Assembly (NCBI GenBank): GCA_029245725.1
Contig: JAQWOT010000182.1
Span: 1 to 39,087 of the forward strand
From: SAR324 cluster bacterium
GTDB lineage: Bacteria; SAR324; NAC60-12
Reading direction: 5' to 3'
DNA length: 39,087 bases
In this document: piece by piece, positions 1 to 39,087 of the stretch
How the letters are laid out: every line of letters starts with the position of its first letter
How positions within the stretch are numbered: position 1 is the stretch's first letter
Notes under the pieces: model-generated
The model's database searches: none
What the model was told of the DNA's origin: nothing
What the model saw: only the letters and a program-made list of their open reading frames with translations
Made by a program: the position numbers and the translations under genes

Positions 1-856
1 AATTCTCTCCTGATGCAGTTCACATTGCTACCGAAGGATCTTTGGGGATATTCACTAGAATTTGGTTGGCTCATTTGAAGATTTCATTCACCACAAGCTA
101 CCACACTCGCTTTCCTGAGTATGTTCAAGAACGACTGCCCATCCCACTGTCCTGGGGGTACAACTTTCTTAGGTGGTTTCATGGGGCTGCGGAAAGAGTG
201 ATGGTGCCAATTCCTACAATGGAGCAGCTTCTCAATCAGCACAGGGTTCACCAAAAGACGGTTATATGGAACAGAGGAGTCAATCACGAACTATTCCGAC
301 TACGTTCCCAGGAAGATTCCTATGGTCTTCGTCCTTATTGGCTCTGCACAGGCCGAGTAGCTGTCAAAAAAATATTGAGGCTTTCCTCAGGCTTGATTTA
401 CCGGGCACTAAAATCATTGTGGGTGATGTTCCAGCTCGAGAATCAATGCAGAGAAAGTATTCTGAGGCTGTTTGGCTCGGTTACAAATTTGGAGAGGAAT
501 TGGCCAAACTCTATGCTGATAGCGATGTTTTTGTGTTTCCTTCCAAGACAGACACCTTTGGGAATGTGCTACTGGAGTCAATCGCTTCAGGAACACCAGT
601 AGCTGCTTTCCCAGTTCCTGGTCCTCAAGATGTCCTGAGGCCAGGAGTGGATGGAGTATTATCAGAAAATCTGAAAGAGGCCTGCCTCAGCGCTTTAAAA
701 CTGGATAGAGATGTTGTTCATCAAAGCTCGATGGATTGGGACTGGGATGCCTGCTTCCAGACCTTTCTGTCCCATCTGGCTCCTATTGAAAGTGGTAAAT
801 TCGGGGTTCAGTTCAACAAATTTGATTCCCTGACCATCTTGCCTACTTCAGACTAG
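1..856 (+). pseudogene. GT4-family glycosyltransferase, 5'-truncated by window edge, frameshifted
   Basis: The coding frame is open from base 3 (FSPDAVHIATEG) with no start inside the window, so the gene begins to the left. Family features are clear: TTSYHTRFPEY in the acceptor-side domain, then in the nucleotide-sugar domain FVFPSKTDTFGNVLLES followed by SGTPVAAF, the usual GT4 donor-binding signature. GT4 enzymes of this type transfer a hexose from an activated sugar to a lipid or glycan; the exact sugar cannot be read. The frame moves from 3 to 2 at a run of seven A near 366-372: GRVAVKK is followed in the other frame by NIEAFLRLDLPGTK, so one A is missing. Both halves are otherwise intact and the gene ends with TAG at 854-856, overlapping by 4 bases the convergent end of psd. 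Either a young pseudogene or a sequencing error; its neighbours are also broken, which favours decay. Confidence 0.8.
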
Positions 857-1767
857 TTGGTTGTAGTCCATTTCAGGAGGGGTTGCTCCATTCGTACCTG
901 TTGTCCAAATTGTAATTCAGGGAAAGGCTCAACATCTTTGTTGAATAGTAAAATAATTGTAGAGCCGTGCTCAAACCAGCCCATTTCCTGACCTTTGAGA
1001 TAGTTGGATTGGCAGGGAATCTCGTTCGGGCCCTGATAGCGAAGATTCAACAAAACATCTAGCGCATGCAGTCTCATGCTAGCAACCAATACTGCTGCAA
1101 CGGGAACCATTAGAAAATCAACTGCTGCCGCAGTCTGCAAGTGCATAACGATTCTCTCGTTCTTGCAGAAAAGCCTTTCCATGTGCTTCAAGACAATTGG
1201 GTTTACATTCCAAGTGTCGCCACTGATATAAGTCACATGTTTTAGCTGCACATCACAGGGAGCATGAAACCGATAGTACATGCTGGAGGTCAAGTGCAGT
1301 GTGAGATAATAGCCACCCTCCAACTTTTCAGCCCAACCCCAGCTAAATAGACTCTCTCCCAGCAAGCTTTGTAGACTGTAGGGAAAGCCCTTAGCTTGGA
1401 AGATCTGATTCTCTTCAATTTTCCCTGAGCATCCAACAATCGCATCACACGGTGAGGTTAGGATGTCTGGATTAGGATGAATCGGCCGCAGACCCGGTTT
1501 CAACTCCCTAGTAAAACACTCATGCAGGCTCTTGAAAGTCTTGGTATTGGATTCAGAAAGATCTAAGTCGCTGAAGGTTTGCCAGAGCGCAATGGAACTT
1601 TTTACAATCCAGGGATGCTCTAGCTTACTCTACCAACCCATAAAACGAGTTAGGGTGATTCTGGGAATTCGATTAGTCAGCAAAAAATTGAGATCTTCCT
1701 GCTGAGCAAGCTGTTTAAGAAAATTTGTCAATGGTCCTTCATTTAGTTGTAAAAATTTAGTCAACAC
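853..1767 (-). pseudogene. psd: Phosphatidylserine decarboxylase with internal amber codon
   Basis: Psd makes phosphatidylethanolamine from phosphatidylserine at the inner membrane and cleaves itself at a Gly-Ser bond to create a pyruvoyl group. Visible marks: SPCDAIVG (catalytic Asp), QAKGFPYSL, YYRFHAP (active-site His), and KGQEMGWFEHGSTIILLF, where GST is the self-cleavage site. The frame also encodes the family N-terminus upstream (IPRITLTRFMGW, then SKLEHPW and FKSLHECFTREL), but a TAG at 1630-1632 separates GW from SKLEHP. The longest stop-free piece could start only at a TTG at 1503, giving 216 residues against about 285 for the family. The best full-length start is GTG at 1765-1767. 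The residue two before the Arg-Phe-His, often His in this motif (YHR), is Tyr here. Probably inactive; readthrough is not supported, because proB nearby ends normally in TAG. Confidence 0.85.
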
Positions 1768-1784
1768 ATCAACACGGAAACCTT

Positions 1785-3307
1785 TTGGAAACCACTCTCA
1801 CTAGTCTTAGCATACTGGCTGCGCTCAGCCCTAAAATTTATCGTAGAATCCAACTGTCCCGAGCAAAGCACAGATCATTAGCGGGTCATTCCCGAATTGC
1901 AAAATTCCTCACACGCCTATTGCCTGGTTATGCATTAGGTGAAGAGCTTTTCTTTATTGCAGATGGAGCCCCAGATGATGTGGCTGAGAAAAGGAGAAAC
2001 GGGTTTAATAACCTTGCTCGAACACTACAAAAACATAAAAAACACTGAGTTTAACCACAGAGGCCAAGGAGTACCTGAGTGATTTGCAGTTCACATCAGT
2101 TTATCGAATTCCGTTTGCATTCAGCCCCTACGCTAGAGAGCACCTCAAGGTTGGAAGTGTTGCAAAGTCGTTTGATGGCGTCATTTTGATAGACTTGGAT
2201 GATTGCCAGTTTTATGACCTGACAGGTTCCTATGGAGTAAACCTTTTTGGTTCCGATTTTTATAAGCGTACTATGCGAATAGGCCTAGAAGAAGGTGTTC
2301 CTCTCAGCCCAGCATTAGAGGTTTATCACCCGCATGTAGCCAGTAACGTGTCTCGACTCTGTTAAATCAGTGGTATGGATGAAGTTTCCTTTCACATGTC
2401 TGGAACAGAGGCTGTGATGCAAGCTGTCAGGCTCGCCCGTTACCATAAGGGGCGCACACGCCTTGTTCGTTTCTGTGGAGCCTATCATGGGTGGTGGGAG
2501 GATTTTCAGCCAGGGCCTGGGAACCCACAACCACCACATAAAACATATACTTTAGCTGATATGGGTGAGCGCTCCCTACAAGTATTGCGATCTCGTAAGA
2601 ATATTGCCTGTGTTTTAGTAAATCATTTAAAGGCAATGCATCCCAATCGAAATTGCCCCGGGAGATTCAACGCTGCTAGATGGAAGCCGCAAGGCGCAAT
2701 ATGATCGAACGTCCTACACATCATGGCTGAAGCAATTGAGAGAAGTATGCACTGAAAAAGGAATTGCTCTGATTTTTGATGAAGTGTTTCTGGGTTTCAG
2801 GTTGGCCCCTGGTGGTGCACAAGAATATTTTGGGGTTCAAGCCGATCTCGTTACTTATGGAAAGACACTTGGTGGCGGTTATCCTGTTAGAGTGGTCTAT
2901 GGCAAACACCACTGGATGAGACGCTGGAAAGAGAACTATCCAGCAGATATCTGCTTTGCTCGTGGAACATTCAATGCCCATTCTGTGGTGATGTCAGCAA
3001 TGAAGGCATTTCTGGATGAGATTGAAAAGCCTGAGATCCAAGCTCTTTGTGAGGGGCTGGACGAACGATGGAATCAATGCTGTTGAAAATTCAACCACAC
3101 CATGAGGGAGTTTGATTTCCCTATTCAGGCTACAAATATGTCCTCTGTTTGGACAATCAGCTATACTCAACAAGGACGCTATACTGGCTACTCCAATTTT
3201 ATCTGCGTGCCGAAGGACTAGCTCTCAGTTGGGTTGGTACGGGACGGCTGATTTTCAGTCTCAACTATGGAGAAACTGAATTCCAGCTCTACCAAAAATT
3301 AGCTTAA
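1785..3307 (+). pseudogene. Class III (PLP) aminotransferase, HemL-like, multiply broken
   Basis: The protein is a fold-type I PLP enzyme resembling glutamate-1-semialdehyde aminomutase but with a longer N-terminus (LSPKIYRRIQLSRAKHRSL, GYALGEELFFIADGAP). Recognisable blocks are YDLTGSYGVNLFG, FHMSGTEAVMQAVRLARYH, FCGAYHGWW, LIFDEVFLGFRLAPGG and TYGKTLGGGYP (the PLP lysine), then LRAEGLALSWVGTGRL near the end. Five lesions are visible: one base lost at A6 near 2040 (frame 3 to 2), TAA at 2363-2365, one base gained near 2654 (AATTGCCCC; frame 2 to 3), TGA at 3084-3086, and one base lost near 3183 (frame 3 to 2). Spacing between conserved blocks is kept, so this is point decay. The TTG start lies only about 17 bases from the likely divergent start of psd, leaving no room for promoters. 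Original substrate unknown. Confidence 0.85.
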
Positions 3308-3764
3308 CAGAATTTGGAAAACTCAATCTGGAGGGAGAACAGATCAGCTATTTTCCGTAGAACAGCAGCGAACTTCGTGGAAAGGTGTTCACAATTTACC
3401 ATCTGGTGGGGACCCGTTCAGTGGCATCCCTGAATGACGCCTTCATTGATCGACTTTTGGAGGAACAGTTTGACTTACTCCCGGGTAATCCCCATCAGAC
3501 AATCAATATCATCAATTTGGATGATGCCATGTTCAGCACCTCCGGTATCGTCCAGCGCACTGTGGAAGACCGCAAGCGGAAGTACATCGTGCCTGGCTTC
3601 ACACTGGACAAGGAGGGGGTGATTTGCAATGCATGGGGATTAGCTCCAGAGAGTTCTGCAGTGATCATCCTCAATAGATCTGGGAAAGTGGTTTTTTTAA
3701 GGATGGGCAGCTAAGCCAAGCAGAAATTGATCGTGCTGTTCAATTGATCAAGCAAAACCTATAG
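3280..3764 (+). pseudogene. YtfJ-like thioredoxin-fold protein, truncated and broken
   Basis: The sequence ELRGKVFTIYHLVGTRS, IINLDDAM, YIVPGFTLDKEGV and WGLAPESSAVIILN matches the layout of E. coli YtfJ, a periplasmic thioredoxin-like protein of poorly known role. A TAG at 3358-3360 sits where YtfJ proteins normally have Trp (SYFP-stop-NSSELRGK). Near the end a T7 run at 3692-3698 has lost one T: the reading frame stops at 3714, while the next frame gives KDGQLSQAEIDRAVQLI and ends in TAG at 3762-3764. No signal peptide is present. The recognisable N-terminus (PALPKISLTEFGKL) starts immediately after a stop and overlaps the 3' end of the aminotransferase remnant, which suggests that a deletion removed the intergenic region and the leader. 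Certainly non-functional as read. Confidence 0.75.
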
Positions 3765-3854
3765 TTGACTTTTCTCTAACATAAATCCCATTCGGGGCTA
3801 ACACTCATCAGGCAAAATTTTGTAAATAATTTTTGCCATTGATGAGGAATAAAG

Positions 3855-5679
3855 ATGGTTCGTAAGCTAACGCAAACCAACATTGAAGACCCTTTGATCA
3901 TCCTAGGTGAGATCCTTCCCAAGCCACTCAATAGACTGGCCCCCGAGCTAGAAATTTTGACTGGAATAAGCTGCTTGAATCGTGAATATGAGCAACTTTC
4001 AGTCGACCTGAAATCAGCTAATTTCTGGGAAATCTCCCTCAGCACACTGAAGGTTGAGCCTCGAATTTCAGAAGAAGATCTGCAACACATCCCTGCCAAG
4101 GATCCCCTTGTTATTGTTGCCGATCATCCCTTTGGTGGGCTTGAAGCTGTCGTCCTTGGCACGTTGCTGAAGCAAGTCCACCCAGACTGCTGGATGATGG
4201 GCAACTATTTGCTCAACAAGATCCCGGAAATCCAGCTCTGGATTTTCCCAGTCGATCCCTTTGGAAATCCGTCTTCCAGTCCAGCCAACAGCAAAACATT
4301 ACGTGAAACACTGCACTTTGTGCGTGCAGGGGGAGCGCTGGTCATTTTCCCAGCTGGAGAGGTCTCATATCTCCACTTGAAGTCACTAAGTATCATGGAT
4401 TCAGCGTGGACACCTCATGTCTCAGCAATTTTGCGAATGACAAGGGCGACTGTCCTGCCGATGTTTTTTCGAGGTCAGAACAGCATCCTCTTCCAGTTGC
4501 TTGGTCTGATTCAGACAAGATTGTGGACCGCGTTATTGATCCAAGAACTTTTCAACAAGCAAGGGTCCTCTGTTGAGATTTTCGTTGGGCAAGGTGTTCC
4601 TTACAAGCAGTTGCAGGAATTTGAGTCCAACGAAAAACTGATTGAATACCTTCAGTTCAAGACCTACTTCCGTGTGAATCAACGACACAAACAATTGATT
4701 CCCTTACCCAAATTGCTACTTCAGTCTCGCTCAATACGAAGACCAATCGCCGAGGCATCAGCACACAACCAGTTGAGCTTGGAAGTTGAAGGCTTGCTAC
4801 AGGAACAGCTGTTGGTGGAAACGGAGGATTTTCTTGTAGGATACGCGAATCATACTCAGGTCGATGAGTTGATGCATGAGATTGGCAGGTTGTGAGAAAT
4901 TACCTTCCGTGCCGTGGGAGAAGGTTCGGGGAAGTCTTTGGATTTAGATGCCTATGACGCAAGTTATCTGCACCTGTTTCTCTGGAGTAAGACAGAGGGT
5001 AGACTGGCTGGTGGGTATCGGCTCGGTTTGGTCGATAGAATTGGTAGGACTGCCGGAGTGAATGGACTCTACACTCATGCACTGTTTGAACTGAGTTCAA
5101 AATTTGTCGCAGAACTGAATCCTGTAATCGAAATGGGACGCTCCTTCATTCACCCTAACTTTGAACGACAGGCAGCACACCTGTCGTTGCTTTGGCGAGG
5201 GATTGGAAAATTCTCGTCCAGCACCCCCACCAGAATCTCTTTGGGCCCGTTAGCATCAGCCAGAGCTACTCAAGGACATCAAAGAACCTGTTACTTCGTT
5301 TTCTCAAAGCAAACCATTTTGATCACCGCCTGTCTCAGGAAGTTCGCCCAAGAACTCCATACCGACATCCACAGTCCATCCCCACAAGAAACAGTTTACG
5401 GAATACCCCCAATGATCTCGAAGAAATCAGCAATCTAATTTCTGAGATTGAGCGGGATAGCAAGGTCCTGTGTTGGTACGTCACTATCTGCGCTTAGGGG
5501 CTCGATTCCTCTGCTTTAGTGTGGATCGAAACTTTTCAAATGCATTGGATGGACTGATTGTTGTTCACGTGCCTTCTATTCCGCTAGCCTTGGCTAAGCG
5601 TTTCATGGGGAAAGATAGCGCACTCGCTTATCAGGAGTATCACCAAAGTCCAGAAGTCAAACAATCACAAGTGGTCTGA
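3855..5679 (+). pseudogene. Two-domain lysophospholipid acyltransferase + OlsB-like GNAT, broken
   Basis: ATG at 3855 follows a good GAGGAATAAAG ribosome site. Residues 1-346 form a PlsC-like acyltransferase: VADHPFGGLEAVVLG carries the His of the HX4D-type block, and FPAGEVSY the second conserved block. An in-frame TGA at 4893-4895 interrupts the linker, after which EITFRAVGEGSGKSLDLD starts an OlsB/hemolysin-type N-acyltransferase domain (RLAGGYRLGL, LYTHALFEL, EMGRSFIHPNFER). Two single-base losses follow: near 5205-5208 (frame 3 to 2, resuming ILVQHPHQNLFGPVSISQSYS) and near 5467 (frame 2 to 1, resuming LVRHYLRLGARFLCFSVD). The gene ends with TGA at 5677-5679. Fused proteins of this type are implicated in acyl-lipid or ornithine-lipid synthesis. 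The PlsC part alone (346 aa) could in principle still be made. Confidence 0.82.
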
Positions 5680-5825
5680 TACTTTTCATCGAATGGGATT
5701 GGATTCGTAGAAATTTCGGGTGAGTCCCCCCTCATAAGTACTGCTTGAAGTCCACTCGGAACCAATCGATACGGCTCACTACAGTCTAAGATGCTACCGA
5801 TCCAGTTCCCTCCTCCTCTTCTTTT

Positions 5826-7073
5826 TCATTTCTTCCTTTCTAGAATTGTCAACAATTCGATGTGTGGTGTGGCTGGGAAAAAATTGAATGCCTGTTGCCA
5901 CTTTAGCTCATAGCAGTCCTGAAGGTCTTTGAGATCCCTCGCACAGGTGCTGATGTTGCAGGAAAGATAAACCAACCTTCGAGGTTTCACCTTTAGCAAT
6001 TGTTGACGAACCTGATTGGCAATTCCAGCCCGCGGGGGATTCAGCAGAACAGTTTGCTGCGCACCAATTTGCTTCAAGGCTTGTTGTACTTTTGAGGGAG
6101 TGACCTGAAAGTAAGGAATTTCTTTGGTGTTCCTCTGAGCGAAATGGATTGTGTCAGGGTTTTCTTCAACAATCACACAGCTTTGTGTCTGTTCGGCATG
6201 GGGCAAACTGAGGGTTCCCACTCCACCATATAGATCTAGGACCTCTTCTCCCTTGATCCATTCACCGACTACGGGCATAAGTAATTCCAGGCAGAATGGA
6301 TTGATTTGAAAGAAACCCAGCCCACCAAAATAGATTCTGGTATTCGCAACAGATTCGAACAATTCACTTTGAGAGAGTGCCTCTTTTGGGAAACTCTCAG
6401 AATAAGCAATGAGTTGGAAATCCAGTTTCGGCCAGTGGCGCTGGTGAGCGGTTAAACGTTGTTTTGCAGCTGCATTCAGCTGGAGTAAAGCAACAACTTG
6501 TCCTGCTCGATTCCCTCGTAAAACCAAGCGGCCCATCTCCTTTGGTCGGAGTTGAGCGTCGTCAAGCAGGAGGATCACTTCCTGAGATGCCCGTTGCAGG
6601 GTGGGTAGCCCGAGTTGGCAAGTTTCTACAGAAATTGGATTTTGACTCGCGGGCTCATGAAGTGCCAAGCACAGTCGGCCCTTCACTTGGGTAAAATGGA
6701 ACTCTAACCGATTGCGGTAACCCAACCGAGGCCCCATCTCACTCACCTGTAAATCGTTTTGACAGAGCACAGTTTGACGTTGGAGGGTATCGTGGACAAT
6801 CTGACGTTTCCAGTGGGCTTCTGCCTCAGGAGTGAGGATTTGCCAGGGGCTGCAGCAGTGAAAATGGGTTTCTTGTGGTGCGATCCGCTCTGGGGCTTCC
6901 TCAAAAATTCGAACGAGCTGGGCTTCTGAAAAATCTCCACGCTGTTTCTGTAATTCAATCTCTATGACCTCTCCAGGTAAAGCCCCTGGGATGAAAACAA
7001 CCTGTCCCTTTAAGTGCCCCAGCCCTGCTCCACCGAAGACAAGTTTTTCAACTTGGCATTGGAAAAGAGCCAC
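5826..7073 (-). CDS. Class I SAM-dependent RNA (uracil-C5) methyltransferase, TrmA/RlmD family
   Basis: A 415-residue member of the TrmA/RlmCD family, which adds a methyl group to C5 of uracil in tRNA or 23S rRNA. An N-terminal TRAM-like RNA-binding domain (GAGLGHLKGQVVFIPGALPGE, about residues 14-35) precedes the methyltransferase fold: VLDLYGGVGTLSL binds SAM, LNPPRAG and VYLSCNISTCARDL hold the catalytic Cys, and FFPATPHIELL is the family's C-terminal mark. The [4Fe-4S] ligands of RlmD-type enzymes (C-x5-C-x2-C) are not present; the corresponding place reads HFHCCSPWQ. The start is GTG at 7071-7073, sharing one base with the proB stop (TAGTG), so the two are probably translationally coupled. 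It could be annotated rlmD or trmA; the target base cannot be decided from sequence. Confidence 0.85.
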   Translation of the reverse strand: MALFQCQVEKLVFGGAGLGHLKGQVVFIPGALPGEVIEIELQKQRGDFSEAQLVRIFEEAPERIAPQETHFHCCSPWQILTPEAEAHWKRQIVHDTLQRQTVLCQNDLQVSEMGPRLGYRNRLEFHFTQVKGRLCLALHEPASQNPISVETCQLGLPTLQRASQEVILLLDDAQLRPKEMGRLVLRGNRAGQVVALLQLNAAAKQRLTAHQRHWPKLDFQLIAYSESFPKEALSQSELFESVANTRIYFGGLGFFQINPFCLELLMPVVGEWIKGEEVLDLYGGVGTLSLPHAEQTQSCVIVEENPDTIHFAQRNTKEIPYFQVTPSKVQQALKQIGAQQTVLLNPPRAGIANQVRQQLLKVKPRRLVYLSCNISTCARDLKDLQDCYELKWQQAFNFFPATPHIELLTILERKK

Positions 7074-8215
7074 TAGAGATGTCCGTCCGCCAGAAACAAA
7101 TCATCCCGGTGAATTACCGCTCGTGTATGTCCGTTGGCTTCACTTTGCTGGAGCAGGACCCGCAAAGCCTGAGCGGATTGAGCTGCGAGTCCAACCCCAA
7201 TGAGTTCGTGTTGGAGATTTAAGATATTGACTGGATCCTTGGCACTAAAATTCCCTTGGACCTCACAAACACCTGAGAGCAAGAGACTCTTTTTATGAAC
7301 TCGTAAAGCTTGTTCAGCACCTGCATCCACATGCAGTTCACCTTGACTCAGTGCTCCTGCTGCGAGCCACTGGCGGTAGCCTCGGAGCTTTGATCCATGA
7401 GCTATGAAATGAGTGCCCACCTGCGCACCATCCAAGATTTTGAGAACAGTATTGGGCTCTTTCCCTGCAGTGATGTAGGCATTAATTCCAAAGGAGATCG
7501 ATTTTCCTGCCGCGTGCACTTTGCTCTCCATCCCTCCACGACCCACGTTGGTTCCTGGGCGCTGGCAATGCTGAAGCAACTCCTGATTCACTTGTTTGAC
7601 TTCGGCAAGCACCACGTCTTCGAAAGAACCATCTGCTTGTTTCTCACGAACCAGCAACCCTGGCGCACTAGTCAGGAAAAATAGATGACTGGCACCTGCC
7701 AATGCAGCAAAAGAAACAGCGAGTTGGTCGTTGTCACCAAAGAAAGGCAACTCTTCTGTGGAGACTACATCGTTTTCATTGATGATCGGTAAGATTCCAA
7801 AGTGTAGCAGTTGTTGGACGGTATTGCGGATATTCAGATACGATTGTCGTTTGGCAAAGTCAGCCCGAGTGACAAGCACCTGAGCTACGAGGATTTGGTG
7901 TTCTTGAAAAAATTCTGAGTAGATTTGCATCAGGCGAACTTGACCAACGGCCGCCAACATTTGTTGAATACCCAATTCTTTACGCCCCTTACTTGGTGTC
8001 GCTGCTTGCGGAGGGTTTGGGAGGACTGTGCAGCGTTCCCGGCCAGCTCCAATTGCGCCTGAACTGACGAGTAAGACTTCATGGCCTCTCTGGCGTAATT
8101 CAGCAATTGTTTTCGCGAGTTCTTGGATCAGGTTATAATCCAATTTTCCATTGGGTTGCTGAAGAACATAAGTCCCCACTTTGAGGACAATGGTTTGTTG
8201 GGAGGACGTCGACAT
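7073..8215 (-). CDS. proB: Glutamate 5-kinase
   Basis: ProB phosphorylates glutamate with ATP, the first step of proline synthesis in the cytoplasm. The amino-acid kinase domain occupies roughly residues 8-260: LLVSSGAIGAGR, QMLAAVGQ, QVLVTRADF, PIINENDVVS and FFGDNDQLAV are all family blocks. A C-terminal PUA domain (about 275-375, beginning near GALSQGELHVDAGAE) is present as in most bacterial ProB proteins, where it takes part in regulation and oligomerisation. The ATG at 8213-8215 is preferred over a TTG one codon upstream; a clear Shine-Dalgarno sequence is lacking. Length is 380 residues. The gene overlaps the downstream methyltransferase by one base. proA is not in this window. Confidence 0.95.
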   Translation of the reverse strand: MSTSSQQTIVLKVGTYVLQQPNGKLDYNLIQELAKTIAELRQRGHEVLLVSSGAIGAGRERCTVLPNPPQAATPSKGRKELGIQQMLAAVGQVRLMQIYSEFFQEHQILVAQVLVTRADFAKRQSYLNIRNTVQQLLHFGILPIINENDVVSTEELPFFGDNDQLAVSFAALAGASHLFFLTSAPGLLVREKQADGSFEDVVLAEVKQVNQELLQHCQRPGTNVGRGGMESKVHAAGKSISFGINAYITAGKEPNTVLKILDGAQVGTHFIAHGSKLRGYRQWLAAGALSQGELHVDAGAEQALRVHKKSLLLSGVCEVQGNFSAKDPVNILNLQHELIGVGLAAQSAQALRVLLQQSEANGHTRAVIHRDDLFLADGHL

Positions 8216-8419
8216 CAAAGAAAAAATTATTGAGAGATGAGAAGAAGGTACGGGTTAGAAACGATTTATAAAATTCAACAAAAACAGTTGTATGTAATGA
8301 AAAGAAGAAGTGCTTGGGGGTGAGGCAAGCAGATTGCAGATTACCATCTTAACAATGACGAATACAGCTGGATAATTAGGCATCTCCGGGTGCGATCACG
8401 GTTGACAAGGAAATCTGTT
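8216..8419. other. Divergent intergenic region between proB and the 79-aa gene
   Basis: About 200 AT-rich bases separate the starts of proB (minus) and the small unknown gene (plus), so promoters for both directions should lie here. I see no strong consensus promoter, no repeat and no recognisable riboswitch. A plus-strand extension of the small ORF back to a GTG at 8390 is possible, but the ATG at 8420 is the more natural start. Confidence 0.4.
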
Positions 8420-8659
8420 ATGAGCAAGCATGCGCAGTACCATCGGGAGGATCTCCTTCCGGAAGATCGAAACCAGGAAAATGAGAAGAAGAAAGATGAA
8501 AACTTTCTGAATTTGTGGAGTTACCTCAGCCGGCGTTACCCAGACATTGATATTGAGAGCAAGCCCTTCATGGAATTGATTCAATTGAAGACGGCTTTGG
8601 AAGGTCCCCGAGAATTGCGCCACTGGAACAGTGATATTGCCACCGTTCGCAAGCGCTGA
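8420..8659 (+). CDS. Small charged protein of unknown function (79 aa)
   Basis: Not recognised. The 79-residue product is soluble and highly charged: an N-terminal third rich in Glu, Lys and Asn (DRNQENEKKKDEN), then a likely helical part with Trp and Tyr (LNLWSYLSRRYPDID) and a basic C-terminus (TVRKR). No signal peptide or membrane segment is seen. It lies 27 bases upstream of the 641-residue gene in the same reading frame. Two in-frame TGA codons separate them, so they are distinct ORFs and probably co-transcribed. It may be a partner or regulator of the larger protein; that is inference from adjacency only. An alternative GTG start at 8390 would add ten residues. Confidence 0.6.
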   Translation: MSKHAQYHREDLLPEDRNQENEKKKDENFLNLWSYLSRRYPDIDIESKPFMELIQLKTALEGPRELRHWNSDIATVRKR

Positions 8660-8686
8660 TTATTCCTGCTCCACTGAGCTTCATGC

Positions 8687-10612
8687 ATGGCTGTTTCAGG
8701 CTTCAGCGAAGAGTTTTTTGCAGACCGGTTTCGTCGTCCTGGGAACCTTAATGTCCTTGAGCAGCAACTCCGCGACTACGATCTTCAGAAAACGGAGCAA
8801 ACTTTTGACAAGGAGTTTGTTCTCAAAAATCTGCACTTCTCGGCAAAACTTCCGGAGAAGGCAGTTACACTGCTTAAACACCTCATTCCTTCCATCCTCG
8901 AATTTTCAGCAAGTCTAAACCTAAGGCTTCGCGATCCGAATCATCAAATCCGCTTTCTACCTGTTCATGAATTTGAGTCTGAGTCTGGTTTGCAGTTGCA
9001 AGGGAAGGTGCCTTTGCCAGCTTCCAGACTTGATTTCAATGGAATTTCGAGAGTCTACACGGTCACTATCATTCTGCCGGAAGAGATCAAGACCAGTGAA
9101 CAGATCATCAATATCACCCGTACCTTATTTTCCAAGCTGATTGGAGAAATTTATCTGAATGAGAGCGTACTGCCAATGGAATTCTACCAGCAGGGTTCTG
9201 ATAGTGAGCAGTCGGGTGTAAGTGCAGGGATGCTTGAAAAGCTGGATATCCTTCGTACTCAGGAAGTTTCGAGCGTAGGCTGGGATCAGCAGTGTCAAAG
9301 TTTTGCTCAGCAGGGCCGATATTCGCTCAAGAAAGATGGAGAGAAGATCCGGGCTCAACTGACGACTCACTGGAGACAGCTTTGGGAAGCCCAGGCCCTA
9401 CCAAAACAAATCAACCAAGTGATTGAACAATCCTTTGAAGACTTTCTGGAAACCTTTCCCCGCAATCCAACGGATGTTTTGCAGAAGAGTTTGCTGGAGG
9501 TCAAGAAGTTGGATCGACAGATTCATTTTCTACTTCCACATGAGCATCGAGCGTATTCACGGTTTGAACGTGAAGATCCAGCACATTATCTCAGGGCAGC
9601 TTCCAATAAGCTGGAAGAAATTGATGGGTTGATCGGTTTTATTTCAGAGTTGGCAGCCAATCTGAAAGAGGGTCGGGAGGATTGGGAGCCTGAAGAAGTA
9701 CTGATTCAGTTGGCGAATCGGATGAGACAGCTTCAGCAAGAACGCAAAGCCCTGGTTTTTCTGTTACCAAATCAGCCGATTTCACACGCATTACAACGAG
9801 AACGCCAACAACTTCCGATTCAATTACTTAAACAATTGCCCAGAAGCTTACCTGTCAAAGAATGGTCAGGCTTTGTCAAGGAACTGCAGGGACAGTATGA
9901 AAACTCTATCTACTTAAAGCTCTGGGAGGCGCTTCGAGGACTGCATCGTTGGATCAGTTTGAACCAACAGCATTCAGGAAAAAATCCCCTCGAAGATAAG
10001 CATGTCAAGCGCCTTCAGCAGCTACTTAGAAATTTTCAATTTCGGTTGCCGTCGATTCAACAAACACGCTCAACGACAGGAGTTTTGATCAATTGTGCTG
10101 AAGAGTTTTTGCGCAATGATCAGCGTCAACGCTTTCCACTGGGAGAGTTTCGCAAGGCATGGAGCTATTTTATCTCTTCAATTCTGATTACACGCTATTA
10201 TGAAGCACATGCAGGTCAACAGCGTTTCAATAAGGAACGCTACATGGATTCGATCAGACATTTTGTAGAACGCCAAGTCCACCGAGGGATCAACTACTAC
10301 CACTTAGTTTTATTGTTTTTGCGAATCTATGAGGAGCGCGAACAAGACAAGCAAGTGGTCCCCTATCTACTTTACATGATCCACTACCCTCAAGCTTCTC
10401 TACGATTTATTTTTCACCGATTGTTGGCTCCGATTCCTTCTGGTCGTCACTATGAAGAAGATGAACTTCCTCGTCGACTGAAGCGAGTTGACGAGTACAC
10501 TTACACGCTCTTGAAAGTGTATGAGAATCGGTTGCAGACTGCGATTCTTGAGGAAAATGAGGGGCGTCCCTTCACCGAGGCTCTACGCAAATCTCGATTA
10601 GGAACTGAGTGA
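8687..10612 (+). CDS. Large soluble protein of unknown function (641 aa)
   Basis: I do not recognise the family. The frame is open for 641 residues with normal-looking coding content, and ends at TGA just before the convergent pyrC. No signal peptide, transmembrane segment, Walker motif, zinc-binding cluster or other catalytic signature is visible. Roughly residues 60-175 look mixed alpha/beta (RVYTVTIILPEEIKTSEQ). Residues 180-420 are strongly charged and probably helical, with many Gln, Glu, Arg and Leu. Residues 480-641 form a helix-rich, aromatic and basic C-terminal region (RQVHRGINYYHLVLLFLRIY, RRLKRVDEYTYTLLKVYENR), a composition seen in scaffolds or nucleic-acid-binding proteins. The start ATG at 8687 has no good ribosome site; coupling to the 79-residue gene upstream is likely. 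This is a lineage-specific candidate for follow-up. Confidence 0.75.
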   Translation: MAVSGFSEEFFADRFRRPGNLNVLEQQLRDYDLQKTEQTFDKEFVLKNLHFSAKLPEKAVTLLKHLIPSILEFSASLNLRLRDPNHQIRFLPVHEFESESGLQLQGKVPLPASRLDFNGISRVYTVTIILPEEIKTSEQIINITRTLFSKLIGEIYLNESVLPMEFYQQGSDSEQSGVSAGMLEKLDILRTQEVSSVGWDQQCQSFAQQGRYSLKKDGEKIRAQLTTHWRQLWEAQALPKQINQVIEQSFEDFLETFPRNPTDVLQKSLLEVKKLDRQIHFLLPHEHRAYSRFEREDPAHYLRAASNKLEEIDGLIGFISELAANLKEGREDWEPEEVLIQLANRMRQLQQERKALVFLLPNQPISHALQRERQQLPIQLLKQLPRSLPVKEWSGFVKELQGQYENSIYLKLWEALRGLHRWISLNQQHSGKNPLEDKHVKRLQQLLRNFQFRLPSIQQTRSTTGVLINCAEEFLRNDQRQRFPLGEFRKAWSYFISSILITRYYEAHAGQQRFNKERYMDSIRHFVERQVHRGINYYHLVLLFLRIYEEREQDKQVVPYLLYMIHYPQASLRFIFHRLLAPIPSGRHYEEDELPRRLKRVDEYTYTLLKVYENRLQTAILEENEGRPFTEALRKSRLGTE

Positions 10613-10648
10613 GAAAGTAGCTAAGAAAATTCTTTGTATGGGAAAGAG

Positions 10649-11965
10649 TCAATCTTCCATGAACTGAATTTCTTTACCGCGAATCCCAGGCTGGATTTGG
10701 CCATCCACAAAAACAGTCTGACCATGAACAATGGTGCGAACCGGCCATCCTGTTAATTCCATGCCTGCGTAGGGAGACCAGTTAACCTTCGTGAACAGTT
10801 TCCCGTTTTCCACGGTTCGCTTCAACTGTGTATCGACCAAGGTCAAGTCAGCATCGTATCCCACCTGAATCCTTCCTTTGTTTTTCATCCTGTAAAGTCG
10901 AGCAGGCACTTCACTCATCCACTTTGCGATTTCCACCAAGCTGCAGTCTCCTTGACTATGTCTTGTCAGGAGTAATGGTAGGGAAGTCTCTACTCCGGGC
11001 ATCCCCGATGGAGCCTTACCATAAGGAGCATCCTTCTCCTCAAGAGTGTGTGGGGCGTGATCAGTGGCAATGCAGTTGATAATATCATCTTTGAGAGCCT
11101 GCCAGAGTGCCGTGCCATGACGCTGACTGCGCAAGGGAGGATTCATTTGGGCTAGAGTCCCCAATTTCTCGTAGCAGTCTGGAGCTGTCAGTGTGAAGTG
11201 TTGTGGGCAGACTTCCGTAGAGATCTTGTGATCCCTTGGTAAGCGACGCAACAGCAGGGTCTCTTCTTCTGTGGTGAGATGCAGAATATGAAGCCGTCTT
11301 TTATATTGGAGAGATAGACGAACCGCTAATTCAGTTGCTTCCAGCGCGGTAGCTTCGTCTCGAATTTTAGAATGTGCCTTTACATCCTTACATCCATGGA
11401 GCAGGGCAGCGTTGTCTCGAATTTGACGTTCACTCTCGGCGTGTACAGCAATCAGACGAATTCCATTGGCAAAAATTCGCTCCAGGTCTTCTTCACGATG
11501 AACGAGCAGGTCTCCGGTAGAAGAACCCATGAAAACCTTGATTCCACAAACATTTGGAACGGAGTTGATCTCAGCTAGGTTTTCAGGAGTGGCGCCAACA
11601 AAGAAGCCATAGTTGACCACACACTGCTCAGCAGCACATTCTTTTTTGGCAGCCATTCGTTCTGCATTGATCACTGCTGGATTATTGTTAGGCATATCCA
11701 AGAAACTAGTGATTCCTCCAGCAGCAGCAGCTTTAGATCCAGTATGTAAATCTTCTTTGTGAGTATTTCCTGGCTCCCGAAAATGCACCTGAGGATCGAT
11801 CAAGCCTGGGAAAAGGATCAAACCAGAAGCATCGAGAGTTTCTTTACCGTCAGGCAATCCACGACCAATAGCGCTAATGGTCCCATCCTCTATCAGGAGA
11901 TCAGTTTCTTGAAGCTGATCGGGAAAAACGACAGTGGCATTTCTAATACAAAGGCTATTAGTCAT
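10649..11965 (-). CDS. pyrC: Dihydroorotase (class I-like, DPQVH subgroup)
   Basis: Dihydroorotase closes carbamoyl-aspartate to dihydroorotate in de novo pyrimidine synthesis. The 438-residue protein has the amidohydrolase layout: IDPQVHFREPG near residue 55, GIKVFMGSSTG with the lysine that is carbamylated in the family, IAVHAE and LHILHLTT with metal-binding histidines, and CIATDHAPH with the catalytic Asp. The usual first HxH motif reads Q-V-H, so one metal-ligand His is replaced by Gln; I recall the same variant in a subgroup of annotated dihydroorotases. The ATG overlaps the pyrB stop (ATGA), indicating coupling within dksA-hemL-pyrB-pyrC. A non-catalytic PyrC-like partner of ATCase is an alternative, but the other active-site residues are retained. 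Confidence 0.88.
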   Translation of the reverse strand: MTNSLCIRNATVVFPDQLQETDLLIEDGTISAIGRGLPDGKETLDASGLILFPGLIDPQVHFREPGNTHKEDLHTGSKAAAAGGITSFLDMPNNNPAVINAERMAAKKECAAEQCVVNYGFFVGATPENLAEINSVPNVCGIKVFMGSSTGDLLVHREEDLERIFANGIRLIAVHAESERQIRDNAALLHGCKDVKAHSKIRDEATALEATELAVRLSLQYKRRLHILHLTTEEETLLLRRLPRDHKISTEVCPQHFTLTAPDCYEKLGTLAQMNPPLRSQRHGTALWQALKDDIINCIATDHAPHTLEEKDAPYGKAPSGMPGVETSLPLLLTRHSQGDCSLVEIAKWMSEVPARLYRMKNKGRIQVGYDADLTLVDTQLKRTVENGKLFTKVNWSPYAGMELTGWPVRTIVHGQTVFVDGQIQPGIRGKEIQFMED

Positions 11966-13029
11966 AAGCTAGATTTTTCCTGGATAATAGGCAGTTGTTC
12001 GTTTTTTCCAAAAATGTAGAGCAGAAGTGCAGCCCGAATATAGACTCCGTTACGTAGCTGAGACCAGTACATTGCTCTTGGATTGGCATCGATTCCACTG
12101 GATATTTCCTGCCGCCGAGGTAGTGGGTGAAGAATGATGGCGTGTTCGGGTAGTAAGTTCACATTTTCTTCGGTGAGGCTGAAGCTGGCCAAGTCGATCT
12201 TGCCTGACTCTCTGGAGAGGTCGTATTCATCCTGTACGCGGGTCATATAAATGCAATCTACCTCAGGTAACACCTCTTTCAATTGATCTGTGAAGTGTAG
12301 ACGAACACCCCGCTCTCCCAGATGTAATTCAAGATCTGGAGCAATTTGAAAGCCCTTGGGTGCGATGGCATAGAAATCGAGATCTTCATAATTAGCTAGC
12401 AAATACATGACTGAGCGCACAGCTCGACCACGTTGAAGATCTCCTACGAAAGCGTACTTCTTCCCAGAGATTCCACCCATCCGCTGGAAGGAGCGGTGCA
12501 TCGTGTAGAGGTCCAGTAGTGCCTGGGTAGGATGCTGGTCTTTGCCACTACCACTGTTGAGGATTGGGACACTGAAGCCGGTCCGATCTTGGCGATATGC
12601 AATGTATTCACAAAAACCAGGTTTTGGATCACGCATGATTACAAGATCGAAGTAGCTGCTAAAGACCCGGATCGCATCTTCCTGGCTCTCTCCCTTATAT
12701 TCAGAAGATAGTGCAGGATCTTGCACTTCCCCGGTTGTGATGCCGACAAGTTGGCAAGCAGTCAAAAAGGAGAGGAATGTACGAGTAGAAGGTTGAGTGA
12801 AGTAAAGCATCGCCCGCTTGTGGCGTAGCAGACGAGAGAGGAACTCAAGACCTTCGTAGTCATGTGACATGGCCTTGAGTGTGTTGGCGACACCGAAGAT
12901 TTCTTCCATCAGCGGACGAGGGAACTGTTGCGACATCATCACATGATATAGTCGACCTTCACGCTGATAGTAGGGTAGTCTCTTGGCTACAGGCTGCCGT
13001 AGGTATTCATCGATCGTGAGCAAGCTCAC
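11962..13029 (-). CDS. pyrB: Aspartate carbamoyltransferase
   Basis: PyrB condenses carbamoyl phosphate with aspartate, the committed step of pyrimidine synthesis. The 355-residue protein has the carbamoyl-phosphate loop YFTQPSTRTFLSF, GSGKDQHPTQALLDLY, FVGDLQRGRAVRS in the aspartate domain, and ILHPLPRRQEI. The first loop is STRT-F rather than the common STRTR, and the protein is somewhat longer than E. coli PyrB, consistent with a divergent ATCase branch. No pyrI regulatory gene is adjacent. The start is GTG at 13027-13029, overlapping the hemL stop as GTGA; the downstream pyrC overlaps by four bases. The tight packing argues for a single transcript. Confidence 0.93.
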   Translation of the reverse strand: MSLLTIDEYLRQPVAKRLPYYQREGRLYHVMMSQQFPRPLMEEIFGVANTLKAMSHDYEGLEFLSRLLRHKRAMLYFTQPSTRTFLSFLTACQLVGITTGEVQDPALSSEYKGESQEDAIRVFSSYFDLVIMRDPKPGFCEYIAYRQDRTGFSVPILNSGSGKDQHPTQALLDLYTMHRSFQRMGGISGKKYAFVGDLQRGRAVRSVMYLLANYEDLDFYAIAPKGFQIAPDLELHLGERGVRLHFTDQLKEVLPEVDCIYMTRVQDEYDLSRESGKIDLASFSLTEENVNLLPEHAIILHPLPRRQEISSGIDANPRAMYWSQLRNGVYIRAALLLYIFGKNEQLPIIQEKSSL

Positions 13030-14309
13030 AGTGTGGCCATCACTTTGCGGCAGGCTGCTGCTGTCTTTTCTAGGTCTTCTTCCGTGTGGGCCATTGAGAT
13101 AAAGCCACTTTCAAAGGCAGAAGGTGCCAAGTAAATCCCTTCCTTTAGCATACCCATGAAGAATTTACGGAAGCGATCCTGATCTGATTCAGCAGCGTCC
13201 TGATAATTACGAACCAGTTTCTCAGCGAAGAAAAAGCCAAACATCCCACCCATGACATTGGTCTGAAATGGAATTCCATTTTGTCCAGCGCTCTGCCGCA
13301 TTTCATCGATCAGCCAGTTGGATTTTCGGCTCAATTCTGCATATGTGTCGGGAGCCTGTAAAATTTCCAATGTTTTGTGACCCGCTGCTACTGCCAGTGG
13401 GTTCCCAGATAAAGTGCCAGCTTGATAAACTGGACCAGCGGGTGCAACCATCAACATCACATCTTGTCTGCCTCCATAAGCTCCAACTGGTAGACCTCCT
13501 CCAATCACTTTTCCAAAAATGGTCATGTCAGGGATAATCCCAAAAATCTCCTGGGCCCCTCCATAATCAACTCGGAAGCCGGTCATCACCTCATCAAACA
13601 CCAACAAGGATCCATGAACATCGCAGAGATTCCGCAATCCTTTCAGAAAATCTAGGTCTGGCACTACCATTCCCATGTTTCCTGCGACAGGTTCAAGAAC
13701 TACGGCTGCGATCTCGGAACCATATTCGTCAAAGAGATCGGTGACCGACTCGAGATTATTGAAATCGGCAAGGAGAGTGTGTTCAACGAAAGACGCAGGT
13801 ACTCCTGGGGAGTCTGGAAGGCCAAGAGTCATCACGCCTGATCCTGCTTTGACCAATAAAGAATCCACACTGCCGTGGTAGCAGCCTTCAAATTTGATGA
13901 TCTTGTCGCGGCCCGTATATCCTCTGGCAACTCGGATCGCAGCCATGGAAGCTTCTGTACCGGAGTTGGTCAGTCGAACCATTTCGACACTGTTCACTGC
14001 AGTACAGATCATTTCTGCTAGATACACTTCTCCTTCGGTAGGTGTTCCAAAAGAAGCTCCTCGATGAAGTGCCTCTTCGATCGCAGCCATTACTTCAGGG
14101 TGACAATGTCCAAGAATAAGAGGCCCCCAAGAGCCAATATAATCGATGTAGTTATTGCCATCGACATCAGTAATGTGGCTCCCTTTCCCCTCACGGATGA
14201 AAAGAGGTGTACTGCGAACAGATTTGAATGCTCTGACAGGGCTGTTCACTCCACCTGGAATGCGCAGTTGAGCTCTGGCAAAAAGTGAGGATGATTGGTT
14301 GATTTGCAT
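13026..14309 (-). CDS. hemL: Glutamate-1-semialdehyde 2,1-aminomutase
   Basis: HemL converts glutamate-1-semialdehyde to 5-aminolevulinate, the tetrapyrrole precursor of the C5 pathway, using PLP/PMP. At 427 residues it is of normal length. Motifs: GGVNSPVRAFKSV at the N-terminus, YIDYIGSWGPLILGHCHPEV, MVRLTNSGTEASMAAIRVAR, FEGCYHGSVDSLLVKAGSG, LVFDEVMTGFRV and IFGKVIGGGLPVGAYGG, whose Lys binds PLP. It sits 26 bases after the dksA-like gene and overlaps pyrB by four bases. A second, decayed HemL-like gene lies at 1785-3307, but this one is intact and matches the true HemL pattern. Confidence 0.97.
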   Translation of the reverse strand: MQINQSSSLFARAQLRIPGGVNSPVRAFKSVRSTPLFIREGKGSHITDVDGNNYIDYIGSWGPLILGHCHPEVMAAIEEALHRGASFGTPTEGEVYLAEMICTAVNSVEMVRLTNSGTEASMAAIRVARGYTGRDKIIKFEGCYHGSVDSLLVKAGSGVMTLGLPDSPGVPASFVEHTLLADFNNLESVTDLFDEYGSEIAAVVLEPVAGNMGMVVPDLDFLKGLRNLCDVHGSLLVFDEVMTGFRVDYGGAQEIFGIIPDMTIFGKVIGGGLPVGAYGGRQDVMLMVAPAGPVYQAGTLSGNPLAVAAGHKTLEILQAPDTYAELSRKSNWLIDEMRQSAGQNGIPFQTNVMGGMFGFFFAEKLVRNYQDAAESDQDRFRKFFMGMLKEGIYLAPSAFESGFISMAHTEEDLEKTAAACRKVMATL

Positions 14310-14335
14310 TATTGAGTTGGTGGGTAGGTTCTTGG

Positions 14336-14725
14336 TCAGCGATGTTGACGACGTTCTTCGAGCTCCTGCTCTTCCTTTGCCTTCAGACTGAGAGTAGTGA
14401 CGGGACGGGCTTCCAGACGTTTTCTTTCAATCGGCTCGCCGGTGATCTCACAAATACCAAAAGTGCCATCTTCAATGCGCTGTAAGGCAGCTTCGATCTT
14501 GCTGAGTAGCTTTCGTTCGCGATCTCTGATCCTCAGGGTATTGAAGTGCTCAGCTTCCAGGCTGGCTCGGTCGTTTGGATCAGGGTAGAGAGTAGACTCA
14601 TTCTGCATTTCCTCAACAGTTGCTGCACTTTCCGCGTAAATCCCATCACGCATTATGAGCAACTTCTTTCGAAAATATTCTAACTCTTCTTCGGAAAGTG
14701 CAGATTCTGATGTGGTTTCTGCCAT
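14336..14725 (-). CDS. dksA: DksA/TraR-family transcription regulator lacking most zinc ligands
   Basis: DksA proteins insert a coiled coil into the RNA polymerase secondary channel and, with ppGpp, adjust transcription of rRNA and biosynthesis genes. The 129-residue product has the helical N-terminus (LSEEELEYFRKKLL), the coiled-coil tip with acidic residues (YPDPNDRAS, matching the DxxDxA pattern), RDRERKLLSKIEAAL, and the C-terminal finger region. The four finger cysteines are reduced to one: GICEITGEPI has C-x2-T and ARPVTTLSLKAKEE has none. This resembles zinc-independent DksA2-type paralogues. A strong ribosome site (GGAGGAAA) precedes the ATG. As first gene of the dksA-hemL-pyrB-pyrC run it may be co-regulated with pyrimidine and heme synthesis. 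A second, zinc-binding DksA elsewhere is likely but cannot be seen here. Confidence 0.9.
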   Translation of the reverse strand: MAETTSESALSEEELEYFRKKLLIMRDGIYAESAATVEEMQNESTLYPDPNDRASLEAEHFNTLRIRDRERKLLSKIEAALQRIEDGTFGICEITGEPIERKRLEARPVTTLSLKAKEEQELEERRQHR

Positions 14726-14857
14726 GGACTATTTCCTCCCTGAATAAGAAACCAGAAAAGATTTTATTAGGTAAGAATTACAGAAATTTATATTGGCGGA
14801 TTTCTGACCAAAAATAAAGTTTTGGGAAATTATGGGTGGCAAAGAGTTCTTTTATTC

Positions 14858-14887
14858 TTGGCACACATACTGCAGATTGTGTATAAA
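14858..14887 (+). promoter_or_regulatory. Sigma70-like promoter for the short ORF pair
   Basis: TTGGCA at 14858-14863 and TATAAA at 14882-14887 are separated by 18 bases, and the surrounding DNA is AT-rich. Transcription would start near 14894, giving a leader of about 75 bases before the ATG at 14970. The 244-base divergent gap between the dksA-like gene and this ORF must also hold the dksA promoter; I could not single one out. No riboswitch or large hairpin is evident. Confidence 0.55.
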
Positions 14888-14969
14888 TAGCCTAAAAAAT
14901 TCTTGAATAAGATTAGTTAGGAATCTGAAATCATTCACTAATAAATAATTAATTTAACAAGGAGATCTC

Positions 14970-15146
14970 ATGATCCTTCAAATCACCCGCGAAGAAATTC
15001 AAGCAGCCACTACTCGTTATCTGGAGCGAGGTGGACAAATTCAGCAGATTGATAAAGTAATTGGAGAACCGATTTTCGGTGATGACCTAATTTTGACGGA
15101 AGATGTCCTGGAGATGATTGAAGTCCAAGAAAGCGATTTGTGGTAA
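14970..15146 (+). CDS. Short ORF, 58-aa protein of unknown function
   Basis: An ATG at 14970 follows an excellent ribosome-binding site (AAGGAGATCTC) and opens a 58-codon frame ending in TAA. The product starts MILQITREEIQAATTRYLER, continues GGQIQQIDKVIGEPIFGDD and ends in an acidic tail (EMIEVQESDLW). It has no signal peptide or cysteine, and I know no family for it. The combination of a plausible promoter, strong translation signal and protein-like composition supports a real small gene. A second short ORF follows after 34 bases. Confidence 0.6.
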   Translation: MILQITREEIQAATTRYLERGGQIQQIDKVIGEPIFGDDLILTEDVLEMIEVQESDLW

Positions 15147-15180
15147 GCAATGATGCAGATCTCCGAAAGAGGGATGAGTC

Positions 15181-15306
15181 ATGAAGAATCAACCTCTTTC
15201 TCTGCGACAATTTGAAGAGATGCTGTGGCAGCAGACGCTGGAGCGAATGCGCCACGGATGGAATTCCCAAAAACAAAATCGGGAAGAAAATTTACCTCCT
15301 GTCTGA
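15181..15306 (+). CDS. Short ORF, 41-aa protein of unknown function
   Basis: ATG at 15181 after a modest GAGGGATGAG ribosome site opens 41 codons to TGA at 15304-15306. The peptide is amphipathic and basic/Gln-rich (LSLRQFEEMLWQQTLERMRH) and looks helical. It follows the 58-aa ORF by 34 bases, and its end overlaps by 15 bases the end of the convergent secreted-protein gene. No family is recognised. Confidence is lower than for the first ORF because it is shorter and has a weaker start signal. Confidence 0.4.
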   Translation: MKNQPLSLRQFEEMLWQQTLERMRHGWNSQKQNREENLPPV

Positions 15307-15699
15307 AATTTGCGCGCGAGTTTCCCCAATCGGTTCCTGCTTGATTCTCTTGACAAAAAAAGCGTTAGGGCCTTCGCAGTAGCGAGGTTCAAAAGTTTTA
15401 GCGAAAACAAACATCATAGTTTTCCCTCCTTTCATTTCCAGCACTTCGAAACGCCAATCTTCTACCTGATCTAGAAAATGTCGGTGCAGTACCCGGTATT
15501 TCTCTGCTTCTCGCTGCAATAAATACATTGAAGCTGGTGTCCATTCGTCTTCGACGCTACTTCCGTAGATTCCAGTTGGTTCAAATTCTGTCAATTGACG
15601 AATTGCTTCAGCACAGCGGTTGCCAGATATGCTATTCCCTTGGGCAAACACTGGAGAAGCGAGAGCTAGACAGCAGAAGGATAACCAAAATTTGGACAT
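15292..15699 (-). CDS. Small secreted/periplasmic protein of unknown function
   Basis: The 135-residue product begins with a typical Sec signal peptide (MSKFWLSFCCLALASPVFAQ, cleavage after AQ or just before). The mature part of about 115 residues contains two cysteines (NRCAEAI and PRYCEGP), which could form a disulfide, and ends basic. I do not recognise the family. It starts 6 bases after the metallophosphoesterase stop, so the two are probably co-transcribed; a functional link is not otherwise visible. Confidence 0.75.
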   Translation of the reverse strand: MSKFWLSFCCLALASPVFAQGNSISGNRCAEAIRQLTEFEPTGIYGSSVEDEWTPASMYLLQREAEKYRVLHRHFLDQVEDWRFEVLEMKGGKTMMFVFAKTFEPRYCEGPNAFFVKRIKQEPIGETRAQISDRR

Positions 15700-15705
15700 G
15701 GGCTT

Positions 15706-16536
15706 TCAAAAACTAATAGGTTCCACTTGTATTTGATCCTTATGCAACCGAATACGGTGAAAACTGGATGTAGACTTCTCGTCGATCATGGTCGATGAAG
15801 CCGAATTGACAACATGCAGCGAATGCGATGCATATTGCTGTACATGATGCCAGTTATGATGAATGTGTCCATGCAGGTATAGTCGAATCTGTGGCCGACT
15901 GCTCAGCCAATACTGGATCTGCTCCAAGTTCAGCAGTTCGTGTTTCGTATCGTGTTCTCTGTCTGGGAAACTGATTGGGTAATGGTTGACCAGAACAAAC
16001 CGCGTATCTGTCGCTTGTTGTTGCATGTACTCGTCTGTGGCCTTCAGGGTTTGACGCCGGACACAGCCGGAAGCGCTGTACCATGGTGTTGGTGCTGCGC
16101 TATGCCAACCAATTAAGTGCCAATTCTGATTAAGTCGACGGGTGTGGATTTCATTTTTTCCAAAAAAACTTCCAAAGTAGCTTCGGAAATAGTCTGATTC
16201 TTCGTTTTCGCTTACGTAATAATCATGATTTCCAGGAACAATGCTAACTCTTTCCTGATTCTGCAATAGAGGCCGCAAAGCCATTCGTGCTTTGGCAAAT
16301 TCCTCAGGCAGCGCAAGTTGTGTGAGATCTCCGCTAATCACCAAGTGATCCCAACCCATCTGTCTCACAACTTCAATCAGTTGAAGGTAGCGCTGTGATG
16401 GATATTTCGAGCTCCGGTTCAGCCACCAATTGGTAGCTCCCAGTAGTCGTTTAGAAAACCACTGGTTCCAATTTTTGGGATATGCACTGAAATGTAAGTC
16501 AGACAGATGCAAGATCGTTAGCGAATCAGTTGACAC
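15706..16536 (-). CDS. Calcineurin-like metallophosphoesterase
   Basis: A 276-residue member of the two-metal phosphoesterase superfamily. The five blocks are present in order: HLSDLHF, VISGDLTQ, IVPGNHDYY, LVNHYPISF and LYLHGHIHHNWH, so all expected metal ligands and the general-acid His are retained. Substrate is not predictable: enzymes of this shape act on cyclic nucleotides, UDP-diacylglucosamine or phosphoproteins. No signal peptide, so cytoplasmic. The start is GTG at 16534-16536 without a clear Shine-Dalgarno sequence. It is followed at once by the small secreted-protein gene. Confidence 0.88.
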   Translation of the reverse strand: MSTDSLTILHLSDLHFSAYPKNWNQWFSKRLLGATNWWLNRSSKYPSQRYLQLIEVVRQMGWDHLVISGDLTQLALPEEFAKARMALRPLLQNQERVSIVPGNHDYYVSENEESDYFRSYFGSFFGKNEIHTRRLNQNWHLIGWHSAAPTPWYSASGCVRRQTLKATDEYMQQQATDTRFVLVNHYPISFPDREHDTKHELLNLEQIQYWLSSRPQIRLYLHGHIHHNWHHVQQYASHSLHVVNSASSTMIDEKSTSSFHRIRLHKDQIQVEPISF

Positions 16537-16758
16537 AATTGCTCTGCTACTGGAATTTCGGATTGCGTTCGGAACTGATCAATGTATCCTTGCAAACGAA
16601 TCAGGAGAGGGGTTTCCAGACAGTCCGAATCGCTAGATTCTAGGCGCTGCTGCTTTCGCTGTTTTCAGCATCTGCCAGTTGATCTCAGGTTGGCATGCCA
16701 GAAAAAAGCCAAATCAATTTAGTCCCCGATCACCTCTTCTTTAATAGTATTTTCAGTA
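16537..16758 (-). other. Gap with possible minus-strand gene remnant
   Basis: This 220-base stretch lies between the start of the phosphoesterase (minus) and the antiporter (plus). On the minus strand a frame without start (RLESSDSDCLETPLLIRL, then QGYIDQFRTQSEIPVAEQL) runs into and slightly past the phosphoesterase start. A second short frame just upstream of it encodes a lipobox-like FFLACQPEINWQ. A one-base shift would join them, so this may be the remnant of a small lipoprotein gene. The evidence is thin; promoters for both neighbours must also lie here. Confidence 0.25.
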
Positions 16759-16770
16759 ATGGAGCCCAAA

Positions 16771-18504
16771 ATGCGGAGAAATTCCTCCTTTCGACGCCGG
16801 TCCTCAGGAGCGTCAGCGAACCGAACTCGCCGAAGTTCGGTAGCGTTTCGAGAACAAGTGTTGGGAAGTCCCAGTTTGCCAGCACCTATCCAAAAGATGT
16901 TGGATGGAATTGAGCGACAGCTCGGCATTCGTGACTGGAGTCTGTCTACCTTGGCTGCTGTAGCCTTGTCACGAAGAGCCTGGATGATTCCAGTCTTGTT
17001 CGTACTGCTTGCTGGCTTCGTGATTGCGGCTGGTGGTGGCGGTGGAACTGTGGAAACAAACTTTCCAATAGCCCTGGAAGATTATAACGACCCAGAAGGA
17101 GGAGGGATCGGATCAATTCTGGCTTCTCGTATTGCAGAAAGTCCCTTCAACCTTGTTGGCTCATTGGTGTTCCTGTTAGCGATTTGCCACACTTTTGCGG
17201 CTGCTCCAATAACAGAGAAAGCTCACCACATCAAACATCACCACGAAGAAGAGCTTCGCAAAGCAGGAAAGTCTGAGGAGTTCATTAAGAACAGTCCATC
17301 TTTTAAAGCGGAGTTGTTTCACTTCATTGGTGAAATAGAGGCGATTTTTGGAATTTGGGTGATTGCGCTGATGGTTGCCATCATTGGATTCTACGACTGG
17401 TCTACCTTTAAAGACTACATCGCACACACGGTGGTTTATATTGAGCCAATGTTTGTTGTAGTGATCATGGCTATCGCTTCTACTCGTCCGATCGTGAAGC
17501 TAGCAGAACAAATTATGGGTAGAGTGGCTGCGTTTGGTCAATCTACTACTCAGGCTTGGTGGTTCTCTATTTTGACCCTAGCTCCTTTGCTTGGCTCCTT
17601 CATTACTGAGCCAGCTGCAATGACAATTGCTGCTTTGTTACTAGCCAAGCAGTTCTATGATTACAACCCGAGTCCTAAGTTCGCTTACGCAACGATTGGG
17701 CTTCTGTTCGTTAATGTGTCTGTCGGAGGCACGCTGACTCACTTTGCAGCTCCACCAGTTTTGATGGTCGCAGCTCCCTGGGGTTGGGACATCGCGTTCA
17801 TGATGGTCAACTTTGGTTGGAAAGCTGTCATAGGTGTTGTGATAGCAAACATTCTCTACTACATCATTTTCAAGAATGAATTTGCCAACTTAAAGAAGTC
17901 TGACTCTAGCGAATCATCCGAAACAAATGCACCAGTCAAGTGGGAAGATCGTGAAGATCCGATTCCAGGTTGGGTCACAGTCACTCACCTGCTCTTCATG
18001 GCCTGGACTGTCTTCAATGCGCACTACCCACCGCTGTTCATTGGTGGCTTCCTCTTCTTCATTGGATTCACCATGGCCTCCAAAGCCTATCAAAACAAAC
18101 TGGAGATCAAGGGGCCATTGTTGGTAGGCTTCTTCCTAGCTGGTCTAGTAACTCACGGTGGGGTTCAGGCTTGGTGGATCGCACCTGTGCTACAAAGTTT
18201 GAGTGAGTTGCCCTTGATGATTGGATCAACGGTTTTGACAGCGTTCAATGACAACGCAGCAATCACCTTCTTGGCTACACTGGTACCTGGCTTTACCGAT
18301 GGCCAGAAGTACGCAGTTGTTGCGGGTGCTGTAACTGGTGGTGGTCTGACTGTCATCGCCAATGCTCCGAATCCTGCAGGACAATCCATCTTGTCACGCT
18401 ACTTCCCTGGCGGTGTGAATCCAGCCAACCTAGCTATGGGTGCGGCCATTCCTACCGTGATTATGGGTGTCAGCTACATGGGCTTCTACTACCTGCTCGG
18501 CTGA
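16771..18504 (+). CDS. Putative Na+/H+ antiporter (PF07399-type)
   Basis: A polytopic inner-membrane protein of 577 residues that fits the 'putative Na+/H+ antiporter' family. About 11-13 hydrophobic segments are visible, the first being WMIPVLFVLLAGFVIAAGG. Family-like conserved blocks are LGSFITEPAAMTIAALLLA, GGTLTHFAAPPVLMVAAPW, VLTAFNDNAAITFLATLVPG and TVIANAPNPAGQSILSRYF; the Asn/Asp/Glu residues in the second-half repeats are plausible ion ligands. The first 60 or so residues are basic and Ser/Arg-rich (RRNSSFRRRSS), unusual before a first membrane helix. ATG at 16771 has GGAG six bases upstream and is preferred to the ATG at 16759. Transported ion and direction are inferred from family only. 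A hairpin follows at 18520. Confidence 0.85.
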   Translation: MRRNSSFRRRSSGASANRTRRSSVAFREQVLGSPSLPAPIQKMLDGIERQLGIRDWSLSTLAAVALSRRAWMIPVLFVLLAGFVIAAGGGGGTVETNFPIALEDYNDPEGGGIGSILASRIAESPFNLVGSLVFLLAICHTFAAAPITEKAHHIKHHHEEELRKAGKSEEFIKNSPSFKAELFHFIGEIEAIFGIWVIALMVAIIGFYDWSTFKDYIAHTVVYIEPMFVVVIMAIASTRPIVKLAEQIMGRVAAFGQSTTQAWWFSILTLAPLLGSFITEPAAMTIAALLLAKQFYDYNPSPKFAYATIGLLFVNVSVGGTLTHFAAPPVLMVAAPWGWDIAFMMVNFGWKAVIGVVIANILYYIIFKNEFANLKKSDSSESSETNAPVKWEDREDPIPGWVTVTHLLFMAWTVFNAHYPPLFIGGFLFFIGFTMASKAYQNKLEIKGPLLVGFFLAGLVTHGGVQAWWIAPVLQSLSELPLMIGSTVLTAFNDNAAITFLATLVPGFTDGQKYAVVAGAVTGGGLTVIANAPNPAGQSILSRYFPGGVNPANLAMGAAIPTVIMGVSYMGFYYLLG

Positions 18505-18519
18505 TTCCTTTCCTTGTGC

Positions 18520-18553
18520 AGCAGATCCTCCACTCCCAGTGACAGGATCTGCT
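18520..18553. terminator. Hairpin downstream of the antiporter gene
   Basis: A perfect 10-base inverted repeat (AGCAGATCCT / AGGATCTGCT) with a 14-base loop lies 16 bases after the antiporter stop. There is no good T run, so it may terminate weakly or protect the mRNA 3' end. Confidence 0.5.
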
Positions 18554-18647
18554 ATCTTCACTAGATTCACTTGCGCTCCCTGCTAGCTTTCGCTAGGTTG
18601 TTTCCTACTTTCCTTTTGCAATTTATTCACTTTCACTGAGATACTAT

Positions 18648-18959
18648 ATGAGAATGTTGACAGGTTTATTCCTCTTGGCCTTAGCTCTTGCAGGTTGCAC
18701 AGAAGAAGCTCGCAACCAATTTTTTAGAAGTGCAGATAATGTTCTTGGAAAAGACTACAAGGTCAGCTACGTTGATGAAGGACAAGTCGTTAAGTCTTGG
18801 ACAATCAAGGATGGTAAGATTACCAGTGGCGAGAAAGAGGATGGAACACCTACCGGTTATTATTACTTCTGGAGTGAAGAAACCGGATATGTTCAGGTGC
18901 CTATCGATCGAACAATTGTAGAAGAGCTACGGGATAGCAAGGCAGTTGCTGTACAATGA
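18648..18959 (+). CDS. Small predicted lipoprotein
   Basis: The 103-residue product starts with a lipoprotein signal peptide: MRMLTGLFLLALALAGC, with lipobox LAGC, so Cys17 would be lipidated. The mature part of about 87 residues is polar with several aromatic residues (YKVSYVDEGQVVKSWTIKDG, GYYYFWSEETGYVQ) and probably a small beta domain. No family is recognised. Outer- or inner-membrane placement is undecided (residues +2/+3 are Thr-Glu, not Asp, which favours the outer membrane). A near-perfect hairpin follows just after its stop. Confidence 0.75.
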   Translation: MRMLTGLFLLALALAGCTEEARNQFFRSADNVLGKDYKVSYVDEGQVVKSWTIKDGKITSGEKEDGTPTGYYYFWSEETGYVQVPIDRTIVEELRDSKAVAVQ

Positions 18960-18963
18960 GAGG

Positions 18964-18993
18964 AAGTCCGTGCGCAGAACAGTGCACGGGCTT
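18964..18993. terminator. Bidirectional hairpin between the lipoprotein gene and dapD
   Basis: AAGTCCGTGC and GCACGGGCTT pair over ten positions (one G-U wobble on one strand) around a 10-base loop. It lies between two convergent genes and is flanked by an A-rich/T-rich edge on each side, so it could end transcripts from both directions. Confidence 0.6.
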
Positions 18994-19007
18994 TGTAGGG
19001 TTGGGAA

Positions 19008-20138
19008 TCAGCTGTAGAGAATACCTTGTTTACGGAAATGCTTTAGGGTTGCCGATTCTCTCAGATCTCCTGGTTTCAGGATGACCGCATCCGTCGCAAT
19101 ACGTCCCTTGGAACTCAATAGAGAACCTCCGACTGCAAGACGGTATGGTGGAATAACAGGAAGTAGAAACGTTTCACTACCCACACGGCACTCAAGTGGA
19201 GGAACTACGTCTCCTGTCTCCTCATCGATAATTTTCTTACCAGAAGCCATCACGACCCCGCTGGCAACGACCGCACCTTCTCCAATCACCCCTGCCACCT
19301 CGCACATTGCTCCGATCTTGACGTTATCTTCGACAATAGAGGCCAGACGGCCCGCAGGTTCGAGGATGCCTTCTATTCCAGAGCCTGCACCGAATTTAAC
19401 CCCTCGACCAATTTGAGCACAGGAAGCGATTCTACTGCCACCATCAATCATCACACCACCCCCAGCAATATAGGCACCGATGTTGATGAAAGCCTGATTC
19501 ATAATTACGGTTTGTGGGCCAATATAGGCTCCATTTCTCACGATACTACCAGGCGCATAGCGAACACCGCTAGCCTCAAAGTCTTGATCCGTGTAGTTGG
19601 AATACTTCAAAGGAACTTTGTCCCAGTAGTTTGATTCCATCCGCTGATTTCCGTGCGTACCAAAGTAATTCAGGACTCCATCAATCACGTAGGTTTGGGG
19701 TTCCCATTCATCCCGCACTTTTTCAGCAGTCCTCACTTTCCCCTGATTAAGCAATTCGATGAAAGCCTCTGATTCTGCTGCGCTCGCCTTGCGGTCATGG
19801 ATATTGGCTAGCAGATTAGCGTATGAGCTTTCGATCCTCTCAATTCTCAGAAAGTCTCCATCACGAAGATTGAGGAGGAGGTCCAACTTCGGATGAAGAC
19901 CAGGATTTTGTTGTGCACGCTCAGTGTACTCTCCAAAAACACGGAGCACTTCGTTGGCTTCATCCCGTCCAATTTGTCCCGTGGTACTGGCTACGTGTGA
20001 GAATACACGCAAGGTTCCCTGCTTGGCTGGAAAATTGGGCAAAATCGCCATCAACTCGTCTTTGGAGTTAAAGATGCGGAGCAGGACTGTTTGTTCTGCA
20101 AAGGGCATCGTCTTCAGGTTGGCCTCAAAGCTACTCAT
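19008..20138 (-). CDS. dapD: Tetrahydrodipicolinate N-succinyltransferase
   Basis: DapD transfers succinyl from succinyl-CoA to tetrahydrodipicolinate in the succinylase branch of lysine and meso-diaminopimelate synthesis, feeding peptidoglycan. The 376-residue protein has a long N-terminal region, then a left-handed beta-helix of hexapeptide repeats from about residue 190 (SGVRYAPGSIVRNGAYIG, MNQAFINIGAYIAGGGVMI, IGRGVKFGAGSGIEG). The FINIGAYI and GIEGILEP blocks are typical. It is about 100 residues longer than the E. coli enzyme, resembling the long DapD class. It is the last gene of the PPIase-cinA-gpmI-ugd-dapD run, 50 bases after ugd, with a small hairpin in between. Confidence 0.9.
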   Translation of the reverse strand: MSSFEANLKTMPFAEQTVLLRIFNSKDELMAILPNFPAKQGTLRVFSHVASTTGQIGRDEANEVLRVFGEYTERAQQNPGLHPKLDLLLNLRDGDFLRIERIESSYANLLANIHDRKASAAESEAFIELLNQGKVRTAEKVRDEWEPQTYVIDGVLNYFGTHGNQRMESNYWDKVPLKYSNYTDQDFEASGVRYAPGSIVRNGAYIGPQTVIMNQAFINIGAYIAGGGVMIDGGSRIASCAQIGRGVKFGAGSGIEGILEPAGRLASIVEDNVKIGAMCEVAGVIGEGAVVASGVVMASGKKIIDEETGDVVPPLECRVGSETFLLPVIPPYRLAVGGSLLSSKGRIATDAVILKPGDLRESATLKHFRKQGILYS

Positions 20139-20159
20139 GGATTCCCCTCAGGTTAAAGG

Positions 20160-20178
20160 TGGTGGCTCCTAACCACCA
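20160..20178 (-). terminator. Small hairpin between ugd and dapD
   Basis: On the minus strand TGGTGG pairs with CCACCA around a 7-base loop, just after the ugd stop and 22 bases before the dapD ATG. An 11-base direct repeat (GGTTAAAGGTG) flanks it at 20151-20161 and 20187-20197. There is no U tract, so partial termination or mRNA processing is more likely than full termination. Confidence 0.35.
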
Positions 20179-20188
20179 AGGTTGTTGG

Positions 20189-21559
20189 TTAAAGGTGAGT
20201 TAGGGGGGCACTCCCCAGTGGGAAGACGTTGTAACCCAGATTGAAGAGATACTGATGATCAAGATGGTTTCGGCCATCAAACAGGTAAGCAGGTCGCATC
20301 ATATTCTCTAAAATGTGCCCATAGTCGAGGTCACGATATTGCTGCCATTGTGTCACTAGCGCAACGGCATGGGCTCCATAAGCAGCCTCATACGGATCCT
20401 CGACAAAAGCAATGTCTCCTTCCATGGAAGCCAGGTCATGCTCGGTTTCTTCTCGAGCTCTAGGATCATGCACCCGCACTTGGGCATGTTCACTCAGGAG
20501 TTTCCGACAGAGCGAAATGGCTGGAGAATCACGTGTGTCTCCAGTATCTGGCTTGAATGCAAAGCCAAATAGGGTGATTTTCTTTCCTGCCAAGGTGTTG
20601 AACTGCTGCTTGAGGATATTCTGGAAGAAACGATCTGTCTGAAACTCGTTGATCCGCACTACGCTGGCCCAGTAATCAGCAACTTCAGGCAGTCCGTAGT
20701 ATTCGCAGAGGTAAGACAGGTGCAATATGTCTTTACGGAAACAAGAACCACCAAATCCAATGCTCGCCTGCAGAAAATGAGGTCCAATTCTCCGATCCAT
20801 CCCAATGGCACGGCTGATTTCACCTATGTTGGCTTGAGTTCTCTCGCAGAGGGCGGAAATGCTGTTGATCGAGGAGATTCGCTGTGCCAGCATCGCATTG
20901 GCCACCAATTTGGAGAGTTCACTGCTCCAGACATTGGTGAGCAGTACCCGGTCTTCCGCGACCCAATGACCGTAAAGGTCAGCAATCGTTCGGGCTGCAC
21001 GACGGCCGAATACATTCTCTTCCCCACCAACCAGCACTCGATCTGGTTCCTGTAGGTCTGGGATTGCGGTGCCTTCTGCCAGGAATTCTGGGTTGGAGAC
21101 GACTGAGAATTGGCTGTGGCTAGAACCTGAAGATAGAATCCGTGACATTGCCTCCGCAGTACGAACCGGCAGTGTACTCTTCTCAACGACAATCACCTCA
21201 GGTTGTCGGGCATGTGTCAGAATATCCCGCGCAGTCTTTTCCCAGTACTGTAAATCGGCAGCTTTTCCAGCTCCTTCACCAAATGCCTTGGTTGGGGTGT
21301 TAACGGCAACAAAGATAATATCAGCTTGTTGAATAGCTGTGGGGATATCGTTGGAAAAGAAAAGGTTACGACCTCTTGCTTGCTGCACGACTTCTAGCAG
21401 ACCAGGTTCATAGATTGGTAGATTGTCAGAAGACCAGCGCTGAATTCGGTCTTCATTGATGTCTACAACTGTAAAATTATGCTCTGGACAGTGGAGTGCC
21501 AACATGGCCATTGTTGGGCCACCAACATAGCCAGCTCCAATACAGGTGATCTGGGACAT
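20189..21559 (-). CDS. ugd: UDP-glucose 6-dehydrogenase, animal-like clade
   Basis: The enzyme oxidises UDP-glucose to UDP-glucuronate in two NAD+-dependent steps, supplying uronic acids for polysaccharide or glycolipid synthesis. The N-terminal Rossmann domain opens with CIGAGYVGGPTMAM; LPIYEPGLLEVV, FVAVNTPTK, VEKSTLPV, NPEFLAEGTA and ASIGFGGSCFRKD (catalytic Cys) follow, then GFAFKPDTGDTRDSPA in the C-terminal UDP-binding domain. GGPTMAM, the long GEGAGKAADL insertion and GFGGSCFRKD are features I associate with the animal/plant-type branch. The ATG at 21557-21559 is chosen because it lies directly before the dinucleotide-binding strand; an upstream in-frame start at 21637 would add 26 poorly conserved residues. 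Product length is 456. Confidence 0.93.
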   Translation of the reverse strand: MSQITCIGAGYVGGPTMAMLALHCPEHNFTVVDINEDRIQRWSSDNLPIYEPGLLEVVQQARGRNLFFSNDIPTAIQQADIIFVAVNTPTKAFGEGAGKAADLQYWEKTARDILTHARQPEVIVVEKSTLPVRTAEAMSRILSSGSSHSQFSVVSNPEFLAEGTAIPDLQEPDRVLVGGEENVFGRRAARTIADLYGHWVAEDRVLLTNVWSSELSKLVANAMLAQRISSINSISALCERTQANIGEISRAIGMDRRIGPHFLQASIGFGGSCFRKDILHLSYLCEYYGLPEVADYWASVVRINEFQTDRFFQNILKQQFNTLAGKKITLFGFAFKPDTGDTRDSPAISLCRKLLSEHAQVRVHDPRAREETEHDLASMEGDIAFVEDPYEAAYGAHAVALVTQWQQYRDLDYGHILENMMRPAYLFDGRNHLDHQYLFNLGYNVFPLGSAPLTHL

Positions 21560-21652
21560 TTGTGTTAGGTGGGGGCGGAATTTAGGATTTTCAGTTTTAA
21601 AGAGAATCAAGAGTGACCTGGCAATCTTTACAGACAATGTTCCCGTACAAGT

Positions 21653-23290
21653 TCATAATCTGAACAAGGAATCATTAATGTCATTAGGAGGTGTTTCTCC
21701 CATGAGCATAAACAGAGTTGCGGCCACATGACTCAGGTTCAGGTTGATCCCAGGGCCAGGCGCTTGAAGTTGATACTGTTGCTTGTATTTCGGATCATAA
21801 ATCACAAAAGGCACTGGATTGAGTGAATGCTTCGTACTGCTTTCCCAGCTGCCTTGCTTATTCTTGACCAGCATCTCATCTGCATTTCCATGGTCTGCTG
21901 TGATCACAAGGATACCATCCACCTCATCGATCACTGGTAATAGTCTGCCAAGCTGCCGGTCCACTTCTTCTACTGCCTTGATTGCAGCCTCTATTTTTCC
22001 ACAATGCCCCACCATATCCGCATTTGCATAGTTGATTAGTCCGTAATCAAACTCTCCCGAACGTAAAAACTGGATTGCCTGGTCTGTGATTTCCTTGGCT
22101 TTCATGGCTGGAACATTCGCAAAGGAATCAACCTTGTCCGAGTTGATCGGGTGATAGATTTCCTTTTTTGGATCAAGAGGTTCTCGATAGCCTCCATTGA
22201 AGAAGAAAGTCACGTGAGCAAATTTTTGGGTTTCCGTCAGCCGGAATTGTCGTAACCCTTTTTCTAGAATGCGTTTGCCGAAAGGATTTTCAACTTTGGG
22301 TGTTCCGACAAGGTAGTATGGTGGAAGATAGAGGTCCTGATCATAGGTCATCATCCCAGCATATTGGATCTGGGGTCGTAATCCTCGATCAAAATGTGGG
22401 AAGGAATCGTCCAAAATCGCATGAGTAAACTCAATCGCTCGATCTGCCCGAAAGTTGGTGAAGATGAGACTGTGGTGGTCTTGGATCCGTCCGACAGGCT
22501 TTCCGTCCCGCACGATTGAAAATCCTGGCAGATCTTGGTCAATGATGTCGGGAGACTGCTGGCGAAAATATTCAATCCCCTCACGAACTGATGTAAATTG
22601 ATGCTCTCCCTTCCCATGAACATGCAGATTCCAACCGAGTTGAATCTTAGACCAGTTCTGATCCCTATCCATCGTGATTTTTTCTCGTCCACCTGCACTG
22701 GCAAAACCATAGTCGATCTCTGCACGCTGGCTTTTGAGTTGATGGAAGAGAGACTCCAACTGTTCGGTGTAGTCCAGTGCCGACTGAATCGAGACATCTC
22801 TACCATCCAGCAAAGCATGTACATAGCAACGACGGAGACCATGCTTGAAGGCATGATTAATCAAGGCAATGGTATGATCAATGTGACTGTGAACATTACC
22901 ATCGGAGAGTAAACTAAGTAGATGGAGAGGTGTGTCGTTCTGAAGACAATTGTTGGTCAACTTCTGCAGTACTGGACTTTCAAAGAATTCCCCACTGTCG
23001 ATCATACGTTTGATCAAAGAGGGACCTTGCTCCATGACGATTCCAGCGCCCAGGGTCATGTGTCCAACCTCAGAACCACCGAGATCTTTATCTGCAGGTA
23101 GGCCAACGTATGTACCATGCGTCCACAGTTGGGTGTAAGGGGACTTTTCTGTGATTCGTTTAAAGATTGGTAGAGACGCTTTGTGGAGCGCATTGGTGTC
23201 GTTCGGAGGGCCTACTCCCCAACCGTCTAGCACAAGGTGTAATAGAGGGCCACGATCTCGAAACTGATCCGCTAGTTGTAGGGCATTCAT
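21653..23290 (-). CDS. gpmI: 2,3-bisphosphoglycerate-independent phosphoglycerate mutase
   Basis: The Mn-dependent mutase interconverts 3- and 2-phosphoglycerate in glycolysis/gluconeogenesis. The 545-residue protein has LVLDGWGVG at the first metal site, GGSEVGHMTLGAG carrying the catalytic Ser, HALLDGRDV, FTNFRADRA, VDSFANVPAMKAKEIT, NYANADMVGHCG and VITADHGNADEM with the second set of metal ligands. GGSEVGH replaces the more common GNSEVGH. It starts 9 bases after the cinA-like gene stop and precedes ugd with a 93-base gap. Confidence 0.95.
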   Translation of the reverse strand: MNALQLADQFRDRGPLLHLVLDGWGVGPPNDTNALHKASLPIFKRITEKSPYTQLWTHGTYVGLPADKDLGGSEVGHMTLGAGIVMEQGPSLIKRMIDSGEFFESPVLQKLTNNCLQNDTPLHLLSLLSDGNVHSHIDHTIALINHAFKHGLRRCYVHALLDGRDVSIQSALDYTEQLESLFHQLKSQRAEIDYGFASAGGREKITMDRDQNWSKIQLGWNLHVHGKGEHQFTSVREGIEYFRQQSPDIIDQDLPGFSIVRDGKPVGRIQDHHSLIFTNFRADRAIEFTHAILDDSFPHFDRGLRPQIQYAGMMTYDQDLYLPPYYLVGTPKVENPFGKRILEKGLRQFRLTETQKFAHVTFFFNGGYREPLDPKKEIYHPINSDKVDSFANVPAMKAKEITDQAIQFLRSGEFDYGLINYANADMVGHCGKIEAAIKAVEEVDRQLGRLLPVIDEVDGILVITADHGNADEMLVKNKQGSWESSTKHSLNPVPFVIYDPKYKQQYQLQAPGPGINLNLSHVAATLFMLMGETPPNDINDSLFRL

Positions 23291-23299
23291 TAGCAGGTC

Positions 23300-24049
23300 T
23301 TAGGTTGGGGATTCGTTACGCAAAATAAACTGGGGAGGGATTTGTTCAAATAGGTAATTGGCTGCTTCCTGCAGGTAGGCGGCTTCTCTCGATTCCAAGG
23401 TGAGCTTCACCTCGTGTTCCTCTTCATCCTTGGTTCGCGGGTAGGAGCCTAGTTGCAGTTCTGGGTAGGTAACGAGAGTTTGATCCAGTAGATGTGCAAT
23501 CTGTCCTTCATCACAATTCAGGAAGATTTGGTGTAGATAGATTGGGTTGCTACGGAAGCGTTCCCGAAAGGTTTGGAATCTTCGCTGAAGCAGTCTGGGG
23601 ATTCCCGGAAAGATCAAAATGTTATGGAAGAGTATTTGAGAAACCCGCTTGCTCTCATCAAATAGAAGCTCTGAGCCCTCTGGAATCATGGCCATTCTCA
23701 AATGGGCTTCATTCACTTCTTTCCCGTAGTAGCTACTGATCAGCTTTGTGAGCTTTTCCGAACGTACCAGTGGAGTTTGAAAACCTGCCGCAATCGAAGG
23801 GACCGTCAGATCATCATGCGTGGGGCCAATGCCTCCGCTGGTAAAGACCCAAGTGTACTTTTCAGAAGCCTGCCGGACAACATTACTGATCGTTTCGGTA
23901 TCATCGGGGATGGTCACGATAGAACGAACCTCCACTCCAAGATCACGCAATTCGCGACAGAGATAGTGAGAGTTCTCATCCTTCACTTTGCCCGAAAGTA
24001 TCTCATTGCCAATGATCACAATGGCAGCGGTGGCGAGTTGCTCCGGCAT
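23300..24049 (-). CDS. CinA-like molybdopterin-binding (MoCF) domain protein
   Basis: The 249-residue protein corresponds to the N-terminal MoCF-biosynthesis domain of CinA (COG1058), without the C-terminal nicotinamide-nucleotide amidase domain. Motifs are AAIVIIGNEILSGKVKDEN, VFTSGGIGPTHDDLTV, RMAMIPEGSELL and NILIFPGIPRLLQ. CinA-type domains hydrolyse ADP-ribose or related nucleotides in some bacteria; stand-alone forms are common and uncharacterised. It lies 6 bases after the secreted PPIase gene and 9 before gpmI, in the same operon-like run. Confidence 0.85.
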   Translation of the reverse strand: MPEQLATAAIVIIGNEILSGKVKDENSHYLCRELRDLGVEVRSIVTIPDDTETISNVVRQASEKYTWVFTSGGIGPTHDDLTVPSIAAGFQTPLVRSEKLTKLISSYYGKEVNEAHLRMAMIPEGSELLFDESKRVSQILFHNILIFPGIPRLLQRRFQTFRERFRSNPIYLHQIFLNCDEGQIAHLLDQTLVTYPELQLGSYPRTKDEEEHEVKLTLESREAAYLQEAANYLFEQIPPQFILRNESPT

Positions 24050-24055
24050 GCAATG

Positions 24056-25423
24056 TTATTGGTGGCGCTTAATGATGTGGAAACCAAACGCAGTCTCAAC
24101 CACCTTGCTGACCGTATTGGGTTCCAAGGCAAAGGCTGCTTGGTCAAATTCAGGTACCATCATTCCTCGGGGGAACTCTCCCAACATCCCGTCTTGTGGA
24201 GCAGACGGTCCATTTGAATGCTCTTTAGCAACTTCCGCAAAATCACGACCATCTTGAATCTCTGCGAGCAGTTGCTGGGCGAGTTGCATTGCTTCGTTTT
24301 TGCTACGGCTTTGTTCAGATCGTAGTGCTCCCTGATAGGAAATCAGTACATGACTCGCTGTAATCAATTCCAGCGATACACGTTTGAAGATCAGGAAACC
24401 CAGCGGAGTTTCGACGGGATCACTGACCTGACCCTCCAATAGTGAGAAGGCCGGTTTGAGGAATGGTGGTAGCTGCGGATTGGCCTGATCAATCATTGGA
24501 ATGCGGGTTTGCTCTGGCAGATCCGTAAAGCGATCAACTAATTCACTGAAATCCGCTCCCTTACGACGAGCAAGGTCAGCTAGCTTTGCACTAACCTCAG
24601 CTGCCCCTTCTCGGTCGTAGTAGAGATCCTGCTTTGGAATACGCGCACCCTGGTAACCAATCACAAGCATCTCCAGAGCAACTTTGGAAGCAACGGGTTG
24701 GTCGGGTTGTGGCACTCGAGAGGGATCAAGTTCTGCACTAGCTTCAGGGAGCTCTTTTCGGTTTTGCTCTGACAAAGCCTGCCTGGTGGCATCGGCTTTG
24801 GAGATGACCGCCATTTCATCGAAGGCCTCTGCATCCGACCCCTGCCTCACGATTCGCAGTTGTTCGATTCGGTCACCTTTCTCAATAGCGTTGACCACAT
24901 CCATGCCCTCAATAACTTCACCAAAAACGGAGTGCTTGTCATCGAGCCAGGGAGTTTCTTTGTGGATAATGAAGAATTGGCTTCCGTTGGTATCTGGTCC
25001 GGCATTGGCCATTGAGAGAATACCAGGCTTGTTATGCCGCAATTCAGGATGGAATTCATCAGCAAAGCGATACCCAGGACCACCACTGCCAGTGCCCAAT
25101 GGATCACCACCTTGAATCATGAAGTCAGCAATGACCCGGTGAAAGGTCAACCCATTGTAGAACTTACTCTTGCGTGAGTCTCCAGAAATTGGATCCTTCC
25201 AAGCTTGTGTCCCATCAGCAAGACCCACAAAATTTGCTACTGTTTTCGGTACTCGCTTGTAAAAGAGTTTCAGTAGAATTCGACCTCGATTGGTTTCCAG
25301 ATCGGCATATAGGCCGTCAGAGAGATCTTCGGCACCAAGAGTAAAGGAAGGAGCCATGGAGACAGCAAGCAAAAGTAGGAACGAGCGCCCGATTGATCGG
25401 CGCAGTCGCGAAAAGGATCGCAT
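24056..25423 (-). CDS. Secreted peptidyl-prolyl isomerase: cyclophilin plus two parvulin-like domains
   Basis: From ATG 25421-25423 the product is 455 residues with an N-terminal signal sequence (basic [13 protein letters not shown], then [16 protein letters not shown]). A cyclophilin domain follows at about 38-205: [15 protein letters not shown] (catalytic Arg), [31 protein letters not shown]. After a linker come two PpiC/parvulin-like segments: a divergent one at about 245-345 ([31 protein letters not shown]) and a canonical one at about 348-455 ([54 protein letters not shown]). Combining two unrelated PPIase folds in one periplasmic protein is unusual. An upstream in-frame start would add 37 residues before the signal peptide and is unlikely. 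Confidence 0.88.
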
Positions 25424-25734
25424 GGGAAGCCTGTGAATGAAAATTGACGGAGGGTATGTCAAATGAAGCAGTGTGGTTGGTTCAGATGAAGAAAAAATTG
25501 GGTTCAAGCTAACAGCCACACTTCCAGACTGCAAGGTATTTTGTCTGCTTCCAAAACATGTTTTACCTCAAGGATTTCGTGAAATGAAACAGATTCTGAT
25601 CCTCAGAATCCCCTCTTGGATGATCTCTTTATGGTACATCCTCTGCCTGAGAATTTTTTAATTATATGGAGCTGTGTTATCAGTTAAAATCAGCTTTACC
25701 AACTTTTTGGACATTATAGAGAATAAAAGCATTT
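25424..25734. other. Divergent intergenic region with a palindrome
   Basis: This 311-base stretch separates the PPIase gene (minus) from the nuclease gene (plus). It contains a compact palindrome, GATTCTGA-TCC-TCAGAATC at 25592-25610, with no T run: more like an operator or processing site than a terminator. TTGACA on the minus strand near 25460 is a possible -35 element for the PPIase operon, without a convincing -10. A 62-codon plus-strand ORF (25473-25661) lacks a ribosome site and looks spurious. No RNA gene recognised. Confidence 0.4.
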
Positions 25735-26621
25735 ATGTGGGGTGCTTCCTTGCAAAAAATATATTTGATTTGGACCTGTCTTGTATGCTTGCTCAGTCCT
25801 AGACTGTTAATTGCCGAGTCCTGGACGGACTTGCTCAATTCTGGCTGGGAGGCAAAGCCCATTGCACCTTTGATGGTCAAAGTAGTTGATGGAGACACTT
25901 TTTACGCTGATTGGAATCAGAACAACTACACGGAGTCCAAAGAGAAAATCCGGTTACTTTTCGTTGATACTCCAGAGCTGAATCAATCCCATAAGGGTCA
26001 GGATCTAGAATTTGGTTTGCCAGCTGGGATTTTCTCAAGGATCGATTGCAAAGTGGACCCTTGCAACTCTGGGTGTCTCCTCGATTCCCAAGAGATCGCC
26101 ATCAACGGACTTTAGGACTATTGCAGGCTGAAGATGCCAATGTAAATCTACTACTCATCGGTCTAGGCCATAGCCTCTTTGATGCTCGCTACCAGTTGCC
26201 CAGTAATTTTGACAGCTACGTTGATGCTGAAGCCCGAGCCTATGAAGAGAAGAGAGGTATCTGCAGCACGTATGCTTCACGTCGGCGTTATTTAAAACGC
26301 TTGGCTAATGAAGGAAGAACAGTCTTTTCAAGGACAAATCGTTGTTATGCCACAAAGCTTCAAAAGGCGGAGAGCGTAGACCTTGCTCGCTATGATAAAC
26401 GTTTTATCAAGTTGGCAGGTCGATTGGAACGAAGATTTAGCAAAGGTTCTTATATAGAGTTGCTATTGCTGGAAAATGGTGTGGAGGTAGTAGTGCCTCA
26501 AATGTATCAAGATCGTTTGCCAAGTTGGCAATTTGGAGATCAGATTCTGGTCGAAGGATTTGTCCAGAAATATCACGACAAATGGCAGGTTCAGCTATTC
26601 CGTGGAGTCAGTGCTCAGTAG
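25735..26621 (+). pseudogene. Secreted thermonuclease-like (SNase) protein with one frameshift
   Basis: The N-terminus is a signal peptide (IYLIWTCLVCLLSPRLLIAE). A staphylococcal-nuclease domain follows: VKVVDGDTFYADW, EKIRLLFVDTPELNQS (catalytic-site Arg and Asp), GQDLEFG and RDRHQRTLGLL, then LIGLGHSLFDARY and AEARAYEEKRGI. A C-terminal OB-like domain (KLAGRLERRFSKGSYIELLL, WQFGDQILVEGFVQ) ends at TAG 26619-26621. At about 26027-26030 (GCTGGGATTTTC) one G is missing: frame 1 stops at 26115, while frame 3 continues correctly with LQSGPLQLWVSPRFPRDRH. With one G restored a single protein of about 295 residues results. As there is only one lesion, a sequencing error or a very recent mutation is possible. 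Confidence 0.75.
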
Positions 26622-26633
26622 GGAAAAGTAGGA

Positions 26634-26906
26634 ATGTTGCAGTACAAATTGAAAATTGTAGGAGTCGTACAAGGAGTTGGTTTTCGCTACTTTGTACGCC
26701 AGGAGTCGACTAGATTAGAACTTACAGGGGCTGTTTGGAATTGCCCCGATGGGAGTGTCGAGGTTGTCGTCCAAGGTGAGCAGGCACTATTGGATCAACT
26801 TGTGGAGCAGTGTAAACTGGGGCCTGCTTATTCAAAAGTTGCTACGGTAGATGTAGAGAGAGATGAAGTGTTCGATAAGTTGATGGGTTTTGAAATTCGA
26901 CGTTGA
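26634..26906 (+). CDS. acyP: Acylphosphatase
   Basis: A 90-residue acylphosphatase, a small enzyme that hydrolyses carboxyl-phosphate bonds such as those of acetyl phosphate or 1,3-bisphosphoglycerate. The signature KIVGVVQGVGFRYFV supplies the phosphate-binding loop with the active-site Arg, and AVWNCPDGSVEVVVQG the conserved Asn and second motif. Length is normal. The ATG lies 12 bases after the nuclease stop, and only 2 bases separate its end from the convergent U32 gene. Confidence 0.93.
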   Translation: MLQYKLKIVGVVQGVGFRYFVRQESTRLELTGAVWNCPDGSVEVVVQGEQALLDQLVEQCKLGPAYSKVATVDVERDEVFDKLMGFEIRR

Positions 26907-26908
26907 CT

Positions 26909-28099
26909 CTAGGCAGCTTGTCGACGAGCCAAGTTCAACGGTCTGATCTGAGGAATACTTGGGAGTAAGACAAGGCTGTTGGGCTTGGCACGATTCAGCG
27001 GTCGTTGTTGGATGTCCAGAAGCCCAGAGGTATTCAGTAAGATAGTGTCCCCTGCGAAAGTTAGAAATTCGAGAGATTCTCCGGCAGTGAAGGGATTCTG
27101 AACTAACAGTGTCAGAAAATTTTCAGAGGTGTCTAGTACTGTTCCGGCAATCTCATAACGTTGCTCTCCGTTGCGATACCCCTGATAAATACTGTCTTGC
27201 CCAGCAGGTGTGTTCAAAGAAGCCTCCGTGTAGCCTCGATGTGGAATTCGTTCCAATTCCTGGGTTAACTCCTGAAGGCGACTTTGCCAGAGCGGAGGTG
27301 GTTCGTTTGCACAGATTTTCAACCCCTGTGCATAAACACGAGTCGTTGTGGCAACGTAGAGGTTGCTTTTCATTCGACCTTCAACTTTCAGGCTGTCAAT
27401 TCCTTGTTCGAGAAATTGGGGCAACTGCTCCAGACCACGTAGGTCCTTGGAACTCATAAAGGAAGCTTTGTAGGCTTCCTCTTTGTTGGTTTCTTGAACA
27501 TCGTAATTAAACCGACAACTTTGAACACAGCCACCTCGATTGCTGTCTCTGCCAGCGGTGTAGTTCGAGATGACACAGTTACCAGAGTAGGCCATGCACA
27601 TCGAACCATGAATGAATAACTCCACAGCGATCCCTACCTTTTGCCGAATCCATCCGGCTTCCTGAACAGATACCTCTCTTCCCAGAATGAGACGCTGAAC
27701 CCCCAAGTTTTTCCAAGCTTGAGCTGCCCAAGAATTTAGGCAGGAAGCTTGGGTAGAGAGATGAATCGGCAGGTTGGTGTGCTGATGAATCAGCGTACAA
27801 GTTCCCAAGTCTGAAACAATAACGGCATCGACACCTTGCTGCTCCAGCCAGATCACATAGTTTGGCATCTCTTTGAGATCTTGGTCATGGGGGAATGCAT
27901 TGAGGACAACAAAGACCTTGGCATCATGCTGATGAGCGAACTGTAATCCCTCAATGATTTCAGTATCAGTGAAATTATCTGCACCACTGCGCAGCCCGAG
28001 ACGATGCCCAGCAAGATAGACAGCGTTAGCTCCGTAAAGAACAGCGACCTTCAGGCGTTCTAAGCTCCCGGCAGGAGCCAGCAATTCGGGAAGCGTCAT
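26909..28099 (-). CDS. Peptidase U32 family protein (TrhP/YegQ-like)
   Basis: U32 proteins of the TrhP/RlhA type introduce hydroxyl groups into tRNA or rRNA using prephenate-derived chemistry, rather than acting as peptidases. The 396-residue product has ELLAPAGSLERLKVAVLYGA at its N-terminus, ELFIHGSMCMAYSGNCVISN, GGCVQSCRFNYDV with conserved cysteines, and DSLKVEGRMKSNLYV, the U32 signature. Its length is close to that of E. coli TrhP. It follows the PfkB kinase gene by 23 bases at the end of the tig-clpP-clpX run. I am confident of the family; choosing trhP over relatives is not possible from sequence alone. Confidence 0.85.
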   Translation of the reverse strand: MTLPELLAPAGSLERLKVAVLYGANAVYLAGHRLGLRSGADNFTDTEIIEGLQFAHQHDAKVFVVLNAFPHDQDLKEMPNYVIWLEQQGVDAVIVSDLGTCTLIHQHTNLPIHLSTQASCLNSWAAQAWKNLGVQRLILGREVSVQEAGWIRQKVGIAVELFIHGSMCMAYSGNCVISNYTAGRDSNRGGCVQSCRFNYDVQETNKEEAYKASFMSSKDLRGLEQLPQFLEQGIDSLKVEGRMKSNLYVATTTRVYAQGLKICANEPPPLWQSRLQELTQELERIPHRGYTEASLNTPAGQDSIYQGYRNGEQRYEIAGTVLDTSENFLTLLVQNPFTAGESLEFLTFAGDTILLNTSGLLDIQQRPLNRAKPNSLVLLPSIPQIRPLNLARRQAA

Positions 28100-28122
28100 G
28101 GATAGAGAAGATGAAGGTGGGA

Positions 28123-29127
28123 TCAGTTGTGAGAGCCGAAAAAGCTCTGCATTTTCTTCTTGATGGCTCTGTCCAGACGAGGACCTATACGCTGGATCAC
28201 TTCAGCTGCCATGGCAGTGGCGAGAACACCACTTTCAAAAATGCTCTTTTCGTGAGTCAGGCCGTACAGAAATCCTGCTGCAAAGGCATCACCTGCTCCT
28301 GTCGTATCAACGACATTCACGTGCCGAGGATCAATATAGAACATCTCACGTTGTTCGCATACCAAAGCCCCACGGGCTCCCATCGTAAAAGCAACGGTCT
28401 CCACTTGGGCTGCTAAGTATTCCAGAGCTTCCTGTGAGATCTCGGTGTTGAGCAGTGCAAAAGCCTCTTCCTGGTTACAGAAGAGGAGATCGACATCTTC
28501 ACGAACCAGCCGGTGAAACGCTTCTTGGTGACGCTGAGCACAGAATGGGTCTGAGAGACTGAGAGCGACCTTTGTACCGTGTTTCTTGGCAAGGCCAATC
28601 GCTTGACTGACAGCATCCTGCTGAATTTCTGTGTCCCAGAGGTACCCTTCGATGTACAGGTAGTGGGCCTGCTGCATCAACTCAGCATCAATGTCGCTTG
28701 GGTGTAATTCCTGGCACATCCCCAAGAAGGTGTTCATGGTGCGAGAACCGTCCTCTCCAACCAGGATCAGACTACTCCCACTACTACCTTCCCCAAAGCC
28801 AAAGTGAGTAGTGACTCCTTCGTTTGCCAACAACTGTTCGTACAGTTGCCCCAACTCATCTTGGCCCAGCTTACCGGTATACGCCACGTTACTACCAATC
28901 AGTGCAAGCCCACTCATCGTGTTAGCCGCCGATCCCCCTGGGGCAGAGATCACGTCATGTTGACCGGACTGCAACTCCTCAATCAACTCTTGTTGGCGTT
29001 CCTGGTGAACCAGGTACATACGATTAGCTTCCAGTTCCTGCTTCTCAAGGAAGTTCGCTGGAATGTGTACCAGCAGGTCCATCAATGGATTACCGATACC
29101 ATATACGTCTAGTGGTTTTTGGGTCAT
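28123..29127 (-). CDS. PfkB-family carbohydrate/adenosine kinase
   Basis: A 334-residue ribokinase-fold kinase. The N-terminal motif YGIGNPLMDLLVHIP, the substrate loop SAPGGSAANTMSGLALIG and the C-terminal signature VNVVDTTGAGDAFAAGFLYG (anion hole and catalytic Asp) are intact. GNPLMD and GGSAANT resemble the adenosine-kinase-like branch, so adenosine or another nucleoside/sugar could be the substrate. It lies 14 bases after clpX and 23 before the U32 gene on the same strand. Confidence 0.88.
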   Translation of the reverse strand: MTQKPLDVYGIGNPLMDLLVHIPANFLEKQELEANRMYLVHQERQQELIEELQSGQHDVISAPGGSAANTMSGLALIGSNVAYTGKLGQDELGQLYEQLLANEGVTTHFGFGEGSSGSSLILVGEDGSRTMNTFLGMCQELHPSDIDAELMQQAHYLYIEGYLWDTEIQQDAVSQAIGLAKKHGTKVALSLSDPFCAQRHQEAFHRLVREDVDLLFCNQEEAFALLNTEISQEALEYLAAQVETVAFTMGARGALVCEQREMFYIDPRHVNVVDTTGAGDAFAAGFLYGLTHEKSIFESGVLATAMAAEVIQRIGPRLDRAIKKKMQSFFGSHN

Positions 29128-29141
29128 GGGTCGGGCAGGCC

Positions 29142-30401
29142 TTAACTAACCTTCATTTTTCGATTGTTGTCGGCAGATTGCCGCATGATCAACTTGGGAG
29201 GTACACCTTGAGTGATCGTATTTTCGCTGATTACAACTTCTTGAATATTATTGTTCGAGGGAGTTTCGTACATGATGTCCAGCATGGCTTTCTCGAGAAT
29301 TGAGCGCAGACCACGAGCACCAGTTTTGCGCTTGATTGCCTCTTGAGCAATCACTTTGTAAGCACCTTTTGTGAAGGATAGCTTTGCGTTTTCCAACTCA
29401 AAAAGCTTCTGGTACTGGCGAATCAAAGCATTCTTTGGCTCAACCAGAATTTGAATCAGGTGTTCTTCTTCCAGATCATGCAGTGTGCTGATTACAGGGA
29501 GTCTGCCCACAAATTCTGGGATCAGACCATACTTCAGCAAATCTTCTGGTTCCAACTGTCGTAACAAATCTGCGTCTTTAATCTTGTCCTGAATCTTACT
29601 GCCGAAACCGATGGCCCGATCTCCGATCCGTCGCTTGATGATTTGATCGAGATTGACGAAAGCGCCACCACAGATGAAGAGGATGTTCGAGGTGTCGACC
29701 TGAACACATTCTTGCTGTGGATGCTTGCGTCCTCCTTGAGGAGGAATGTTGGCGGTTGTGCCTTCAATAATTTTTAGCAGGGCCTGCTGTACACCCTCAC
29801 CTGAAACATCACGGGTGATAGAAGGGTTGTCACTCTTGCGTGTAATCTTATCAATTTCGTCTATGTAGATGATTCCTTGTTCTGCGCGCTCCGTATCATA
29901 ATCAGCGGCTTGCAGGAGTTTCAGTACAATGTTTTCGACGTCTTCTCCAACATAACCAGCTTCGGTTAGCGTCGTAGCGTCAGTCATTGCAAAAGGTACG
30001 TTCAGGATCTTGGCTAAGGTCTGAGCCAATAGAGTTTTGCCCGTGCCAGTCGGACCAATCAACAGAATATTGCTCTTCTGCAACTCTACATCGCTATCGT
30101 GCAGATTTGCATGAATACGCTTGTAGTGATTGTGAACTGCCACAGAAAGCACACGCTTGGCGAATTGCTGACCAATCACATAATTATCCAGCACATCTTT
30201 GATGTCGGCAGGCTTTAGCAACACTTGTTCAGAGTCATCCATTGCTTTTTCGCGCTGCCACTCCTCTTCCATGATGTCATTGCACAGTTCTATGCACTCA
30301 TCACAGATGTAGACGCCGGGCCCTGCAATGATTTTTTTTACCTCATCCTGTGTTTTTCCACAGAATGAGCAGCGCAATGGTGCGTCTTTCTGGTTACTCA
30401 T
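29142..30401 (-). CDS. clpX: ATP-dependent Clp protease ATP-binding subunit ClpX
   Basis: ClpX is the hexameric AAA+ unfoldase that feeds tagged proteins to ClpP. The 419-residue protein has the N-terminal C4 zinc finger ([10 protein letters not shown] and [10 protein letters not shown]), Walker [16 protein letters not shown], Walker [11 protein letters not shown], the pore loop region with GYVGED, the ClpP-contact IGF loop (RAIGFGSK) and the sensor-2 [15 protein letters not shown] at 30399-30401 is chosen; a TTG twelve codons upstream extends the frame but adds no conserved sequence. It follows clpP by 82 bases. Confidence 0.97.
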
Positions 30402-30483
30402 ACTGACTCCATGATTGTTAAGACCCAAATCATTCAATTGGGTCTGAAGCTCAGCAAATGGAAAAGAGTGGTTGGTGTTACAA

Positions 30484-31092
30484 TCAACTATTGCTGGAAG
30501 CAGGTGGTTCTTCCCGCTTTGTCATTACATGGTCCACAAGGCCGTATGCTTTGGCTTCCTCTCCAGAGAAATAGTAGTCACGCTGCGTATCCTGCTCTAT
30601 TTGTCCTGGATCTTTACCAGTATGTTTGGCAAGGACGTCATTTAGCGTGCCCGTTAAGCGTACGATCTCCCGTGCCTGGATGTCAATGTCCTCAGCTTGT
30701 CCAGAGAAGCCACCCATCAACTGGTGAATCATGATCCGACAGTTGGGAAGCGCATATCTTTTGCCAGGAGCACCTGCAGCGAGAAGAATAGCTCCCATGC
30801 TGGCAGCCTGACCAATACAGATGGTTTGCACCTGGGGACGCAGGTACTGCATGGTGTCATAAATCGCCAATCCCGCTGAGACTAGTCCACCTGGGCAGTT
30901 GATGTACAAAGAAATATCACTCTCTGGATCTTCTGCCTCGAGGAACAGCAACTGTGCGATCATCAGGTTGGCAACATTATCATCGATTGGGGTGCCTATG
31001 AAGGCGATACGATCCTTGAGCAGTCGTGAATAAATGTCATAGGATCTCTCCCCTCGATTGGTTTGTTCGACGACCATCGGGATGAGTGGCAT
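30484..31092 (-). CDS. clpP: ATP-dependent Clp protease proteolytic subunit
   Basis: ClpP is the serine protease that forms the degradation chamber. The 202-residue protein shows the catalytic Ser in [16 protein letters not shown], the His in [15 protein letters not shown] and the Asp in [11 protein letters not shown], in normal spacing; [20 protein letters not shown] is a standard N-terminus. It lies between tig (35-base gap) and clpX, the usual bacterial order, allowing coordinated control of nascent-chain folding and turnover. Confidence 0.97.
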
Positions 31093-31127
31093 CGGCTCCC
31101 TCTTAATTTGGGGTTAGTTTGTTCGGT

Positions 31128-32432
31128 TCATTCCTGCTCAGTGGCAGTCTCTTGTTTTTCTTCTACATTTTCTGATGCCTCACTCGCAGTCTCTGACCCA
31201 ACCAGTTTTTCAATGACATGGTTCAGTGCCTGTTCACCACGTAGCTCTGCGACCATCGAATTCATCATCACTCGACCGTATCGATGATTATAAAAATCCT
31301 GTGCAGAAAGCCCCATCATCCCAGCAGCATTGGAGAAACGATTGGCCAGTGTTGCTTCGTCCAGTTGTAGAGCAGCACTTCGGAAGATGTGATCTACTAA
31401 AAAATCTCTGCGTAAGCGATCACGATGTGCTTCCATTCGTTGGCTGATCTGTTCTTTAGTCAGTTCTTCTCCAGCTTCAGTTTTTTCTTCCTTTAGTGTT
31501 TTTTCTCGCTCCACAATACTGCTTACTGGCAGGTCAATATCTTCCAGTTGCCTAACGAGTTGCGGTAAAAGCTGTTCCCGATAGTCTGTCATGCGGTTGT
31601 TTTTCTTGTTCTCTGACTGCATCTCACGAACAGCTTTGCATAAGTCTTCTACGGTGTCGTGCCCGTAAGACTTGAGAAACTCTTCATCCAGTTCTGGTAG
31701 AGTCAATAATTCGATACTTTGGATAGTGATTTCAAATTCTGCACTTTTCCCCTGCAATTCATCATTGAAGGTGGAGCCCATCTCCAAGGCAACAGTTTTT
31801 GTTTCCTCAACAGCCATTCCCAAAACAACTTCGCTGAACTCAGTGAAAAATTCGCCACCTACTTCAAATTCAGATTTTTCAATCTGTTGCTCTTCTGGCA
31901 AGGGCTCTCCATCCAAAGTACCGCGAGCATCAAAAGTCACCAAATTCCCTTTCTCTACTACACCAGCTTCCTTGGGTTCTCGAACCGAGCGAGCGCGACG
32001 AAGCTGCTGGAGCATGTCATCGATATCCTTATCAGTGACTTCACCGAGTTCTTGTTCTTCCAGGGCCAACTTGTCGTAGTCAATTTCAGGAAGTGTCGGT
32101 GCAATTTCCAACTCAACTTTGAAACTCAGAGGCTTCTTCTCATCAAAGTCAATGTTCAATGATGTTGGTGGAACTGCTGGAATCAGGTTCTCTGATTGAA
32201 GAGCTCTTGAGTAGAACTGAGGAAATAATCGTTCACGGATCTCGTAGGCCATTGAACTACGGAACCGGCTTTTCATCCATCCTTTGGGGAACTTGCCAGG
32301 ACGGAATCCACGCAGGCGGGTGTTGCGCAACTGATCTTTCACTTGTTGATATTCCCCTCGGATCTCATCGAAAGGAATTTCAATCTGCATTTCGCGACGC
32401 AATTTACCGAGATCCTGAACCTGAACTTTCAT
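31128..32432 (-). CDS. tig: Trigger factor
   Basis: The ribosome-bound chaperone with PPIase activity. The 434-residue protein has the N-terminal ribosome-docking region with RLRGFRPGKFPKGWMKSRF, a central FKBP-like domain (KGNLVTFDARGTLDGEPL, FFTEFSEVVLGMAVEETKTV) and a long helical C-terminal domain. The C-terminal tail is acidic and Glu-rich (ENVEEKQETATEQE). ATG at 32430-32432. It begins the tig-clpP-clpX run, separated by about 160 bases from tyrA, where its promoter should lie. Confidence 0.95.
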   Translation of the reverse strand: MKVQVQDLGKLRREMQIEIPFDEIRGEYQQVKDQLRNTRLRGFRPGKFPKGWMKSRFRSSMAYEIRERLFPQFYSRALQSENLIPAVPPTSLNIDFDEKKPLSFKVELEIAPTLPEIDYDKLALEEQELGEVTDKDIDDMLQQLRRARSVREPKEAGVVEKGNLVTFDARGTLDGEPLPEEQQIEKSEFEVGGEFFTEFSEVVLGMAVEETKTVALEMGSTFNDELQGKSAEFEITIQSIELLTLPELDEEFLKSYGHDTVEDLCKAVREMQSENKKNNRMTDYREQLLPQLVRQLEDIDLPVSSIVEREKTLKEEKTEAGEELTKEQISQRMEAHRDRLRRDFLVDHIFRSAALQLDEATLANRFSNAAGMMGLSAQDFYNHRYGRVMMNSMVAELRGEQALNHVIEKLVGSETASEASENVEEKQETATEQE

Positions 32433-32590
32433 AGGAGTTTACAACGACATGTGACAAGGAACCACTACCTTCTCGGTAGCACAATGAATCGATTTGCAAC
32501 CGATCATGATTATCGGCTTAAATCTACGAGATAAAACGAAAAAAGATGAGACTCAAAAGGCAAAAGCACAAGTTTTTTCAGGCGAATTCT

Positions 32591-33463
32591 CTAGCCAATC
32601 CACTGGTCTCTTGTAAACTTTGCTTGCTGCAGAAATTGCTGTAAATTTTCTCGGTTTGCGTTTTCGAGATAATCATCCAATTGCCCCAACAACTCCTTTA
32701 GATGACGAAGTCTGGGCAGCAGGTGCTCTCTGTTCTCTAGAAAGATATCCGTCCACATTTCTGGACTGGAAGAAGCGATTCGTGAGAAGTCCTTGAGTCC
32801 AGCTCCAGAAAACTGAAGTACTTCCTCTTGATCTGAACCAATGATGGCCTGGATGCTGGCATAGGCGATCAGGTGTGGTAAGTGGCTGACTGCTGCAAAG
32901 ATCTGATCGTGTTGTGCTGCATTCATTACAGCAACCTTGCTTCCAAGCGCTTCCCAAAGTATTTGGAGTCTTTGAGTAACTTCCAGAGGAGTTGCATCAG
33001 TAGGGGTGAGGATGAAACGCCTTCCTTCAAAAAGGTGAGTCCGTGAGCTGGTGGGCCCAAAGCATTCGCCACCAGCAATCGGATGTCCCCCCACAAATCT
33101 TGGAATCAACTCAGGGTAGTCCTGGATTATTGACAAGAGCGGTGATTTCACACTGCCGACATCAGACAACAGCGTATGCGAGCCAAGTTGAGGACGGATG
33201 GAGTGGAGGACTTTTGGAAAACTACTGACTGGGGTTGCTAGAATGACGAGATCCGCATCGCGGAGTTTCTTATCAAAATTCGTTGAGGCAGAGTCAACCA
33301 GATTGCGATGAAGCGCCTCCTCACAATGATGGGGACGTTGGTCATAGCCGAGCAGGTGTTCTGCCAGATGTAGCCGCCGTAGATCCAGAGCCAGGGAACC
33401 ACCAATCAGGCCCAGTCCGACAATCACGATCCGCTGGAAGCCTGGATTGGCGGATTCTGTCAT
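32591..33463 (-). CDS. tyrA: Prephenate dehydrogenase
   Basis: TyrA oxidatively decarboxylates prephenate (or arogenate) towards tyrosine. The 290-residue single-domain protein has the NAD-binding IVIVGLGLIGGSLALDL, DLVILATPVSSF, LLSDVGSVKSPLL, FVGGHPIAGGE and VSHLPHLIAYAS, with the active-site His/Ser residues. No chorismate mutase or ACT domain. Its ATG overlaps the secF stop (ATGA), tying it to the yajC-secD-secF transcript, an unexpected partner for export genes. Confidence 0.92.
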   Translation of the reverse strand: MTESANPGFQRIVIVGLGLIGGSLALDLRRLHLAEHLLGYDQRPHHCEEALHRNLVDSASTNFDKKLRDADLVILATPVSSFPKVLHSIRPQLGSHTLLSDVGSVKSPLLSIIQDYPELIPRFVGGHPIAGGECFGPTSSRTHLFEGRRFILTPTDATPLEVTQRLQILWEALGSKVAVMNAAQHDQIFAAVSHLPHLIAYASIQAIIGSDQEEVLQFSGAGLKDFSRIASSSPEMWTDIFLENREHLLPRLRHLKELLGQLDDYLENANRENLQQFLQQAKFTRDQWIG

Positions 33464-34401
33464 TGACTTTCCTGGGTGAGTTCGGTGTTGCTGGGTGTTG
33501 CTGGTTTGGGTGGCGCTTTTTCCTGAAGCATTAAGAAAATCGGGCTTGCTACATAAATGGAGGAGTAGGTTCCAACAAGGATTCCTACAAACAGGGCGAA
33601 TGCAAAGTCATGAATAATTTCTCCACCGAAGAGCAGCAACATAATCACGACAAATAAAGTTGTGGCAGAAGTCAGCAAAGTTCGACTGAGAGTCTCATTG
33701 ATGCTGAGATCCAACAGTTCTTCCGTTTCACGCTTACGGAATTTAGCGAGGTTCTCTCGAACACGATCGAACACGACGATAGTATCGTTAAGGGAGTATC
33801 CGACTACCGTCAGCAAAGCCGCAATGATTGTCAGGTTGAACTCTTTGTCAAACAGTGAAAACACTCCGACAACAGCAAGTACATCGTGTAGGAGACAAAC
33901 TACGGCACTGATTCCAAAACGCCACTGAAAGCGAACACTAATGTACAGGAGTACCAATCCTAGGGCAATCAGCACAGCCAAGAGGGCATCTTCTTTTAAC
34001 TCGTCACCGACTTTTGGGCCAATGGTCTCAATACGTCTGATCTCTGGTTGCGTATTAGCGTTTTGGAGGATTTTTTGAAGGTTGGTTGTTAGGGATTCAC
34101 CAGTTCCTAACGAGCTATCGATCGGCAGTCCTAATAGAATTTCTCGATCTTCTTCCGCTCCAAAAGTCTGCAGCGTGATGCTGTCATATCCTTGACTGGC
34201 GAATAAATCACGCAATTGATTCAGGTCAGGTTCGCTGTCGAAGCGGATCTGAACATTGGTGCCTCCTCGGAAGTCAATTCCATAATTCAAACCTCCATGG
34301 AGTAGCACAGACAAAAAAGTGCTGAGAACCAAGAAAATCGAAAGGTAGATAGTGTATCGTCGCTTTTCGAGAAAGCGGATTTGCAATGGTTGAGAGAGCA
34401 T
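33460..34401 (-). CDS. secF: Protein translocase subunit SecF
   Basis: SecF works with SecD to draw proteins out of the SecYEG channel using the proton gradient. The 313-residue protein has a first membrane helix at about residues 15-35, GLNYGIDFRGGTNVQIRFD in the periplasmic loop entry, and a C-terminal five-helix bundle containing TVVGYSLNDTIVVFDRVREN, the SecDF family signature with the conserved Asp/Arg. It lies 3 bases after secD and overlaps tyrA by four bases. Confidence 0.96.
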   Translation of the reverse strand: MLSQPLQIRFLEKRRYTIYLSIFLVLSTFLSVLLHGGLNYGIDFRGGTNVQIRFDSEPDLNQLRDLFASQGYDSITLQTFGAEEDREILLGLPIDSSLGTGESLTTNLQKILQNANTQPEIRRIETIGPKVGDELKEDALLAVLIALGLVLLYISVRFQWRFGISAVVCLLHDVLAVVGVFSLFDKEFNLTIIAALLTVVGYSLNDTIVVFDRVRENLAKFRKRETEELLDLSINETLSRTLLTSATTLFVVIMLLLFGGEIIHDFAFALFVGILVGTYSSIYVASPIFLMLQEKAPPKPATPSNTELTQESQ

Positions 34402-34404
34402 GTT

Positions 34405-35976
34405 TCAGATGCTAATGGCTTTGAGTTGCTTGCGGTTGAGATAAATCATTTCAAAGAAGAACCTGGTCACTACAATTGCCGTGAACATACTTGAGAGAAT
34501 TCCCAAGGAGAGTGTGACAGCAAAGCCCTTGATGGGGCCGGTTCCAAATTGGAGTAACGCCAGAGCTGCAAAGAGTGTTGTGACATTGGCATCAAGGATG
34601 GTTTTGAAAGCTCGATCAAAACCTTCGTTGATTGAACTACGTAAATTGTTGCTTTTTGCGAGTTCTTCCCGAATTCTTTGAAAAATCAATACGTTCGCAT
34701 CAACAGCCATACCTGTTGTCAATACGATTCCTGCCATGCCGGGCAGCGTTAAGGTAGCTCCGACCCCACCCAGAACAGCGATGATCAGTAAAAGATTGAA
34801 GACCAGAGCGAATGCGGCGAAGACACCGGCGAGCCGATAATAGATCATCATAAAAATCAGGACTAGCAGCCCGCCAAGCAACAGCGAGGTAAGGCCTTGC
34901 TCAACAGAATCTTCACCGAGGGAGGCACCCACGGTGCGTTCTTCTCGAATTTCAATAGGGGCTGGCAGAGAACCCGAACGAAGTACAATAGAGAGGTTCC
35001 CCGCTTCTTCTGTAGTGAACTGGCCTGAAATTGATGCTTCTCCGCCACCAATTTTTTCTCTGATCACAGGTGCTGACTGAACCTTGTCATCTAAAACAAT
35101 TGCCAGACGTTTGCCCTGATTTCTTTCAGTCAATTTTGCGAAGCGATCAGCGCCAATAGAATCGAAGGAAAGAGAGACGTAAGGTTGGTTCGTTTGTTGG
35201 TCGAAGCGCACCCGAGCATCTCGAATGTACTCCCCAGTCAACAAAACTTCCTTACTCAATACATAAGGGTTGCGGGATAGAACTTCCTGCGTGATAGGGT
35301 CACGGATTTCCTCATATCGAACAACTTCAGTGTAGCGATTATAAGCGGCTGGGGTGGCGTCATCATTGACAATACGAAACTCGAGAACAGCCTGAGGACC
35401 AATCAGTTCGATCGCCTGTGATCTGTCTTTCAGACCAGGAAGTTGGATGATGATGCTATTATCCCCCTGGCGTTGCAGCGTGGGTTCACTGACCCCTAGG
35501 CTATCAATGCGATTACGCAAGACTTCCAGAGCTTGTGTGATTGCGTTCTCTTGAATGCGAGTTAGCTCTTCAGGGAGGAGCGTCAACGTTGTTCGGTTGT
35601 TGGGTTGATCCGTAGGAGTGAACTGAACCAATAAACGATCGTAGGGAGATTCGGTCAGATTGACGGTCTCTCCCTTTTCCATCTCCAAGATAATGATGTT
35701 GTTCTCTTGGCGGACTTCGACAAATTTGACGTAGTTGTCCAGCAGCAAATCTTCCAATTCCTGAGCAGTACGGCTAACAGTTTCCTTAACGGCTTCTTCA
35801 ACCTTGATCTCAATGTCGAGGTACATTCCCCCTTGGAGATCCAGTCCCAGGTTCACACGATTTGGATGTTGTTGAGGGTCTACCCCAGGCTGATAGGCTT
35901 GATAGGTGGGCAGACTGTAGAAAACAGCTACCGCAAAGACCAACAGGATCAGTAAGCCTTTGACACGTACATTCAT
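34405..35976 (-). CDS. secD: Protein translocase subunit SecD
   Basis: Partner of SecF in post-translocational protein release. At 523 residues it is of usual size: an N-terminal helix (GLLILLVFAVAVFYSLPTY), NRVNLGLDLQGGMYLDIEI, the large P1 periplasmic domain including LRNRIDSLGVSEPTLQRQG and IIIQLPGLKD, then five C-terminal helices with GMAVDANVLIFQRIREEL (SecD signature) and LQFGTGPIKGFAVTLSLG. It follows yajC by 51 bases. Confidence 0.97.
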   Translation of the reverse strand: MNVRVKGLLILLVFAVAVFYSLPTYQAYQPGVDPQQHPNRVNLGLDLQGGMYLDIEIKVEEAVKETVSRTAQELEDLLLDNYVKFVEVRQENNIIILEMEKGETVNLTESPYDRLLVQFTPTDQPNNRTTLTLLPEELTRIQENAITQALEVLRNRIDSLGVSEPTLQRQGDNSIIIQLPGLKDRSQAIELIGPQAVLEFRIVNDDATPAAYNRYTEVVRYEEIRDPITQEVLSRNPYVLSKEVLLTGEYIRDARVRFDQQTNQPYVSLSFDSIGADRFAKLTERNQGKRLAIVLDDKVQSAPVIREKIGGGEASISGQFTTEEAGNLSIVLRSGSLPAPIEIREERTVGASLGEDSVEQGLTSLLLGGLLVLIFMMIYYRLAGVFAAFALVFNLLLIIAVLGGVGATLTLPGMAGIVLTTGMAVDANVLIFQRIREELAKSNNLRSSINEGFDRAFKTILDANVTTLFAALALLQFGTGPIKGFAVTLSLGILSSMFTAIVVTRFFFEMIYLNRKQLKAISI

Positions 35977-36027
35977 GAGTGGTGTTTATTTAATTCTGAA
36001 AACTTGAGAGTACCAAGGAAAGTTAGC

Positions 36028-36393
36028 TCAAGACTCATCCTTGGATTCATTGTCGGAGGCACTTGCATCCTTGGCCTTCTGCACAACACGGGAAACTTGT
36101 CCACGATCCATCTGAATCCTGACCTTGTCAGCAATTTCTATGGTGATTGTGTCTTCTCCGAGCTTGAAGATCGTCCCGTGAATACCAGAGTTCGTCACGA
36201 CTTTATCGCCCTTGCCCAAGGCACTCAGCATGGCTCGCAATTCTTTTTGGCGCTTTTGCTGTGGTCGGATGATCAAGAAATAAAAGATGGCGAAGATCAG
36301 AATGAGGGGGCCAAACTGTACTAGCATAGCGGTTGTGTCGCCACCACCTAGAGCAGCATCCTGAGCCCAGGCCTCACGAATGAAGAAATCCAT
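36028..36393 (-). CDS. yajC: Preprotein translocase subunit YajC
   Basis: Small single-span membrane protein that associates with SecDF. The 121 residues include one transmembrane segment at about 25-46 (FGPLILIFAIFYFLIIRPQQ, the family signature), then GDKVVTNSGIHGTIFKLGED and a charged cytoplasmic tail (ASDNESKDES). It is the first gene of yajC-secD-secF-tyrA. Confidence 0.95.
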   Translation of the reverse strand: MDFFIREAWAQDAALGGGDTTAMLVQFGPLILIFAIFYFLIIRPQQKRQKELRAMLSALGKGDKVVTNSGIHGTIFKLGEDTITIEIADKVRIQMDRGQVSRVVQKAKDASASDNESKDES

Positions 36394-36618
36394 AGAAAAT
36401 CACTCCAATTAGTTAAAAGCTTAAATCAGGGAAAATAGCAAAGCTAAATATAATATCATAAACAAGCTGCAAGCGCTATGCTCAAATTTACTTGTGATCC
36501 TTCTTATTAAAATACTCCTGGATAGACGGCAAAGTTATCTGCTATTTTGGGGCGCTCTTTGTGCAGTACCTTTAGCAAACCAACCCTCCTGAATTAAACC
36601 ATCTCTAGCTGGTATCGA
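36394..36618. promoter_or_regulatory. Divergent intergenic region of yajC and the HAD phosphatase gene
   Basis: This AT-rich 225-base gap must hold promoters in both directions. On the minus strand TTGAGC (36480-36485) and TATGAT (36455-36460), 19 bases apart, are a weak candidate for yajC. No RNA element or repeat is recognised. Confidence 0.3.
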
Positions 36619-37401
36619 ATGCCGACTTGGAATCTTGTATTTGACATCGACTTTACACTCACTGGAGATTTGTCATCTCTGCGAAAACTGGGACAAAAAC
36701 TCGAACATCTCCAACAAGCAGACCACGCTCGTGTGCTATTCTGCACAGGTAGGCCTTATCCTGATGTGCTACATGGATTGAAGCATGAGGAGTTACCTCA
36801 GCCAGACGCCGTTATTGCTCAAACGGGAGCCGAACTTTATCTACCGCCTTTTGGTAGTTTCTCGACGCCACTTCTTGATTGGCAACTGCAACTTGAAAAG
36901 TTTGGCTTCTCTGTGGAGGAAGTTCATCAGCGATTGATTGACTTAAATGATGCGATCAGCTTAGAGGCAGCTAATTGCCAGTCCCCCCACAAGGTCTCGT
37001 ACGCGATCATGGATCCCAAACGGCCGCTTGAGTGGCTAGCCGAAATTTCAAGGCGCATGTTGGAGCCTGCTGGACGCTACCAAGTGATCTGTGCTGCTTT
37101 TGGAGAAAGTTACTATGTCGATATTTTGCCAGGAATGGTCAACAAGGGGAAAGCACTGCGCTACCTGCTTGAATTACTGAAATGGCAGGAAGAGGACACA
37201 ATTGTTGCTGGGGACAGCGGTAACGATCAGTCAATGTTTGACGAAGGTTTTCGAGGAATTCTCGTTGGCAATGCTCGGCCAGAAGTCAAAGAATATTTGC
37301 AGAAATTTCCAGCGAAACAGTGTTACCAAGCGCAGCAAAATTATGCGAAGGGTGTGTTGGAAGGCTTAGCTCACTGGCAGGTTCCAACCTTTGACGATTG
37401 A
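36619..37401 (+). CDS. HAD-superfamily phosphatase, sucrose-phosphate-phosphatase-like
   Basis: A 260-residue Cof/HAD-IIB-type hydrolase. The catalytic motif FDIDFTLTGD (nucleophile and acid/base Asp), LFCTGRPY (motif II region), NKGKALRYLLELL (motif III Lys) and IVAGDSGNDQSMFDEGFRGI (motif IV) are all in place. Its cap resembles that of sucrose-6-phosphate phosphatase and related sugar-phosphate phosphatases. No matching synthase lies in the window, so the substrate (sucrose-P, mannosyl- or glucosyl-glycerol-P, or another) remains open. It is a single plus-strand gene between minus-strand neighbours. Confidence 0.82.
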   Translation: MPTWNLVFDIDFTLTGDLSSLRKLGQKLEHLQQADHARVLFCTGRPYPDVLHGLKHEELPQPDAVIAQTGAELYLPPFGSFSTPLLDWQLQLEKFGFSVEEVHQRLIDLNDAISLEAANCQSPHKVSYAIMDPKRPLEWLAEISRRMLEPAGRYQVICAAFGESYYVDILPGMVNKGKALRYLLELLKWQEEDTIVAGDSGNDQSMFDEGFRGILVGNARPEVKEYLQKFPAKQCYQAQQNYAKGVLEGLAHWQVPTFDD

Positions 37402-37450
37402 TAGAAAAGGTATCTGAGATTGAAATCTATATGGGTGTCCGAAGATCTTT

Positions 37451-39087
37451 TCAGGCTAGCTGCAGAGGAACTTCCTGGAGTATCTGTTCGAGATTGTTGC
37501 AAAGCCGTTCTGCTTCAGACTCTGGAAAAACCAGTGGGGGTTTGAACTTGATCACATTATGATCCGGCCCATCTGTGCTGAGCAGGAATCCTTGGGCTTT
37601 CATCCGCTCCACAACATAGGTTGCACGAGCTGCACAAGGTATTCTTTGCACGGGATCAGCAACGAACTCCATACCAAGAAAGAGACCCTCTCCACGAACT
37701 TGTCCCAGAGCTGGACACCATTTTGACATTCCCATCCAGCGTTCAAGCAGATAAATTCCCAAGGTCAGTGCATGTTTTTGGAGGTTTTCCTCTTCAATCA
37801 CATCCAGTACGGTGGTACCCACTGCCGCAGAGATAGGATTCCCACCAAAGGTGTTGAAGTATTCCATTCCGTTGGCAAAGGCTTCTGCAATTTCGGCTGT
37901 GGTGATCACAGCTGCGAGAGGATGTCCATTGCCAATCGGTTTTCCAAGAGTAACGATATCTGGAACGACTCCCTGTAGTTCAAATCCCCAAAAGGTTTTC
38001 CCTACCCTACCAAAACCAACCTGTACCTCATCCGCGATGCACAGTCCTCCAAGCCTGCGAATTCCTGCATAAGCGGTCTGTAGATAATTCTCTGGAAGAA
38101 CAATCTGTCCTCCACAACTCAGAATTGATTCGCAAATGAACCCAGCCAACCCAGCTCTAGATTTTGCCAGTGATTCTCCGTGCTCAATGACCTTTTCCCC
38201 GTAGGCTGAGCCTGGATCTGGGTGATGCTCCCTGTACACTCCTCGATACGAATCAGGCATGGGAGTGGTCCTTACCCATTCTGGTGCTCCTTTTCCACCA
38301 GGCCCATTGTGCTTATAAGGACTCAAGTCTATCAGAGATTTAGTATGCCCATGATAGCCAACGTCCACCACTACCATCCCCTGAGCTTGGGTGTGGGCTT
38401 GAGCTAGTCGTAGTGCCAGTTCGTTGGCTTCACTGCCAGTACAAACCAAGAAACAGACGTTCAGTGGTTCAGGAAACAAGCCACACAAGCGCTCTGCGTA
38501 TTTGACGAGTTCAGGGTGAAGGTAGCGAGTGTTTGTGTTGAGTAGGCCACTTTGTTTTCTTTGGGCTTCGACAACCCTGGGATGACAGTGCCCGACATGA
38601 GCAACATTGTTCACACAGTCAACAAAGCGACGCCCGAGAGCATCAATCAAGTAGACTCCCTCTCCCCGTAGAATGGTGAGTGGCTCTTTGTAGGACAGAG
38701 AGAGATTGCGTCCCATGATGTGGAGGCGTCTTGCCAATAAATCCTTCGGCAGGCCTTCAGGTTCTACCCAGGATTGCTCTTGGATTCCGAGTAAACGATA
38801 GGGATTTGGACTGATCTCTTTCCAGAAACTTTGTTCGGAAGGCAATGCAACACCCGGAAAATCGGTTTCCCATCCCATTCGATGACTGATCACCTGCAAG
38901 TGCAAATGCGGAGGCCAGTTGCCGTTTCGGGGTGATACTCCGATCCTGGCAATACGAGTCCCAGCTTGGACGGAGTCTCCCGGTTGCCAGAGTTCTAGAC
39001 ACTCTGGATCAAGATGGCCGTAGAGCGTGCAGAAGCTCTCTCCACTAAGATCCTCATGCTGCAACATGAGTGTAGGGCCATAGTCCT
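37451..39087 (-). CDS. M23 peptidase domain fused to class III aminotransferase (5' end outside window)
   Basis: The frame stays open to the right edge ([12 protein letters not shown] before the first internal ATG at 39067), so the N-terminus is missing. The visible N-terminal part is an M23/LytM-type fold: [27 protein letters not shown] and PPHLHLQV with the HxH metal pair. A class III PLP aminotransferase of about 430 residues follows: [76 protein letters not shown] and [13 protein letters not shown] with the PLP Lys. I recall a family in which an aminoglycoside-phosphotransferase-like kinase, an M23 domain and an aminotransferase (AGXT2/phospholyase-like) are joined, so the missing part may carry a kinase. 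That suggests phosphorylation and PLP-dependent processing of an amino alcohol or amino acid; this is inference. Confidence 0.88.

What the first reader, a model, noticed from the sequence alone, without database searches (positions are those of the whole stretch)
8420..10612. Unrecognised two-gene unit: 79-aa and 641-aa proteins
A compact plus-strand pair between two minus-strand biosynthetic operons encodes proteins with no motif I can identify. The large one is intact, soluble and strongly helical with a basic, aromatic C-terminal region; the small one is charged and 27 bases upstream. Both frames are clean, so they are under selection. This is the best candidate here for an undescribed system.
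Basis: partly seen in the sequence, partly recalled or inferred. Interest (0 to 1): 0.55.

Follow-up and report, generated by a model that had tools for sequence, protein, structure and literature searches.

The report
Unknown signature gene of one phylum
The two neighbouring genes are real: the large one is an unrecognised protein carried once by nearly every sampled genome of one uncultured bacterial phylum (probably SAR324) and found in no other phylum checked, while the small one partners it only within one family, so it is a solid new protein family with an unknown job rather than a proven new system.

Summary
Two clean plus-strand genes, 8420-8659 (79 aa) and 8687-10612 (641 aa), lie 27 bases apart between rlmD-proB and pyrC-pyrB-hemL. 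Both are under strong purifying selection. Neither matches Pfam, NCBIfam, PHROGs, PADLOC or PDB sequences.

The two proteins have different histories. The large one is single-copy in 47 of 52 genomes of the window's phylum (most likely SAR324), apparently vertically inherited, and absent from 401 genomes of six other phyla: a phylum-signature gene. The small one occurs only in the window's own family. There it sits directly upstream of the large gene in all 26 genomes whose assembly covers that spot, across at least three chromosomal neighbourhoods. Elsewhere the large gene lacks it, and in four of nine loci of another family cyaY takes the place. Two genomes carry a second, solo small gene.

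So the pair is a real family-level unit, while the large protein is a phylum-level core protein that works without it. Mechanism is inferred only: a non-enzymatic cytosolic binding or scaffold protein with an alpha/beta N-domain and helical body, fitted in one family with a small accessory subunit. Structure prediction failed for lack of a permitted deep alignment.

The parts
8420..8659 (+). small gene, 79 aa; family-f1 protein with core ENxLNLWxYxxRRxP...LEGPxxLR
   Evidence: ORF; purifying selection; 26-row alignment A2 with 20 invariant columns; found in 26 of 52 genomes of the phylum, all f1
8687..10612 (+). large gene, 641 aa; phylum-wide single-copy protein of unknown family
   Evidence: ORF; purifying selection; 47 of 52 genomes of the phylum; 0 of 401 genomes of six other phyla
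8798..9205 (+). codons 38-173 of the large gene: putative alpha/beta N-terminal domain with the conserved L110-P111-A112, R145 and G153
   Evidence: conserved columns; secondary structure from a weak model, mean pLDDT 48.4
8660..8686 (+). 27-base gap between the two genes; no terminator-like site found in it
8349..8376 (+). promoter-like site upstream of the small gene; weak, and no more than expected by chance
   Evidence: 10 of 12 consensus bases; 2 sites found in the region against 2.6 expected

Best explanation
The large gene encodes a lineage-restricted, single-copy, cytosolic core protein of one bacterial phylum (most probably SAR324). It most likely acts as a non-enzymatic binding or scaffold protein, with an alpha/beta N-terminal domain carrying the conserved LPA...R...G motif and a long helical body. 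In the window's family a 79-aa protein has become its operon partner and most likely binds or adjusts it as a small accessory subunit. Shown: existence, selection, distribution, linkage, lack of known relatives. Inferred: non-enzymatic role, domain layout, operon, physical contact of the two proteins. What it binds is not known.
For: Single copy in 47 of 52 genomes of the phylum (G007 appears as two pieces of one gene); dN/dS below 0.1; tree groups f1 and f2 each as one clade, 99/99 and 100/100. The 15 positions conserved across f1, f2 and f3 at 86% or more include no Asp, Glu, His, Cys, Lys or Ser, against a conserved catalytic centre. Small gene directly upstream in 26 of 26 testable f1 loci although outer neighbours differ: proB side 5, Era-like 8, enolase 7, other or contig end 6. 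8 of 19 f1-specific conserved positions of the large protein fall in residues 301-400, a possible contact zone.
Against: No confident structure and no direct sign of contact between the two proteins. E159 is 90% or more conserved in A1, so a role for an acidic residue is not excluded. Solo small genes in G008 and G014 suggest the small protein can act away from the large gene. f2, f3 and f4 lack the small protein altogether.
Confidence: 0.35

Rival explanations
1. The large protein is a fast-evolving version of a widely known protein whose relatives sequence profiles can no longer detect. It would not be a new invention.
For: It diverges fast: about 20% identity between families f1 and f3 and 14% to f4. 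It sits among housekeeping genes in every family: proB/pyrC, Era-like, enolase, holA-like/comEC-like, cyaY, rsmA/hemA (Era, enolase, holA and comEC read by eye).
Against: No consistent match in Pfam, NCBIfam, PHROGs, PADLOC or PDB sequences from 34-45 divergent members, and none in 401 genomes of six other phyla.
Confidence: 0.35
2. The two genes are unrelated in function: the small gene merely settled next to the large one in the ancestor of family f1 and stayed by inheritance.
For: The small gene is confined to one family, so one origin would explain all cases, and solo copies exist in two genomes.
Against: Linkage holds in 26 of 26 testable loci although the outer neighbours changed at least twice; neutral linkage would be expected to break sometimes.
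Confidence: 0.15
3. The pair is a defence or toxin-antitoxin system.
For: A small gene just upstream of a larger one, with no known family.
Against: No PADLOC match for either protein or for 34 members of the large family; single copy and near-universal within the phylum; no match in plasmid or phage records; large gene present without the small one in 19 genomes.
Confidence: 0.04

Closest known systems
Synapomorphic FESNov gene families of uncultivated taxa (PMC10849945; passages read)
   Same: Unknown family, near-universal in one uncultured phylum, not found outside it in the genomes searched, under strong purifying selection.
   Different: That catalogue could not be searched, so it is not known whether this family is already listed. 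Coverage here, 47 of 52, is just over the paper's 90% limit, and specificity was tested on a sample of other phyla only.
cyaY (iron donor protein CyaY, TIGR03421) upstream of the large gene in four f3 loci
   Same: A small gene directly upstream of the large gene, same strand, nearly touching or overlapping it.
   Different: The 79-aa protein has no CyaY match and no visible sequence likeness to it; cyaY was not found upstream in f1, f2 or the other five f3 loci.

Membership tests
Phylum-synapomorphic novel gene family (as defined in PMC10849945) | Coverage above 90% of the genomes of the clade | tested here: met
   47 of 52 genomes, 90.4%; many genomes are incomplete
Phylum-synapomorphic novel gene family (as defined in PMC10849945) | 100% specificity for the clade | tested here: inconclusive
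   0 of 401 genomes of six other phyla, but most phyla were not sampled
Phylum-synapomorphic novel gene family (as defined in PMC10849945) | No match to known families | tested here: met
Phylum-synapomorphic novel gene family (as defined in PMC10849945) | Purifying selection (low dN/dS) | tested here: met
   0.044-0.091 for the large gene
Known anti-phage defence systems | Match to a PADLOC model | tested here: not met
Toxin-antitoxin pair | Toxicity of one partner neutralised by the other | not testable with these tools
   no experiment possible; near-universal single-copy distribution of the large gene argues against
CyaY/frataxin (for the small protein) | Match to TIGR03421 | tested here: not met
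   no NCBIfam family for the 79-aa protein
SAR324 phylum (taxonomic assignment of the window) | Placement with named SAR324 genomes | tested here: inconclusive
   Rounded size, contig number and completeness of G026, G012 and G004 agree with GCA_002685535, GCA_002726945 and GCA_002683655 in Table 1 of PMC9031357, but contamination differs for G026 (5 against 2.75) and G012 (5 against 2.2). Named relatives are labelled only Deltaproteobacteria or proteobacterium.

The most novel reading that the evidence does not exclude
The large protein is a core cellular component invented at the origin of the SAR324 phylum, with a fold and function not found elsewhere, to which one family later added a dedicated small subunit.
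Probability: 0.2. Interest if true: 0.7.

Novelty: new member of a known kind. Interest (0 to 1): 0.4.

Why it matters
SAR324 is described as ubiquitous in the ocean, especially abundant in its deep layers (PMC9031357, abstract and introduction passages). If the assignment holds, a gene kept once in nearly all its genomes, under strong selection, and without relatives in the other phyla checked marks something these cells need that current annotation cannot name. It could also serve as a marker gene for the phylum and gives a clear target for structure and interaction work.

Tried and rejected
Known-family searches in Pfam, NCBIfam, PHROGs and PADLOC for both proteins, for relatives of the large protein in all four libraries and for relatives of the small one in Pfam only, gave nothing consistent. 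The best scattered hits were in one to three members each, for example DUF5474 at E 0.0024, SorB at 0.0025 and phrog_38363 at 0.001. PDB sequence search: nothing below E 0.16 for the large and 0.21 for the small profile.

Structure: the large protein alone gave mean pLDDT 36.8; the N-terminal part with five near-identical rows gave 48.4. A Foldseek search with the latter gave 79 matches with E up to 10, none with E up to 0.001; among the 50 rows shown no probability exceeds 0.08. It is not used as evidence.

Viral contigs: A1 was not conserved enough to search; A2 and A3 found no relative. A possible fusion in L050 (1466-aa open frame) was read and rejected, by eye, as a chance open frame in GC-rich DNA. 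The f2 upstream ORFs show no likeness to the small protein. Defence and toxin-antitoxin readings were rejected on distribution. No Rfam or tRNA feature in the window.

Rows left out: loci L029, L030, L031 and L034 duplicate others and were dropped before alignment A1; loci L006-L026 repeat genomes already covered; the G024 fragment has no locus and is not in A1. A4 leaves out near-copies and some fragments (34 rows); the tree also drops L041 (33 rows). Families f1-f4 are the tool's unnamed family labels.

Full report
Observation. The window holds two clean plus-strand genes, 8420-8659 (79 aa) and 8687-10612 (641 aa), separated by 27 bases. NCBIfam identifies the flanks as RlmD and ProB on the left and PyrC, PyrB and HemL on the right, all on the minus strand. 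Over all 10 pairs of five congeneric sequences dN/dS is 0.044-0.091 for the large and 0-0.061 for the small gene, so both are selected proteins. The large protein has no evident transmembrane segment and a mildly basic, aromatic C-terminal part. The window is a whole contig (G000:C182) of a 4.4-Mb genome.

Known families. Neither protein matches Pfam, NCBIfam, PHROGs or PADLOC, and the large one matches no PDB sequence. Profiles do no better: the 45-row alignment A1 of the large protein has no PDB match better than E 0.16, and its members match no Pfam family consistently. The 34-row alignment A4 adds nothing in NCBIfam, PHROGs or PADLOC. The small protein's 26-row alignment A2 gives nothing in Pfam or PDB.

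Distribution of the large protein. With A1 it is found in 47 of 52 genomes of the window's phylum: 28 of 31 in family f1 (the window's), 9 of 10 in f2, 9 of 10 in f3, 1 of 1 in f4. The five misses are 75-91% complete. The f4 member was not in A1, is only 14% identical to the window protein, and was still found at E 1.9e-17, which serves as a positive control. Six other phyla gave 0 of 17, 201, 77, 4, 101 and 1 genomes, 401 in all (the first two with A1, the rest with A4). The tool notes that an empty answer without a control proves little, and most phyla were not sampled. Plasmid and phage collections gave nothing. In a 33-row tree f1 and f2 are each one group (99/99, 100/100); f3 is not resolved as one group, and the f4 branch is very long. 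This fits vertical descent, without proving it for f3 and f4.

Distribution of the small protein. A2 finds it in 26 of 52 genomes, all in f1, and in 0 of 291 genomes of one other phylum. Of the 28 f1 genomes with the large gene, the two without the small one (G024, G028) have the large gene cut at a contig edge; three f1 genomes lack both. So linkage is 26 of 26 testable loci, same strand, 21-121 bases apart. The outer left neighbours differ: rlmD-proB in 5 loci, an Era-like gene in 8, enolase in 7, other or contig end in 6 (Era and enolase read by eye). G008 and G014 have a second small gene that stands alone and converges on a hybrid histidine kinase ORF 8 bases away (kinase read by eye), while the large gene is single in both.

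Other families. In the f2 and f3 loci examined no small-protein relative lies upstream, and A2 finds none anywhere in those genomes. In four of nine f3 loci (L043, L047, L048, L049) a cyaY gene lies directly before the large gene; three were tested and exceed the TIGR03421 cut-off, the fourth was read by eye and clusters with them. In f4 the large gene lies between rsmA and hemA. The large gene therefore moves among housekeeping neighbourhoods and does not need the small gene.

Mechanism. The 15 positions conserved through f1, f2 and f3 at the 86% threshold are hydrophobic or aromatic residues, Pro, Gly, Ala and Arg, with no Asp, Glu, His, Cys, Lys or Ser. This favours a binding or scaffold role over catalysis, though E159 is conserved at 90% or more in A1. 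The low-confidence models suggest an alpha/beta N-domain (within residues 38-173) with the LPA motif and a helical remainder. Of 19 positions conserved in f1 but not in f2/f3, 8 fall in residues 301-400, a candidate contact zone for the small protein. The physical partnership is inferred from linkage only.

Taxonomy. The relatives found by name are labelled Deltaproteobacteria or proteobacterium. Rounded size, contig number and completeness of G026, G012 and G004 agree with three genomes in Table 1 of PMC9031357 (that section and passages read), contamination less well, and its two GTDB orders fit the split seen here. SAR324 is therefore likely, not proven.

Novelty. Phylum-specific unknown gene families are a described kind (PMC10849945, passages read). 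This is a strong example, and may already be in that catalogue, which could not be searched. Paper searches combining SAR324 with core genes, or with lineage-specific and protein families, found no description of it (listings only). Term searches of the main text of PMC9031357 and PMC8364033 for hypothetical or unknown-function genes found no passage.

Noticed in passing
window 3855-5676: A gene that is one 610-aa frame in relative L002 (acyltransferase-like by eye) is split over three frames here and also looks broken in L004: a decaying gene or assembly errors.
   Followed up: partly
L071 9164-9388 and L072 2332-2556: Second, solo copies of the small gene in G008 and G014, converging on a hybrid histidine kinase ORF 8 bases away; no second large gene in either genome.
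   Followed up: partly
L043, L047, L048, L049, upstream of the large gene: cyaY (frataxin-like iron donor) lies directly before the large gene in four of nine f3 loci; whether this hints at an iron-sulphur link is not known.
   Followed up: partly
window 8360-8420: About 45 bases before the small gene's ATG are nearly identical in five congeneric genomes, including an in-frame GTG at 8390 that could be the true start.
   Followed up: no
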